A stretch of DNA of 56,125 nucleotides. Origin: Syntrophales bacterium (GTDB lineage: Bacteria; Desulfobacterota; Syntrophia; Syntrophales; UBA8958). How positions within the stretch are numbered: the stretch's first letter is position 1; each line of letters starts with the position of its first letter. The DNA is taken from the NCBI GenBank assembly GCA_026416455.1, contig JAOAFE010000013.1, forward strand, positions 1-56,125. The letters run 5' to 3'. Position numbers and translations under genes: made by a program. The notes below the pieces were generated by a model that searched no databases, was not told where the DNA came from, and worked only from the letters and a program-made list of their open reading frames with translations. Positions 1 to 56,125 of this stretch are shown here, piece after piece.

Positions 1-1
1 G

Positions 2-793
2 CTTGAGATAAATATGGAAAGATGGAGGTGGCTGCCGGACGATTTTGGATCCCGATATATTCTTACCATACTTCCCGACCTAATGCTGTATGTCGTTGAT
101 GAAGGATATACGGTTATCTCCATGAAGACCGTCATCGGAACACCAAAGCAACCTTCGCCCATCTTCAGCGGTGATCTGACGTACCTCGAACTCAATCCCA
201 CCTGGAACATTCCCCCTTCAATTGTGGCTAAAGAGATAATACCTAAGGTGATTAGAGATCCGGACTACCTGCAAAAAAAGAAGATAAGAATATTCTTGAA
301 CTGGAGTGAATCGGCGCCGGAAGTAGCCCCCAAAAACATCAAATGGGATAAGATTAAGCCGGAAAAATTTCCTTATCGCCTGACCCAAGACCCGGGTGTA
401 AATCCCTTAGGGAGAATCAAATTTATGTTTCCAAACGAGTTTGACGTTTACTTACATGATACAACCGAACGCCACCTCTTTCACCGAAGGCACCGTTTGT
501 ATAGTCATGGATGCATTCGAATCGAAAAACCATTGGAATTGGCCCTCTGGCTTCTTAAAGGAACAGAGCTAGGCTCTTTAGAACGTCTGAAGAAGGAAAT
601 TCGCACGGGCAGAAGACAGAAAATAGAGCTCCCCCAACCGATTTCCGTACACATTTTATATCTAACGTGTTGGGTGGATGGAAACGGCGTTCTTCATTTT
701 CGTCCTGATTATTACAACTACGATACGATGATAAAAAACGCCCTTAAAACCTTACGTCCATCCTCCCTGCCTCCCGAAATACCCGCTCCGTGA
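2..793 (+). CDS. L,D-transpeptidase (YkuD, YcbB-like), C-terminal part
   Basis: This is the C-terminal catalytic part of a periplasmic L,D-transpeptidase that forms 3-3 crosslinks in peptidoglycan or attaches proteins to it. The frame is open to the left edge of the window, so the gene is cut at its 5' end; the ATG at 14 is probably internal, because the sequence around it (MERWRWLP) is typical of the middle of YcbB-type enzymes, just before the YkuD domain. The catalytic signature SHGCIRI is present (Cys about 167 residues after that ATG), preceded by a conserved His in YLHDT. The domain is interrupted by a loop rich in Lys and Trp, as in YcbB relatives. The following gene starts within about 70 bases, which suggests cotranscription with an envelope-related membrane protein and glmM. 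The family call is firm; the full length is unknown. Confidence 0.88.
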   Translation, partial: LEINMERWRWLPDDFGSRYILTILPDLMLYVVDEGYTVISMKTVIGTPKQPSPIFSGDLTYLELNPTWNIPPSIVAKEIIPKVIRDPDYLQKKKIRIFLNWSESAPEVAPKNIKWDKIKPEKFPYRLTQDPGVNPLGRIKFMFPNEFDVYLHDTTERHLFHRRHRLYSHGCIRIEKPLELALWLLKGTELGSLERLKKEIRTGRRQKIELPQPISVHILYLTCWVDGNGVLHFRPDYYNYDTMIKNALKTLRPSSLPPEIPAP

Positions 794-860
794 TTTATCG
801 TTGACACGCCACTACCTTTTCGCTAAACGGGTCGTGAAAGTGAGAAGGAACGTTATCAAT

Positions 861-1730
861 ATGGGGTTAATCTTCAAGGCTGTTTTCACTATCACGATCG
901 CGACTTTTTTGTTTCTCTCTTTTCCATCCGCACCCACCCTCGCGGCGGGGGAGCGCCTCTTCAAAATGGGAGAAGATGTAGTCGTAGAAGAAGGTATGCA
1001 CGTGCGCTCCGTTTGCGTGCTTAATGGTCAGGCCACCATCTCGGGGCATGTACACGGTAATGTTATGGCCATCAACGGTTCCGTCGTCCTAACCCGCAAG
1101 GCCGTCGTGAAAGGTAACGTTTTGAGTCTCGGTGGTGTAGTGGTGATTGCCCGGGGAGCTACGATTGAAGGTAAGATTACAGAAATAAATTCCGCCCGCT
1201 TATCGGAAACAATCACCAATATCCTGAGCAACGAATGGGAGGGATGGTCCTGGTTAGCTGCCCTTTTTTCTCTAGCCGTTTTTCTGTGCACACTTCTCGT
1301 AGGTATCTTTCTAGTAGTTTTGATACCCACACCGATTGAGCGCATAAGTCAGGTTGTTGTTTCTCATTTCTGGAAATCTCTCTTTGCTGGAATACTAGTT
1401 CTCATCCTCATCGTTCCTTTAGCAGCATTGCTAACCATCTCTGTCATTGGCATAATTCTTATTCCCCTTGAGATCATCCTTGTGGCTATAACGGCCTTCC
1501 TCGGTCTGGTTGGGGTGTCACATCGGACGGGTGATTTCTTCTATCGAGCCTGCAAAAAGATTTCTACCCAACCGGTAGGAAGGTTTGTGTGGGGGCTCGT
1601 CCTCATCTGGCTTATAGGCTGGATTCCCATCGTTGGGTGGATGGTAAAGGTTTTTTTAATCACCCTCGGAATGGGAGCCGCTATCCTGACCCGCTTTGGG
1701 ACATTTAGTCCTCAAAGACAGGCAACTTAA
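861..1730 (+). CDS. bactofilin-like (polymer-forming) membrane protein
   Basis: This predicted 289-residue envelope protein has an N-terminal signal sequence or TM segment (residues about 5-28, ending LAAGE). A short stretch of hydrophobic/Gly repeats follows (residues about 35-110: HVHGNVMAINGSVVL, then KGNVLSLGGVVVI), typical of the beta-helical polymer-forming (bactofilin/DUF583) fold. Four or so transmembrane helices fill the C-terminal half. I chose the ATG at 861 because it follows GAGAAGGA and begins the signal peptide; an in-frame TTG at 801 would add 20 charged residues. Its place between a peptidoglycan transpeptidase and glmM (cell-wall precursor synthesis) fits a role in the envelope. 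The function is unproven; similar proteins are usually annotated only as polymer-forming cytoskeletal or hypothetical. Confidence 0.72.
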   Translation: MGLIFKAVFTITIATFLFLSFPSAPTLAAGERLFKMGEDVVVEEGMHVRSVCVLNGQATISGHVHGNVMAINGSVVLTRKAVVKGNVLSLGGVVVIARGATIEGKITEINSARLSETITNILSNEWEGWSWLAALFSLAVFLCTLLVGIFLVVLIPTPIERISQVVVSHFWKSLFAGILVLILIVPLAALLTISVIGIILIPLEIILVAITAFLGLVGVSHRTGDFFYRACKKISTQPVGRFVWGLVLIWLIGWIPIVGWMVKVFLITLGMGAAILTRFGTFSPQRQAT

Positions 1731-1740
1731 GGAAATCAAC

Positions 1741-3105
1741 ATGGGAAAGCTCTTTGGTACCGACGGAATCAGAGGACGCGTAAACATCTATCCTATGACG
1801 GTAGAAATGGCTACGCATCTCGGACGAGCGGTTACGCATTATTTCTCAAAGCCAGGGCATCGTCCCCGAATCATAATCGGACGTGACACTCGTCTGTCGG
1901 GCGACATGTTAGAAGGGGCCTTGGCGGCTGGTATATGTTCCATGGGAGGAATGGCCATTACAGCGGGGGTTATGCCGACAGCGGGGATTGCTTATCTAGC
2001 ATCGAGCATGCGGGTAGATGCGGGAATTGTTATTTCAGCGTCCCATAATCCTTATTACGATAACGGATTTAAAATCTTTTCCCGTGACGGGTTTAAATTG
2101 CCTGACGAAACAGAGGCCCACATAGAAAATATGCTCATCAAGCCCGAGAGTCTTATGGCGCAAGTGCCGGATGCAAAAGAAGTAGGGCGAATTCAGAAGA
2201 TGAACGATGCCGCGGGGAGATACATCGTCTTCTTAAAGAACGCCTTTCCAAGAAACTTGTCTTTGGAGGGGATGAAGATCGTTCTCGATTGTGCCAACGG
2301 CGCTTGCTATCAAATTGCACCGGCTACGTTCTCAGAATTGGGAGCAGATGTGACAACTATCCACGATCGGCCGGATGGACACAATATTAACGTAGATTGT
2401 GGATCCCAGCATCCCGAATCCTTGGTACGGGAAGTAATGGCACGCAAAGCGGACGTTGGGTTTGCCTTTGACGGGGATGGTGATCGGGTCATAGCGGTGG
2501 ACGAAAAAGGAAACATCCTTACGGGAGACCGAATCATGGTCATCTGTGCCCGTTGGCTAAAAGATATGAGGCGTCTCAAGAACAATTTGGTCGTGAGAAC
2601 CGTCATGAGCAACTTTGGTCTTTCTCTCGCCCTCGACGAAATGGGGATCGAATATGTGACGACCGATGTGGGAGACCGTTACGTATTAGAAGCCATGCTG
2701 AAGACGGGAGCCATTTTGGGAGGGGAAGATTCGGGGCATATTATCTTCCTCGACCTGCACACCTCTGGAGATGGAATCTTAACGGCCCTCCAATTGTTAG
2801 CCGCGATGAAAGCTTACAACCTTCCTTTATCGACTTGCGCAGATTGGATGAAAGTTTATCCCCAAATTCTCATTAATGTCGAAGTGCGGGAACGAAAGGA
2901 CCTAAAAACAATCCCGGAGCTAGTTGAAACAGTTAAAAAAATTGAGGATAGTTTGGGAAAAAGAGGACGGGTGCTCGTAAGGTACTCAGGCACCCAGAAC
3001 CTGTGTCGGGTGATGGTAGAAGGACCATCGCCCGAGGAAACAAGAACGGCCGCTGAGGTCATTGCCCGGGTGGTAGAGAAGAATATAGGAAAAATTAATC
3101 AATAA
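1741..3105 (+). CDS. glmM: phosphoglucosamine mutase
   Basis: GlmM converts glucosamine-6-phosphate to glucosamine-1-phosphate, the committed cytoplasmic step toward UDP-GlcNAc for peptidoglycan and lipid A. The 454-residue product starts MGKLFGTDGIRG, the canonical GlmM N terminus. It carries the phosphoserine loop ISASHNP (Ser about 101), the Mg-binding loop DGDGDR (about 241-246), the sugar-binding GEDSGH loop and the C-terminal phosphate-binding RYSGTQN. The ATG at 1741 follows AAGGA and matches the family start; an upstream in-frame start at 1696 would overlap the preceding gene and add a non-homologous tail. It lies 10 bases after the bactofilin-like gene, so the two are probably cotranscribed. 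All key residues are intact. Confidence 0.96.
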   Translation: MGKLFGTDGIRGRVNIYPMTVEMATHLGRAVTHYFSKPGHRPRIIIGRDTRLSGDMLEGALAAGICSMGGMAITAGVMPTAGIAYLASSMRVDAGIVISASHNPYYDNGFKIFSRDGFKLPDETEAHIENMLIKPESLMAQVPDAKEVGRIQKMNDAAGRYIVFLKNAFPRNLSLEGMKIVLDCANGACYQIAPATFSELGADVTTIHDRPDGHNINVDCGSQHPESLVREVMARKADVGFAFDGDGDRVIAVDEKGNILTGDRIMVICARWLKDMRRLKNNLVVRTVMSNFGLSLALDEMGIEYVTTDVGDRYVLEAMLKTGAILGGEDSGHIIFLDLHTSGDGILTALQLLAAMKAYNLPLSTCADWMKVYPQILINVEVRERKDLKTIPELVETVKKIEDSLGKRGRVLVRYSGTQNLCRVMVEGPSPEETRTAAEVIARVVEKNIGKINQ

Positions 3106-3121
3106 CGGGTGGTTTTGCTGC

Positions 3122-3901
3122 TTGAGTTTTGCTATCGGTGTAACGGGAGGATTTTTTGGTAGTTTAATCGGACTGGGGGGAGGTCTCATAATTATACCCC
3201 TTATGACCAAATATCTCTGCCTATCCCAACGTCAAGCCCATGGGACGAGTTTGGTTGCCCTCGTCTTTACTGGTATTTTTGGCTCTGTACCTTATCTGTG
3301 GTACCACCACACAGACCTCCCATCCGCCCTAACTCTCGCATTGTTTGCCATGGTCACAGCTCATCTGGGGGCTCATTACTGTCATAAACTGTCAGAATTC
3401 CGTCTCAAGAGGTATTTCGGCATCTTCCTCATAGGGATGGCTTTTTTGATCATGGTCAAACCCTATCTTCACCCCCTTTCTCATCCGATAGAGGGACTTT
3501 TTAAATGGATGACCCTGGGTGGCGTCGGACTTATGGTGGGTTTTTTAAGTGGTCTCATGGGTATCGGCGGGGGGGCTTTACTCATTACCTCCCTCGTTTT
3601 ACTCCTGGGGTACAACCAGCATCTTGCCCAAGGTACATCACTTTTTGCCATGATTCCCGGAAGTGCAGTGGGAGGCTGGACGCACTGGAAAAACGGCCTC
3701 GTCGTGACCGACCATTTAGGGGGTCTCGTTGGTGGGATCATAGGCGGAGCCTTTCTGGGAGCTCTATTGGCGCAACACATGCCGGGTAGCGTTTTAAGAA
3801 TTGTCTTTGCCATCATTTTGACTGCCCTCGGATACCGATACATTAAATCGAGTCTTTCGAAGGAGAAGAGATGCAATGAGTACACTCAATGTGGATTTTG
3901 A
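3122..3901 (+). CDS. TSUP (TauE/SafE, DUF81) family membrane permease
   Basis: This 259-residue integral membrane protein has about eight hydrophobic segments and the internal duplication characteristic of the TSUP family. The two glycine-rich repeats are GGFFGSLIGLGGGLIIIPL (residues about 10-28) and GFLSGLMGIGGGALL (about 141-155). Members export or import small sulfur- or carbon-containing anions such as sulfite, sulfoacetate or related organic acids; the substrate cannot be read from sequence. The start taken is TTG at 3122, 17 bases after glmM. The reading frame is open further upstream into glmM, so the exact start is uncertain. The 3' end overlaps the next gene by 26 bases, a sign of translational coupling with the acyl-CoA synthetase. 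Confidence 0.85.
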   Translation: MSFAIGVTGGFFGSLIGLGGGLIIIPLMTKYLCLSQRQAHGTSLVALVFTGIFGSVPYLWYHHTDLPSALTLALFAMVTAHLGAHYCHKLSEFRLKRYFGIFLIGMAFLIMVKPYLHPLSHPIEGLFKWMTLGGVGLMVGFLSGLMGIGGGALLITSLVLLLGYNQHLAQGTSLFAMIPGSAVGGWTHWKNGLVVTDHLGGLVGGIIGGAFLGALLAQHMPGSVLRIVFAIILTALGYRYIKSSLSKEKRCNEYTQCGF

Positions 3902-5360
3902 ACGAATCTTTCATCCAAAGAGGATTGCCATCGTAGGCGTCTCAACTCAAGACTGGGGATTCGGTCGCGGCATCATGGATTCCCTGATCTCCATCGGTTT
4001 CGAGGGGGAAATTTATCCAGTAAACCCAAAAGGGGGGGAAATTTATGGACGGAAGATATATCCCCGGGTCGAGGATATCCCCGAAGACATTGACTTCGCC
4101 ATCATCGCCGTAACGGCTCCACTCGTACCGGCCTCCCTCGATGCCTGCCGCAGAAAAGGGGCTGCGGGCGCGGAAATTCTTTCCGCTGGCTTCCGCGAAC
4201 TGGGAACCAAAGAGGGCATTGCCTTAGAAGAAGCCATCAAGGCGGAGGCCAAAAAGGGCATTCGCGTCATTGGACCAAACTGTTTCGGTATTTACTGCCC
4301 CAAAAGTGGCCTTACTCTGCTTCCTGGACCTGATTTGAGCCGCAAGACGGGACCTGTAGCCTTTCTTTCCCAAAGCGGAGGGATGGCAATCGATCTTGCC
4401 TTCATGGGCATGTGGATGGGCTTCTCCTTCAGCAAGGTTGTCAGTTTTGGGAACGGTGCCGATTTAAGAGAAGTTGACTTTCTCGAATATCTGGCCCACG
4501 ACGAGGAGACAGGCATAATTGCCCTCTATATAGAGGGAGTAGAAGATGGAAAAAGATTTATCCAGGCTGTGAAAAAAACGGCAGCGAAAAAGCCGGTGAT
4601 CATTTACAAAGGTGGATTGTCCGAGTCAGGGAAAAGGGCGGTTGCAAGCCACACTGCCTCTATGGGGGGGCAAAAAGAAATCTGGGAAGCCTTAATAAAG
4701 CAAGCCGGTGCCGTTCAGGTCCATAGTTTCCGGGAGTTATGCCACACAATTCAAGCCTTTGCTATGTTACCACCCCGGGTATACAAAGGAATGACGGTCT
4801 TGGGCGGTGGAGGAGCCTTAGGAGTTTCAGCGTGTGATGCCGCCGAAGAAAATGGGCTGACCTTTCCTCCCTTGTCGGGTGCCATCTATGAAAACATTCT
4901 CTTTTCATTGCCTAAACCGGGATCAAGTGCAGCCAACCCGATCGACGTGGCCAACCCCTTCGTCCCACCCCAGACTCTAGGTTTCGTCATGCAGGAAGCG
5001 GCCAAGGACGAGCGCATAGATATCCAGGTACAGATCACTCTCTTCTATCACTTTAAACAGATGGTCACGCGTTTTAAAATGGGAGCCTTAAAAGACATTG
5101 TCCCCGTCGACCAGTACGTTGAAGCAGCTTTCGAGGCGAAAGAAAAAACAGGAAAACCTATAGTTATTGTTCTCCCCAACTGTCGCCAGGAATTGACCGA
5201 TTTGGATGTGGAAGAGGTTATCAGAAGGGCAAAAGAAGGATTCCATCAAAGGGGTATTCCCGTTTTTCACGATTTAACGGAGGCGATGAAAGCAATTAGA
5301 AACGTGTCACTGTACTATGAAAGGAAAAATCGCTTATTGACGGACCCGAGCCTTTCGTGA
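3876..5360 (+). CDS. NDP-forming acyl-CoA synthetase, alpha-subunit-like
   Basis: The 494-residue protein matches the alpha part of ADP-forming acetate/acyl-CoA ligases (succinyl-CoA synthetase superfamily). It has an N-terminal CoA-binding Rossmann domain (IAIVGVSTQ about residue 18; PVNPKGGEIYG) and two ligase-CoA domains. The phospho-accepting His lies in ASHTASMGG. These enzymes interconvert acyl-CoA and acid with ATP synthesis from ADP. The beta subunit (ATP-grasp) needed for full catalysis is neither fused nor adjacent. The enzyme must therefore use a distant partner or act alone as a CoA-binding protein. The ATG at 3876 follows AGGAGAAG; another ATG at 3871 is out of frame. A paralogue with the same missing partner lies at 15600-17066. 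Confidence 0.88.
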   Translation: MSTLNVDFERIFHPKRIAIVGVSTQDWGFGRGIMDSLISIGFEGEIYPVNPKGGEIYGRKIYPRVEDIPEDIDFAIIAVTAPLVPASLDACRRKGAAGAEILSAGFRELGTKEGIALEEAIKAEAKKGIRVIGPNCFGIYCPKSGLTLLPGPDLSRKTGPVAFLSQSGGMAIDLAFMGMWMGFSFSKVVSFGNGADLREVDFLEYLAHDEETGIIALYIEGVEDGKRFIQAVKKTAAKKPVIIYKGGLSESGKRAVASHTASMGGQKEIWEALIKQAGAVQVHSFRELCHTIQAFAMLPPRVYKGMTVLGGGGALGVSACDAAEENGLTFPPLSGAIYENILFSLPKPGSSAANPIDVANPFVPPQTLGFVMQEAAKDERIDIQVQITLFYHFKQMVTRFKMGALKDIVPVDQYVEAAFEAKEKTGKPIVIVLPNCRQELTDLDVEEVIRRAKEGFHQRGIPVFHDLTEAMKAIRNVSLYYERKNRLLTDPSLS

Positions 5361-5375
5361 AAGACTTTAAACGTT

Positions 5376-8357
5376 ATGGTAGTGCGCATCGAAGTAGGAT
5401 TTAAATCGCACGTAATAGACGCCCAAGGGGAAAAGATTGCCCGACGTATCAGAGATCACCTAGGCTTACCAGTTGATTCTGTACGCACAGTCGAAGTCTA
5501 CACCTTAGAAGGGGACTTCACCAACGAAGAGCTAGAGGAAATCGCGAGAGGACCCCTTTCCGACCCCATCATTCAGGAATACAGGATTGGCCAACCTCTG
5601 GCCTGCCAATTTGACTGGCTTATCGAAGTGGGTTATCGGCCTGGAGTTACTGATAACGTAGGGAAAACGGCGAAAGAAGCGATTTTACTACTGTTGGCGA
5701 GAGACAAAGACGAACAACTAAACGTTTACACATCCCGCCAATATGTGATTACAGGTACATTAACAAAAAAAGAGGCTGAATCAATAGCATCTAATCTGCT
5801 TGCCAACGATCTCATTGAACATTACCGAATAGTAAGTTTTAAAGATTGGGATTGCAAACAAGGATTATCCCCTTACGTGCCTCGGGTGATGGAGCATAAC
5901 GAACCCCACACGGAAAAAATTGACTTAAACGTTGAAGATGAAGAGCTTATCTCCATCAGCGAATCGCGTATTTTGGCTCTTAATATTGAAGAAATGAGAG
6001 CAATTAGAACTTATTTAAAGGACAAACATGTAATCGAGGCGCGAAAAAAGGTAGGACTCGACCATCGCATTACTGACGTGGAGCTAGAATGTATAGCACA
6101 AACCTGGTCGGAACATTGCAAACATAAGATCTTCAATGCACAGATTAGATACGAAGACGACCAGAAAAAGGTAATGACAATAGATTCTCTCTTCGAAACA
6201 TTCATCAAAAAAGCAACTCAAAAGGTAAGAGAGGCAAAAGGAAAAGACGACATATGTCTGTCCGTGTTTTCCGATAACGCCGGCGTAATAAAATTCACAG
6301 AAGACTACAACCTCGTATTTAAAGTAGAAACCCACAATTCACCCTCAGCCCTCGATCCTTATGGTGGAGCTTTGACGGGCATCGTGGGAGTGAACCGTGA
6401 TCCCTTTGGCACGGGCAAAGGGGCTAAGCTCATCTTCAATACCGACGTTTTCTGCTTTGCCCGGCCGGACTATGATCAACCCCTACCTCCACGTATTCTC
6501 CACCCTCGTCGGATATTGGAAGGGGTAAGAGAGGGAGTGGAACACGGGGGAAACAAGAGCGGAATTCCCACCGTAAATGGATGTATTGTATTCGACGATC
6601 GTTATCTAGGAAAGCCTTTGGTCTACTGCGGTACCGGTGGCATAATGCCCTCTACCATCAAAGGAGAGGCCTCTCATAAGAAGGAGATCCGCCCCGGGGA
6701 TTTAATCGTCATGACGGGAGGACGAATAGGAAAGGATGGTATTCACGGAGCCACATTTTCTTCCCAAGAGCTCCATGAGGGATCACCTGTTACGGCCGTC
6801 CAGATCGGTGACCCCATCACCCAAAAGAAAATGATCGACTTTCTTCTCGTCGCCCGCGATCGCGGACTATATCGTACTCTAACGGACAATGGAGCAGGAG
6901 GGCTGTCTTCGTCGGTCGGAGAGACGGCAAGACTATCGGGCGGCTGCGAGATGGACCTCAAACGCGCCCCCCTCAAATATCAGGGATTAAATCCCTGGGA
7001 AATTCTCGTGTCCGAATCCCAAGAGAGGATGACAGTCGCTGTACCACCGGAAAAAATTTCCGACTTTCTCGAACTGGCCCGAAAAATGGATGTGGAGGCT
7101 ACAGTTTTAGGTCAATACACGGATACGGGCATGTTTCACGTCCGTTATGGGGATGAAACGGTCGCCTTCCTCCATTTGGACTTCCTTCATGAAGGGCTCC
7201 CTCAAATGAAACTCTCCGCTCGATGGTCACCACCAAGGCGGGATGAGACTCCCCCTCCCCCATATCCAGCCCATATGGGCAATGCCCTGAAAGCCATGTT
7301 GGGAAGGCTAAATATCTGTAGCAAAGAGTGGGTCGTGAGGCAATACGACCACGAAGTTCAAGGGGGGAGTGTGGTCAAACCTCTCACTGGTGCAGAAAAC
7401 GATGGGCCCTCCGATGCGGCCGTCATCCGTCCGTTACTCGATTCTTTTGTCGGAGTCGTCGTGGCGAATGGCATCTGTCCCCGTTACGGAGATATAGATA
7501 CGTACCATATGGCAGCCTGCGCGATTGACGAAGCAGTTAGAAATGCCATTGCCGTGGGTGGTTCCTTGGATCATCTGGCCGGTTTGGATAACTTCTGTTG
7601 GTGCGACCCCGTGGCCTCCGAGAAAAATCCCGATGGAGAATACAAATTGGCTCAACTTGTGCGGGCCAATATGGCCCTCTACGACATCACAACGGCTTAC
7701 GGCATCCCCTGCATTTCGGGGAAAGACAGCATGAAAAACGATTACGCCATAGGAAATATAAAGATCTCCATTCCTCCCACCCTGCTGTTCTCCGTCATCG
7801 GCCGCATTGATGATGTAAGAAAAGCGGTGACGATGGATGCCAAGCGCCCAGGAGACCTAGTATACGTACTGGGAGTGACAAAAAGAGAAATGGGTGGCTC
7901 CGAATGGTATGCCATGCACGGCCTCATTGGACATTCCGTCCCTCATGTCGAACCTGAGGAAGCTAAAAGACTATATCAGGCATTAAGCCTAGCCATCCGG
8001 CGAGGACTGATCGCCTCGGCCCATGATTGTTCAGATGGCGGTTTGGGTTGTGCTTTGGCAGAAGTGGCCATGGCCGGAGGTTGGGGTCTGGAGATAGACT
8101 TAAGGCAGGTACCCCAAAAGGGGATAGACCGAGATGATGAATTACTCTTTTCGGAGTCCCAAAGTCGTTTTGTCGTCACCGTATCTCCCCATCATCAAAA
8201 GGACTTTGAAGACACCATAGCAGGTCTACCGTGGGGTCTCGTAGGGGAAGTGGTAAACCGCACATGCCTGACGGTGATCGGTCTTTCAGGGGAGATAATT
8301 ATGGACGAAGACATCTACGCTTTGAAGGCAGCATGGAAGGCCCCTCTTAATTTTTAA
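5376..8357 (+). CDS. purL: FGAM synthase, tandem PurS-PurL fusion
   Basis: PurL converts FGAR, ATP and glutamine-derived ammonia to FGAM in purine synthesis. The 993-residue product is longer than small PurL (about 740). Residues about 1-75 and 80-157 each read as a PurS domain: the second has [14 protein letters not shown] and ends [12 protein letters not shown], the classical PurS ending. The PurL body follows (about 190-993), with [44 protein letters not shown] and a second AIR-synthase half with [10 protein letters not shown]. There is no glutaminase domain at the C terminus; it is the separate purQ gene 10 bases downstream. Large PurL enzymes contain a PurS-dimer-like N domain plus a fused glutaminase, so this is an intermediate architecture. 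Confidence 0.94.
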
Positions 8358-8367
8358 AGAGAAACCT

Positions 8368-9198
8368 ATGGCAAAGAAGGTCAAATCTATTGTTATTACC
8401 GGTTACGGTACCAACTGTGAGGTGGAGATGGCACATGCCTGCCGATTGGCGGGGTCTGAAGTGGTAGATATCGTCCATGTAAGTGAGATTCTATGCGGTA
8501 AGGTGCGCCTCGATGATTATCACTTTCTTAATCTACCCGGCGGTTTTCTTGATGGTGATTATCTGGGGTCAGCTAAAGCAGCTACTATCAGATTTCTCCA
8601 TGCCCGTATCTCCGGCTCCAAGGAACGCCTTTTCGACCAGCTTTCTCGTTTCATTGCAGAAGGCAAACTAATTCTCGGCGTGTGTAACGGATTTCAGCTT
8701 CAAGTGAAGTTGGGTTTATTGCCTGCCCTGGGAGGGGAATTGGGAAATCAAACGGTCACTCTTACCTTTAATGACTCTGGGCGATTTGAAGACAGATGGG
8801 TCTATTTAAAGGTAAATGAGCATTCGCCCTGTATATTTACCCGCGGGCTCAAGGGCTTATACCTACCGGTGCGCCACGGAGAAGGAAAATTTCTCCCCCG
8901 AGACGAAAAAATTTTAGAGGAAATAAAAAATAAAAACCTCATAGCCCTCCAGTACAGCGAACAATCCTTTCAGAACCCGACGATGACTTACCCAGCTAAT
9001 CCCAACGGCTCAGTATCAGCTATTGCGGGCATCTGTGATGAGAATGGGCGCATTTTCGGCCTCATGCCCCATCCGGAGGCCTACCTACATCGTACCAACC
9101 ACCCCCGCTGGACGCGAGAAAATTTACCGGAAGAGGGAATGGGTCTTGCCATTTTTCGCAACGCCATCTCTTTCATCAGAGAAGAGTTACTGTCCTAA
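8368..9198 (+). CDS. purQ: FGAM synthase glutaminase subunit
   Basis: This 276-residue class I glutamine amidotransferase hydrolyses glutamine and passes ammonia to PurL, encoded 10 bases upstream. It has the oxyanion region LNLPGGFLDGDYLGS, the nucleophile elbow GVCNGFQ (Cys106) and the C-terminal catalytic His in GLMPHPEAYLHR. It is longer than the usual small PurQ (about 225 residues), with an inserted segment around residues 150-200; in this it resembles the glutaminase domain of large PurL enzymes. That fits pairing with the extended PurL. The ATG at 8368 is the only good start. No other purine genes are nearby, and the next gene is on the opposite strand. Confidence 0.95.
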   Translation: MAKKVKSIVITGYGTNCEVEMAHACRLAGSEVVDIVHVSEILCGKVRLDDYHFLNLPGGFLDGDYLGSAKAATIRFLHARISGSKERLFDQLSRFIAEGKLILGVCNGFQLQVKLGLLPALGGELGNQTVTLTFNDSGRFEDRWVYLKVNEHSPCIFTRGLKGLYLPVRHGEGKFLPRDEKILEEIKNKNLIALQYSEQSFQNPTMTYPANPNGSVSAIAGICDENGRIFGLMPHPEAYLHRTNHPRWTRENLPEEGMGLAIFRNAISFIREELLS

Positions 9199-9285
9199 GC
9201 AATCCGATATAAATTAGTCCGATCACACGAGCCTAAAGGGGGAATTACGTACCGCGCTGGCCTCGTAGAAGCTAATAATCAGAAT

Positions 9286-11052
9286 TTAGTGGCATAGTTT
9301 GGCCTCTCTCCATTTGCGAACGGAATTTATCAGATAAATCCTTGAACATCTAAAAGCATCGTCAATTGTCAACCTCCGTTCTCCGATCTTTTTATTCTCA
9401 ATTAGCCATGCCCTGAAAGTGCCGCCGAGCAATCCTGCTTCCACCGGAGGCGTGTATAGTTTCCCCTCAATCTTCAGTACAACATTGGCGAAACAAGATT
9501 CAGTCAATTCTCCTTTTTCATTCCAGAGCAATACATCATCATAATCTGGGGCCTCTTTAAGGGCCATTTCGTAAACGATGCGATATGTAGTTTTGTGATA
9601 GAGAAATACGTCGTTACTATTTATCGGTCTCTTAGCAAGCCCTATCCTGACCGGTACCCCAGCATACAGCTCTTCGATCTGATTTACTTCAATACTAATA
9701 TGGCCGCTCGAGGTCACTGTTAAACGAATCCGCTTGGGGCTACAGCCAAAACTTGGGACTATGTTTAGCAACCTATTTCTAACTTCTTCCACATCCACGG
9801 GGAAACCAAAATAATCGGCCGAATCTTTGAGTCTTCGTAGATGGTAATCTAGCAAGAAATAAGATTCATCAGGAGTCCAAAGAAGGGTTTCCAAGAGTGA
9901 AAAATCCGGACGCTTCTCAGTTAGAATGCGGGCTTTCAACAAAGTCTCTTCATACTCGTCTTTCCAATCAGAATCCCAGACAATGCCCCCGCCTACGCCG
10001 TATTCCAATTGACCAGTAACTCGATCCAACACTGCCGTCCGAATTGCCACGTTGAACTGCGCATAGCGATTGGGTGTGATAAATCCAATACACCCCGTAT
10101 ATAGCCCGCGGGGACTTTGCTCCAATTCTCGTATGATTTCACAAGTTCTCACTTTAGGAGCACCAGTTATAGACGCACAGGGGAATAGGGCTCGCATTAT
10201 ATCTACTAAAGACTTTCGAGAGACGGCCTTCACGGTCGAGGTCATTTGCCAGAGGGTTGGATGTCGCTCTAAATCAAACAAACTACATGCTTTTACGCTT
10301 CCTATCTCAGCCACTCGACTGAGATCGTTGCGTACCATGTCAACGATCATTATATTTTCTGCCCGATTTTTCTCACTGCATCGCAACCTTTCTCCCATAT
10401 TTTGATCTTCCACTATGGTTCGACCGCGTCTAATGGTTCCTTTCATGGGTTTGCATATGATATCGGATCCATTGAGGCAAAAAAACAGCTCAGGCGAAGC
10501 TGAACATATTGAGAATCGTTTTGTATCAATCCATGCCGCATAATAAGAGTTTTGAGACCGGAGCATAGCAAGAAAAAGGTGCCAGGGATCACCGTGAAAA
10601 CTGTATTTGAGGTGAAACGTGAAGTTCACTTGGTACGTATCACCCGATTCAAGGTAATTTTTTATGCGGGCGATAGCTTCTTCATATTCAGATTTATTTA
10701 TCGAGGGCCATGGCCCCTCCAACGAGAAGGCTTCAAAATCAGGTGGTGGCAATTCAATAGCTTCACAGGAACGATACAAGCCAAACCACAACAATGGGAA
10801 ATCCCTTTTTTTATCCGATACTACCAAGGAATCATCGAAAGCATTAGCAGCTTCATAACTGATAAATCCCACCGCATATAGACCCTCCCTTGTCGTGAGC
10901 TGTTCCACCATCTCAAAATTGGGGATAACTTCCTCCACATCCATAGCCGAAATCACTAGATGGGGTTCTTTAAAACACATCCATTGACCTTTTTCCGCAT
11001 GATATACGACAGCTATCTCACCAAACTCGCCTAATTTTTTGTCATGAATCAT
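9286..11052 (-). CDS. pabBC: aminodeoxychorismate synthase I / aminodeoxychorismate lyase fusion
   Basis: This 588-residue bifunctional enzyme makes p-aminobenzoate for folate. The N-terminal two thirds is the chorismate-binding PabB domain: ESGDTYQVNFTF, KPMKGTIRRG, ENIMIVDMVRNDLSR and the SITGAPKVRTCEII signature. Residues about 390-588 are a class IV aminotransferase-type lyase (PabC) with the PLP-Lys in HKTTYR, plus ELTESCFANVVL and AGLLGGTFRAW. The ATG start at 11052 is preceded by AGGTGG at a good distance; a TTG one codon upstream is less likely. The gene stands alone on its strand, convergent with purQ. The glutaminase component (PabA) is not in the window. Confidence 0.93.
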   Translation of the reverse strand: MIHDKKLGEFGEIAVVYHAEKGQWMCFKEPHLVISAMDVEEVIPNFEMVEQLTTREGLYAVGFISYEAANAFDDSLVVSDKKRDFPLLWFGLYRSCEAIELPPPDFEAFSLEGPWPSINKSEYEEAIARIKNYLESGDTYQVNFTFHLKYSFHGDPWHLFLAMLRSQNSYYAAWIDTKRFSICSASPELFFCLNGSDIICKPMKGTIRRGRTIVEDQNMGERLRCSEKNRAENIMIVDMVRNDLSRVAEIGSVKACSLFDLERHPTLWQMTSTVKAVSRKSLVDIMRALFPCASITGAPKVRTCEIIRELEQSPRGLYTGCIGFITPNRYAQFNVAIRTAVLDRVTGQLEYGVGGGIVWDSDWKDEYEETLLKARILTEKRPDFSLLETLLWTPDESYFLLDYHLRRLKDSADYFGFPVDVEEVRNRLLNIVPSFGCSPKRIRLTVTSSGHISIEVNQIEELYAGVPVRIGLAKRPINSNDVFLYHKTTYRIVYEMALKEAPDYDDVLLWNEKGELTESCFANVVLKIEGKLYTPPVEAGLLGGTFRAWLIENKKIGERRLTIDDAFRCSRIYLINSVRKWREAKLCH

Positions 11053-11210
11053 CAATGCCCACCTTTTTGTATTTCGCTAAATATGCACGATTCGATAACT
11101 AACAAATATTTCAAATCCGACCCAATGTATAGAATCAATATAAAATTTTCCCCCATGTCTAGATCCTGCCTGTATTTTTTTCACCGGGGATTCTGGCTTA
11201 TCCTCTCAAG

Positions 11211-11240
11211 TTGACACCCGCGGGAAAATGAGCTTATAGT
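11211..11240 (+). promoter_or_regulatory. sigma70-like promoter for the Tat flavoprotein gene
   Basis: A consensus -35 TTGACA (11211-11216) is followed after 18 bases by TATAGT (11235-11240). This would start transcription about 90 bases before the flavoprotein start at 11336. A small inverted repeat TGCCTT/AAGGCA (11256-11261 and 11273-11278) lies in the predicted leader. The divergent region 11056-11335 must also hold the pabBC promoter, which I could not place with confidence. Confidence 0.55.
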
Positions 11241-11335
11241 TTTTTCAGCGAGGCGTGCCTTTATTTTTAATGAAGGCAGAGTCGGTAATAATCATTTAAA
11301 TCACGGGCTGGTTCCCGAGGAAGGAGGTAAGAAAT

Positions 11336-12880
11336 ATGGGAGCCGCAAAAGGAAAGATGTCTCGTCGAGATTTTCTCAAAACCACAGGTAGTGCCGCAGT
11401 AGCGGGAATAACATTGAGTGGACTCATGTGGAGTCCTGCCGAAGCTGCGCCACTCCCCAAAAAGTGGGAAGAAACTTATGATATAGTGATCATAGGAAGT
11501 GGGTTTGCCGGACTTGCGGCCGCTTATGAAGCGAAGAAGGCAGGAGCATCAGTAGTTGTCTTCGAAAAAATGAAAACGCCGGGCGGCAATTCCATTATCA
11601 ACGGGGGTGTGGTCGCCGCCGCTGGTTCACCCCTCCAAGAAAAAGCGGGCATAAAGGACTCTCCCGAACTTCTCCTCCAGGATATGCTCCGGGCAGGATT
11701 AAATTTAAATTATGTTGAACTTGCGAGAGAAGTGGCCTATCAATCGAATGAAACGGTGCAATGGACCATTAAAGAATTGGGGGTCGAATACAAAGACAAA
11801 TTAACGCAGGAAGGCGGACATTCTGTCCCCCGCATGTACAGCACTCACAACCAAAGCGGCTCAGCCATAGTCACAAAACTTCTCGCCAAGCTAAAAGACT
11901 TGGGGGTAACGCCGCGGACACAATGCTTCCTGACTCAAATTTATCGAGATAAAGACGGACGGGTCAAAGGTGTGCAAATCAGGGATGGTTATGTATTCCC
12001 TAAAGAGAACAGTGGAAAAACCAAAAATATTAGGGCCAAAAAAGCAGTCATCCTTGCGACTGGTGGATTTGGAGCTGATGTTGATTTTCGTAGAGCCCAA
12101 GATCCTCGCTTGGACGAAACGGTGGATACGACCAACCAGCCAGGGGCAACGGCCGAAGCGCTTAAGGAGGCCATACGCATTGGTTGCACACCCATTCAGC
12201 TCTCTTGGATTCAGCTCGGCCCTTGGGGAAGCCCCGATGAAAAGGGCATGGGCCTCAATCCCTTTTTTGCCCAGCTTTGTTGCGCTATGTACGGCCTATG
12301 GATAGACACGAAAACGGGAAAAAGATTCGTCAACGAGCTGGCGGACCGCAAAATCAGGGCCGACGCAATTTTAAGAGTGGGAAACAAATGCATTGCCTTT
12401 ACTGATGCCCATGGTTTTGCCATTGGAGAGAAGCTCATCGCCGAGGCAATCCCGAAGCTTCTCGAACGGGGGGTCGTAAAAAAGTACGAAACCCTGGAAG
12501 ATATGGCCAAAGCTTATGATATTCCCCTGGAACCATTAAAAGAAACGATCGAAAAATGGAATAAATCGGTTCTTGCCGGGAAAGACGAAGAATGGGGGCG
12601 CTATCTGCAGAAGGATCAAAAACCCCTAGGCCCCGGCCCCTATTATGCGTCCCGCCTGATGCCCAAAGTCCACCATTGCATGGGAGGTATTCGGATCAAC
12701 ACAAAAGCCCAGGCTATTGATATGTTTAACAATAAACCCATTGCCGGTCTCTATGCTGCCGGGGAAGTAACCGGTGGTGTCCATGGGGCCGTACGTCTGG
12801 GAAGCTGCGCTACTCTCGACTGCCTTGTCTTCGGAAGGATAGCCGGGCAAAACGCGGCTAAAGAAACCCCTTGGTGTTAA
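11336..12880 (+). CDS. Tat-exported FAD-dependent fumarate/urocanate-reductase-like flavoprotein
   Basis: This 514-residue flavoprotein of the fumarate reductase/flavocytochrome c family has a twin-arginine signal (SRRDFLK at 9-15, cut near AEAAP), so it acts in the periplasm. It contains the FAD dinucleotide motif DIVIIGSGFAGLAAA (about 49-63). Residues matching the flavocytochrome c active site are present: Arg in NELADRKIRADAI, His in VHHCMGGI and Arg in GGVHGAVRLGS. The last motif has SCA where many relatives have GNA. There is no heme (CXXCH) domain, so electrons must come from a separate carrier. The substrate may be fumarate, urocanate, an acrylate or another enoate. AAGGAGGT sits 7 bases before the ATG, and a hairpin terminator follows the gene. 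Confidence 0.88.
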   Translation: MGAAKGKMSRRDFLKTTGSAAVAGITLSGLMWSPAEAAPLPKKWEETYDIVIIGSGFAGLAAAYEAKKAGASVVVFEKMKTPGGNSIINGGVVAAAGSPLQEKAGIKDSPELLLQDMLRAGLNLNYVELAREVAYQSNETVQWTIKELGVEYKDKLTQEGGHSVPRMYSTHNQSGSAIVTKLLAKLKDLGVTPRTQCFLTQIYRDKDGRVKGVQIRDGYVFPKENSGKTKNIRAKKAVILATGGFGADVDFRRAQDPRLDETVDTTNQPGATAEALKEAIRIGCTPIQLSWIQLGPWGSPDEKGMGLNPFFAQLCCAMYGLWIDTKTGKRFVNELADRKIRADAILRVGNKCIAFTDAHGFAIGEKLIAEAIPKLLERGVVKKYETLEDMAKAYDIPLEPLKETIEKWNKSVLAGKDEEWGRYLQKDQKPLGPGPYYASRLMPKVHHCMGGIRINTKAQAIDMFNNKPIAGLYAAGEVTGGVHGAVRLGSCATLDCLVFGRIAGQNAAKETPWC

Positions 12881-12889
12881 AAAAGTTTT

Positions 12890-12925
12890 GGGGGTCGGAT
12901 CGACAGGCTCGACCCCCCTCTTTAA
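12890..12925 (+). terminator. Rho-independent terminator after the flavoprotein gene
   Basis: The inverted repeat GGGGGTCG (12890-12897) and CGACCCCC (12910-12917) with a 12-base loop is followed by CTCTTT. It lies between the flavoprotein stop and the next start at 12960. Confidence 0.7.
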
Positions 12926-12959
12926 AAAAGTCTAAGATAAAGCGGGATTATGGGAAGAC

Positions 12960-14000
12960 ATGAATATAGGTGAGTTTTTTACGAAGCAAAATCTCAAATT
13001 TACGTTTCTTGATCCCTTCAACCATTTCGAAAAAAAAGAAACAGCGCTGGAAGTAAGAAAAGATTTAATTACAGGTACAGTAAGTCGAATTCTCCCCTTC
13101 CGATTTAGGGGCTATGAGCGTCCGCCCATTGAGGATTACCTAAAAAAATCACCTCCAGATAAATGCCCCTTCTGTCTCCCCCAGCGCGACCAACTTACAC
13201 CTAGGTTCACAGAGGAGATAAACCCAGAAGGTCAATTCAAGAGGGGGGAAGTCGTTCTGTTCCCTAACGCCTTCCCCCATAGTCATCATAATACCGTGGC
13301 CGTTATGGGGAATGCTCATTTTATACCGTTAGAAGAGATTAATCCATGGCTGCTGAAAGATGGTATCATTGTGTGCTTAGAATACATGAAAAAAATGAAA
13401 AAAATGGATTCCGCCCTAAACTACGCCTCCATAAACTGGAATTACTTGCCACCGGCCGGGGGAGGATTACTGCATCCTCATCTTCAAACGGTGGTAGGAG
13501 AAGAGCCTACCCGTTTTATGGAGACACTTATATTGGGGGCCCGCACGTTCCGGGAGAGAACTCGTCGAGACATGTGGAGTGATTATGTTGCCTGGGAAAA
13601 AGAAAGAGGCGAACGTTTTGCAGGAGAAGGGAAAAAGACCCTTTGGTTCAGTGCCTTTGCCCCCCGCGGAATGGCCGGGGAATTAATATTCATCTTACCG
13701 GACACGTTCTCCCTCCTCTCTCTCACGGAAGAGGACATATTATCAGTAAGTGAAGACCTTTCGCTCGTTTTTCGATACTTAAGCCGCATTAATCTTATAA
13801 GCTTCAATCTGGCTCTTTACGGCACTTTGCTGGAAGAGGCGCTATTTCCCGTGCAGGGGCGGATCGTTCCTCGTTACCTCATACGTCCCCTTGACACGAG
13901 TGACGTAAATTACTTCGAAAAGTTACACGGGGAAGTCATTTGCCCCTTTATACCTGAAGACATGGCGAGTGGGCTTAAAGACTTTTTCCATGCATCATAG
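12960..14000 (+). CDS. GalT/HIT-like nucleotidyltransferase-family protein
   Basis: The 346-residue cytoplasmic protein resembles galactose-1-phosphate uridylyltransferase and other HIT-superfamily enzymes. It has a CPFC pair (residues about 70-73) like the zinc site of GalT. It also has PAGGGLLHPHLQTV (about 167-180), where HPHLQ matches the GalT active-site HPHPQ with the nucleotide-accepting His. The rest is diverged and I do not recognise the substrate. No Leloir-pathway gene is near; it sits between a flavoprotein and two short-chain dehydrogenases. The ATG at 12960 has a modest GGGAAG before it. A nucleotidyl-transfer or nucleotide-hydrolysis role is inference from the motif only. Confidence 0.68.
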   Translation: MNIGEFFTKQNLKFTFLDPFNHFEKKETALEVRKDLITGTVSRILPFRFRGYERPPIEDYLKKSPPDKCPFCLPQRDQLTPRFTEEINPEGQFKRGEVVLFPNAFPHSHHNTVAVMGNAHFIPLEEINPWLLKDGIIVCLEYMKKMKKMDSALNYASINWNYLPPAGGGLLHPHLQTVVGEEPTRFMETLILGARTFRERTRRDMWSDYVAWEKERGERFAGEGKKTLWFSAFAPRGMAGELIFILPDTFSLLSLTEEDILSVSEDLSLVFRYLSRINLISFNLALYGTLLEEALFPVQGRIVPRYLIRPLDTSDVNYFEKLHGEVICPFIPEDMASGLKDFFHAS

Positions 14001-14042
14001 GCCCTTCGTTGAAAAAAGAGGAAGCAAAAAAGGAGGTCATTT

Positions 14043-14807
14043 ATGGGTAGCGTCAAATTCAATTTCGAAGGACAGGTAGCCATCGTTACCGGAGGCGGAA
14101 GAGGAATTGGAAAAGCTATTGCCTTGGGATTGGCGGATAGCGGAGCTCAAGTGGTAGTTGCAGCCAGAACGCAAACGGAGATAGAGCAGGTGGCCAAAGA
14201 AATCGAGGCGCGCGGCGGCAAAGCAATGGCGGTTGCAACTGACCTGACCGTGACTGCTCAGATTGAAGCATTAGTACAGGAAACCATCAAGGTCTTCGGC
14301 CGGATAGATATCCTCGTCAACAATGCAGCCCGCAGTTTCTTGCGCAGTTTGATGGATTTGAGGGAAGACGGGTGGGATAAAGTGTACAATACGAACGTTA
14401 AAGCCGTCTGGCTCCTCAGTCGCATGGTAGCCAAACATATGATGGAACAAAAGTATGGCCGCATCATAAATATTACTACGGTAGGAGCGGAGAAAGCAGA
14501 GCTTGGAATGGCTGCCTATGGCAGTTCTAAAGCGGCGTTGAAAATGCTAACTAGGTGTATGGCTCGAGAATGGGCCCCCTTTGGCATTCTCGTTAACGCC
14601 GTAGGCCCCACTCTAACCCGAACAGAGTTCAGTCGCCCCCTCTGGTCCAATCCAGAACTTGCCAAGCATGTAGCCGCTGCCATTCCCTTAGGAAGAATAG
14701 CCGAGCCAGAAGACATAGTAGGGGCTGTTTTATTCCTCGCCTCGGACGCGGCCAATTTCATAACCGGTCAGACGATATACGTGGACGGTGGATCTCTTAC
14801 AACGTGA
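14043..14807 (+). CDS. short-chain dehydrogenase/reductase (NADP-type)
   Basis: This 254-residue classical SDR of the FabG-like group has the cofactor loop TGGGRGIG (16-23), NNAA (93-96), structural Asn118 and the catalytic pair Tyr159/Lys163 (YGSSK). An Arg after strand 2 (AARTQ) points to NADP(H). The usual catalytic Ser, 13 residues before Tyr, is Thr146 (INITTVG). Thr can sometimes replace Ser, but activity may be altered. A strong AAGGAGG lies 8 bases before the ATG. It is followed 30 bases later by a second SDR with opposite cofactor preference. The substrate is unknown; acyl or alcohol oxidoreduction in an acid-degradation pathway is plausible. Confidence 0.88.
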   Translation: MGSVKFNFEGQVAIVTGGGRGIGKAIALGLADSGAQVVVAARTQTEIEQVAKEIEARGGKAMAVATDLTVTAQIEALVQETIKVFGRIDILVNNAARSFLRSLMDLREDGWDKVYNTNVKAVWLLSRMVAKHMMEQKYGRIINITTVGAEKAELGMAAYGSSKAALKMLTRCMAREWAPFGILVNAVGPTLTRTEFSRPLWSNPELAKHVAAAIPLGRIAEPEDIVGAVLFLASDAANFITGQTIYVDGGSLTT

Positions 14808-14837
14808 AAAAGCATATCCGAAGGAGATAGACAGATA

Positions 14838-15629
14838 ATGACGAAAAGATTGGAAGGCAAAGTGGCTATTATAACAGGTGCGGCCGATGGCATCGGACGG
14901 GCAACGGCAATTCTCTTTGCCCAAGAGGGAGCTCGACTTGCCATCGCTGATATTAATGAAAAGGGACTCTCACAAACGGCGGAACTAGTAAGAAATGTAG
15001 GAGGCGAGGTTATCTTTCGTCGAACGGACGTCTCACAGGAAGCGGAAGTGAAAGCCTTAATAGACGAAGCAGTATCTCACTATGGATCGATCGACATTTT
15101 AATAAACAATGCAGGCATTACTGGCAATCTGTATTCATTGGAACAAGAGGACGGGCAGGATTGGCAGAGGGTGTATGCGGTAAACGTTTTGGGAGCCGTC
15201 TATGCGACAAAGTATGTGGCACCTTACCTGATGGCAAAAAGAAAAGGTGCGATCGTAAATACGGCTTCGGTTGCCGGCATCAGAGCTGGAGCCGGCACCA
15301 ATGCTTATAGTGCCAGCAAAGCAGCACTAATTAACTTTACCATGACTTCGGCGTGCGACTTGGGTGGCTACAATGTGCGTGTGAATGCCGTATGTCCCGG
15401 ACTAATAGAAACAGGTATGACAAGACCGATCTTTGAACTGGCCAGGGAAAGAGGAAAAGAAGACAAATTGGGCAGCCGCTGTGAGCTAAGAAGATACGGA
15501 AAACCGGAGGAGGTGGCTCGGGCTATTCTGTTTTTAGCCAGCGACGAGGCCAGTTACATAACCGGCCAGGCACTGCCTGTGGACGGGGGAAATACGGCAT
15601 CACTCAACATGCCGGGTATGAAATTCTGA
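14838..15629 (+). CDS. short-chain dehydrogenase/reductase (NAD-type)
   Basis: This 263-residue classical SDR has TGAADGIG (13-20), an Asp after strand 2 (IADIN) that favours NAD(H), and NNAGI (90-94). It also has the intact triad Ser144, Tyr157 and Lys161 (YSASK) and the C-terminal TGQALPVDGG. GAAGGAGA precedes the ATG. It is probably cotranscribed with the SDR upstream. Its last 30 bases overlap the 3' end of the convergent acyl-CoA synthetase gene on the other strand. The annotation is limited to the family; a 3-hydroxyacyl-CoA or alcohol dehydrogenase role is possible but not shown. Confidence 0.9.
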   Translation: MTKRLEGKVAIITGAADGIGRATAILFAQEGARLAIADINEKGLSQTAELVRNVGGEVIFRRTDVSQEAEVKALIDEAVSHYGSIDILINNAGITGNLYSLEQEDGQDWQRVYAVNVLGAVYATKYVAPYLMAKRKGAIVNTASVAGIRAGAGTNAYSASKAALINFTMTSACDLGGYNVRVNAVCPGLIETGMTRPIFELARERGKEDKLGSRCELRRYGKPEEVARAILFLASDEASYITGQALPVDGGNTASLNMPGMKF

Positions 15630-17066
15630 TTTGATTTGATGATAACGGACATGGGCAGCCAGGGCCTTGGCTGCCCGCTCTGCATCTGGATAAATTGGAA
15701 TACCTCCTTCTAGCAGGTCTCTCGTCATCTTCTCTTGGAGGCTGCGAAACGTATAACCTACCACGGGCTTTCTGTATTTTTTCGGCAAATCTAACATCAT
15801 TCGGGTCAGCTCCTTCACTGCCGTATCTTCAAGACGTTCCAATTCGCTTTCCCCAATGCCCCCTTCTCGCAAGAAACGGCGGATGAAGACAACAGGGGAA
15901 AGCATATAGATAAGAAGCATATCAACCTGGTCATCACTCAAGAGGACATCAGGAATTCCGGAAAAATACTCGCGATTATTCTTGGAAAAGGTAAGGTCCA
16001 CGGGGTTGGAAGTGCTCGCCGTGTGAGGTAAGTAGGCTCGAAGCCTTTCGACCGTCCGGGGCATCAAATCCGGTAGTTGCAAACCTGCCCTCCCACACGC
16101 GTCGGCCGCCGTAGCTCCCGGTCCCCCAGAGTGAGTCTGAATGGCGACGCGGTTTCCCTTTGGAGGAGGTAAGGTTCCTAGGGCCAAGGCGAAATCGAAA
16201 AGCTCCACCAGCGTTCGGGCACGGATAATACCGCACTGTTTAAAAACGGCATCATATATCTCGTCCGGCCCAGATAGAGCTCCGGTATGGGATAGACTGG
16301 CTTTTTTCCCGGTATCCGATCCTCCTACATAAAGGGCAACAATGGGCTTCCGGCCTACTATGTCTCTAGCCACACGCATGAAATCTTTCCCCCTCCTGAT
16401 ACCCTCAATATAGAGGGTAATCACCTTTGTTTTCGGACAGGCCCCCAAATACTCTAAACAATCCACGAGGTCTAAAATCGCTTCATTGCCTACGCTGAAA
16501 GCCGTACTGAATCCCATACCATGGAGGTGCAGGTAATTAAACATCTGGGTGATGAAACTACCACTCTGGGAGGCGAGACCCACAAAACCCGGTCTTCCCT
16601 CAAGCTCAATGGGAGTTGGATTGAATTTATGATGGGGATTAGCCACACCTAAACAATTGGGTCCTAGAACTTTTATCTCATACTTTTTGGCGATTGAGGC
16701 AAGTCTTTCTTGCCTTACTTCCCCTTCCGGCCCCAGCTCCCTAAACCCTCCAGACACGACAATGGCATGTTTAATCCCCTTCTGCCCGCATTCTTCCAGT
16801 GCATCACATACAAGCTCCGTGGGAAGAACGATTATAGACAAATCCGGCACTTCCGGTAAATCCATAACGCTTCGGTAGGCTTTTAGTCCCCGAACGGTCT
16901 CTTCCTTGGGGTGGACCGGATAGATGGGTCCCTCAAAACCCAACGATTGAATAGAGCTCAACATAATGGACCCCATCCGGTTGAAATTGTTCGAAGCCCC
17001 AAAGAAAACAATATGTCGGGGACAGGCGATGCGGAAAAGAGGACTTTCTTCTAGTCTTGAAATCAT
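15600..17066 (-). CDS. NDP-forming acyl-CoA synthetase, alpha-subunit-like (second copy)
   Basis: This 488-residue homologue of the protein at 3876-5360 has a CoA-binding domain (IVFFGASNNFNRMG; YPVHPKEETVRG), flavodoxin-like ligase domains, the invariant GPNCLGV and the phospho-His in LSHTGALSG. As with the first copy, there is no ATP-grasp beta subunit beside it. The two proteins are clearly diverged, so they are not a recent duplication. Possible roles are ATP-forming hydrolysis of an acyl-CoA during syntrophic acid oxidation, or regulation by acyl-CoA. The ATG at 17066 follows AAAGGAA. Convergent overlap of 30 bases with the SDR gene leaves no room for a terminator. Confidence 0.87.
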   Translation of the reverse strand: MISRLEESPLFRIACPRHIVFFGASNNFNRMGSIMLSSIQSLGFEGPIYPVHPKEETVRGLKAYRSVMDLPEVPDLSIIVLPTELVCDALEECGQKGIKHAIVVSGGFRELGPEGEVRQERLASIAKKYEIKVLGPNCLGVANPHHKFNPTPIELEGRPGFVGLASQSGSFITQMFNYLHLHGMGFSTAFSVGNEAILDLVDCLEYLGACPKTKVITLYIEGIRRGKDFMRVARDIVGRKPIVALYVGGSDTGKKASLSHTGALSGPDEIYDAVFKQCGIIRARTLVELFDFALALGTLPPPKGNRVAIQTHSGGPGATAADACGRAGLQLPDLMPRTVERLRAYLPHTASTSNPVDLTFSKNNREYFSGIPDVLLSDDQVDMLLIYMLSPVVFIRRFLREGGIGESELERLEDTAVKELTRMMLDLPKKYRKPVVGYTFRSLQEKMTRDLLEGGIPIYPDAERAAKALAAHVRYHQIKSEFHTRHVE

Positions 17067-17161
17067 GTTTCCTTTCGTCCCTATAACTCACAGTAAGAGG
17101 GAAACGACCGTAAGGCCATTTCCCCCCGTTACCTCTAAGACAGTCTAAGTGAAACCTATTT

Positions 17162-19570
17162 CTAAGAAATTCCCAGAGCTTTTTCCGTTTCTTTTATATC
17201 GAGCGTAGTTTTGATTACCGTATCGGAATTAAGGGAGATACTGGAAATACCACATTCCACCAAAAAACGAGCAAATTCTGGATAATCGCTGGGAGCCTGA
17301 CCGCAGATGCCTATTTTCTTTCCCATCTTATTGGCTTTGGTAATTGCTTCTCGTACTAAGGCCAAAACAGCCGGATTCCTTTCATCGAAGATATGGGTGA
17401 TAAGGTATGAGTCACGGTCCAGGCCGAGGGTTAGTTGCGTTAAGTCATTGGATCCGATAGAGAAGCCGTCGAAGATTTTTCCAAATTCTTCAATAAGGAT
17501 TACATTGCTCGGCACTTCTACCATCATATATATTTCAAGCCCGTTTTCTCCCTGGATGAGACCGTTATCTCTCATGATAGCGATAACTTTTTTGCCCTCC
17601 TCGACCGTCCGACAGAATGGTATCATAAGCTTCACATTCGTGAGGCCCATTTCATTCCTCACTTTGAGCATGGCAGCACATTCCAAGGCAAAGGCGTCCC
17701 GATATCGCTCATCGTAATATCGAGATGCTCCCCGAAATCCGATCATTGGATTTTCTTCGTCTGGTTCAAAATAGGTTCCGCCAATCAAGTTTGCGTACTC
17801 GTTGCTTTTGAAATCACTCATCCGCACAATGACGTCGTTGGGATAGAAAGCAGCCGCAATCTTGGCCACCCCTTGGGCCAGCTTATCGACAAAGAAGTCC
17901 GGTAGATTCGGATAGCCATAAGCCAGATCGAGGATCTTTTGTCTCGTCTCCTCGTCCTTTACCCGGTCAAACTGAATTAAGGCCATAGGGTGAATACTTA
18001 TGTACTGATTAATGATGAATTCCAGACGGGCGAGGCCAACCCCATCGTTGGGGATGGCTGCCAACTGAAAGGCAATTTCGGGATTGCCCACATTCATCAT
18101 AATTTTCGTCTTGGGACGCTCCAGATTTTTCGCATTGATACGCTGCACCTCGTACTTTAAAATCCCTTCGTATACCACTCCTACCTCACCCTCAGCACAG
18201 GAGACGGTTGCTTCTTTTACATTTTTCAGCACCTCTGTCCCATTCTCTGTTCCCACGATACAGGGCACGCCGAGCTCCCTGCTTACTATCGCGGCATGGC
18301 ACGTACGACCTCCCTTGTTAGTTACAATGGCCGCCGCGATCTTCATAACAGGCTCCCAGTCGGGATCTGTCATGTCCGTTACGAGCACCTCTCCTTTTTT
18401 GAACTTCCCTATTTCTCTTACATCCTCAATGATATTAACGGGACCGGCTCCGATTTTGGAACCTACGGCCGTGCCGGTTACGAGGGGGCGACTCCTTTCT
18501 TTTAATATATAAGTTTCAAGGACACTGGCATCTTTCTGAGACTGCACCGTCTCCGGTCTAGCCTGGAGGATAAACAGCTCACCCGTTTCCCCGTCCTTAC
18601 CCCACTCGATATCCATAGGTTTAAAGTATCCCGCTTGGTTGGAATAGTGATCTTCTATAATCACCGCCCATCGAGCAAGCTGCAAGACTTCTTCATCATT
18701 GAGGCAAAAACGGCGACGCTCTTCGATACTTGTTTCCACTATCTTGGTTGCTTCGCCTTCTTTGTCATCTGCGTATACCATTTTGATCTCTTTTGTCCCC
18801 AGCTTTTTTTGAATGATGGGGCGAAATCCTTGCCTTAAGGTAGGTTTAAACACATAAAATTCATCCGGATTGACTATGCCCTGAACCACCGTTTCTCCCA
18901 AACCATACGACCCTGTAATCAGAACTGCCTCCTTGAAGCCGGACTCGGTGTCGATGGAGAAGATCACTCCGGAACAGGCCAAATCAGACCTAACCATCTT
19001 CTGTACCCCGATGGAAAGGGCGACAGACATATGATCGAATCCCTTATCAACTCGGTAAGAGATGGCACGGTCTGTAAAAAGCGAAGCGAAACACTTCTTG
19101 CACGCATCTAGAAGGTCCCTCTCCCCTCTAATGTTTAGATAAGTCTCTTGTTGTCCAGCAAAACTCGCATCCGGCAAGTCCTCTGCCGTAGCAGAACTCC
19201 GCACTGCGACGTCGGTGTTAGGCCCATATTCGTCACAAAGCTTTCGATAAGCCTCGATAATCGCAATTTCTAGGTCTTTCGGCATAGGAGCTTGATATAT
19301 AAGTTCACGAATCTTTTGCCCGCGCTCCTTTAGATTCTCAATATTGTGCGTATCGAGGTCACTTAAAATCTGCGCGATCTTATCCTTGATGCCAGCCGAA
19401 GTAATCAAATAACGGTACGCATGGGCGGTCACGGCAAATCCATCGGGAATATTCACCCCCTTCGGCCTCAGTTCACGTCTCATTTCGCCTAGAGATGCAT
19501 TTTTGCCTCCTACCTGCGGGATATCCCTAAGCTGTAATTCATCAAACCAAATAATCAATCTATCGCTCAT
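17162..19570 (-). CDS. ppsA: phosphoenolpyruvate synthase
   Basis: PpsA makes PEP from pyruvate and ATP (giving AMP and phosphate), the entry to gluconeogenesis in organisms growing on acids. The 802-residue protein is full length. The N-terminal ATP-binding domain has GGKNASLGEM and AVRSSATAEDLPDASFAGQ; the swivelling phospho-His domain has GGRTCHAAIVSRELG (His about 422). The C-terminal PEP/pyruvate TIM barrel has GFRGASRYY, SIGSNDLTQL and the catalytic Cys in ICGQAPSDYP. An AGGAGAAGGAGG stretch precedes the ATG. The gene is 95 bases upstream of the acyl-CoA synthetase and probably has its own promoter in 19571-19671. Confidence 0.97.
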   Translation of the reverse strand: MSDRLIIWFDELQLRDIPQVGGKNASLGEMRRELRPKGVNIPDGFAVTAHAYRYLITSAGIKDKIAQILSDLDTHNIENLKERGQKIRELIYQAPMPKDLEIAIIEAYRKLCDEYGPNTDVAVRSSATAEDLPDASFAGQQETYLNIRGERDLLDACKKCFASLFTDRAISYRVDKGFDHMSVALSIGVQKMVRSDLACSGVIFSIDTESGFKEAVLITGSYGLGETVVQGIVNPDEFYVFKPTLRQGFRPIIQKKLGTKEIKMVYADDKEGEATKIVETSIEERRRFCLNDEEVLQLARWAVIIEDHYSNQAGYFKPMDIEWGKDGETGELFILQARPETVQSQKDASVLETYILKERSRPLVTGTAVGSKIGAGPVNIIEDVREIGKFKKGEVLVTDMTDPDWEPVMKIAAAIVTNKGGRTCHAAIVSRELGVPCIVGTENGTEVLKNVKEATVSCAEGEVGVVYEGILKYEVQRINAKNLERPKTKIMMNVGNPEIAFQLAAIPNDGVGLARLEFIINQYISIHPMALIQFDRVKDEETRQKILDLAYGYPNLPDFFVDKLAQGVAKIAAAFYPNDVIVRMSDFKSNEYANLIGGTYFEPDEENPMIGFRGASRYYDERYRDAFALECAAMLKVRNEMGLTNVKLMIPFCRTVEEGKKVIAIMRDNGLIQGENGLEIYMMVEVPSNVILIEEFGKIFDGFSIGSNDLTQLTLGLDRDSYLITHIFDERNPAVLALVREAITKANKMGKKIGICGQAPSDYPEFARFLVECGISSISLNSDTVIKTTLDIKETEKALGIS

Positions 19571-19671
19571 ATCAGAAGCCTCCTTCTCCTAATTCATTAC
19601 GTCATCCTGTGGGGAAGGATACGTAGTAGCTGCCTTTATCAATAATACGCACTTAAGTCAATTGCGGGGTA

Positions 19672-19704
19672 AATTAAAAAGGGCCGGAAAGAGTTTCCGG
19701 CCCT
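19672..19704 (-). terminator. Rho-independent terminator after the Cache protein gene
   Basis: A perfect 11-bp stem, AGGGCCGGAAA (19680-19690) with TTTCCGGCCCT (19694-19704), has a 3-base loop. Read on the minus strand it is followed by TTTTTAATTT, so it ends the transcript of the atpE-Cache pair before ppsA. Confidence 0.92.
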
Positions 19705-19731
19705 CGAAGGACTACTTTTTTAGATATTAAT

Positions 19732-21042
19732 CTACTTGTCCTCTTCCTCCTCATCATCGTAGAATGGCCCTTCACCTTCAGCACCCGGTGGAACTTCTGC
19801 GGCAATGGAGCGGGCAATACCGCGCGCTAGGATAGCGGCGATTAGGAATAATATGACAATCGAAATAATGAGGATGAGAATGATAGTTGTTGTCCAGGCC
19901 TTGGCCTCCTTATCAATATTCTGGCTTGTTTTTATGGCCAGCTCGTTAAATTTCTCTACATCGACTCCCATACCAATCCATCCGTATCCGGATGGGAACT
20001 CCGGCCCGGAGAATTTTATTGGCGCATAGGCAACGAATTTAGTGTGGCCACCGAACTTGTAAGTCTTCATTCCACTTTTCCCAGACATGGCCTCTTTATG
20101 TATTTCTGGCAAATTGGGATCGAGGAAACCGAGATAGTTGAAATTCAACACTTCCTTCCCCGCCTTCGTTAATTCGCCCGAATTTTCCTGAGTCAGGTGT
20201 GGAACCAAAGAGCCATCCTGAGAGAGGCCAACTATATGATAATCGTTCGGATGAGAGATCACATAACCGCGGTAATCAACCATGTAAGCGTAATTACCCG
20301 ATGACGCATCAGCCTCGTAAACAGAGGTGGCAGAAGTGGGAACCACATGGTCAGTAAATGACATGAGATGTCTCGCATCAAGGGCAACCTGAACGACTCC
20401 CTGAAGGCCATCTTTCCCATAGATGGGGGTGGCGAAACGGACCACGCCGGAAAATCTCTTTCCTTGATCGAATTCCGGACGAGATATGTACCATCCCGTG
20501 AGAGGCGATACATACACTTCGCCTTTATTGAGCTCCTTCGCTTTGGTGAAGTATTCTTCCGATCGGTAAGTCGTTCGAGCGGGACTAGACACATTTGTCA
20601 ATTTGTCTTTTGGGACGATTTCCCCATTTACGATTTTTATTATTTCGTTACCGTTTTTGTCGATGTAGGACATTTCCGAATAAAGGGGTGCCAGAACTTG
20701 GCGGATTTTATCTCCTTCCTTCACCCAGAGTCCCTTTCTATTTTCGCCCACAAACCTTTTGAAAGCCGTTTCCGTGGTGGGAATGATGGTGGCTATAAGC
20801 ACATCCTTTTTCCTCTCCGCTAGGAAGTTCGCCACCTCATCTGCCAAGTTGATGGTGCGAATTTTTATCTCTTCCTGGGACTTTTGATCGAGCACTGTAA
20901 CCGCCCGTTCCTTTACAGTAACCCCTAATTTGAAAATGCCGTTGGCAATAAGAATGGCCATCAGTGATAAGGGGATTACGATAAGCAGGAAGAAGACCCT
21001 TGCAACGGTGAAATGCTGCTTATCTTTAGTCTTTTCTGTCAT
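19732..21042 (-). CDS. Cache-domain membrane sensor without output domain
   Basis: The 436-residue protein has an N-terminal TM helix (about residues 13-33), a large periplasmic region (about 40-365) and a second TM helix (about 380-405). The periplasmic region looks like a double Cache ligand-binding domain (YIDKNGNEIIKI, TGWYISRPEFDQG, YGKDGLQGVVQVALD, VDYRGYVISHP, and a membrane-proximal YGWIGMGVDVEKF). After the second helix only about 30 residues follow, ending in a Glu/Asp cluster. There is no HAMP, kinase, GGDEF or methyl-accepting domain, which Cache sensors normally carry. It lies 51 bases downstream of the orphan atpE, in the same unit behind a sigma54 promoter. The signal output is unknown; a partner acting through the membrane is likely. 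Confidence 0.82.
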   Translation of the reverse strand: MTEKTKDKQHFTVARVFFLLIVIPLSLMAILIANGIFKLGVTVKERAVTVLDQKSQEEIKIRTINLADEVANFLAERKKDVLIATIIPTTETAFKRFVGENRKGLWVKEGDKIRQVLAPLYSEMSYIDKNGNEIIKIVNGEIVPKDKLTNVSSPARTTYRSEEYFTKAKELNKGEVYVSPLTGWYISRPEFDQGKRFSGVVRFATPIYGKDGLQGVVQVALDARHLMSFTDHVVPTSATSVYEADASSGNYAYMVDYRGYVISHPNDYHIVGLSQDGSLVPHLTQENSGELTKAGKEVLNFNYLGFLDPNLPEIHKEAMSGKSGMKTYKFGGHTKFVAYAPIKFSGPEFPSGYGWIGMGVDVEKFNELAIKTSQNIDKEAKAWTTTIILILIISIVILFLIAAILARGIARSIAAEVPPGAEGEGPFYDDEEEEDK

Positions 21043-21093
21043 TATTTTCCCCCTTAACTCTAGTTCGATTCGCAGTTAATTTCGACTCTTTCA

Positions 21094-21471
21094 TCAACCC
21101 AAAAAGTACTTCATAAAGGGGTTGGCAAATAAAAGAACCAGCGAAACAACCAGAGCGTAAATCGCGATGGACTCCGCCATGGCCATACCGATAAGCATAG
21201 TCATCATAATCTTGCCCTGTACTCCCGGGTTTCTCCCTACCGCCTGGCAGGCACCACTAGCCGCCGTACCGATACCCAAACCGGCACCGATTGCTCCCAC
21301 GCCGATGGATATACCGGCCGCGACCATTGCTCCCACGGCAAATAGTACCTTTACATACGATTCCCCGGCTGCCGGGAGCTGTTCAGCGGCCCATACTGCT
21401 GGTGCCCCTAAGCATACTGCCGCGAGCGTCGATACAAGAGTAAAAACCCTCTGACCGCACTTCCTTAACAT
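21094..21471 (-). CDS. atpE: F-type ATPase c subunit, orphan, with signal peptide
   Basis: This is a 125-residue c-ring subunit. Residues 1-28 form a signal peptide (cut after AVWA), a feature seen in deltaproteobacterial c subunits. Two helices follow with the glycine-rich [10 protein letters not shown], the RNP loop (about 80-82) and the ion carboxylate Glu100 in [10 protein letters not shown]. The helix-1 position that is Gln in Na+-binding c subunits is Ile67 here, which suggests H+ coupling. No atpB or atpI lies beside it; instead the next gene is a Cache protein. AAGGAGAAAGG precedes the ATG. It could serve the housekeeping F0, or be a specialised ring subunit made under sigma54 control. 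A second, different c subunit is encoded at 37164-37439. Confidence 0.9.
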
Positions 21472-21559
21472 ATTTTCCTTTCTCCTTTCCCAAAGTTCTT
21501 TCTATTTCCCTACCACAAAAAATGGGTTAAGGGAACTTAATTTCCAGCCGCCGCTTCTC

Positions 21560-21575
21560 CGCAAAACATGTGCCA
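21560..21575 (-). promoter_or_regulatory. sigma54 (-24/-12) promoter of atpE-Cache unit
   Basis: The minus strand reads TGGCACATGTTTTGCG, matching TGGCAC-N5-TTGC exactly with GG and GC ten bases apart. Transcription would start near 21549, about 78 bases before the atpE start codon. The -24 element overlaps a perfect 12-bp palindrome at 21572-21583. Confidence 0.8.
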
Positions 21576-21583
21576 CATGTGGC
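21572..21583. repeat. 12-bp perfect palindrome overlapping the sigma54 -24 box
   Basis: GCCACATGTGGC is its own reverse complement. It lies at the -24 edge of the atpE promoter and about 180 bases upstream of paaK on the other strand, so it could be an operator for either unit. The rest of 21472-21758 shows no gene. Confidence 0.45.
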
Positions 21584-21758
21584 TAACCATTGCAAGGATT
21601 AAATACTATTGAAAAATTAGTCGCCCGGTAAAAATTTCACGACCCGTTAAATTGAACGTTTCTTTCAATTTCAGCCCCCCGTTGAACGAAAAGTGAAATG
21701 TGCCTTGCGGGAAGAAAGAAGTTTGTGATAGAGTGAAAGAAAAAACAGAGGATCTCTT

Positions 21759-23072
21759 ATGATTTACGATGAGGAATTTGAAACTCTGCCGAGAGAAGCA
21801 CTGGAAGCTTTGCAACTCAAAAGGCTCAAACAGGTAGTGATGAGAGCCTATCATACGGTTGGATTCTACAAGCGCTCCTTCGATCGCACAGGTATCAAGC
21901 CCGACGACATCAAATCTCTACAAGACTTATCTAAATTACCCTTCACCACTAAGCAAGACTTGAGGGATAATTATCCCTTTGGCATGTTTGCCGTCCCCAT
22001 GAGCAGTATCGTTCGTCTCCACGCCTCGTCCGGAACCACGGGAAGGCCAACGGTAGTCGGTTACACGCACAGAGACATAGATACGTGGTCTGAATTGATG
22101 GCTCGATGTTTTGTCGCTGCGGGAGTGACAAAAACTGACATCATCCATAACGCCTATCAGTATGGCCTCTTTACCGGAGGCTTAGGCGTCCATTACGGAG
22201 CCGAGCGTTTGGGTGCCAGTGTTATTCCTATTTCAGGAGGAAACACGAAACGGCAAATCCTGATTCTCCAGGATTTTGGTCCTACCGTTATATGCTGCAC
22301 CCCCTCTTACGCCTTGAATCTTGCTGAACAAGGCCGGGCTATGGGCGTGGATATGGCGTCACTTCGTCTCCGGGTCGGCATTTTCGGAGCCGAACCATGG
22401 AGCGAGGAGATGCGCAAACAGATAGAAAATGAACTCAACATCTCCGCTCTTAACATCTATGGCCTCTCGGAAATCATGGGTCCCGGCGTGGCTATGGAGT
22501 GCGCTGAAGGGCGGGAGGGTATGCACATCTTCGAAGACCATTTTATCGTAGAGACCATTGATCCGGAAACGGGTCATAATCTGCCCCCAGGGGAAAAGGG
22601 GGAACTCGTCTTCACCACCCTGACCAAGGAAGCCTTCCCTTTGATTCGATATCGTACCCGCGATATTTCACGGCTTATCCTAACTCCTTGCCGGTGCGGA
22701 AGAACACATATCCGCATGGATCGTGTAATGGGTCGAAGTGATGACATGCTCATCATTAGAGGAGTCAACATCTTTCCCTCCCAAATTGAGGCCATTTTGT
22801 TAGAGGTAAAAGAATTGGAACCCCATTATCAGATTATAGTAGATCGAGAAGGAAACCTAGACACTTTAGAGATCCAGGTGGAGGTCTCGGAGAGCTTTTT
22901 CGACCAAGCGGATGAAGTCAAGGTTCTCCAATCATTAGAAAGGAGAATCCAGAGAGATATTAAAGATTATCTAGGGGTCACGGCGAAAGTAAAATTAGTC
23001 GAGCCTAGAACTTTGCAAAGGAGCGAGGGAAAGGCCAGACGGGTAATTGATAAAAGACGTATCATGGCTTGA
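21759..23072 (+). CDS. paaK: phenylacetate-CoA ligase family protein
   Basis: This 437-residue AMP-forming aryl-CoA ligase has the AMP/ATP loop [17 protein letters not shown] (about 85-101), the adenylation core [17 protein letters not shown] and the hinge [17 protein letters not shown]. PaaK-type enzymes activate phenylacetate or related aromatic acids with CoA in the cytoplasm. The length is standard and AGAGGA precedes the ATG. The double-ACT protein follows 19 bases later, an association common for PaaK in anaerobes, where some of these ligases use other aryl acids such as indoleacetate. The exact substrate is not determined by the sequence. Confidence 0.93.
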
Positions 23073-23091
23073 TAAAAGGGAGATAAGACCG

Positions 23092-23523
23092 ATGAAAGTA
23101 GAACAACTATCCGTTTTCATCGAAAACAGGCCAGGTGGATTGGAAGAGGTAACAAGGATTCTCAAAGAGGGAAACATTAACATTCGCACCCTCTCCCTAG
23201 CTGATACTTCCGATTTCGGTATTCTCCGCCTCATCGTAAATGACGTCAACAAGGCCAGTCAACTGCTTAAAGAAAACGGATTTCGCGTCAGCCGAACGCA
23301 GGTGGTAGCCGTAGAGGTGCCCGATCGCCCGGGGGGTCTTCACAGTATCCTAGAAGTGCTAGCGCGGGCAAACATAAATGTTGAGTATCTATATGCTTTT
23401 GTCGAACGGAGTGGGGAAAACGCCGTCATAATCTTCCGCTTCGATGACGTGGATAAAGCCATCGACCTGCTCGAACGTCATCACTTCACGATCCTTAAAG
23501 GAGAAAAACTCTATTCCTTGTAA
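23092..23523 (+). CDS. tandem ACT-domain protein
   Basis: The 143-residue protein consists of two ACT domains: residues about 1-65 ([19 protein letters not shown]) and 70-140 ([19 protein letters not shown]). Both have the ligand-binding loop between strand 1 and helix 1. ACT domains bind amino acids or related small molecules. Proteins of this size usually sit beside paaK, as here, and are thought to sense its substrate or product, but the role is not established. The start at 23092 (after GGGAGATAAG) is preferred to an in-frame TTG at 23047 that lies inside paaK. Confidence 0.88.
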
Positions 23524-23526
23524 AAT

Positions 23527-24183
23527 CTACCGGAGCGGCAGTAAGACAATAATCTGTCTTTCCGCAGGCAAGCTGTTTTTATCAATGTTCAACACTGACC
23601 TGGCGAGATGCACCACATTCTTCTTGTCCTTCAGAAACTCCTCTACCCCAGAAATGGGCAAGGAACACTTCTCCGTCCGGTAATGCATAGGAATGGTTAT
23701 CGAGGGAGCAATCTGCTCCATGAGCCTCGTTGCCTCGCGGGCATCGATGGTAAAAAAACCACCTACCGGGATCAGCAGGATGTGAACCTTACCCAGAACG
23801 TGTACGGTTTCCGCGGAAAGTGCATGACCCAAATCTCCAAGATGAACAATCTTAAGGTCATCCACTTCCACGATGGAAATCAAATTGTTACCCCTTTCCT
23901 TTCCTCCCGAGGAGTCGTGAGACGTCAGAACAGTTTTGATATTAAAGGATTTCGCTTTGAACTCCCCCACTCGATCGACGAGGGTAAAAGACCCCCGCAG
24001 GTCTTTTGTACCATTATGATCCGCGTGACCGTGACTCGTGATCACCACATCGGCTTCTACATCTATCCTTCCATAGCCGATTGCCCCACCATAAGCACCC
24101 GATTCGTAAGGGTCGATCACAAGACGACTGCCGTCCGCGGCCTTGATCAAAAAGGCTGCATGCCCAAACCACGTAATCTCCAT
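23527..24183 (-). CDS. metal-dependent hydrolase, metallo-beta-lactamase fold (UPF0173-like)
   Basis: This 218-residue cytoplasmic protein starts MEITWFGHAAFLI and carries the zinc motif SHGHADHNGT (about 50-59). Further metal ligands lie in HLGDLGHAL and PMHYRT. It belongs to the UlaG/UPF0173 branch of the metallo-beta-lactamase superfamily; members hydrolyse phosphoester or lactone substrates, and none can be named here. It converges with the ACT gene, with only 3 bases between stops. GGAGGG precedes the ATG. A good promoter lies in the intergenic region shared with the mla operon. Confidence 0.87.
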   Translation of the reverse strand: MEITWFGHAAFLIKAADGSRLVIDPYESGAYGGAIGYGRIDVEADVVITSHGHADHNGTKDLRGSFTLVDRVGEFKAKSFNIKTVLTSHDSSGGKERGNNLISIVEVDDLKIVHLGDLGHALSAETVHVLGKVHILLIPVGGFFTIDAREATRLMEQIAPSITIPMHYRTEKCSLPISGVEEFLKDKKNVVHLARSVLNIDKNSLPAERQIIVLLPLR

Positions 24184-24214
24184 CTCGTCCCTCCTTTACC
24201 GCATTGTGGCGTAC

Positions 24215-24243
24215 AGTATCTCCAACCGTCACCTCCTTGTCAA
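24215..24243 (-). promoter_or_regulatory. sigma70-like promoter of the metal-dependent hydrolase gene
   Basis: On the minus strand, TTGACA (24243-24238) and GATACT (24220-24215) are separated by 17 bases, about 30 bases before the start codon at 24183. Confidence 0.6.
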
Positions 24244-24271
24244 GAGTCAAAATCCCTTTTCCATTGACAAG
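24236..24271. repeat. inverted repeat between divergent promoters
   Basis: CTTGTCAA (24236-24243) and TTGACAAG (24264-24271) are perfect inverted arms separated by 20 bases. The left arm contains the -35 of the hydrolase promoter; the right arm contains a TTGACA pointing toward mlaE. The symmetry may simply reflect two divergent -35 boxes, or an operator. Confidence 0.5.
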
Positions 24272-24291
24272 ATGGAAGGAGACAATTATGG

Positions 24292-25137
24292 ATGTATCGC
24301 ACAAAAATAATCTCCCACCGGGGAATGAAAATGCAGGTGTCTTCACTACGACCCATTGAAATCATTGCCGCAATAGGTCGAAAAGCCATTACCTATACTT
24401 CCAGCATGGGAGCTGCGGCCATCTTTTTCACCCTTGCCTTCATAAAGATTTTTTACCCCCGTCAAGGAAAGAAAATCGTAAGCCAGGTTTATTACATAGG
24501 CGCCAATTCAACTTTAATCATTTTGCTGGTCGGACTATTTACAGGTATGGTCCTGGGGCTTCAATCTTACCATGCCCTCATTAAAGTGGGAGCCCAAGGT
24601 GCTATGGGCACACTCGTCACCCTCTCTCTCGTCCGGGAACTAGGGCCGGTCCTTACGGCTATCATGATAACGGCCCGCGCTGGTTCGGCCATCACCGCCG
24701 AAATAGGGATCCAGCGCATCTCGGAACAGATAGACGCCCTCACCACCATGAGGATAGACCCTATCAGATACCTTATAAGTCCCCGCATCGCCGCCTCGTT
24801 CATTAGTTTCCCCCTTCTAACCGCTCTTTTCGATCTCATAGGGATCATTGGCGGTTACATATCTGGTGTACTTATCCTGGGAGCAAACGCGGGTACTTAC
24901 CTATACCGGGTGCAGGCTAGTACGGACATGAAGGATATAATGGATGGGTTCATTAAGGCCGTCGTCTTTGCCGCCATCGTTTCAGGTGTTTCCTGTTACA
25001 AAGGTTATTTTGCTCACATGCGTACGGACAGTCATGGGGCAAAAGCGGTGGGTATGGCCACCACCTCGTCCGTCGTAACCTCCTGTGTGTTTATTCTCAT
25101 CGCCGATTATGTGGTCACCTCTCTATTGCTTATTTAA
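24292..25137 (+). CDS. mlaE: Mla phospholipid transport permease
   Basis: MlaE is the inner-membrane permease of the Mla ABC system that moves phospholipids between outer and inner membranes. The 281-residue product has about five TM helices and the family core VGLFTGMVLGLQSYHAL, SLVRELGPVLTAIMITARAGSAITAEIG and the EQIDAL coupling region. The start is uncertain: ATG 24292 follows GGAAGGAG at about 11 bases, and ATG 24325 or 24331 would give a protein starting MKMQV or MQV. It heads a tight operon of mlaE, F, D, C and A. A TTGACA at 24264 may be the -35, in which case the later starts are favoured. Confidence 0.94.
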   Translation: MYRTKIISHRGMKMQVSSLRPIEIIAAIGRKAITYTSSMGAAAIFFTLAFIKIFYPRQGKKIVSQVYYIGANSTLIILLVGLFTGMVLGLQSYHALIKVGAQGAMGTLVTLSLVRELGPVLTAIMITARAGSAITAEIGIQRISEQIDALTTMRIDPIRYLISPRIAASFISFPLLTALFDLIGIIGGYISGVLILGANAGTYLYRVQASTDMKDIMDGFIKAVVFAAIVSGVSCYKGYFAHMRTDSHGAKAVGMATTSSVVTSCVFILIADYVVTSLLLI

Positions 25138-25149
25138 GGAGACATCTCT

Positions 25150-26301
25150 ATGGCGGAGCCTCTTATCGAGTTTAAGAACGTGACCAAAAGATTCGGTCAA
25201 AAAACCGTCCTCGATGGCGTGAATTTAAAAATTTACGAAGGAGAAGTAACGACCATAATCGGTTTGAGCGGTGCGGGAAAAAGTGTTCTCCTTAAACACA
25301 TCATAGGTCTCCTTAAGCCCGATGGTGGAGAGATTCTCTTTCGGGGCAAACCCCTAGCAGAGATGAGCCGGGTCGAAAAAATAGAGAATTTTAAGCAAAT
25401 AAGCTATATGTTCCAAAACAATGCATTATTTGACTCCCTGACTGTTTATGAAAACGTGGCCCTCCCCTTAGTAGAAACTTCAAATATGGATCGGAAAGAG
25501 ATCCATCGCCGAGTAATGGAAAGAATCGAGCAAATGGAGCTCACCGAGGCCGTAGATAAATATCCATCTGAATTATCGGGGGGGATGCAAAAGCGAGCCG
25601 CTTTAGCCCGGGCCCTGGTAACCAACCCGCATATCGTCCTCTTTGATGAACCTACCTCGGGTCAGGACCCGGTCCGGAAATATGGTATCCTCACCATGAT
25701 TGCCCAATATCAAAAAAGGTTCGGCTTTACCGCCATATTGGTAAGCCACGAAATACCAGATGTATACTTTATCTCCAATCGCATCTTGGCCCTGTATCAA
25801 GGACGGATCGTCTTCCAGGGCACCCCAGAAGAATTAGAACACTTCGATCACCCCTTTCAGGACGAAGTGATCAAGAGCTTGGAAGAACTGGAGCAAGAGC
25901 TGACAGGCGTGTATTCTAGACGATTATTCAAAGTTCAAAACCGCCATCAACTGATGAGGAAGCTGGGAGATGAACATTTCTGTCTGTTTCTTTTCACAGT
26001 CGAACCACCAGAATGCCAGTTGGTTCATGAGATCGGCTTCGAATTAGCCCGCATTTTAAATTCCCGGGGAGGATTTACCGTTCGAAACAGTATGAATGAA
26101 TTCATTGCCGTCCTTCCTTACACCACTTTGAGTGAGGGAGCAGATATGATAAAAAATTTAACTAATGACCGTTGGCGCGACTTACACCTCCCTTCTGGCA
26201 CGGTGATAAGAGTTGGGAGTACAATCGGGCATCCCACTGATGAGATAAATAGCTTGATAGCCAAGACGAGACAGGGAGAGAAAGAAATTGTGCGATTTTG
26301 A
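25150..26301 (+). CDS. mlaF: Mla ATPase with C-terminal degenerate GGDEF-like domain
   Basis: Residues 1-245 form a normal MlaF ATPase that powers lipid transport: Walker A GLSGAGKS (38-45), signature ELSGGMQKR, and Walker B IVLFDEPTSGQDP. The protein is 383 residues long; MlaF is usually about 270. The extra part (about 250-383) follows the layout of a GGDEF domain: VQNRHQLMRKL (like LxNR), a hydrophobic strand LFLFTV, a helix HEIGFELARIL, then VRNSMNEFIAVLPYT where active enzymes have RxGGDEFxxLLP. VIRVGSTIG follows (like VTxSxG), then a final helix with AKTRQGEKEI. The GGDEF residues are lost (SMNEF), so cyclase activity is unlikely; binding of a nucleotide or protein regulation is possible. 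This domain call is my reading by eye. Confidence 0.9.
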   Translation: MAEPLIEFKNVTKRFGQKTVLDGVNLKIYEGEVTTIIGLSGAGKSVLLKHIIGLLKPDGGEILFRGKPLAEMSRVEKIENFKQISYMFQNNALFDSLTVYENVALPLVETSNMDRKEIHRRVMERIEQMELTEAVDKYPSELSGGMQKRAALARALVTNPHIVLFDEPTSGQDPVRKYGILTMIAQYQKRFGFTAILVSHEIPDVYFISNRILALYQGRIVFQGTPEELEHFDHPFQDEVIKSLEELEQELTGVYSRRLFKVQNRHQLMRKLGDEHFCLFLFTVEPPECQLVHEIGFELARILNSRGGFTVRNSMNEFIAVLPYTTLSEGADMIKNLTNDRWRDLHLPSGTVIRVGSTIGHPTDEINSLIAKTRQGEKEIVRF

Positions 26302-26316
26302 CCGTATGGAGGTCTT

Positions 26317-26790
26317 ATGAACAAATATAAAATGGAAGTTGTCGTCGGCATCTTTGTTATATTCGGTCTCGTCTGCGTGGGTTATATGACCGTAAAATTA
26401 GGTCATGTTTCACTTTTTGGCGATGATACCTACGCCCTCACGGCCCGGTTTACTTCTGTGACGGGGCTGAGAACGGGAAGCCCCGTTTACATCTGGGGCA
26501 TTGAAGTAGGGAGAGTAGAAAATATAAGTATGGATCAAAGGGAACAGAAGGCGGTTGTCGAAATAAGGATCAAGAAGGGGGTCGTAATCTACGACGATGC
26601 GATTGCTTCGATAAAAACCGAAGGGCTGATAGGAGACAAATACCTGAATATCGATCCGGGTGGAAGCGGTGAGCCCCTCACCAATGGAGGCGTAATCGCC
26701 GATACGCAACCAGCCGTTGAAGTAGTTGACCTAATAGGTAAGTATGTATTCGGGGATATAAAGACATCAAAGGAGAAGAAGGGCGAATGA
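26317..26790 (+). CDS. mlaD: Mla substrate-binding MCE protein
   Basis: This is a 157-residue single-MCE-domain protein anchored by one N-terminal TM helix (residues about 7-28). The MCE core carries the family features YALTARFTSVTGLRTGSPV, GIEVGRVENI and SIKTEGLIGDKYLNI. MlaD forms a hexameric ring on the MlaEF complex and passes lipid to MlaC. Its length matches short MlaD proteins. It begins 15 bases after mlaF and overlaps mlaC by 4 bases, so translation is probably coupled. Confidence 0.94.
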   Translation: MNKYKMEVVVGIFVIFGLVCVGYMTVKLGHVSLFGDDTYALTARFTSVTGLRTGSPVYIWGIEVGRVENISMDQREQKAVVEIRIKKGVVIYDDAIASIKTEGLIGDKYLNIDPGGSGEPLTNGGVIADTQPAVEVVDLIGKYVFGDIKTSKEKKGE

Positions 26791-27386
26791 GAAGGAAGTG
26801 GGTTTTAATCTTCTGTGTTTTCACGTTCTTTTTTCCGGAATGGGCGACGGCCACGAGCGCTCTGGAAACCGTGCGGGTGAACGTAAACAAAGTATTGGAA
26901 ATACTAAGAGATCCGACCCGCAAATCACAGTTTGCAAAAGAAATTAAAGAGGATCGCATTCGACCCGTTTTTAAAGAAATGTTCGACGACGTAGAGTTGT
27001 CGAAGAGGACTTTAGGACGCAACTGGACGTCCTTGAATTCAGCCCAGCAAGAGGAATTCGTGACTCTTTTTCGAAGAATTTTGGAAAACGCTTACGCCGA
27101 CAAAATACTTTCTTATACGAACGAGCAGGTCGTCTTCGATCGAGAGGTGACGATCGCACCCAACCGGGCGGAAGTTTATACGCGGGTAATCACCTCTTCC
27201 AAACAGATACCTGTCGTCTACAGAGTAATATTTAAAGATGGTACCTGGAAGGTATATGATGTCGTAATAGAAAACGTAAGTCTCGTCCAGAATTATCGCA
27301 GTCAATTTAACGACATCCTCTCTAAGGAGACGCCGGAAAAACTTCTAGAAACTATGAGGAAGAAATTGCAGGAGAAGAAAGCGTAA
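26787..27386 (+). CDS. mlaC: Mla periplasmic lipid carrier
   Basis: MlaC is the soluble periplasmic shuttle carrying phospholipid between MlaA and MlaD. The 199-residue precursor has a Sec signal peptide (about 1-23, FFFPEWATAT). The MlaC/Ttg2D fold follows, with DVELSKRTLGRNW, FVTLFRRILENAYADKI, VYRVIFKDGTWKVYDVVIENVS and NYRSQF. ATG overlaps the mlaD stop. Length and motifs are typical. Confidence 0.93.
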   Translation: MRRKWVLIFCVFTFFFPEWATATSALETVRVNVNKVLEILRDPTRKSQFAKEIKEDRIRPVFKEMFDDVELSKRTLGRNWTSLNSAQQEEFVTLFRRILENAYADKILSYTNEQVVFDREVTIAPNRAEVYTRVITSSKQIPVVYRVIFKDGTWKVYDVVIENVSLVQNYRSQFNDILSKETPEKLLETMRKKLQEKKA

Positions 27387-28199
27387 ATGAGGAAAAGTGT
27401 ACATACCCTCATTTTCATTCTTACGGCCTGGACCTTAAGTGTGGGAATCCTGGCTCCTGCTTACGGTTCTTCCGAGATGCCATCGCCAGAAAAAGACATC
27501 AAGGTGAATGAGACAGTTGACGAATACGGAGATGAAGAACCCATAACCATCTACGACCCGTTGGAACCTTTCAACCGCGTAATGTTCGAATTTAATGATA
27601 AACTTTACTTTTGGGTGGTGAAACCTGTTGCCCAAGGCTATGGAGAGGTCATGCCGGAGCCGGTAAGAGCAGGGGTCAATCGCTTCTTTCATAACCTCAG
27701 TTTTCCCGTAAGATTTATCAACTGTCTTTTGCAGGCAAATTTCAAAGGGGCTCTGACCGAACTGGGGCGTTTTTCTATTAATACCATTTGGGGCATAGGC
27801 GGGATTCTGGATCCGGCAGGCAATGAAGACATCAATCTAACCCCGTACGAAGAAGATTTCGGTCGTACTTTAGCCTCATACGGAATCGGTCACGGCTTCT
27901 TTATCATGTGGCCTATCTTTGGCCCCTCAAGCTTGAGAGACACCTTCGGCTCCCTAGGCGACCACTTTCTTCAGCCTGTAAGCTACATCAGACCGTGGTA
28001 TACAGAAACGGCCATTAAGGGATACGATAAAATAAACGACGCCTCCTTAAGAATAGGAGATTACGAATCTCTCAAGGAAGCGGCCATAGATGCTTATGTA
28101 GCTGTACGCAACGCTTACATACAACATCGAGAAAAAAGAGGAGGCCGAACAGGATTCATTGCGCCACCGACGAAGCAGAAGAGGGAAAGTGATAAATGA
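27387..28199 (+). CDS. mlaA: Mla outer-membrane component, no lipobox
   Basis: The 270-residue VacJ/MlaA homologue has the family signatures DPLEPFNRVMFEFNDKLYFWV, RFSINTIWGIGGILDPAG, EDFGRTLASYGIGHG and PIFGPSSLRDTFG. MlaA removes phospholipids from the outer leaflet of the outer membrane. E. coli MlaA is a lipoprotein, but the leader here (about 1-27, ending APAYGSSE) has no Cys and so no lipobox. It should be cut by signal peptidase I and held by its helical ring alone. The gene starts directly at the mlaC stop and overlaps the next gene by 4 bases. Confidence 0.93.
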   Translation: MRKSVHTLIFILTAWTLSVGILAPAYGSSEMPSPEKDIKVNETVDEYGDEEPITIYDPLEPFNRVMFEFNDKLYFWVVKPVAQGYGEVMPEPVRAGVNRFFHNLSFPVRFINCLLQANFKGALTELGRFSINTIWGIGGILDPAGNEDINLTPYEEDFGRTLASYGIGHGFFIMWPIFGPSSLRDTFGSLGDHFLQPVSYIRPWYTETAIKGYDKINDASLRIGDYESLKEAAIDAYVAVRNAYIQHREKRGGRTGFIAPPTKQKRESDK

Positions 28200-28960
28200 A
28201 AAAAATTATCTTATGGGCCCTTCTCATTCTCATCCCTTTCGTGGCCGCTGAAAACCTTTGCGCCCAAGGCATGCTTGGCCGTCCCCAAGGTTATTCTCGA
28301 GACGGGAAGGGATTATACACGGCAGCGGGTTTTCTATCTATAAGACACATTTTGGACGGTGACCGACCATATTTAATCACGGGGGAAATAATATATTCGG
28401 AGGCCGGTTACGGCATGTCCGCGGGCTTCGAAATTTATGGTCGTATCGGATTTGGCAAGAAAGTGATCTCCGGTCCCCTCGGCCCGGCAGATTACCTAAT
28501 TTCTTCTACGGACCTAAGGGGAGATGACCGCATCCTCACGGCAGCCGGACTGAGGTGGTCGCACCCAATCAATCCTTCTTTAAGAGTGGGATTAAGTCTT
28601 CAAGGAAGTTACTATCTAAACGACGGCACAGATGAGGTTTTAGGTGTGAGGAAGGACTTTAAACGAACTCTATATGAAATGAAAATAAAAAGGGAATGGT
28701 CCATAGAAGGTGGGATGGGAATACAGATTGATTTGCCTAAGGGGCTCAAAGCTTATGCCGGTCCTTATGTCAACTACGGCGAGGGAAAAATAACCAGTCA
28801 ACCTCCGATATATGGACTGAAAGAGAAAATAAAGTCCCATCACTTAATCGGGGCTTATGGAGGGTTTACGTTGCCGCTCGTAAAAAGATTCGCCCTTACG
28901 AGCGAGGGATGGTACACGGACACTTTTTCTTGGAGTTGCATGATCACGTATACCTATTGA
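28196..28960 (+). CDS. predicted outer-membrane beta-barrel protein of the mla operon
   Basis: This 254-residue protein of no named family has a clear signal peptide (about 1-24, NLCAQG). Alternating amphipathic strands rich in Gly and Tyr follow (TAAGLRWSHPINPSLRVGLSLQ and AYGGFTLPLVKRFALTSEGWY are examples in which every second residue is hydrophobic). The C terminus is MITYTY, a typical aromatic barrel ending recognised by the BAM machinery. It is coupled to mlaA by a 4-base overlap and could be its outer-membrane partner, in place of the porins used by E. coli MlaA. That role is inference. Confidence 0.72.
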   Translation: MKKIILWALLILIPFVAAENLCAQGMLGRPQGYSRDGKGLYTAAGFLSIRHILDGDRPYLITGEIIYSEAGYGMSAGFEIYGRIGFGKKVISGPLGPADYLISSTDLRGDDRILTAAGLRWSHPINPSLRVGLSLQGSYYLNDGTDEVLGVRKDFKRTLYEMKIKREWSIEGGMGIQIDLPKGLKAYAGPYVNYGEGKITSQPPIYGLKEKIKSHHLIGAYGGFTLPLVKRFALTSEGWYTDTFSWSCMITYTY

Positions 28961-28973
28961 ATGGATCTTAACC

Positions 28974-31052
28974 ATGGGAAGGCTAGAGGATAATGTATTG
29001 GCCCTTCTTGAAGGGTGTATCAATGGTTCTCCCATTCCTGCCTTCGTTATCGGTCGTGACCATCGGATCCTTTACTGGAATAAGGCCCTAGAAGAGTTAT
29101 CCCAGATAAAAGCAAAAGATGTAATAGGTACAGACCAGCAGTGGCGAGCTTTTTACGCCCATAAAAGACCTTGTCTGGCCGATCTTCTCGTGAGCGGGGC
29201 CTTAGATGAAATACCTCTTTGGTATCTTAACAAATATGCCAAATCCTCTCTCATTGAAGAAGCTTATGAAGCTACGGATTTTTTCCCAGAATTGGGAACA
29301 TCGGGACGTTACTTGCGATTCACCGCGGCTGTAATCCGGGATGCCCGCGGCGAGGTAATGGGTGCCATAGAAACATTGGAAGATATTACGGAACGGGTAA
29401 AGGCAGAAGAAGCGTTGAAGGCAGCTTACAATGAATTAGAATACCGAGTTGAGGAAAGAACCAAAGAGCTCGCTTTATCGCATGCCCAGCTGGAACAGAC
29501 GACAGAACAGCTAACCCTTATCCTTGACTCCTTACCCATCGTCACCTATATCCGCCAAGCCAGCGGTGATTTGCATTTTCATTATCTCAGTAACTCCGTA
29601 GAAGAAATAACCGGGCTTTCCCCCCATCTCTTTCTAGAGAATGCCCATTTCTGGGCGAGTCGGCTTCACCCCGAAGACCGACCATTGATCCTGAGAAAAA
29701 TTAGAAAAGAACAAGGCGCCAAGGTCTATAAGGCAACATACCGTTTTTTGGCGGCCGATGAATCTTACCGATGGTTTGCAGACTATCGGCGATTAATCCG
29801 TCTTCCAAATAAAAAAGAAAGGCATATAGTTGGTATCTGGCAGGATGTATCGGAAGAAGTACGTCTGCGTAAGGAAAGGGACCTTCGACTGCAGGAAATG
29901 ATTCAAACCCAGAAGCTTTCAGCTTTAGGGGAAGTTGTGGCAGGAGTGGCCCATGAAATAAACAACCCCATTAGTTTCATCTCCTACAATATCCCCCTCA
30001 TGGAAGACATCTGGAAAATGGTTGAAGATGTTCTGTCCGACCTCGAAGCTGAACCATCTGTCTGGACACAGAGAGGTTACACTCGCCAGGATATTTTTCG
30101 TAACATGAGAGAAATCATCGAAGCCTTCAAGATCTCATCGAGCCGGATCAGCCGAGTAATATCTGGTTTAAAAGAGTTCGCCCGGGTGGAGGAAGTGGGA
30201 AAGAGGGATATCCTATCCATTAATGATATTATCCAAGCCGCCCTCATTATCGTGGGTCCTCAGTTAAAGAAAAATATTGTGGCCTTAGAAACTCACATCC
30301 CTACCGATTTACCTCCCATCAAGGGTCACCTTCAGCGACTCGAACAGGTAATAACTAATCTCGTAATCAACGCCCAGCAGTCAATTCCGATAGAGAAAAA
30401 AGGACACATTATTATAAGGGCCCGCTATATAAGCAGAATTGAGGCGGTAGCTATTTCAGTCGAAGACAATGGGCGAGGCATGACCAGAGAAATTATGGAG
30501 AATCTTTTTCATCCCTTCTTTACCACTCGTCGGGATACTGGCGGAACGGGGCTGGGTTTATCCATCTCTTACGGAATTGTCAAAGAGCATGGGGGAACAA
30601 TCGGTGTCCTCTCCCAGCCGGGAGTAGGATCGAGATTTACCGTTTTTCTTCCTATTGAACCAAAAAAAGAACTCCGATTGTTCCCAGCTCTGTTGTGTCT
30701 CGATCCGGATATAAAGTTCGTACGGGAATTGACAAACAACTTACCACATGTCCTATCCCCCGATTTCCCGGCTCCTCTCAAAGAGGACGATGTAATCTCA
30801 TATCTGCTGGATTATCCTGAAATAGATATCATCCTCTCAGAAATAGCTTTACCGGGTATATCGGGATGGGAACTCCTTCGAGCCGTCAAAGCGCGTTTCC
30901 CTCTCCTAAACGTGATCCTCTACTCGGCCGATTCTGCCCTTTTAGATCCTCCCCATGATGTCATCGGGGATGCGAGGTGTTTGTTGAAGAAACCCTTTTC
31001 CATGGAACGGCTTCTCCTCGTTCTCACTGAAATTGGGAGACAGAGATTATGA
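28974..31052 (+). CDS. PAS-PAS hybrid sensor histidine kinase with Glu in its receiver
   Basis: This 692-residue soluble kinase has no TM helix. Domains in order: PAS (about 18-140, with RPCLADL at 65-71), coiled coil (145-180), PAS with PAC-like ending (about 185-295), HisKA with phospho-accepting His327 in GVAHEINNP, and HATPase (N box INLVINAQQS-like NLVINAQQS, DNGRGM, FFTTRRDTGGTGLGLSI). A C-terminal receiver domain spans about 570-692. In the receiver the phosphorylatable Asp is Glu623 (SEIALPG), while the Lys (LLKKPFS) is kept, so it may be locked in an active-like state. It follows the barrel gene by 13 bases and overlaps the response regulator by 4, so it belongs to the mla operon. 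Confidence 0.92.
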   Translation: MGRLEDNVLALLEGCINGSPIPAFVIGRDHRILYWNKALEELSQIKAKDVIGTDQQWRAFYAHKRPCLADLLVSGALDEIPLWYLNKYAKSSLIEEAYEATDFFPELGTSGRYLRFTAAVIRDARGEVMGAIETLEDITERVKAEEALKAAYNELEYRVEERTKELALSHAQLEQTTEQLTLILDSLPIVTYIRQASGDLHFHYLSNSVEEITGLSPHLFLENAHFWASRLHPEDRPLILRKIRKEQGAKVYKATYRFLAADESYRWFADYRRLIRLPNKKERHIVGIWQDVSEEVRLRKERDLRLQEMIQTQKLSALGEVVAGVAHEINNPISFISYNIPLMEDIWKMVEDVLSDLEAEPSVWTQRGYTRQDIFRNMREIIEAFKISSSRISRVISGLKEFARVEEVGKRDILSINDIIQAALIIVGPQLKKNIVALETHIPTDLPPIKGHLQRLEQVITNLVINAQQSIPIEKKGHIIIRARYISRIEAVAISVEDNGRGMTREIMENLFHPFFTTRRDTGGTGLGLSISYGIVKEHGGTIGVLSQPGVGSRFTVFLPIEPKKELRLFPALLCLDPDIKFVRELTNNLPHVLSPDFPAPLKEDDVISYLLDYPEIDIILSEIALPGISGWELLRAVKARFPLLNVILYSADSALLDPPHDVIGDARCLLKKPFSMERLLLVLTEIGRQRL

Positions 31053-32416
31053 AGATCATCATCGTTGATGATGAAGAAATAGCTCTTACATCGCTCAAAA
31101 GAATACTGGAATGGAGGGGATACAAGAACGTAGATATCTGCGACAATGGTAGAGATGCCATTCGCCTGATCCGGGAAAAGGATTACGACATCGTCCTCCT
31201 CGATTTGGTGATGCCAGAAGTGGATGGACTCCAAGTACTTCAAGCAACCAAACCATACAAGCCTTATACGGAGTTTATCGTTGTTACCGCCCTTGATGAC
31301 ATACCCACGACCGTCTCTGCGGTGCGTTTAGGGGCTTATGACTATCTCGTAAAGCCGGTAGACAACGATATCCTATTTTTAACGATTGAGAGGGCTTATG
31401 AGAGGAAGGGACTGGTTAGAAGTCTCACGGGTATGTCTCAAGATGGCTCAGAGGAAATTCCTCAAGCATTTTCCGATTTTATAACAAAAAATTCAGGAGT
31501 TAAGGCCATCCTTTCTTTCGCCGCAACCATGGCCCGCAGTGGAAACCCGATCCTCATCACGGGCGAATCGGGAACGGGCAAAGAACTCTTGGCGCGGGGC
31601 ATACATCGCCTAGGACCCCACCCGGAAGGTCCTTTCATCGCCGTCAATGTCTCCGCCATTCCAACGACCATGTTCGAAACCCAGTTTTTTGGCCATGTCC
31701 GGGGTGCCTTTACAGGGGCGGAATCAAGTTTTAAAGGCTTCTTTGAACAGGCTCACGGAGGGACACTATTTCTTGATGAAATAGGAGAACTCCCTTATAG
31801 CCTGCAGGCAAAACTACTGCGCGTCTTGGAAGACAAGGTCGTAACCCCTCTGGGGAGCACCAAATCGGTTCACGTGGATGTAAGGATCATTTCTGCCACC
31901 AACATGGATATCGATCTCGCCTGTCGTGAGGGGCGCTTCCGTCTCGATTTACTTTTCCGTCTCAAATCGACCCATATTCACCTTCCTCCTCTAAGAGAAA
32001 GGGAAGGAGATATACCCATCCTGGCTCAATTCTTTTTGGAAAAGGCAAATAAAAAGTACGGGAAGAAAATCGTAGGTTTTTCTCCCGATGCCATCGATGT
32101 TCTTATTCATGGAGAGTACCCTGGCAACGTGCGTGAACTGGCCCAGATCATTGATAATGCCGTTCTGATGGCAGAAACGTCCCTCATCATGCCCCATCAC
32201 CTGGGAAACAAAATGACCAGACCATCCATCTATAGGCGCCGCCTCTGTAGCCTGAAGGAAAATGAAGAAACACATGTGGCTTACGTACTCCTTAATACCG
32301 GCGGAAATAGAAAACAGGCAGCAAATATTCTAGGAATAACGGTGCGTCAGTTGCAACGCAAAATTAGCCAAATGAGATCCGATCCCTTCTGGAGCCATCT
32401 CCTTGATGACATTTAA
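31049..32416 (+). CDS. NtrC-family sigma54-dependent response regulator
   Basis: The 455-residue activator has three parts. The receiver domain is residues 1-118, with Asp52 in LLDLVMPEVDG and Lys in YLVKPVD. The AAA+ domain is about 143-380: Walker A GESGTGKE (172-179), the sigma54-contacting GAFTGA (219-224), GGTLFLDEIGELP and the arginine-containing FRLDLLFRL. The Fis-type helix-turn-helix is at about 415-445 (RKQAANILGITVRQLQRKI). It is partner to the kinase it overlaps. A -24/-12 promoter lies 171 bases beyond its stop, in front of the RsbRD_N genes and the N-ATPase operon; that is its most likely target. Confidence 0.95.
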   Translation: MKIIIVDDEEIALTSLKRILEWRGYKNVDICDNGRDAIRLIREKDYDIVLLDLVMPEVDGLQVLQATKPYKPYTEFIVVTALDDIPTTVSAVRLGAYDYLVKPVDNDILFLTIERAYERKGLVRSLTGMSQDGSEEIPQAFSDFITKNSGVKAILSFAATMARSGNPILITGESGTGKELLARGIHRLGPHPEGPFIAVNVSAIPTTMFETQFFGHVRGAFTGAESSFKGFFEQAHGGTLFLDEIGELPYSLQAKLLRVLEDKVVTPLGSTKSVHVDVRIISATNMDIDLACREGRFRLDLLFRLKSTHIHLPPLREREGDIPILAQFFLEKANKKYGKKIVGFSPDAIDVLIHGEYPGNVRELAQIIDNAVLMAETSLIMPHHLGNKMTRPSIYRRRLCSLKENEETHVAYVLLNTGGNRKQAANILGITVRQLQRKISQMRSDPFWSHLLDDI

Positions 32417-32501
32417 GTCCTAATGGAGATGACATTATTGTCGCCCTTTTTAATTATTTAAAACAAAAAAGGATTTTCTCGTCTCCCCTCTGTCTATCCG
32501 C

Positions 32502-32555
32502 TTCAAGATTTGAATTTTTTAACGTTTCCAACGGCCAGAGATAGTATAAGTACTA
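32502..32555. promoter_or_regulatory. candidate upstream activator sites
   Basis: Two short inverted repeats lie upstream of the sigma54 promoter: TTCAA-GAT-TTGAA (32502-32514, centred about 106 bases before the predicted start) and TAGTA-TAAG-TACTA (32542-32555). Positions fit enhancer sites for an NtrC-type activator. They are short and could be chance. The rest of 32417-32654 holds no gene. Confidence 0.35.
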
Positions 32556-32586
32556 GTTTCTATTAATCTTTTTACTAAGCCTTGGG

Positions 32587-32602
32587 TGGCATGCAACTTG
32601 CC
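32587..32602 (+). promoter_or_regulatory. sigma54 (-24/-12) promoter upstream of RsbRD_N genes and N-ATPase
   Basis: TGGCATGCAACTTGCC matches TGGCAC-N5-TTGC with one mismatch and the exact ten-base spacing between GG (32588-32589) and GC (32600-32601). Transcription would begin near 32614, 40 bases before the first start codon at 32655. This rules out the in-frame start at 32586, which lies in the promoter. Confidence 0.78.
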
Positions 32603-32654
32603 AAAAATAGAAATCGGATGGGGGAGCATAAACCAAGGGAAAGGAGGGAAAAAC

Positions 32655-33116
32655 ATGCTTCCGTCTATGAAGTTGGCCGACTTGGCCGAATCCAAAGCCG
32701 AGGAAATCGCCAGGGAATGGGTAGTAAATGTGCAAAAAAATGCCATGACCCCTTATTATCATAACCGTCCACCAGAAAAGCTTATCCCACAAGCAGTTAA
32801 GTTTTATAAGAATTTCCGAAAGATCTTCACAGAACCGAAACCGATCGAAGCAGGTCGGGAGTTCTTTTCCCGTTATGCCGCAGAAAGATACCAAGATGGG
32901 GTGCCCCTACATGAGGCCATATACGCTCTCATCCTCATGCGCCGTCAGTTGTGGCTTTATGCCGAGTTCCAAGCTGTCTTTACGACCGCCATGGAAAAAC
33001 ATCAGGCCGTTGACAGTTTGAACCGTACCATCCTCGTCTTTGACTACGCCATGTATTTCATAACGAAGAAATACTACGAGATGATGCAAGAAGGTTGGAT
33101 GGAAAAAGAGAAATAG
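32655..33116 (+). CDS. RsbRD N-terminal-like domain protein
   Basis: This 153-residue all-helical soluble protein resembles the RsbRD_N domain (a globin-like sensor fold at the N terminus of RsbT co-antagonists), here standing alone. Characteristic stretches are SKAEEIAREWVVNVQ, YRYAAE-like SRYAAERYQDGVPLHEAIYALILMRRQLWLYAEF and a C-terminal NRTILVFDYAMYFI. The start at 32655 follows AAGGAGGG and agrees with the promoter position. It is paralogous to the N-terminal half of the next gene and is the first gene behind the sigma54 promoter. The ligand and partner are unknown. Confidence 0.7.
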   Translation: MLPSMKLADLAESKAEEIAREWVVNVQKNAMTPYYHNRPPEKLIPQAVKFYKNFRKIFTEPKPIEAGREFFSRYAAERYQDGVPLHEAIYALILMRRQLWLYAEFQAVFTTAMEKHQAVDSLNRTILVFDYAMYFITKKYYEMMQEGWMEKEK

Positions 33117-33147
33117 CAGTTGCTTTCCGCGGAGAAAGGAGGCTTTT

Positions 33148-35779
<2,632 letters not shown>

Positions 35780-35780
35780 T

Positions 35781-36128
35781 ATGGAAAAACAAAAAGAAAA
35801 TTCAAAAGCAAGGCAGCGCAAACGGGCCGAGTCTTTCGCCCGCGAAATAGCCAAAAAGGAAAAGATAAAAATACGAGTCCGCCGAGAAGGAGATGAAACG
35901 ATCTGGTTCGGTCTCGGCGTATTCGGCGTCGTCGGATGGTCCGTTGCCATTCCGACTCTCATCGGTGTTGCATTGGGCCTTTGGATCGACAAAACTTGGC
36001 CTTCTCAATACTCATGGACCCTTACCCTACTTATAGGCGGTGTTATGCTCGGTTCTGTGAATGCGTGGTACTGGGTAAAAAAGGCGGGCATCAGAAAGTG
36101 GGAGGAAGAGGAGGACCAAGAGGAATGA
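35781..36128 (+). CDS. atpQ: N-type ATPase accessory protein AtpQ (AtpI-like)
   Basis: This 115-residue AtpI-family membrane protein has a strongly basic N terminus (residues 1-38), two TM helices (about 45-68 and 78-100) and an acidic tail (WEEEEDQEE). GLGVFGVVGWSVAIP and GVALGLWIDKTWP match the AtpI pattern. In F-ATPases AtpI helps assemble the c ring; N-ATPase operons carry this version at this position. It overlaps atpR by 4 bases. Confidence 0.85.
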   Translation: MEKQKENSKARQRKRAESFAREIAKKEKIKIRVRREGDETIWFGLGVFGVVGWSVAIPTLIGVALGLWIDKTWPSQYSWTLTLLIGGVMLGSVNAWYWVKKAGIRKWEEEEDQEE

Positions 36129-36415
36129 ACTTTGTTGACTTATTAGGAGGATTTGCCTTGGGGATCACCCTGGGGGGGGCATACTTTTACTGTCTATGGC
36201 TGACGGTGAAACGTCTTTTCGACCACAAACATCCTATCCGTTTGATGGCTTTAAGCTTCATCTTTCGTGCCGGCGTGGCTGTAACTTGTTTCGTCCTCAT
36301 CACCATAGATGGCCATTACACGAGGCTTCTTTGGGCCATAGTCGGGTTTCTTTCCGCCCGGGAATTCCTAAAAAGAAGGCTGGGAGGGCTCCAATTTTCA
36401 GAGCTAAGTCCTTAA
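36125..36415 (+). CDS. atpR: N-type ATPase subunit AtpR
   Basis: The 96-residue membrane protein starts at the ATG at 36125, whose bases overlap the atpQ stop. It has about three hydrophobic segments (LLGGFALGITLGGAYFYCLWL, ALSFIFRAGVAVTCFVLI and LLWAIVGFLSAREFLKRR). AtpR is found only in N-ATPase operons and is thought to help assemble or stabilise the c ring; this copy keeps the conserved membrane Arg residues. A longer in-frame opening upstream belongs to atpQ and is not used. Confidence 0.85.
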   Translation: MNFVDLLGGFALGITLGGAYFYCLWLTVKRLFDHKHPIRLMALSFIFRAGVAVTCFVLITIDGHYTRLLWAIVGFLSAREFLKRRLGGLQFSELSP

Positions 36416-36433
36416 AACGGGAGGAGTAAAAAT

Positions 36434-37144
36434 ATGGAAATTATGACCATCTCACAGATTAGCCCTGATCAGGTTATCTTCTGGCAATGGAAGTTTATAA
36501 CCCTCAACGCCACTCTCGTATATACCTGGTTGGTCATGGCGATACTTATTATCATCTCCTGGCTGGTTACGAGAAATCTTTCCGATTCAATTCACTGTAC
36601 GCGCTGGCAGAATTTTTTGGAAGTTGTAATTTCTACCATCAGGGGAGAGATAAATGAGATAAGCAAAGGAGAAGCGGGGCATTATTTACCCTTCGTCGGC
36701 ACCCTTTTCCTTTTCATTGCCGTTGCCAATCTCCTGGCAGTCGTCCCAGGCTACGTACCCCCCACGTCCTCCCTCACCACCACCTTTGCTCTTGCCATCT
36801 GTGTGTTCATTGCTGTACCCATCTATGGCATAGCTAAGCAAGGATTAAAAGAATACATAAAAGAATATTTCCGCCCCACATTTATTTTCTTTCCCTTTCA
36901 CGTCATGGGAGAACTTTCTCGCACTCTGGCCCTCACGGTTCGTCTCTTCGGAAACATAATGAGCCACGAGAAAGTAATTGCTATTCTCCTTTCGGTTACA
37001 CCTTTTTTCTTTCCTATCGTTATGCAGGCCTTGGGACTCCTGATTGGTTTGATTCAAGCTTACATCTTCTCGATCCTCGCCATGGTTTATATCGCCTCTG
37101 CGACCCAGACCCATGAAGAGGGTCACGAGAAGACGGAAAAATAA
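36434..37144 (+). CDS. atpB: N-type ATPase a subunit
   Basis: This 236-residue F0 a subunit has about six TM helices. It carries the stator Arg in ELSRTLALTVRLFGNIMSHEKV, facing the c ring, and the C-terminal QALGLLIGLIQAYIFSILAMVYI. GGGAGGAG lies upstream of the ATG. Together with the c subunit downstream it forms the ion channel. Confidence 0.95.
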   Translation: MEIMTISQISPDQVIFWQWKFITLNATLVYTWLVMAILIIISWLVTRNLSDSIHCTRWQNFLEVVISTIRGEINEISKGEAGHYLPFVGTLFLFIAVANLLAVVPGYVPPTSSLTTTFALAICVFIAVPIYGIAKQGLKEYIKEYFRPTFIFFPFHVMGELSRTLALTVRLFGNIMSHEKVIAILLSVTPFFFPIVMQALGLLIGLIQAYIFSILAMVYIASATQTHEEGHEKTEK

Positions 37145-37163
37145 CAGAAAGGAAGGAGATCAT

Positions 37164-37439
37164 ATGGAAAACGTAAACGTTGCCATTGCTTCCATCATTG
37201 CAGCAGCCTTGTGTATGGCCATAGGCTCCATCGGTCCCGCCCTTGGTCAAGGGCGATCCGTTCACTCTGCTTTGAGCTCTATCGCCCAACAGCCGGATGA
37301 GAGAAACTCAATTACTCGTACTTTATTTGTGGGCTTGGCCATGATCGAATCGATTGCCATTTACTGCTTTGTTATCTCGATGATTCTTGTTTTTGCCAAC
37401 CCATTTTGGAACTTTGTTGTCAAGAAAATGGGAGGATAA
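37164..37439 (+). CDS. atpE: N-type ATPase c subunit with Na+-ligand pattern
   Basis: This is a 91-residue c subunit without signal peptide. It has Gln29 in GPALGQG, Glu62-Ser63 in LAMIESIAIY and Tyr67, the same ligand set that binds Na+ in the c ring of Ilyobacter-type ATPases. This predicts Na+ coupling. The start at 37164 follows GGAAGGAG and is preferred over the in-frame ATG at 37113, which lies within atpB. It differs from the other c subunit in this window (21094-21471), which has Ile at the Gln position. Confidence 0.94.
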   Translation: MENVNVAIASIIAAALCMAIGSIGPALGQGRSVHSALSSIAQQPDERNSITRTLFVGLAMIESIAIYCFVISMILVFANPFWNFVVKKMGG

Positions 37440-37442
37440 ACC

Positions 37443-38219
37443 ATGCACATCGATTGGTTCGTTTTTTCAGCCCAAATCGTAAATTTTCTCATTCTCGTCT
37501 ACCTCCTCAAGCGCTTTCTCTATGGACGCATCGTTCAGGCCATGGATAGACGCGAAGGCATGATAGTGTCCCGTTTCGAAGAGGCGGAGAGGCTGAGAAA
37601 GGAAGCAGAAAACCTGGCCGCCCTGTATGAGGAGAAGAACCGATTACTCGCCGAAAAGCAAGAAGAGCTTATTAATCAGATGGTTCAGGCCGCAGAGGCA
37701 AAGAAAAAAGAGCTTTTGGAAAAAGCGCGGGCTGATGTTGATGCTATTAAATCCCGTTGGCAAGAAACCTTAAGGAAGGAAAAGGAATCTTTCCTTCAGG
37801 ACCTAAGTCAAAGGGTAGGTCGGCAAACATACGCTATTGCGCGGCGGATTTTGGCAGCCATGGCAGATGAAGAATTAGAGGAGAGAATGGCTAAGGTGTT
37901 TATTCGTAAACTCAAGGAAACAAGTGCAGAAGAAAAAGACAGATTACAAGAAGCGGTCAAACAGTCAGGAGGCAGGATTGTGGTGCAAAGCGCCTTTCCC
38001 ATTCCCGAGCCTCTTCAAAAGGAAATCGTCGATATTTTCGCAGATTTAATTCCCGGTATCAAGCCAGAGCTACGGTTCGAAATACTCGAAGAAGCCGTAG
38101 CTGGCATTGAGCTTAGGACCCATGGGTATAAACTTGCCTGGAGCATTGGGGATTACCTAGAAAATTTGGAGGAAACCTTTACCCGAGCCTTGGTGGAGGA
38201 GGCGCACATCAAAGCGTAA
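37443..38219 (+). CDS. atpF: N-type ATPase b subunit with delta-like C-terminal domain
   Basis: The 258-residue protein starts with the b-subunit membrane anchor ([25 protein letters not shown] in part) and a long charged coiled coil (about 35-140). It ends in a region resembling the delta/OSCP C-terminal domain: [20 protein letters not shown], then [22 protein letters not shown], like the delta ending with Gly-Gly-Ile and a short helix. No separate delta gene exists in the operon, so this extended b probably replaces it, as is usual in N-ATPases. It starts 3 bases after atpE. Confidence 0.92.
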
Positions 38220-38229
38220 GAAAAGGGAA

Positions 38230-39759
38230 ATGACTATGAAAGTAGACTTAACAGATGAAAAAGTCCTCTTTGGAACACTGGAAGATACCTTCCAGCTCAT
38301 GGAGCGGCTGATAAAAGACGAATCGCCTCGGATAAATCAAAGGGAAGTCGGAGTGGTTCATTTTGTTGGACAAGGCATCGTCCGCGCTTGGGGATTGCCC
38401 CATGTTAAGGCGGAAGAAATTGTCAGATTTCCCGGCCATACGATGGGCTATGTCTTCAATATCGACCCAGATGAAATAGGCATCATTCTCCTGGGTCCCA
38501 CGGAACAGATGAGAGCGGGGGTGGAAGTACGCCGGACGGGAAGAGTTCTTGATGTCCCTGTGGGAGAAGATTTGCTGGGCCGGGTCGTCGACGCCTTAGG
38601 AAGACCCTTGGACGGTTTAGGGGAAGTGAGAACTATCCGACGTTATCCTGTAGAAAGGGAAGCCCCACCGGTCATGGTGCGGGCCCCCGTAACGGTTCCT
38701 CTCCAAACGGGAATAAAGGTTATCGATGCCCTTATTCCCATTGGTCGAGGTCAACGAGAACTCATCCTGGGGGATCGGCAGACGGGGAAGACGGCCATTG
38801 CCATAGATACAATCATCAACCAAAGGGACAAGGACGTAATTTGCATCTACACGGCGATTGGAAAGAAGGCATCGGACGTAGCTAAGGTCGTCGCCGACCT
38901 GAAAGAATACGGTGCCATGCCTTACTCTATCGTTGTGGCAGCTACAGCTGAGGACGTACCGGGATTACAATTTATCGCCCCCTACGCTGCCACCTCTATA
39001 GGAGAATACTTCATGGAAAAGGGCCGGGATGTGCTTGTCGTCTATGATGACCTCACCTGCCATGCCCGTGCCTATAGAGAACTGTCTCTTCTTCTGCGGC
39101 GGCCACCGGGTCGTGAGGCCTTTCCGGGCGATATTTTCTACATTCATTCCCGTCTATTGGAACGTTCCACCCACCTAAGGGAAGAACGAGGTGGTGGCTC
39201 CCTTACCGCCCTACCTATCGTTGAAACGGAAGCCCAAGACATATCGTCTTACATTCCCACCAATCTCATCTCTATTACGGATGGTCAAATTTATCTGACC
39301 CCCCGCCTGTTTCAAAAAGGGATACTGCCGGCCGTGGATGTGGGAAAATCTGTGTCTCGCGTGGGAGGTAAGGCCCAACTTCCCGCGTACCGATTAGTAG
39401 CCGGAGATTTAAGACTGTCCTATTCGCAGTTTGAAGAGCTAGAATCCTTTTCCCGTTTCGGAACCCGCCTCGACGAGGCAACCAGAAGAGTGTTAGAGAG
39501 AGGATGGCGAATTAGAGAAATCCTGAAACAGTCTCAGTACAGACCCATGCCTGCGGCTGAACAAATTGCCGCTCTGATTGCCGTCACCGGTGGAGTAATG
39601 GATAGGATACCCATCGAAAAGGTACTAGAGGCAGAAGCAAAAGTACGGCTAGCCGTAAGAGAGGAGGCATCCGACGTATGCCTCAGAATAGAAAAGGGAG
39701 AAAAACTTTCTACCACCGATCTCGAAATAATTCTCAAGATAGCCGAAAAAGTGGTGTGA
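38230..39759 (+). CDS. atpA: N-type ATPase alpha subunit
   Basis: This 509-residue non-catalytic nucleotide-binding subunit has Walker A GDRQTGKT (about 179-186), [39 protein letters not shown] and the alpha-specific [10 protein letters not shown]. Two in-frame ATGs, 38230 and 38236, are possible; AAAAGGGA lies before the first. The N terminus has an unusual acidic lead-in (about 1-40), as in N-ATPase alpha subunits. Confidence 0.95.
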
Positions 39760-39763
39760 TTCA

Positions 39764-40681
39764 ATGCAAACGATGGAGTCTTTGAAAAGAAAAATTAAAA
39801 GCGCCCAGGATTTGCATTCCGTCGTCAAGACCATGAAGGCTCTTGCGGCAGTAAGCATCAGGCAATACCAGCGAGCCGTTGAATCGTTGGCCGATTACAA
39901 TCGAACGGTAGAGATGGGATTCCATGTAATTCTCAAATATCGTCCCTCAGAAATAAGAGCTCGCCTAACTGGTCCACCCCAACGGATAGGTGCTATTGTA
40001 TTTGGATCCGATCAAGGCCTCTGTGGTCCGTTAAATGAAAATATCGCCCATCATGCCCTTGAGGAAATGGCATCGACGGGCACATCGTTCGAAGACCGCT
40101 ACGTTATTGCGGTAGGAGAGAGAATCGAAGGGTACCTATTGGACGCCGGACAGGCAATCATAGAAACCTTATCGATGCCCAACTCTGTAGGGGGCATTAC
40201 TCCAATGGTTCAAGATCTGATCATGATCATCGAGGACTGGTATTTTCGGCGCCAAATAGACCATATCTATCTTTACTATAATGAATACCAATCGGGGGCC
40301 ACGTATCGTTCCCGTACCCTGCAGCTTCTACCCGTTGATCAGAGATGGTTAAAGAAGATGGAACGGGCGAAATGGCCATCGAAGGTGCTCCCCATTTACA
40401 CCATCAAATGGGACAATCTCTTTGCAAGCTTGGTTAGGGAATATCTTTTTGTTTCTCTATTCCGTGCCTTCGCCGAGTCATTAGCCAGCGAAAATGCGAG
40501 CCGCTTAGCAGCCATGCAGAACGCGGAAAAAAACATTGAAGAAAGGATTCAAGAATTAACCGTTATGTTTCACCGGCAACGACAGATGACGATTACCGAA
40601 GAGCTATTGGACATAGTTGCCGGTTTCGAGGCCTTAAAGGGGGCGGAAAAAAAGGAGGTGACCGTCTATGGCCATGGATAA
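39764..40681 (+). CDS. atpG: N-type ATPase gamma subunit
   Basis: This 305-residue rotor shaft subunit starts with the typical helix (SLKRKIKSAQDLHSVVKTMKALAAVS). It has the conserved GSDQGLCGPLNENI segment and the C-terminal helix with EYLFVSLFRAFAESLASENASRLAAMQNA. It closes the ATPase set. It overlaps the start of the cytidylate-kinase-like gene by 14 bases, so the two are translationally coupled. Confidence 0.94.
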   Translation: MQTMESLKRKIKSAQDLHSVVKTMKALAAVSIRQYQRAVESLADYNRTVEMGFHVILKYRPSEIRARLTGPPQRIGAIVFGSDQGLCGPLNENIAHHALEEMASTGTSFEDRYVIAVGERIEGYLLDAGQAIIETLSMPNSVGGITPMVQDLIMIIEDWYFRRQIDHIYLYYNEYQSGATYRSRTLQLLPVDQRWLKKMERAKWPSKVLPIYTIKWDNLFASLVREYLFVSLFRAFAESLASENASRLAAMQNAEKNIEERIQELTVMFHRQRQMTITEELLDIVAGFEALKGAEKKEVTVYGHG

Positions 40682-41465
40682 ACGCTTATGCGTGATCTGC
40701 GCTTGGAGGCAATACTGCCAAAAGAGATTTTCCGTCACATTCGACGGGATAAGTATGCACTGTCCTGATTTTACTCGAGATTATACAATCAAAGATCTCG
40801 AAGCAGATCGAAAGGCATTGGAGAGTCAACTCGAAAAATGGCGACGTGAAGGCAAAGATAAAAAGTATCGACCGTGCATTACCGTTTCTCGAGAAGCTGG
40901 AGCGGGTGCAAGCGAGATTTGTAGAAAGTTGGCCGAAGAATTGAAAATGGATTTGATCGGCTCCCAAATTATCGCCCGCATTGCGGAAAGTGCAAATATG
41001 AGCGAAAAGGTAGTAAGTATGCTAGATGAGAAGAAGATTTCCATGCTTGATAGCTGGATTCAATCATTCTTCACAGCTCGCCACTTATGGCCGGACGTAT
41101 ATCTGCAACATCTAATTAAGGTCATACGTGCTGGCGCCGGGGAATTCGGCAATGCCATTATTATGGGGCGAGGAGCGCAGTTTATACTACCGGCAGAAAA
41201 GATTTTTCGTGTGCGATTTATTGCTCCTTTAGAAAAAAGGATAGAACATGTGATGAGAAACCGAGGCCTGAGTTACGATGAAGCCAAAGCTTATATAGTG
41301 AAAACTGATAATGACCGAAGTGCTTTTATTATGAAATATTTTCATGAAGATGTAACTAATCCAGCCCACTACGACCTCGTACTCAATACGGGGGATATCA
41401 GCATAGACGAAGCGGTAAAAATAGTGAAGGAAGCCTACCAAGCGAAAAAATTTCTCATCCCTTAG
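40668..41465 (+). CDS. cytidylate-kinase-like protein with N-terminal Cys cluster
   Basis: Residues about 65-265 of this 265-residue protein match the cytidylate kinase-like family (PF13189-type): TVSREAGAGASEICRKLAEEL in place of a classical P-loop, IIMGRGAQFIL, RVRFIAPLEKRIEHVM and DNDRSAFIMKYF. Residues 1-35 carry four Cys (8, 11, 17, 32), which may bind a metal or sense redox state, and a charged helix (45-62) links the two. GGAGGTG precedes the ATG. Coupling to atpG is odd: nucleotide kinases are not part of known N-ATPase operons. The substrate is unknown. Confidence 0.78.
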   Translation: MAMDKRLCVICAWRQYCQKRFSVTFDGISMHCPDFTRDYTIKDLEADRKALESQLEKWRREGKDKKYRPCITVSREAGAGASEICRKLAEELKMDLIGSQIIARIAESANMSEKVVSMLDEKKISMLDSWIQSFFTARHLWPDVYLQHLIKVIRAGAGEFGNAIIMGRGAQFILPAEKIFRVRFIAPLEKRIEHVMRNRGLSYDEAKAYIVKTDNDRSAFIMKYFHEDVTNPAHYDLVLNTGDISIDEAVKIVKEAYQAKKFLIP

Positions 41466-41499
41466 TTCCCAAGACCCTACAAATATGTTATAAAAAAAT

Positions 41500-41524
41500 A
41501 GGTTTACCCCAAAGGGGTAAACCT
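41500..41524. repeat. perfect hairpin after the ATPase operon
   Basis: AGGTTTACCCC (41500-41510) and GGGGTAAACCT (41514-41524) form an 11-bp stem with a 3-base loop. On the plus strand no U tract follows; on the minus strand it is followed by TATTTTTTTATAAC. So it looks like an efficient intrinsic terminator only for antisense transcripts, and for the plus strand it could be a processing or 3'-end-protecting hairpin. Confidence 0.75.
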
Positions 41525-41537
41525 GCGAGATATTAAT

Positions 41538-42746
41538 ATGAACATTCTCCTTGCCTTTCTCTTAGGCTCTGCGATCACCGCCTTCATATGCCTGGCATAT
41601 GCCCTGTGGCAACGATCAAAACAAGAACGGATGATGCGAAGCATTATTCAAGGGTTTCCGATACCAACTTTCGTCATCGACCGAAATCACCGCGTCCTGT
41701 ATTGGAACAAGGCATTAGAGACCTTAAGCGGAGTCAAGAGAGTAGACATAATTGGTACCACCAATCACTGGCAAGCGTTTTACCGCTTCTCGCGACCATG
41801 TCTGGCCGATCTTATTGTAGATGAAAAACTGGAGGAAGGTGAAAAATGGTATTCTAACCGCATAACTCGTTCGATCCCTCTCAAAGAAGCTTATGAGGCA
41901 ACAGAATTTTTCCCCGGCTTCGGTACCCACGGTCGATGGGTGCATATTACCGCTGCACCGATTCGGGACGGGCGGGGTAAAATCACCGGTGCTATAGAAA
42001 CTTTAGAAGACATTACAGACAGAAAACGGGCGGAAGACGAGCTCATTCGTATGAAAAAATTAGAGTCATTAGGCACTTTCGCCAGTGGTGTCGCCCAAGA
42101 TTTCGATGCCCTCCTTTCGGCCATACTTCGCAATATATTTCTCGCCAAACTCTCGGCCGATGAAGAGGATAAAATTTTGGAAGAAGGTCTCGCCATCGCG
42201 GAAAAAGCCGGCTTACAGGCTAAAGAATTAGCTCACAAGCTTATTACTTTTGCCAAAGGAGGATTCCCTATCCGTCATCCCGAAAGAATCGAGCCTCTGT
42301 TGATGCGCGTTTTGGAGTCGAAAGCGAAAGAGGGCGTGGCGTATCGGGTTTCCATACCTGATGATATCTGGACAGTTTACGTGGACGCAAAACAGATTAA
42401 TCAGGTGTTCGAAAATATTCTGCAGAATGCCCTCGATGCCATGCCAAATGGAGGGGAGGTGGAAATTACGGCGGAAAACGTTTGCGAAGAAGAATCAAAT
42501 GTGCTCAGGCCGGGTAAATATGTAAAAATATGCTTCCGCGACTCGGGCATGGGAATTAAAGAAGAAGATCTGCCCCGCATCTTCGACCCATACTTTACAA
42601 CTAAAGGTAGTCGTGGCCGGGGGGTAGGCCTCGGCTTAGCAGTGACCTACTCCATATTGAAAAATCATGAGGGACACATCACTGCTACCTCTACCCCGGG
42701 AGAGGGAACAATTTTTCAACTCTATCTTCCGGCGACTAACCATTGA
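41538..42746 (+). CDS. PAS sensor kinase-like protein lacking the phospho-accepting His
   Basis: This 402-residue protein has one N-terminal TM helix (about 4-24), a PAS domain (about 35-165) very like the first PAS of the kinase at 28974 (both have VLYWNKALE or ILYWNKALE, RPCLADL and GAIETLEDIT), and a dimerisation region. An HATPase domain follows, with NQVFENILQNALDAM, DSGMGI and GVGLGLAVTYS. In the H box the usual HDFNN is QDFDA, so residue 187 is Gln and no autophosphorylation at that site is possible. ATP-binding motifs look intact. It may act as a regulator of the paralogous kinase or by conformational signalling. It lies just downstream of the N-ATPase genes. Confidence 0.88.
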   Translation: MNILLAFLLGSAITAFICLAYALWQRSKQERMMRSIIQGFPIPTFVIDRNHRVLYWNKALETLSGVKRVDIIGTTNHWQAFYRFSRPCLADLIVDEKLEEGEKWYSNRITRSIPLKEAYEATEFFPGFGTHGRWVHITAAPIRDGRGKITGAIETLEDITDRKRAEDELIRMKKLESLGTFASGVAQDFDALLSAILRNIFLAKLSADEEDKILEEGLAIAEKAGLQAKELAHKLITFAKGGFPIRHPERIEPLLMRVLESKAKEGVAYRVSIPDDIWTVYVDAKQINQVFENILQNALDAMPNGGEVEITAENVCEEESNVLRPGKYVKICFRDSGMGIKEEDLPRIFDPYFTTKGSRGRGVGLGLAVTYSILKNHEGHITATSTPGEGTIFQLYLPATNH

Positions 42747-42752
42747 TTTCTC

Positions 42753-44327
42753 TTAATCCAAGTTTCTCAGCTCTCGGCGGAGAATCTTACCAACCGCACT
42801 CTTGGGCAGAGATTCCAGAATCCGGATTACTTTTGGTCTCTTGTAAGCGGGAAGTTTTTCCCGACAGAAATCCATTAGTTCGTCGACGGTTACGGAGCCG
42901 GGGGTCTTTAAAACGACGAAGGCTTTTACTGCCTCCCCATACACAGGATCGGGCATCCCTACTACTCCTGCCTCCAAAACAGCCGGATGGGTATGAAGCA
43001 CGTTTTCTATTTCTTTTGGGTATATATTTTCCCCACCCCTGATGATGAGATCCTTCTTTCGGTCGGTAATATATAGGTAGCCGTCTTCATCCATATATCC
43101 CACATCCCCGGTATGAAGCCACCCATCTCGAATGGCTTCAGCCGTTTCTTGTGGTTTATTCCAATATCCTTTCATGACAGCCGGACCTTTGATGCAGATT
43201 TCTCCCACCTGGCCAGGAGGAAGAACGTTACCATGATCGTCGAGTACTTTCATTGTATTGGCCTTTTGGTAACACTTACCGATTGACCCATACTTGGGTG
43301 GCCGATTCTCTGCTGCGTTTCCACAATTAACCGTCGTTGCCTCACTCAGACCGTATCCTTCCCATATATCGATTCCATACCTCTCCTTCCACTGCCGCGC
43401 TACCTCAAGTGGCATAGGAGCAGCTCCACAAATACACATCTTGAGTGAACTGAGATCGTACTTTGGTGCCGCCGGATGATTGAGGATCTGGATGTACATG
43501 GTTGGAACCCCGCGAAAATCCGTCACTTTATATTTTTCAATCGCCGCCATGGCCTCTTCCGGATTCCATCGCGGCACGAGGACGAGTTTCCCCCCCGTTA
43601 AAAATTCCAAGTTTAGGGCAAAAACCCCATATCCATGGAATAAAGGCAAGGTGATGAGGGAAACGCGATTGCGATCGATGCCAAACACCTCCGTCTCTTT
43701 TCCATCGACGATCGCCTTCACCCTTACCCCCCAGGCATCGAGGAGCACGGTTTCATAATAACCGGAGACGTGACTGTACCAATTGTAATGGGTTAACATC
43801 ACCCCTTTGGGTACTCCCGTTGTACCAGCCGTATAGATCATGACGGCTGTGTCATCATTGTCCGTGTCTTCGATAGATAATTTGTCTGATTCCGAAGATA
43901 TGATTTCTTTATAGGAAAGAGCACCGGCAGGAACATTATCCCCGATCATGATGACATGCCGCAATTCTTCAACCCCCGTACGGGCTTCCTGAATCGTTGA
44001 CCAGTAATCTGGTGCACTGATGAGAGCAGAAAGACCTGCATCCTTATATATATAAGATAAATCTAGCGCTTTTTGAGCAGGATTCAGGGGTACGAGGATG
44101 CCGCCTATCTTAAAAGTCGCATAAAAGGTTTGGACGAGTTCCGGACAGTTCGGCAGTTGGACTCCTACCCGATCACCTTTCTTGATCCCTAACTTCTTCA
44201 GGGCATTTCCTAACCTATTGACCATCCTATTAATTTCAACGTTGGTAATCCATTTGTCCTCGTGGCAAATGAAATCGTATTCACCAAACCTTTTTATATT
44301 GTCTTCAATCAAACGCCCGATATTCAT
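42753..44327 (-). CDS. AMP-forming acyl-CoA synthetase
   Basis: This 524-residue ANL-superfamily acyl-CoA ligase (fatty acid or similar acid + ATP + CoA) has the P-loop-like YTAGTTGVPKGVMLTHYN (about 165-182), YGLSEATTVNCGN, GWLHTGDVGYMDEDGYLYITDRKKDLIIRGG in pieces and the C-terminal lysine motif in PKSAVGKILRREL. The chain length cannot be read. It converges on the kinase-like gene with 6 bases between stops. Its start at 44327 faces away from the leu operon; 44328-44400 should contain its promoter, which I could not place. Confidence 0.93.
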   Translation of the reverse strand: MNIGRLIEDNIKRFGEYDFICHEDKWITNVEINRMVNRLGNALKKLGIKKGDRVGVQLPNCPELVQTFYATFKIGGILVPLNPAQKALDLSYIYKDAGLSALISAPDYWSTIQEARTGVEELRHVIMIGDNVPAGALSYKEIISSESDKLSIEDTDNDDTAVMIYTAGTTGVPKGVMLTHYNWYSHVSGYYETVLLDAWGVRVKAIVDGKETEVFGIDRNRVSLITLPLFHGYGVFALNLEFLTGGKLVLVPRWNPEEAMAAIEKYKVTDFRGVPTMYIQILNHPAAPKYDLSSLKMCICGAAPMPLEVARQWKERYGIDIWEGYGLSEATTVNCGNAAENRPPKYGSIGKCYQKANTMKVLDDHGNVLPPGQVGEICIKGPAVMKGYWNKPQETAEAIRDGWLHTGDVGYMDEDGYLYITDRKKDLIIRGGENIYPKEIENVLHTHPAVLEAGVVGMPDPVYGEAVKAFVVLKTPGSVTVDELMDFCREKLPAYKRPKVIRILESLPKSAVGKILRRELRNLD

Positions 44328-44407
44328 AAATTTTGCCCCCCTTCAATTTTTTCCCATTTCTGATACAAAAATGGGTATCCGGAGTCAAGGCAATAAACAA
44401 ATTATCC

Positions 44408-44436
44408 TTGACAAGTTTTTTATATTTTTATAAGTA
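44408..44436 (+). promoter_or_regulatory. sigma70-like promoter of the leu attenuator
   Basis: TTGACA (44408-44413) is followed by AT-rich sequence with TAAGTA at a 17-base spacing (44431-44436) or TATAAG at 15 (44429-44434). It would start transcription shortly before the leader peptide at 44456. Confidence 0.6.
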
Positions 44437-44455
44437 ATAACTACCGTTGAAATTT

Positions 44456-44545
44456 ATGAAGACGAACGGGAACTGCGCCATTATTACATTGTTGCTTTGC
44501 TTGCGGAAGGGAGAGGTGCGCCCGTTGTCTTCAAACAGTTCATAA
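44456..44545 (+). CDS. leuL: leu operon leader peptide
   Basis: This 29-codon open frame begins MKTNGN. Its core reads Ile-Ile-Thr-Leu-Leu-Leu-Cys-Leu (codons ATT ATT ACA TTG TTG CTT TGC TTG, 44480-44503). Four Leu codons within five positions are what a leucine-sensing attenuator needs. The stop TAA at 44543 lies 25 bases before the terminator stem. The ribosome-binding site is weak by eye. The reading is strongly supported by the RNA pairings around it. Confidence 0.82.
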   Translation: MKTNGNCAIITLLLCLRKGEVRPLSSNSS

Positions 44546-44580
44546 CCAGAAATAAAGAACTGAAATGAAGGCCATGGGCG
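44458..44580 (+). promoter_or_regulatory. leu attenuator: 1:2 and 2:3 alternative pairings
   Basis: Segment 1 (44458-44470, GAAGACGAACGGG) pairs with segment 2 (44521-44532, CCCGTTGTCTTC) over 12 bp with one bulged G. Segment 2 (44519-44532) can instead pair with segment 3 (44567-44580, GAAGGCCATGGGCG): 11 Watson-Crick pairs, two G-U and one mismatch. Segment 3 is the 5' side of the terminator. A ribosome stalled at the Leu codons would block 1:2, allow 2:3 and so prevent termination, inducing leuA when leucyl-tRNA is scarce. A further small stem CAGTTC/GAACTG (44536-44541, 44557-44562) lies between. Confidence 0.82.
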
Positions 44581-44600
44581 AAAAATCCCATGGCCTTTTT
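44570..44600 (+). terminator. attenuator terminator before leuA
   Basis: GGCCATGGG (44570-44578) and CCCATGGCC (44587-44595) form a perfect 9-bp stem with an 8-base A-rich loop, followed at once by TTTTT. It lies 27 bases before the leuA start codon. Confidence 0.93.
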
Positions 44601-44626
44601 ATTTGCCTGAAAGGAGGAAAGAAGAA

Positions 44627-46174
44627 ATGAAAAAGAAAGGTGATCGTATTTACATCTTTGACACCACCTTAAGAGACGGTGAGCAATCTCCCGGCGCCAG
44701 CATGAATCCCGACGAAAAATTGAGGTTTGCAAGACAGCTGGAGGCCCTGGGAGTTGATATCATCGAAGCCGGTTTCCCCATCGCCTCTGAAGGAGACTTT
44801 GAATCGGTGCGACAGATTGCAAAGCAAGTAAGGGGACCACAGATTGCCGCCTTAGCCCGAGCCAATTACGAAGATATCGATCGCGCCTGGGAAGCCATAG
44901 CGAAAGCTGCCCACCCGCGGCTTCATGTTTTTTTATCCTCTTCCGATATTCATCTTAAATATCAACTTCGAAAAACCCGCGAGGAAGTGCTAGAAGAAGC
45001 AACAAAAATGGTAGCTTACGCCCGTAGATACACGGATAATATAGAATTTTCACCTATGGATGCCACTCGCACGGACTGGGATTACCTGTGTCAGATCTTG
45101 GAAGCGGTTATAGAAGTAGGAGCCACCACCGTCAACATCCCAGATACAGTGGGATACGCTACCCCTGACGAGTTTGGAAGACTTATCGCTTACATATTTT
45201 CCCGGGTAAAGAACATTTCTAAAGCCATTGTCTCCGTGCACTGCCATAATGATTTGGGCTTGGCTGTCGCCAACTCCCTTACGGCCATCCAAAATGGTGC
45301 GCGTCAGGTGGAGTGTACTATCAACGGGATTGGAGAGAGAGCGGGCAATGCCGCTCTGGAGGAAGTGGTAATGGCCCTTGAAACTAGAAAAGACATCTAT
45401 GGTGTAAGAACGGGTATCCATACGGAAAAGATTTTTCAAACTTCAAAATTGCTTACCCAAATTACAGGAATTCACGTGCAACCCAATAAGGCTATTGTAG
45501 GTGCGAACGCCTTTGCCCATGAATCGGGCATTCACCAGGACGGATTGTTAAAAGAAAAAATGACATATGAAATTATAAAACCGGAGAAAGTGGGTATTTC
45601 TGAAACGCAACTAGTACTGGGAAAACATTCCGGACGCCATGCTGTCTCAGAACATTTGAAAAAAATGGGTTACAGACTCACACCGGAAGAGTTAAACAAA
45701 GTCATGACTCGATTCAAAGAACTGGCGGATGTAAAAAAAGAGATCTTTGACGAAGACTTAGAAGCCATATTGTTCGAAGAGGTCTTCCGCGCCAAGGACA
45801 AATACAAGCTTGTATACTTAAATGTGGTGAGCGGTAACGTAGCGGTTCCTACGGCCATAATCCGCATGCAAGTTGACCAGGAAGAAATTCTCGACGCCGG
45901 CTTTGGTGTAGGCCCGGTCGATGCTACCTTTGCCGGCATCCGCAAAATTACAAAGACGGATTATCCACTTGTCAGATATGCTGTCGATGCGGTAACAAAA
46001 GGGACAGACGCCTTGGGGGAAGCGACGGTGCAACTCAGATACAATGACCACACCGTCGTGGGAAGGGGAGCTCATCCGGACGTGATTGTAGCCTCAGCTC
46101 TTGCCTACATAAACGCCCTCAATCGTCTGGAATGGTTAAAAGGAAATATCAAAAAAGTTTCTATTCGGGACTAA
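44627..46174 (+). CDS. leuA: 2-isopropylmalate synthase
   Basis: LeuA condenses acetyl-CoA with 2-oxoisovalerate in the first step of leucine synthesis. The 515-residue protein has the catalytic [16 protein letters not shown], the metal-binding HxH in [14 protein letters not shown] and [15 protein letters not shown] full C-terminal LeuA regulatory domain is present (about 385-510), so leucine feedback is expected in addition to the attenuator upstream. The ATG at 44627 follows AAGGAGGAAAG; an in-frame start at 44603 lies next to the terminator and is not used. Confidence 0.96.
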
Positions 46175-46185
46175 AGGAGTAAAAA

Positions 46186-47445
46186 ATGGGTTTAACGATC
46201 ACAGAAAAAATCATAAGAGACCATACTGGCCTTTCCGATATACATCCCGGCATGCTGGTTAACGCCAAAATAGATATCGCCCTGGGAAACGATATTACCG
46301 CTCCTATTGCAATTCGTGAATTCATAGACGCTGGCGGAGAAAAGGTGTTCGACGCGGAACGTGTTATCTTCGTCCTCGACCATTTTACTCCCAACAAGGA
46401 CATCGCTTCCGCTGAACAATGCAAGTACATTAGAGAATTTGCCTTAAAACAAAAATTGACCCATTTTTTCGAAGGTGGTAACTGCGGGGTGGAACATGCT
46501 CTCCTGCCGGAAAAAGGACTAGTCCTCCCAGGCGATCTCGTAATAGGCGCTGACAGTCACACGTGTACTTACGGAGCGCTGGGCGCCTTTGCAACGGGGG
46601 TAGGAAGTACAGACCTAGCGGCGGTTATGTTGACCGGTGAGTTATGGTTTAAAGTCCCCGCCACGATGAAATTCATTCTCTACGGCTCCCTTCAAAAATG
46701 GGTGGGAGGAAAAGATATCATTCTCCATATTATCGGTCAGATTGGAGTAGATGGAGCTCTTTACAAAGCCATGGAATTTGCCGGTGAAGCAGTGGCATCG
46801 TTGTCCATGGCTGATAGATTCACGATCGCTAACATGGCGATCGAAGCGGGAGGGAAAAACGGGATTTTCGCACCCGATGAAAAAACGGAAAGGTACGTAA
46901 AAGATAAGGCAAAAAGGAACTACCAATTCTATCACTCCGATGACGATGCCTTCTACGCTTCTGTTACAGAGATAGATGTCTCTCAATTGGAGCCGCAGGT
47001 CGCACTTCCTCACCTGCCTTCCAATGTAAAGGGAGTTAGCGAATTGAGCTCTATCTGCATCGACCAGGCCTATATCGGATCCTGTACTAACGGTCGCATC
47101 GAAGATTTGCGTCAAGCGGCAGACGTTTTAAAGGGAAGGAAAGCACACCCCTACGTGAGACTTATTATTGTACCCGCTACCCCCGAAGTATTCAGACAAG
47201 CCTTACGCGAGGGCCTGATAGAAATCTTCCTTGAAGCCGGTGGCATCGTGAGCCCCCCTACTTGTGGCGCGTGTTTAGGCGGGCACATGGGCATCCTTGC
47301 CCGGGGAGAAAAAGCTATTGCTACGACCAATCGCAACTTCGTAGGTCGGATGGGACATCCGGAAAGTGAAGTCTACCTTTCCAATCCGGCGGTTGCCGCC
47401 GCCTCTGCCGTGGCCGGGAGAATTGTGCACCCCGATAGTCTCTAA
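46186..47445 (+). CDS. leuC: 3-isopropylmalate dehydratase large subunit
   Basis: This 419-residue aconitase-family large subunit is of the shorter, archaeal-like LeuC type. It has the substrate loop [21 protein letters not shown]. The three [4Fe-4S] Cys lie in GSCTNGR and [10 protein letters not shown]. It isomerises 2- to 3-isopropylmalate together with a LeuD small subunit. leuD and leuB are not downstream; after 65 bases a thioredoxin gene follows, so they must lie elsewhere. It starts 11 bases after leuA with AAAGGAG before the ATG, so it shares the attenuated transcript. A homoaconitase-like role is a less likely alternative. Confidence 0.93.
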
Positions 47446-47510
47446 CATTGACTTATGCGGGAAGAGATATAAATTATAGGAGCTTTAAAACCTGATGAGG
47501 CACAATTTTT

Positions 47511-48071
47511 ATGGTTGCAAATGAAATAATTGTCCGCTGCCTCCATTGCGGCACCAAAAATAGGATTCCTAAAGATCATATCCAATCAAAACCCACATGT
47601 GGCAGATGCGGTGCCTATTTAGACGAAATTTTAATACCTTGTCTTGCCTGCGGTACAAAGAACCGAATTCCTGAAAATAGAATACATGAAAGACCGAAAT
47701 GCGGAAAATGCGGCGTCCCATTGGTCATAGAGGGCAAGGCCGGAAAGCCCACGGCAGTGACCGATTTGTCTTTTCTGCGAGAAGTTGTGAACTCACAAGG
47801 TATTGCCATCGTAGATTGCTGGGCCGCTTGGTGCATGCCCTGTAGAATGCAAGAACCCATCTTCAGGGAACTTGCGGTCAAATACGCGGGCAGCGCTCAA
47901 TTTTTCACGTTGAATGTAGATGAAAATCCCCTCACGGCGTCACAATACGATATACGAAGTATACCGACGATCCTTATTTTCAGAGATGGAAAGTTGGTGG
48001 ATCGCATGGTTGGAGTCCAACCTAAAGAACTCATCGAAGAACGCCTACTTTCAATAATTAAGCGTGTATGA
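47511..48071 (+). CDS. thioredoxin with two zinc ribbons
   Basis: The C-terminal thioredoxin domain (about 82-186) of this 186-residue protein has active site WAAWCMPC (Cys108, Cys111) and the cis-Pro SIPTILIF. In front are two tandem zinc ribbons, Cys10/13/30/33 and Cys44/47/64/67, each containing CGTKNRIP. TrxC (thioredoxin 2) has one ribbon, so this looks like an internal duplication. Met replaces the usual Gly in WCGPC, which should change the redox potential. GAGG lies 10 bases before the ATG. The NUDIX gene overlaps its stop by 4 bases. Confidence 0.9.
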   Translation: MVANEIIVRCLHCGTKNRIPKDHIQSKPTCGRCGAYLDEILIPCLACGTKNRIPENRIHERPKCGKCGVPLVIEGKAGKPTAVTDLSFLREVVNSQGIAIVDCWAAWCMPCRMQEPIFRELAVKYAGSAQFFTLNVDENPLTASQYDIRSIPTILIFRDGKLVDRMVGVQPKELIEERLLSIIKRV

Positions 48072-48592
48072 CCGAAAAACTTTGCTATCAATGCCGCATT
48101 TTTTCCGTTTACGAAGAGGAGGTTAATTTACCTAACGGGCGGAAGACAAGCATTAGTTGGATAGATCATAAACCATGTGTAGCTGCCGTCCCGATAGATG
48201 AGAAAGGGAATTTTATACTCCTTAAACAGTATCGCCCCGCCGTAAAAGAGACTTTAATTGAAATACCAGCCGGCAGCATGGACCGGGACGGTGAAACACC
48301 AGAAGAATGCATGCAAAGAGAGCTGGCAGAAGAAACAGGCTACCGCGCCGGTAAATTGGAAAAAATCTTCGTTGGTTACCTTATTCCCGGCTACGGCAAT
48401 GAATTGATGCATTACTTCATTGCCTCCAATCTCACGTATGCACCACTCCGTCCCGATGCTGACGAGGTGATAAGCACCGTGACGATGACGCCACTAGAAG
48501 CCTGGAATCTGATTAAAAGTGGTTCTATCAAGGATAGCAAATCGGCTTTAGGTATCGCATTGGCTATTCATCACTTAGGCGTCAAGGTCTAA
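48068..48592 (+). CDS. NUDIX hydrolase (ADP-ribose pyrophosphatase-like)
   Basis: The 174-residue hydrolase has the NUDIX box with catalytic REL-x-EE-x-G (CMQRELAEETGY, about 80-91). The preceding loop PAGSMDRDGE has one residue more than the consensus G-x5-E. LLKQYRPAVKETLIEIPAG is typical of ADP-ribose pyrophosphatases. It is translationally coupled to the thioredoxin (ATGA overlap). Its 3' end overlaps the convergent lipoprotein gene by 11 bases. Confidence 0.9.
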   Translation: MTEKLCYQCRIFSVYEEEVNLPNGRKTSISWIDHKPCVAAVPIDEKGNFILLKQYRPAVKETLIEIPAGSMDRDGETPEECMQRELAEETGYRAGKLEKIFVGYLIPGYGNELMHYFIASNLTYAPLRPDADEVISTVTMTPLEAWNLIKSGSIKDSKSALGIALAIHHLGVKV

Positions 48593-49046
48593 TTGCCCTC
48601 CCACGCCGCTGTAACTCCATATCTACTTCTTTGAGAAACTCCAAATCTCTTTTTATCTCATCGATCTCTTTTTGACACTTTTCCTGATTTCTTTTTATCT
48701 CCTGTCGGGCCGCCGAAAGTATCTCTCTTGCTTCTCTCAGTTCTCGCTCCAGTCTTTCCATCTCCGCTCTGTTTTTTTCAGCCGCTTCATTAGTCGAGGC
48801 CAGCTCATTCAATAGCTTTAAGTAAGCCTCCGCCGAGACCCGAATTTGCCCAGGGGTGTTTTCCCGTAAACACTCGCTTAAGCTCATTTGGGCATCCCTA
48901 TATTTATCGGCCAATATCTCTTCCAATCCCCGCTGAAAAAGTTTTATGGCTTCATCATTTTTATGAGAAGGGGCTTCCTTTGGTCCAGAAACACACGCCA
49001 TTAACAGCAGAAAAATGATTATAACTGTATACCTTCCTATTTGCAC
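48582..49046 (-). CDS. coiled-coil lipoprotein downstream of GGDEF gene
   Basis: This 154-residue lipoprotein has a signal peptide with lipobox LLMAC (Cys18), then a TPR-like helical stretch (AIKLFQRGLEEILADKYRDAQ) and a long coiled coil (about 85-145, Glu/Arg-rich). It begins at GTG 49046, with AGGAGG about 12 bases upstream, and overlaps the GGDEF gene by 10 bases. The pairing of a HAMP-type membrane signalling protein with such a lipoprotein recalls QseE(GlrK)-QseG, where the lipoprotein controls the sensor. Here the sensor output is GGDEF instead of kinase. The analogy is inference. Confidence 0.8.
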   Translation of the reverse strand: MQIGRYTVIIIFLLLMACVSGPKEAPSHKNDEAIKLFQRGLEEILADKYRDAQMSLSECLRENTPGQIRVSAEAYLKLLNELASTNEAAEKNRAEMERLERELREAREILSAARQEIKRNQEKCQKEIDEIKRDLEFLKEVDMELQRRGRAIRP

Positions 49047-50368
49047 CTCTTAACATCCTCCTGAGTCAGAAATTTATTTCCGGGGATGGTTTTACCCACT
49101 GCCTTGACCTCAGCTGCAGCCCGTGCCATCTCTACGGCATTTCTGTACAGAGAACCATCATCCGTCACAATTGAAAGGGTGATCGTGATGAGGGGAAATC
49201 TTTGCATCTCTCCCTTTCTATCCGGAGCCCAGATATGGCCTCTCATTTTATCTTCGGCTAAATAGAGGTGAGCTGTTCGGTCGGTAAAATGTTTTACTAT
49301 ATACTCACTCATCAGTTTCACCCGATCGGGATTCCCAATAATAACGAAGTCGTCACCCCCAATATGCCCAATAAAATCCTCATTATTTCCCCCTTTTTTT
49401 CGTGCCTCCTCTAATAGTTTGGCCGTTTCCTTTATAAATTCACTTCCCCAGGCATAACCGTAGACATCGGCATAAGGTTTAAAGTGGTCGAGATCAACAT
49501 GACATAAAGAAAAAGTAATTCCTTGCTTCAACCTCCGCTCTATCTCGCGTTCGATGGCAAGATTCCCAGGCAAACCCGTAAGGGGACTAGCATCCAGGTA
49601 AAGAGCCTCCAACTCCTTAAGACGACCAGCCATATAGTTAAAGGCCGACGCCAGAAGACCGATTTCATCTTCTCTCTCTACTTTAACTCGGACGTCGAAA
49701 TTACCCTCTCCGATCTTGACCGCCGCATCCTTTAATCTCATAACGGGCCCAGAAATGTGAATAATAAAAACTATGGCCAGAGTAAACCCGCAAACCAAAC
49801 TGAAACCGGCTAATAAGGCCGTAATCTGCATCGCATTGAGACTCTTTCTGTTAATTTCTTTCATACCGCGGTCTATTTCCCCTTCCCCGCGCTGAATTAA
49901 AATGTTTAACACGTGGTTCATCTCGTGCATTAGTGTATCCGTCTCACGAAGAAAAGCGGCTCGATTATCAATGTTTTTAAATTCTTCCACATTGTCGACT
50001 ACCCGAAGAAATAGCCGATCGTAATCTTCCTTTTTTTCTCTCAAAATGGCTACTTCCCCTTTTCTTACTACTTTAGAATGCTGGAGACGGGAGAGAAAAA
50101 GATTTACTTCTTGGCTGCGTGTCCAATAAAGACTTGCCATTTCCGGCTCCCGCAAAACGATATACTTCTTTGCTAACTCTTCCATACCTAAAAGGACTCC
50201 CATCATGCTTTTCGCATTTTCAACCATTTCAAAATAATTGGATACTATGTGGTCGGCCCTCTTTTTTAGGTCATACAACTCGTAGATGGCAAATCCACTG
50301 GTAAAGATCATAAAAAGGGAGCCTATAAAATAGGCAAACAGCAATTTTACTCTAATGGAAAATCTCAA
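49037..50368 (-). CDS. membrane HAMP-GGDEF protein (diguanylate cyclase)
   Basis: The 443-residue protein has a TM helix (about 8-28) and a four-helix-bundle-like periplasmic domain (about 30-180, with repeated helical heptads). A second TM (about 184-206), a HAMP linker (about 207-258, ending EDEIGLLASAFNYMAGRL) and a GGDEF domain follow. The active-site loop is GHIGGDDF (about 344), a functional variant of GGDEF, and DLDHFKPY holds the metal-binding Asp. The residues at the usual RxxD inhibitory site read NNED, so product inhibition through that site is not expected. It makes cyclic-di-GMP by inference, or cGAMP-type products if diverged. Confidence 0.9.
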   Translation of the reverse strand: MRFSIRVKLLFAYFIGSLFMIFTSGFAIYELYDLKKRADHIVSNYFEMVENAKSMMGVLLGMEELAKKYIVLREPEMASLYWTRSQEVNLFLSRLQHSKVVRKGEVAILREKKEDYDRLFLRVVDNVEEFKNIDNRAAFLRETDTLMHEMNHVLNILIQRGEGEIDRGMKEINRKSLNAMQITALLAGFSLVCGFTLAIVFIIHISGPVMRLKDAAVKIGEGNFDVRVKVEREDEIGLLASAFNYMAGRLKELEALYLDASPLTGLPGNLAIEREIERRLKQGITFSLCHVDLDHFKPYADVYGYAWGSEFIKETAKLLEEARKKGGNNEDFIGHIGGDDFVIIGNPDRVKLMSEYIVKHFTDRTAHLYLAEDKMRGHIWAPDRKGEMQRFPLITITLSIVTDDGSLYRNAVEMARAAAEVKAVGKTIPGNKFLTQEDVKRCK

Positions 50369-50501
50369 AGATAGATTCCCCTTTTTATTTTTCAGCGGGA
50401 ACTATCAACATTTTATTCCGTCTTCAAGGGAATAAAAAAATCCTTGACTGAAGTTTCCTTTTATGAAACAATGTTTCCCAAAAGTATACATCGGCCTTCA
50501 C

Positions 50502-51080
50502 ATGAACGAGAAAAGAGAAATTGATGAAGCTGAGATCGGAAGAAGAATAAAAAGGCTTAGGAAAGAAATGGGTATAACCTTGGAAGAATTGGCCTCTCTC
50601 ACGGGTTTTACAAAAGGTTACCTTTCGCGGGTGGAAAAATCAGAAAAGGCACCTCCAGTATCAACCTTGGGAACGATAGCGAGGGCATTAAAAACAACCA
50701 TTTCAGCCCTCTTGGGGGACGGAGAGTCAGAAAAAAAATCTTACTGTATAGTCAGAAAACACGAAAGACCTCTTATGGCCAGGGATGGTACTGTGTTTGG
50801 TTACTCATATGAGGCGGTAGCCTATAATTTTCCCGGTAAGGCGATGGAGCCTTTTATTTTAACGCTACCAGCCAAACGAAAAAAAAGAGGTCTTTTTCAA
50901 CACGCAGGGCAAGAGCTTCTCTATGTCTTGGAAGGCACTATAAGGTTTTTCTTTGGAGATAAGGAATTTATTTTGGAAGAGGGTGACTGTATATACATTG
51001 ACTCGAGTATTCCTCACTACGGAGAATCAATGGGGAATAAGGCAGCGAAATGCTTTATAGTTCTATACAACCCAAGGTAG
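50502..51080 (+). CDS. XRE-family regulator with cupin domain
   Basis: This 192-residue transcription factor has a helix-turn-helix at about 12-66 (GRRIKRLRKEMGITLEELASLTG, GYLSRVEKSEKAPPVSTL in pieces) and a C-terminal cupin (about 95-192) with QHAGQELLYVLEGTI and EGDCIYIDSSIPHYGES. The cupin binds a small ligand. The start at 50502 fits the family N terminus; an in-frame ATG at 50463 would lie between a TTGACT (50443) and AACAAT (50466) that may be the promoter. Neither start has a strong ribosome site. It precedes the liv operon by 35 bases and is its likely regulator. Confidence 0.88.
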   Translation: MNEKREIDEAEIGRRIKRLRKEMGITLEELASLTGFTKGYLSRVEKSEKAPPVSTLGTIARALKTTISALLGDGESEKKSYCIVRKHERPLMARDGTVFGYSYEAVAYNFPGKAMEPFILTLPAKRKKRGLFQHAGQELLYVLEGTIRFFFGDKEFILEEGDCIYIDSSIPHYGESMGNKAAKCFIVLYNPR

Positions 51081-51115
51081 GTTCAAACATACAGCACCTA
51101 TAGGCGGAGGATGAT

Positions 51116-51979
51116 ATGTCTGAATTTTTAGTCTTCTTTCTTCACGGGCTGGCTTATGCGGGGCTTCTATTTCTGGTTTCTGCGGGCCTTACGCTCGTCT
51201 TCGGCATGATGAACGTATTAAATTTTGCCCATGCCGCTATGTATATGCTGGGTGCCTATTTTTCGTACACCCTGATGCTCCACACTCAAGGGCAACTTTG
51301 GCTTTCCATCATTGTCTGTCCCATCGCCCTTTTTATAATCGGTGCATTAATCGAGCGTTTCCTTCTTCGACGAGTTCACGCTTATGGCCATGTTTCTGAG
51401 CTTCTCCTCACATTCGGTCTTGCTTATATTATTACAGAGTTAGTTAAATGGTACTGGGGCAACTACCCGTTAGCCCTAAATATTGGCGGCTTCTTAGGAG
51501 AAACCATCCAGTTTTTGGGTCTAAGTTATCCCGTTTATCGCATCTTTGTTTTTGCTTGCGGTGCACTGGTTGCCATAATTCTTGCCGTCATCCTTCAGAA
51601 AACCCGTCTAGGCATAATTATAAGAGCCGCGGTAAACGATAATGAAATGGTGGACGCCCTAGGGGTAAATGTCCCCCTTGTGTTCATGGGTGTTTTCGCC
51701 TTCGGAGCTGCTCTTTCCGGGTTTGCTGGCGTCATTGCCGGACCTCTTCTTTCAACCTACCCAGGCATGGCGAACGATATTTTAGTCGATGCCTTCGTTG
51801 TCATCGTGGTTGGAGGATTCGGCAGCTTGGCCGGTGCGGTTATCGCCTCCTTAATCATTGGCGAGTTGCAATCCTTTGGGGCCCTCCTGTTCCCCAAGTT
51901 ATCCATCGCCTTAGTCTACCTCCTTATGGTGGTAGTTCTCATCTTAAAACCATCAGGACTTTTTGGTGAGGAACAGTGA
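51116..51979 (+). CDS. livH: branched-chain amino acid-type ABC permease
   Basis: This 287-residue permease of the LivH family has about eight TM helices, the N-terminal LVSAGLTLVFGMMNVLNFAHAA (in parts) and the coupling region AAVNDNEMVDALGVNV. It is first of five liv genes with overlaps of 4 bases. Such systems import leucine-type amino acids but also amides and aromatic acids. Substrate choice rests with livK at the end of the operon. GGCGGAGG lies before the ATG. Confidence 0.93.
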   Translation: MSEFLVFFLHGLAYAGLLFLVSAGLTLVFGMMNVLNFAHAAMYMLGAYFSYTLMLHTQGQLWLSIIVCPIALFIIGALIERFLLRRVHAYGHVSELLLTFGLAYIITELVKWYWGNYPLALNIGGFLGETIQFLGLSYPVYRIFVFACGALVAIILAVILQKTRLGIIIRAAVNDNEMVDALGVNVPLVFMGVFAFGAALSGFAGVIAGPLLSTYPGMANDILVDAFVVIVVGGFGSLAGAVIASLIIGELQSFGALLFPKLSIALVYLLMVVVLILKPSGLFGEEQ

Positions 51980-52965
51980 TGAAAGCTAAAATAAGTCTTA
52001 TCTTACCGATCATTTCCGTTTTAGTTCTACTATTATTAATGCCCCTTGTGCTGAAAAATTATCACCTAAATATTCTAACTGAAATCATCATCTTTGCCCT
52101 CTATGCGGTGAGCTACAATCTGCTCTTGGGATACGCTGGCTTGCTATCTTTCGGACACGCCATGTTCTTCGGGCTTGCAGCCTTTGTCACCGGTATTGCT
52201 ATCATTCACCTCAAAGGTATCGGCATGATAACGGCCATATTTTTAGGCGTCTTTTCGGCGTTCCTCGCCGGTGTCGTTATCGGCAGCCTTCTTTTGAGAC
52301 ATAAGGGTTCTTATTTTGCTCTTCTCACTCTAGCGTTTAATGCCCTTTTCTACGCCGTGGCCACGAAATGGCATTCCGTTACGGGGGGCGATGATGGACT
52401 CAACGTGCCACGACCAGAATTAAATGTCATTTTTGCCAAAATACCCGTCGAAACCGTCCCTCAATTTTACTACTTCACCTTAATCGTTCTAGGCATAGTC
52501 ATTCTCTTCGTGTGGTTTTTTACCAGAACGGCGATGGGGAAGACTGTTTTGCTCATGAGGGAAAATGAAGAAAGAATGAAATTTATAGGCTACAGCACAA
52601 ACTTATCTCGCCTCATTCTATTCATATTTACCGGCACGCTCGCAGGGTTGGCAGGTGCCTTTTACACCCTTCATTTTAGATTTGTATCCATTTCTGCAAT
52701 TAGCGTTGAGATGACGACGGTCGTACTATTGATGACCTTTGTCGGTGGCACTAGAACTTTTTGGGGGCCCATCTTGGGTGTCTTTGTCTACATAATTTTA
52801 CAGAACTATTTGAGCGATATTACCGATCGCTGGCCTCTCTTCATGGGTCTGATCTTTGTCTTCATGGTACTCTTCATCCCGGGTGGGCTGTCCGGTTTTA
52901 TCATGGACATGAAAGAGCGAGTGGCCAAAAAAAGAGAGGTGGCGTTGGAGGGCAATCAACTATGA
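51976..52965 (+). CDS. livM: branched-chain amino acid-type ABC permease
   Basis: This 329-residue LivM-type permease has about ten TM helices, with YNLLLGYAGLLSFGHAMFFG and the coupling segment LLMRENEERMKFIGYST. The ATG overlaps the livH stop. The charged C-terminal tail ends over the livG start (4-base overlap), consistent with coupled translation. Confidence 0.93.
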   Translation: MMKAKISLILPIISVLVLLLLMPLVLKNYHLNILTEIIIFALYAVSYNLLLGYAGLLSFGHAMFFGLAAFVTGIAIIHLKGIGMITAIFLGVFSAFLAGVVIGSLLLRHKGSYFALLTLAFNALFYAVATKWHSVTGGDDGLNVPRPELNVIFAKIPVETVPQFYYFTLIVLGIVILFVWFFTRTAMGKTVLLMRENEERMKFIGYSTNLSRLILFIFTGTLAGLAGAFYTLHFRFVSISAISVEMTTVVLLMTFVGGTRTFWGPILGVFVYIILQNYLSDITDRWPLFMGLIFVFMVLFIPGGLSGFIMDMKERVAKKREVALEGNQL

Positions 52966-53705
52966 CGGCGTATCTGGAAATTAGGGACGTTCACAAAGAC
53001 TTTTCCGGGCTCCAGGTGTTAACGGGAATAAATTTGGCCATTCGAGAGGGGGAACGCCATGCCCTCATTGGACCTAATGGTGCGGGGAAGACAACCCTTT
53101 TCAATATAATTAGTGGGAAATATCGACCTTCGTCGGGGAGCATAATTTTTCGTGGCCAAGAAATAGCGGGTAAACCTCCTCACGTCATTAACCGAATCGG
53201 GATGGCCAGATCCTTTCAAATTACCAATGTTTTTCACGAGCTTACGGTATTTGAAAATGTGATGGCGGGCGTGAGATCCCGTGCTGGCCTGCGTTACAAT
53301 TTCTTTAGACGTCCAGAAGCCAATAGTTACCTCGTGCAAAAGGTAGAGGATATCCTAAAGAACGTGGGTCTGCTGGACGTAAAGGATATTCCGGCCAGCG
53401 CCCTTTCGTACGGCCAGCAGAGAGCACTAGAACTGGGGATTGCCCTATCTACAGAGCCGGAAATCATTCTGCTCGATGAGCCGACAGCAGGTATGACGAG
53501 GGAAGAAACGGAACAGGCAATCAAGCTTATAGATCGGGTAACGAAGGGCCGCACACTTATAATAATTGAGCACGATATGGACGTTGTATTTTCTCTGGCC
53601 GATATCATCTCCGTCCTTCACTACGGAACCATAATCGCATCCGATGTCCCAGAAAAGATTAGGACGGATCAAAGGGTAAAAGATGCCTATCTCGGAGAAG
53701 GGTGA
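52962..53705 (+). CDS. livG: branched-chain amino acid-type ABC ATPase
   Basis: This 247-residue ATPase has Walker A GPNGAGKTTL (about 38-47), signature ALSYGQQRALELGIAL, where LSYGQ replaces the usual LSGGQ as in many LivG proteins, and Walker B IILLDEPTAGM. I start at 52962, where ATGA overlaps the livM stop. The frame is open far upstream, but that part is a shadow of livM. Confidence 0.94.
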   Translation: MTAYLEIRDVHKDFSGLQVLTGINLAIREGERHALIGPNGAGKTTLFNIISGKYRPSSGSIIFRGQEIAGKPPHVINRIGMARSFQITNVFHELTVFENVMAGVRSRAGLRYNFFRRPEANSYLVQKVEDILKNVGLLDVKDIPASALSYGQQRALELGIALSTEPEIILLDEPTAGMTREETEQAIKLIDRVTKGRTLIIIEHDMDVVFSLADIISVLHYGTIIASDVPEKIRTDQRVKDAYLGEG

Positions 53706-54421
53706 ATCTCATGTTGCAAGTTAAAGATCTGCATACCTATTACGGCAAAAGCCATGTTTTACATGGGGTAAACTTAGAGTTGAAAGAAGGAGAGGTCGTG
53801 TGCCTCCTTGGACGAAACGGTGTGGGAAAGTCCACCACGATGAAAAGTATTATGGGTATCGTCAAGCCGAGCCAAGGATCTATTCTCTTCCAAGGACATC
53901 AACTGGTCGGCAAAACACCTCATGAAATAGCTCGTCTGGGTGTAGGATACGTCCCGGAAGATAGGCGTATTTTCCGCAGTCTTACGGTACATGAAAATCT
54001 CATCATGGGACTGAAGAAGGGTAAGAAAAATGTGTCAGATGAAAATCTATGGACGATAGAAAAAATCTATGAACGGTTTCCTCGACTGGCGGACAGAAAG
54101 AACAACAAAGGTGGATATCTCTCAGGAGGCGAGCAACAAATGCTCACCGTAGCTAGAACTCTCGTGGGGAACCCCCGACTTATCTTGGTTGATGAACCCA
54201 CAGAAGGATTAGCACCTCTCATCGTTAAAGATGTTCTCGACATGCTCGCATCGGTCAGGGAATCAGGCGTTACCATTCTTATGGTGGAGCAGAACTTTAA
54301 GGCCGCCCTTCAGATTGCCGATCGGTTCTATATCATGGGAAAGGGTCGGATCGTATTTGAAGGTGACACGGAAGCCCTTCTTTCTGCCCATGAAATAAGA
54401 AAGAATTACCTGGAAGTATAG
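53702..54421 (+). CDS. livF: branched-chain amino acid-type ABC ATPase
   Basis: This 239-residue second ATPase has Walker A GRNGVGKST, signature YLSGGEQQMLTVARTL and Walker B LILVDEPTEGLAP. It starts at GTG 53702, overlapping the livG stop, or at ATG 53711 three codons later. It forms the nucleotide-binding pair with LivG. Confidence 0.94.
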   Translation: MNLMLQVKDLHTYYGKSHVLHGVNLELKEGEVVCLLGRNGVGKSTTMKSIMGIVKPSQGSILFQGHQLVGKTPHEIARLGVGYVPEDRRIFRSLTVHENLIMGLKKGKKNVSDENLWTIEKIYERFPRLADRKNNKGGYLSGGEQQMLTVARTLVGNPRLILVDEPTEGLAPLIVKDVLDMLASVRESGVTILMVEQNFKAALQIADRFYIMGKGRIVFEGDTEALLSAHEIRKNYLEV

Positions 54422-54453
54422 CCAGGTGAAAGAAAACAGAGGAGGCAATGGTC

Positions 54454-55665
54454 ATGAAAAGGAGAAAAAAAGGTTGGTTGTTTCTGTTGTGCTCATTTCT
54501 GATGGTCCTTTGGCCTGTACTGGCCATGGGGGCAGACACGATCAAACTGGGTGTAACAGAACCGCTCTCCGGCACCTTTAAGGACATCGGAGAGCGCTAT
54601 CTTGATGGGGTTAAGTACGCTGTAGAGACCATCAACGCCGGTGGTGGGCTCCTGGGAAAGAAGATAGAGATTATTCCCATCGACTCAGAACTAAAGCCTG
54701 ATGTAGCTTCGAGAAAGGCTCAAAACCTCATCTTGAAAGAAGGGGTGAAATTCTTCTGCGGAGGGACGGGAAGCTCTGTCGGTGCCGCCATGTCGCAGCT
54801 TGCCAACAGAGAAAATGTTATTTTCTACACTTACGGTATGGAAGCGGCCAGCCTAACTGGTGACAAGTGTAATAAAAACTTTTTCCGCGCTACCAGCAAC
54901 ACGGACACCCGTTCTTACGCCTTGGCGGTACTTATGGCCCAAAAAGGTTATAAAAGTATTGCAATCGTCGCACAAGACTATTCCTTTGGGAAGGAAGCCG
55001 TAGCCGCTTTTAAGAAAAAGATGGCCGAACTCAGCCCACAGACCAAAATCGTCGCTGAACTTTATCATCCGGCTGGCACAAAAGACTTTGCCCCCTATGT
55101 TAGCCAAATCGTGGCAGCCAAACCCGATGCCATCTTTACCCCCAACTGGGGTAACGATCTCACCCTCCTACTCAAACAAGGTCGTCCGATGGGCATGAAA
55201 CAAAAGATCTTTAGTTACTACATAAACGATGAAGTCGTGATCGGTTCTTTGGGCGACGATAGCCTTGTAATAGGCGATATGGGCGTTGAGATCTATACCC
55301 TCTCCGCTCCGACAAAGAAAAATAAAGAATTCGTCGCCAAATTTTACAAAGATAGAGGATATTACCCCGTGATGAGAGGAAAGGGGTATGTGGCTACTAT
55401 GTTCTGGGCGGAAGCGGTGAAAAAAGCCGGATCTTTTGATGTCAATGCCATTATCAAAGCTTGGGAAGGTCTTTCCTATGATGGTCCGGCAGGTGTTTGG
55501 ACAATGAGAGCAGCAGATCATCAGACCCAATTACCTTTCTGGGTTGTGGAAATTGTGAAGAATAACCCTTACTATAAGCATGCATTCGAAAAGCACGCGG
55601 GAGTGATCAACGCGAAGGACGTTGAAGTTCCAGTAGATCAGACGGGTTGCAAAATGAGCAACTGA
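54454..55665 (+). CDS. livK: branched-chain amino acid-type substrate-binding protein
   Basis: This 403-residue periplasmic type I binding protein has a signal peptide with a very basic start (MKRRKKG) cut near AMGAD. The mature part contains LGVTEPLSGTFKDIGERYLDGVKYAVE and GGLLGKKIEII, followed by GGTGSSVGAAMSQLA, where the ligand Ser/Thr residues lie. The start at 54454 has GGAGG at 8 bases; the in-frame ATG at 54448 is too close to it. The ligand is unknown; the neighbouring CoA transferase and cupin regulator suggest an organic acid or amino acid destined for CoA activation. Confidence 0.93.
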   Translation: MKRRKKGWLFLLCSFLMVLWPVLAMGADTIKLGVTEPLSGTFKDIGERYLDGVKYAVETINAGGGLLGKKIEIIPIDSELKPDVASRKAQNLILKEGVKFFCGGTGSSVGAAMSQLANRENVIFYTYGMEAASLTGDKCNKNFFRATSNTDTRSYALAVLMAQKGYKSIAIVAQDYSFGKEAVAAFKKKMAELSPQTKIVAELYHPAGTKDFAPYVSQIVAAKPDAIFTPNWGNDLTLLLKQGRPMGMKQKIFSYYINDEVVIGSLGDDSLVIGDMGVEIYTLSAPTKKNKEFVAKFYKDRGYYPVMRGKGYVATMFWAEAVKKAGSFDVNAIIKAWEGLSYDGPAGVWTMRAADHQTQLPFWVVEIVKNNPYYKHAFEKHAGVINAKDVEVPVDQTGCKMSN

Positions 55666-55684
55666 AGATAGCGTTTACCCCCCT

Positions 55685-55716
55685 ACCCCTGGCCCTTCTT
55701 CGGAAGGACCAGGGGT
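55685..55716 (+). terminator. hairpin after livK
   Basis: ACCCCTGG (55685-55692) and CCAGGGGT (55709-55716) pair, with a further CCTT/AAGG inside, making a strong hairpin. No U tract follows, so termination may be partial and livK transcripts may read into the CoA-transferase gene. Confidence 0.5.
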
Positions 55717-55752
55717 CCAACCCTCAATTGAAAAATTTCAGGAGGAAAAAAT

Positions 55753-56125
55753 ATGGCACATAACCCAAACGGCAAGTTAATGACGGCGCGGGAGGCAATA
55801 TCTCGGTTTGTGCGGGATGGGGATGAGTTGGTGATAGGCAATTATACGGTGGGTACGTGTATGGAGTTGGTGTCGGAGGTGGTGCGTCAGGGGAGGCGGG
55901 ATTTGACGGTGTATTCGCAGTCGGGGATATTGGATGTGGAGGTGTTGGTGGGGGCTGGGTGTGTGAGGCGGTTGGTGACGACGTATGTATTGAGGTCTGG
56001 GGGTAGGAAGGGTGGTTCTGCGGTGGAGAGGGCGTTGAGGCGTGGGGAGTTGGAGATAGAGGATTATACTAATTTTCAGTACAATGCGCGGTTGGTGGCG
56101 GGGATGCATGGGTTTACGTTTATGC
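55753..56125 (+). CDS. CoA-transferase subunit A, N-terminal part
   Basis: The first 124 codons of a CoA transferase (family I, subunit A type) run off the window edge. The start MAHNPNGKLM is followed by AREAISRFVRDGDELVIGNYT (in parts), where the Gly-rich strand of the family lies, and GRRDLTVYSQSG. GGAGGA lies 6 bases before the ATG. The coding strand changes abruptly here: it is very rich in G and T and poor in C, with codons such as GTG, TTG, CGG and GGG dominating, unlike any other gene in the window. It may be recently acquired or under unusual strand bias. The substrate is unknown. Confidence 0.82.
   Translation, partial: MAHNPNGKLMTAREAISRFVRDGDELVIGNYTVGTCMELVSEVVRQGRRDLTVYSQSGILDVEVLVGAGCVRRLVTTYVLRSGGRKGGSAVERALRRGELEIEDYTNFQYNARLVAGMHGFTFM

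Follow-up and report, generated by a model that had tools for sequence, protein, structure and literature searches.

The MlaF ATPase encoded in the window (the whole 56,125-nucleotide stretch of Syntrophales DNA that was analysed) is extended at its C terminus, and sequence profiles together with a predicted fold identify residues ~249–383 as a degenerate GGDEF domain. MlaF is the motor of a pump that carries phospholipids from one of the two membranes to the other, and a working GGDEF domain produces the signal molecule c-di-GMP. MlaF with such a dead GGDEF domain is common to many delta-type proteobacteria, in which the domain probably holds or regulates the two motor subunits instead of MlaB. 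The earlier note had proposed that this MlaF is joined to a domain of GGDEF fold that lacks the catalytic residues, a proposal with which the sequence profiles, the fold prediction and a broad family of relatives all agree. The fusion extends GGDEF domains to the ATPases of ABC transporters, a combination not found in the open-access papers searched, where no description of an MlaF-GGDEF fusion was found either. The features concerned are as follows.

24292–25137, + strand: mlaE, permease of 281 aa without a fused STAS domain (NCBIfam TIGR00056, 239 bits, over the cut-off of 212)
25150–26301, + strand: mlaF-GGDEF fusion gene, 383 aa (open reading frame, full-length relatives)
25150–25863, + strand: ABC ATPase (NBD) part of MlaF, residues 1–238 (PF00005, 1.3e-35)
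25858–25905, + strand: predicted amphipathic linker helix, residues 237–252, a coiled-coil-like stalk (hydrophobic fractions, helix in the full-length model)
25894–26298, + strand: degenerate GGDEF domain, residues 249–383 (Pfam, PDB profile, hhalign, structure model)
25897–25929, + strand: N-terminal GGDEF motif ELTGVYSRRLF, residues 250–260, counterpart of DxLTGLxNRRxF
26089–26103, + strand: SMNEF, residues 314–318, where the catalytic GG[DE]EF would be
26317–26790, + strand: mlaD of the short, single-MCE type, 157 aa (TIGR04430, 148 bits, over the cut-off)
26787–27386, + strand: mlaC, HpnM-like subgroup (HpnM 81 bits, MlaC 31 bits, both below cut-off)
27387–28199, + strand: mlaA (MlaA 125 bits, 3.4e-36, below the equivalog cut-off)
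49037–50368, − strand: HAMP-GGDEF protein with the signature GGDDF

The mlaF frame begins with ATG, is free of frameshifts, and lies 12 nt downstream of mlaE (PF02405 match at 24475–25122) and 15 nt upstream of mlaD within a complete, compact mlaE-mlaF-mlaD-mlaC-mlaA operon. The ATPase part contains all of the ABC motifs, namely Walker A (GLSGAGKS), the signature (LSGGMQ), Walker B (IVLFDEP) and the H-loop (His200), which were invariant in the alignment of relatives. These motifs and the synteny with mlaE, mlaD and mlaC place the protein in MlaF; the NCBIfam MlaF model was its best match, yet scored below the equivalog cut-off. The neighbourhood of the tailed mlaF genes was constant, with mlaE, mlaF, a short mlaD and mlaC, usually followed by mlaA. 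In the window's operon the hopanoid-associated HpnM model outscored MlaC for the mlaC gene. The window genome also encodes, in locus L121 (contig C22, ~124395–125441), an additional MlaE (400-aa frame) that has a STAS domain fused at its N terminus and is accompanied by a separate MlaF and MlaD, and a third MlaE near C22:216540.

The tail was not peculiar to the window. The 135–145 residues that follow the ATPase in the window MlaF had counterparts at the same position in the 17 best relatives, drawn from a scan of 84,980 genomes and including one that runs off its contig (L008). Complete tailed relatives measured 407–430 aa, and the window MlaF was the shortest at 383 aa because ~11 residues of the first helix of the domain and part of a later segment are missing. 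Joining of two genes by a frameshift or read-through was ruled out by the identical fusion in 50 genomes.

Membership of the tail in the GGDEF family was supported by several lines of evidence. Against Pfam GGDEF (PF00990), the window tail alone scored 18.1 bits, below the threshold of 23.8, and 16 of the 17 relatives matched (best 2.9e-10), with the tail of L010 reaching a significant 37.7 bits. A profile of the tails searched against all PDB sequences returned GGDEF proteins almost exclusively among the top matches, led by SadC (4wxo, 8.3e-10) and including DgcR, LapD, DgcB, PleD and WspR. Profile-profile alignment of the tails to a set of 16 canonical GGDEF domains encoded by related genomes gave a probability of 99.7% (hhalign, E 6.8e-26, 167 columns), and control alignments to MlaC, MlaD, MlaA and MlaE profiles all remained below 0.5%. 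An AlphaFold model of the window tail, built with its relatives, had a pLDDT of 78; the best Foldseek matches of this model were GGDEF domains, and alignment to GGDEF structures gave VIA Z scores up to 12.1 (139 residues, rmsd 3.5). Family-level similarity and predicted fold thus identify the tail as a true GGDEF family member, and the window copy taken by itself falls below the Pfam cut-off. The profile and fold evidence and the hhalign controls ruled out a chance resemblance. The only other family returned by NCBIfam was Txe/YoeB at E 0.17, which was judged noise. A full-length AlphaFold model from 17 sequences was of low confidence (ATPase pLDDT 60) and was not used for domain arrangement.

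The domain was found to begin slightly earlier than the LxNR-like motif of the earlier note suggests; the N-terminal motif ELTGVYSRRLF follows on helix 237–252. Among 56 tails, the hydrophobic positions of this helix (240/241, 244, 247, 251 and 254) were hydrophobic in fractions of 1.00/0.98, 0.86, 0.82, 1.00 and 0.96, and the helix runs straight into the LTG motif, as do the stalk helices of diguanylate cyclases. The motif itself, xELTG[LMV], was retained in nearly all tails (Gly 56/56, Leu 53/56, Thr 52/56), with the Asn of D-x-L-T-G-L-x-N-R replaced by Ser or Thr.

The residues required for catalysis have been lost. None of the 56 tails had a GG[DE]EF signature; the segment RNSMNEFIAVLP singled out by the earlier note was located at residues 312–323, with SMNEF at the GGDEF position. 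The metal-binding Asp (PleD D327) was replaced by Thr, Ser, Lys, Ala and others. Of the guanine-binding positions, N335 of PleD was Asn in 6 of 56 tails, and D344 was Gln in 42 and Asp in 1; the helix segment bearing both is deleted in the window tail. What survives in the tails is the xELTGL motif, the hydrophobic core, the SIG-motif Gly and the Arg that precedes the signature (56/56); Gly253 and Arg312 were invariant. With the signature and the metal and guanine positions gone, the reading as an active diguanylate cyclase was rejected, and the tail is almost certainly not a cyclase. The motif RxxD of the allosteric inhibitory site was missing from 50 tails, including that of the window. Control of the window copy by a nucleotide second messenger, one of two suggestions made for it, is not supported, as catalytic residues, guanine-binding residues and RxxD are all absent; the other suggestion, a GGDEF-fold interaction domain, is the best fit.

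A survey of MlaF across the phylum recovered the full-length tailed form in at least 50 of 395 sampled genomes, from 18 families, a lower bound as few candidates were scored per genome. Surveys of two other phyla, one that includes a Burkholderia locus (299 genomes) and one that includes an Acidobacteria locus (149 genomes), found none among these 448 genomes, with only the best 6–12 candidates scored in each. In a tree of the ATPase part, all 54 tailed rows grouped with 6 tail-less and 3 truncated rows (support 100/99), a pattern consistent with one old gain and several losses. In three loci of one genus (g3) of the window's own family, L101–L103, the GGDEF part was cleanly gone: the MlaF measured 286 aa and retained the linker helix, with no GGDEF remnant downstream. 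The GGDEF part therefore appears dispensable for the ATPase itself.

Among the close pairs that allowed its calculation, dN/dS of the tail was 0.04–0.35, which points to purifying selection on the domain in most lineages. Conservation of the tail equalled that of the ATPase in the f56 pair (tail dN/dS about 0.04) and the f74 pair; in most pairs the tail evolved faster than the ATPase. The window was an outlier, with only 28% tail identity to its nearest relative against 81% for the ATPase, where ~57% is usual for the tail. This divergence, together with the residues missing from the first helix, suggests that the window copy may be decaying.

In E. coli, removal of the C-terminal extension inactivates MlaF, and function is largely restored when a GCN4 coiled coil is attached at that site; the extension clasps the other subunit in a "handshake", and the system also needs MlaB, without which MlaF is not retained by MlaED (PMC7367683). 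The fused domain described here occupies the site of that GCN4 fusion, behind a heptad-like helix. E. coli MlaF of the MlaFEDB complex and the tailed MlaF share the Met of the LSGGM signature and an operon with MlaE, MlaD and MlaC (PMC7367683, PMC7790496), and both have an extra C-terminal segment after the ATPase. They differ in that E. coli has an extended tail of ~25 residues that wraps the neighbouring subunit and a separate STAS protein, MlaB, whereas the tailed form has a folded GGDEF domain of ~135–175 residues, an operon that includes MlaA, and no STAS_2 gene beside it. In the screened genomes, no tailed mlaF had a match to STAS_2 (PF13466, MlaB-type) less than 10 kb away, and the sole STAS_2 of the window genome was fused to another MlaE. 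Tail-less Mla operons in this phylum likewise lacked STAS_2 neighbours, so that a simple correlation in which the tail replaces MlaB was rejected as not specific; the sequence data are consistent with the tail possibly standing in for MlaB.

On the analogy with E. coli, the reading we favour, at a probability of about one half, is that the tail is a C-terminal domain for dimerisation or regulation, filling the roles that the MlaF tail and MlaB have in E. coli. The simplest mechanism that we infer is that the domains pair and thereby hold the dimer of MlaF together and regulate it. The two NBDs would each continue into the short amphipathic, coiled-coil-like helix and from there into GGDEF folds paired below the NBDs; this pair would raise the stability of the NBD dimer and the grip of MlaF on MlaE, and a ligand or partner bound to it could tune ATPase activity. 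In a subset of lineages (families f53, f56 and f89) the ligand may be c-di-GMP at a retained RxxD; for the window's lineage the likely options are limited to a structural role or partial decay. A conserved domain of a signalling family on the ATPase would offer a handle on how Mla is switched on and off, and also on how MlaF is kept at the transporter in the many bacteria that lack MlaB.

The tail could alternatively be a c-di-GMP receptor in which, as in PelD, the dead GGDEF domain binds c-di-GMP at the RxxD inhibitory site and couples lipid transport to the c-di-GMP level. RxxD was present at the exact position in 6 of 56 tails (L093, L094, L095, L133, L134 and L135), from three families and four genera, within the motif LRxxDxCxR; the strongly constrained f56 pair, the 8 PF00990 matches in the window genome and a second MlaF fusion in another phylum, described below, also favour this reading. 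As a general account it is unlikely, given the 50 tails without the motif and the A-x-x-G found in its place in most relatives of the window. The tails that keep RxxD, which sit away from the window in the tree, are candidate c-di-GMP receptors, and direct c-di-GMP control is plausible for that subset only. Degenerate GGDEF domains often act as interaction modules, and the tail might instead be a platform for docking a partner, such as an active diguanylate cyclase through GGDEF-GGDEF pairing or some other protein of the cytosol. Conservation is highest in the LTGL stalk and at the Gly and Arg of the active-site hairpin, not at catalytic residues, which agrees with docking, but no partner gene was consistently linked beyond mlaE, mlaD, mlaC and mlaA, and we regard this reading too as doubtful. 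Least probable by some way is that the domain is left over from an old fusion that has become neutral and is disappearing. The clean losses in the three g3 genomes, the six further clade members without a tail and the abnormal divergence in the window's lineage would fit such a remnant; retention across 18 families under purifying selection, the open frame in nearly all copies and the invariant Gly253 and Arg312 argue against it.

The second fusion was seen in the phylum of the Burkholderia locus, where matching MlaF frames longer than the ATPase occurred in 38 of 299 genomes. All six long MlaFs examined (L171–L176; for example L172 2980–4062 and L173 2335–3525) had an N-terminal extension of ~75–90 aa with two MshEN/GSPII-like repeats. 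A profile of the extension matched the c-di-GMP-binding GSPII/MshEN domains of PilF (7e-21), MshE (8e-10) and also PilB; single extension sequences gave no significant match in Pfam. MshEN domains bind c-di-GMP through a 24-residue motif with a conserved first Arg (PMC5013675), and this Arg was absent from each motif in all six extensions. The MshEN-like MlaF is possibly an independent fusion of a c-di-GMP-type domain. Two unrelated domains of this type on one ATPase make a link between Mla and signalling more interesting, if unproven. That Mla is under direct second-messenger control both in the GGDEF lineages with an inhibitory site and in the MshEN-like phylum, with a c-di-GMP-responsive MlaF having arisen twice, seems improbable.

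A folded domain fused after the NBD is also known from MetN (ferredoxin-like) and MalK and ModC (TOBE), from which the tailed MlaF differs in its GGDEF family and in serving a lipid transporter. The MetN-type domain has an alpha/beta ferredoxin-like fold, as does the GGDEF tail, and by analogy self-association under the NBDs would be expected. PelD and LapD likewise have GGDEF folds without catalysis, used for signalling or structure; the MlaF tail differs from them in being fused to a transporter ATPase and in having an inhibitory site in a minority of copies only. The three-component MlaEFD of Veillonella works without MlaB, as would the system described here, but has a long MlaD and no MlaC or MlaA, where the tailed-MlaF operon has a short MlaD with MlaC and MlaA (PMC10665443). 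Another Mla-like operon of the same order, with a 248-aa MlaF and a MlaD of ~490 aa, resembles the Veillonella type (PMC10665443).

The window's other GGDEF gene, at 49037–50368, had been called active-looking. It does encode a GGDEF protein; its signature is GGDDF rather than GG[DE]EF, and the change of the signature Glu to Asp makes its activity doubtful. Its segment GYAWGSEF places Ser at the position of the guanine-reading Asp, a replacement also found in the cGAMP-making Hypr GGDEF enzymes. Finally, two tailed mlaF genes were found in a single locus, L088 (genome G191), at 474–1829 and 4728–6032; one lies within an mlaEFDCA operon and the other, more diverged, directly follows mlaA.
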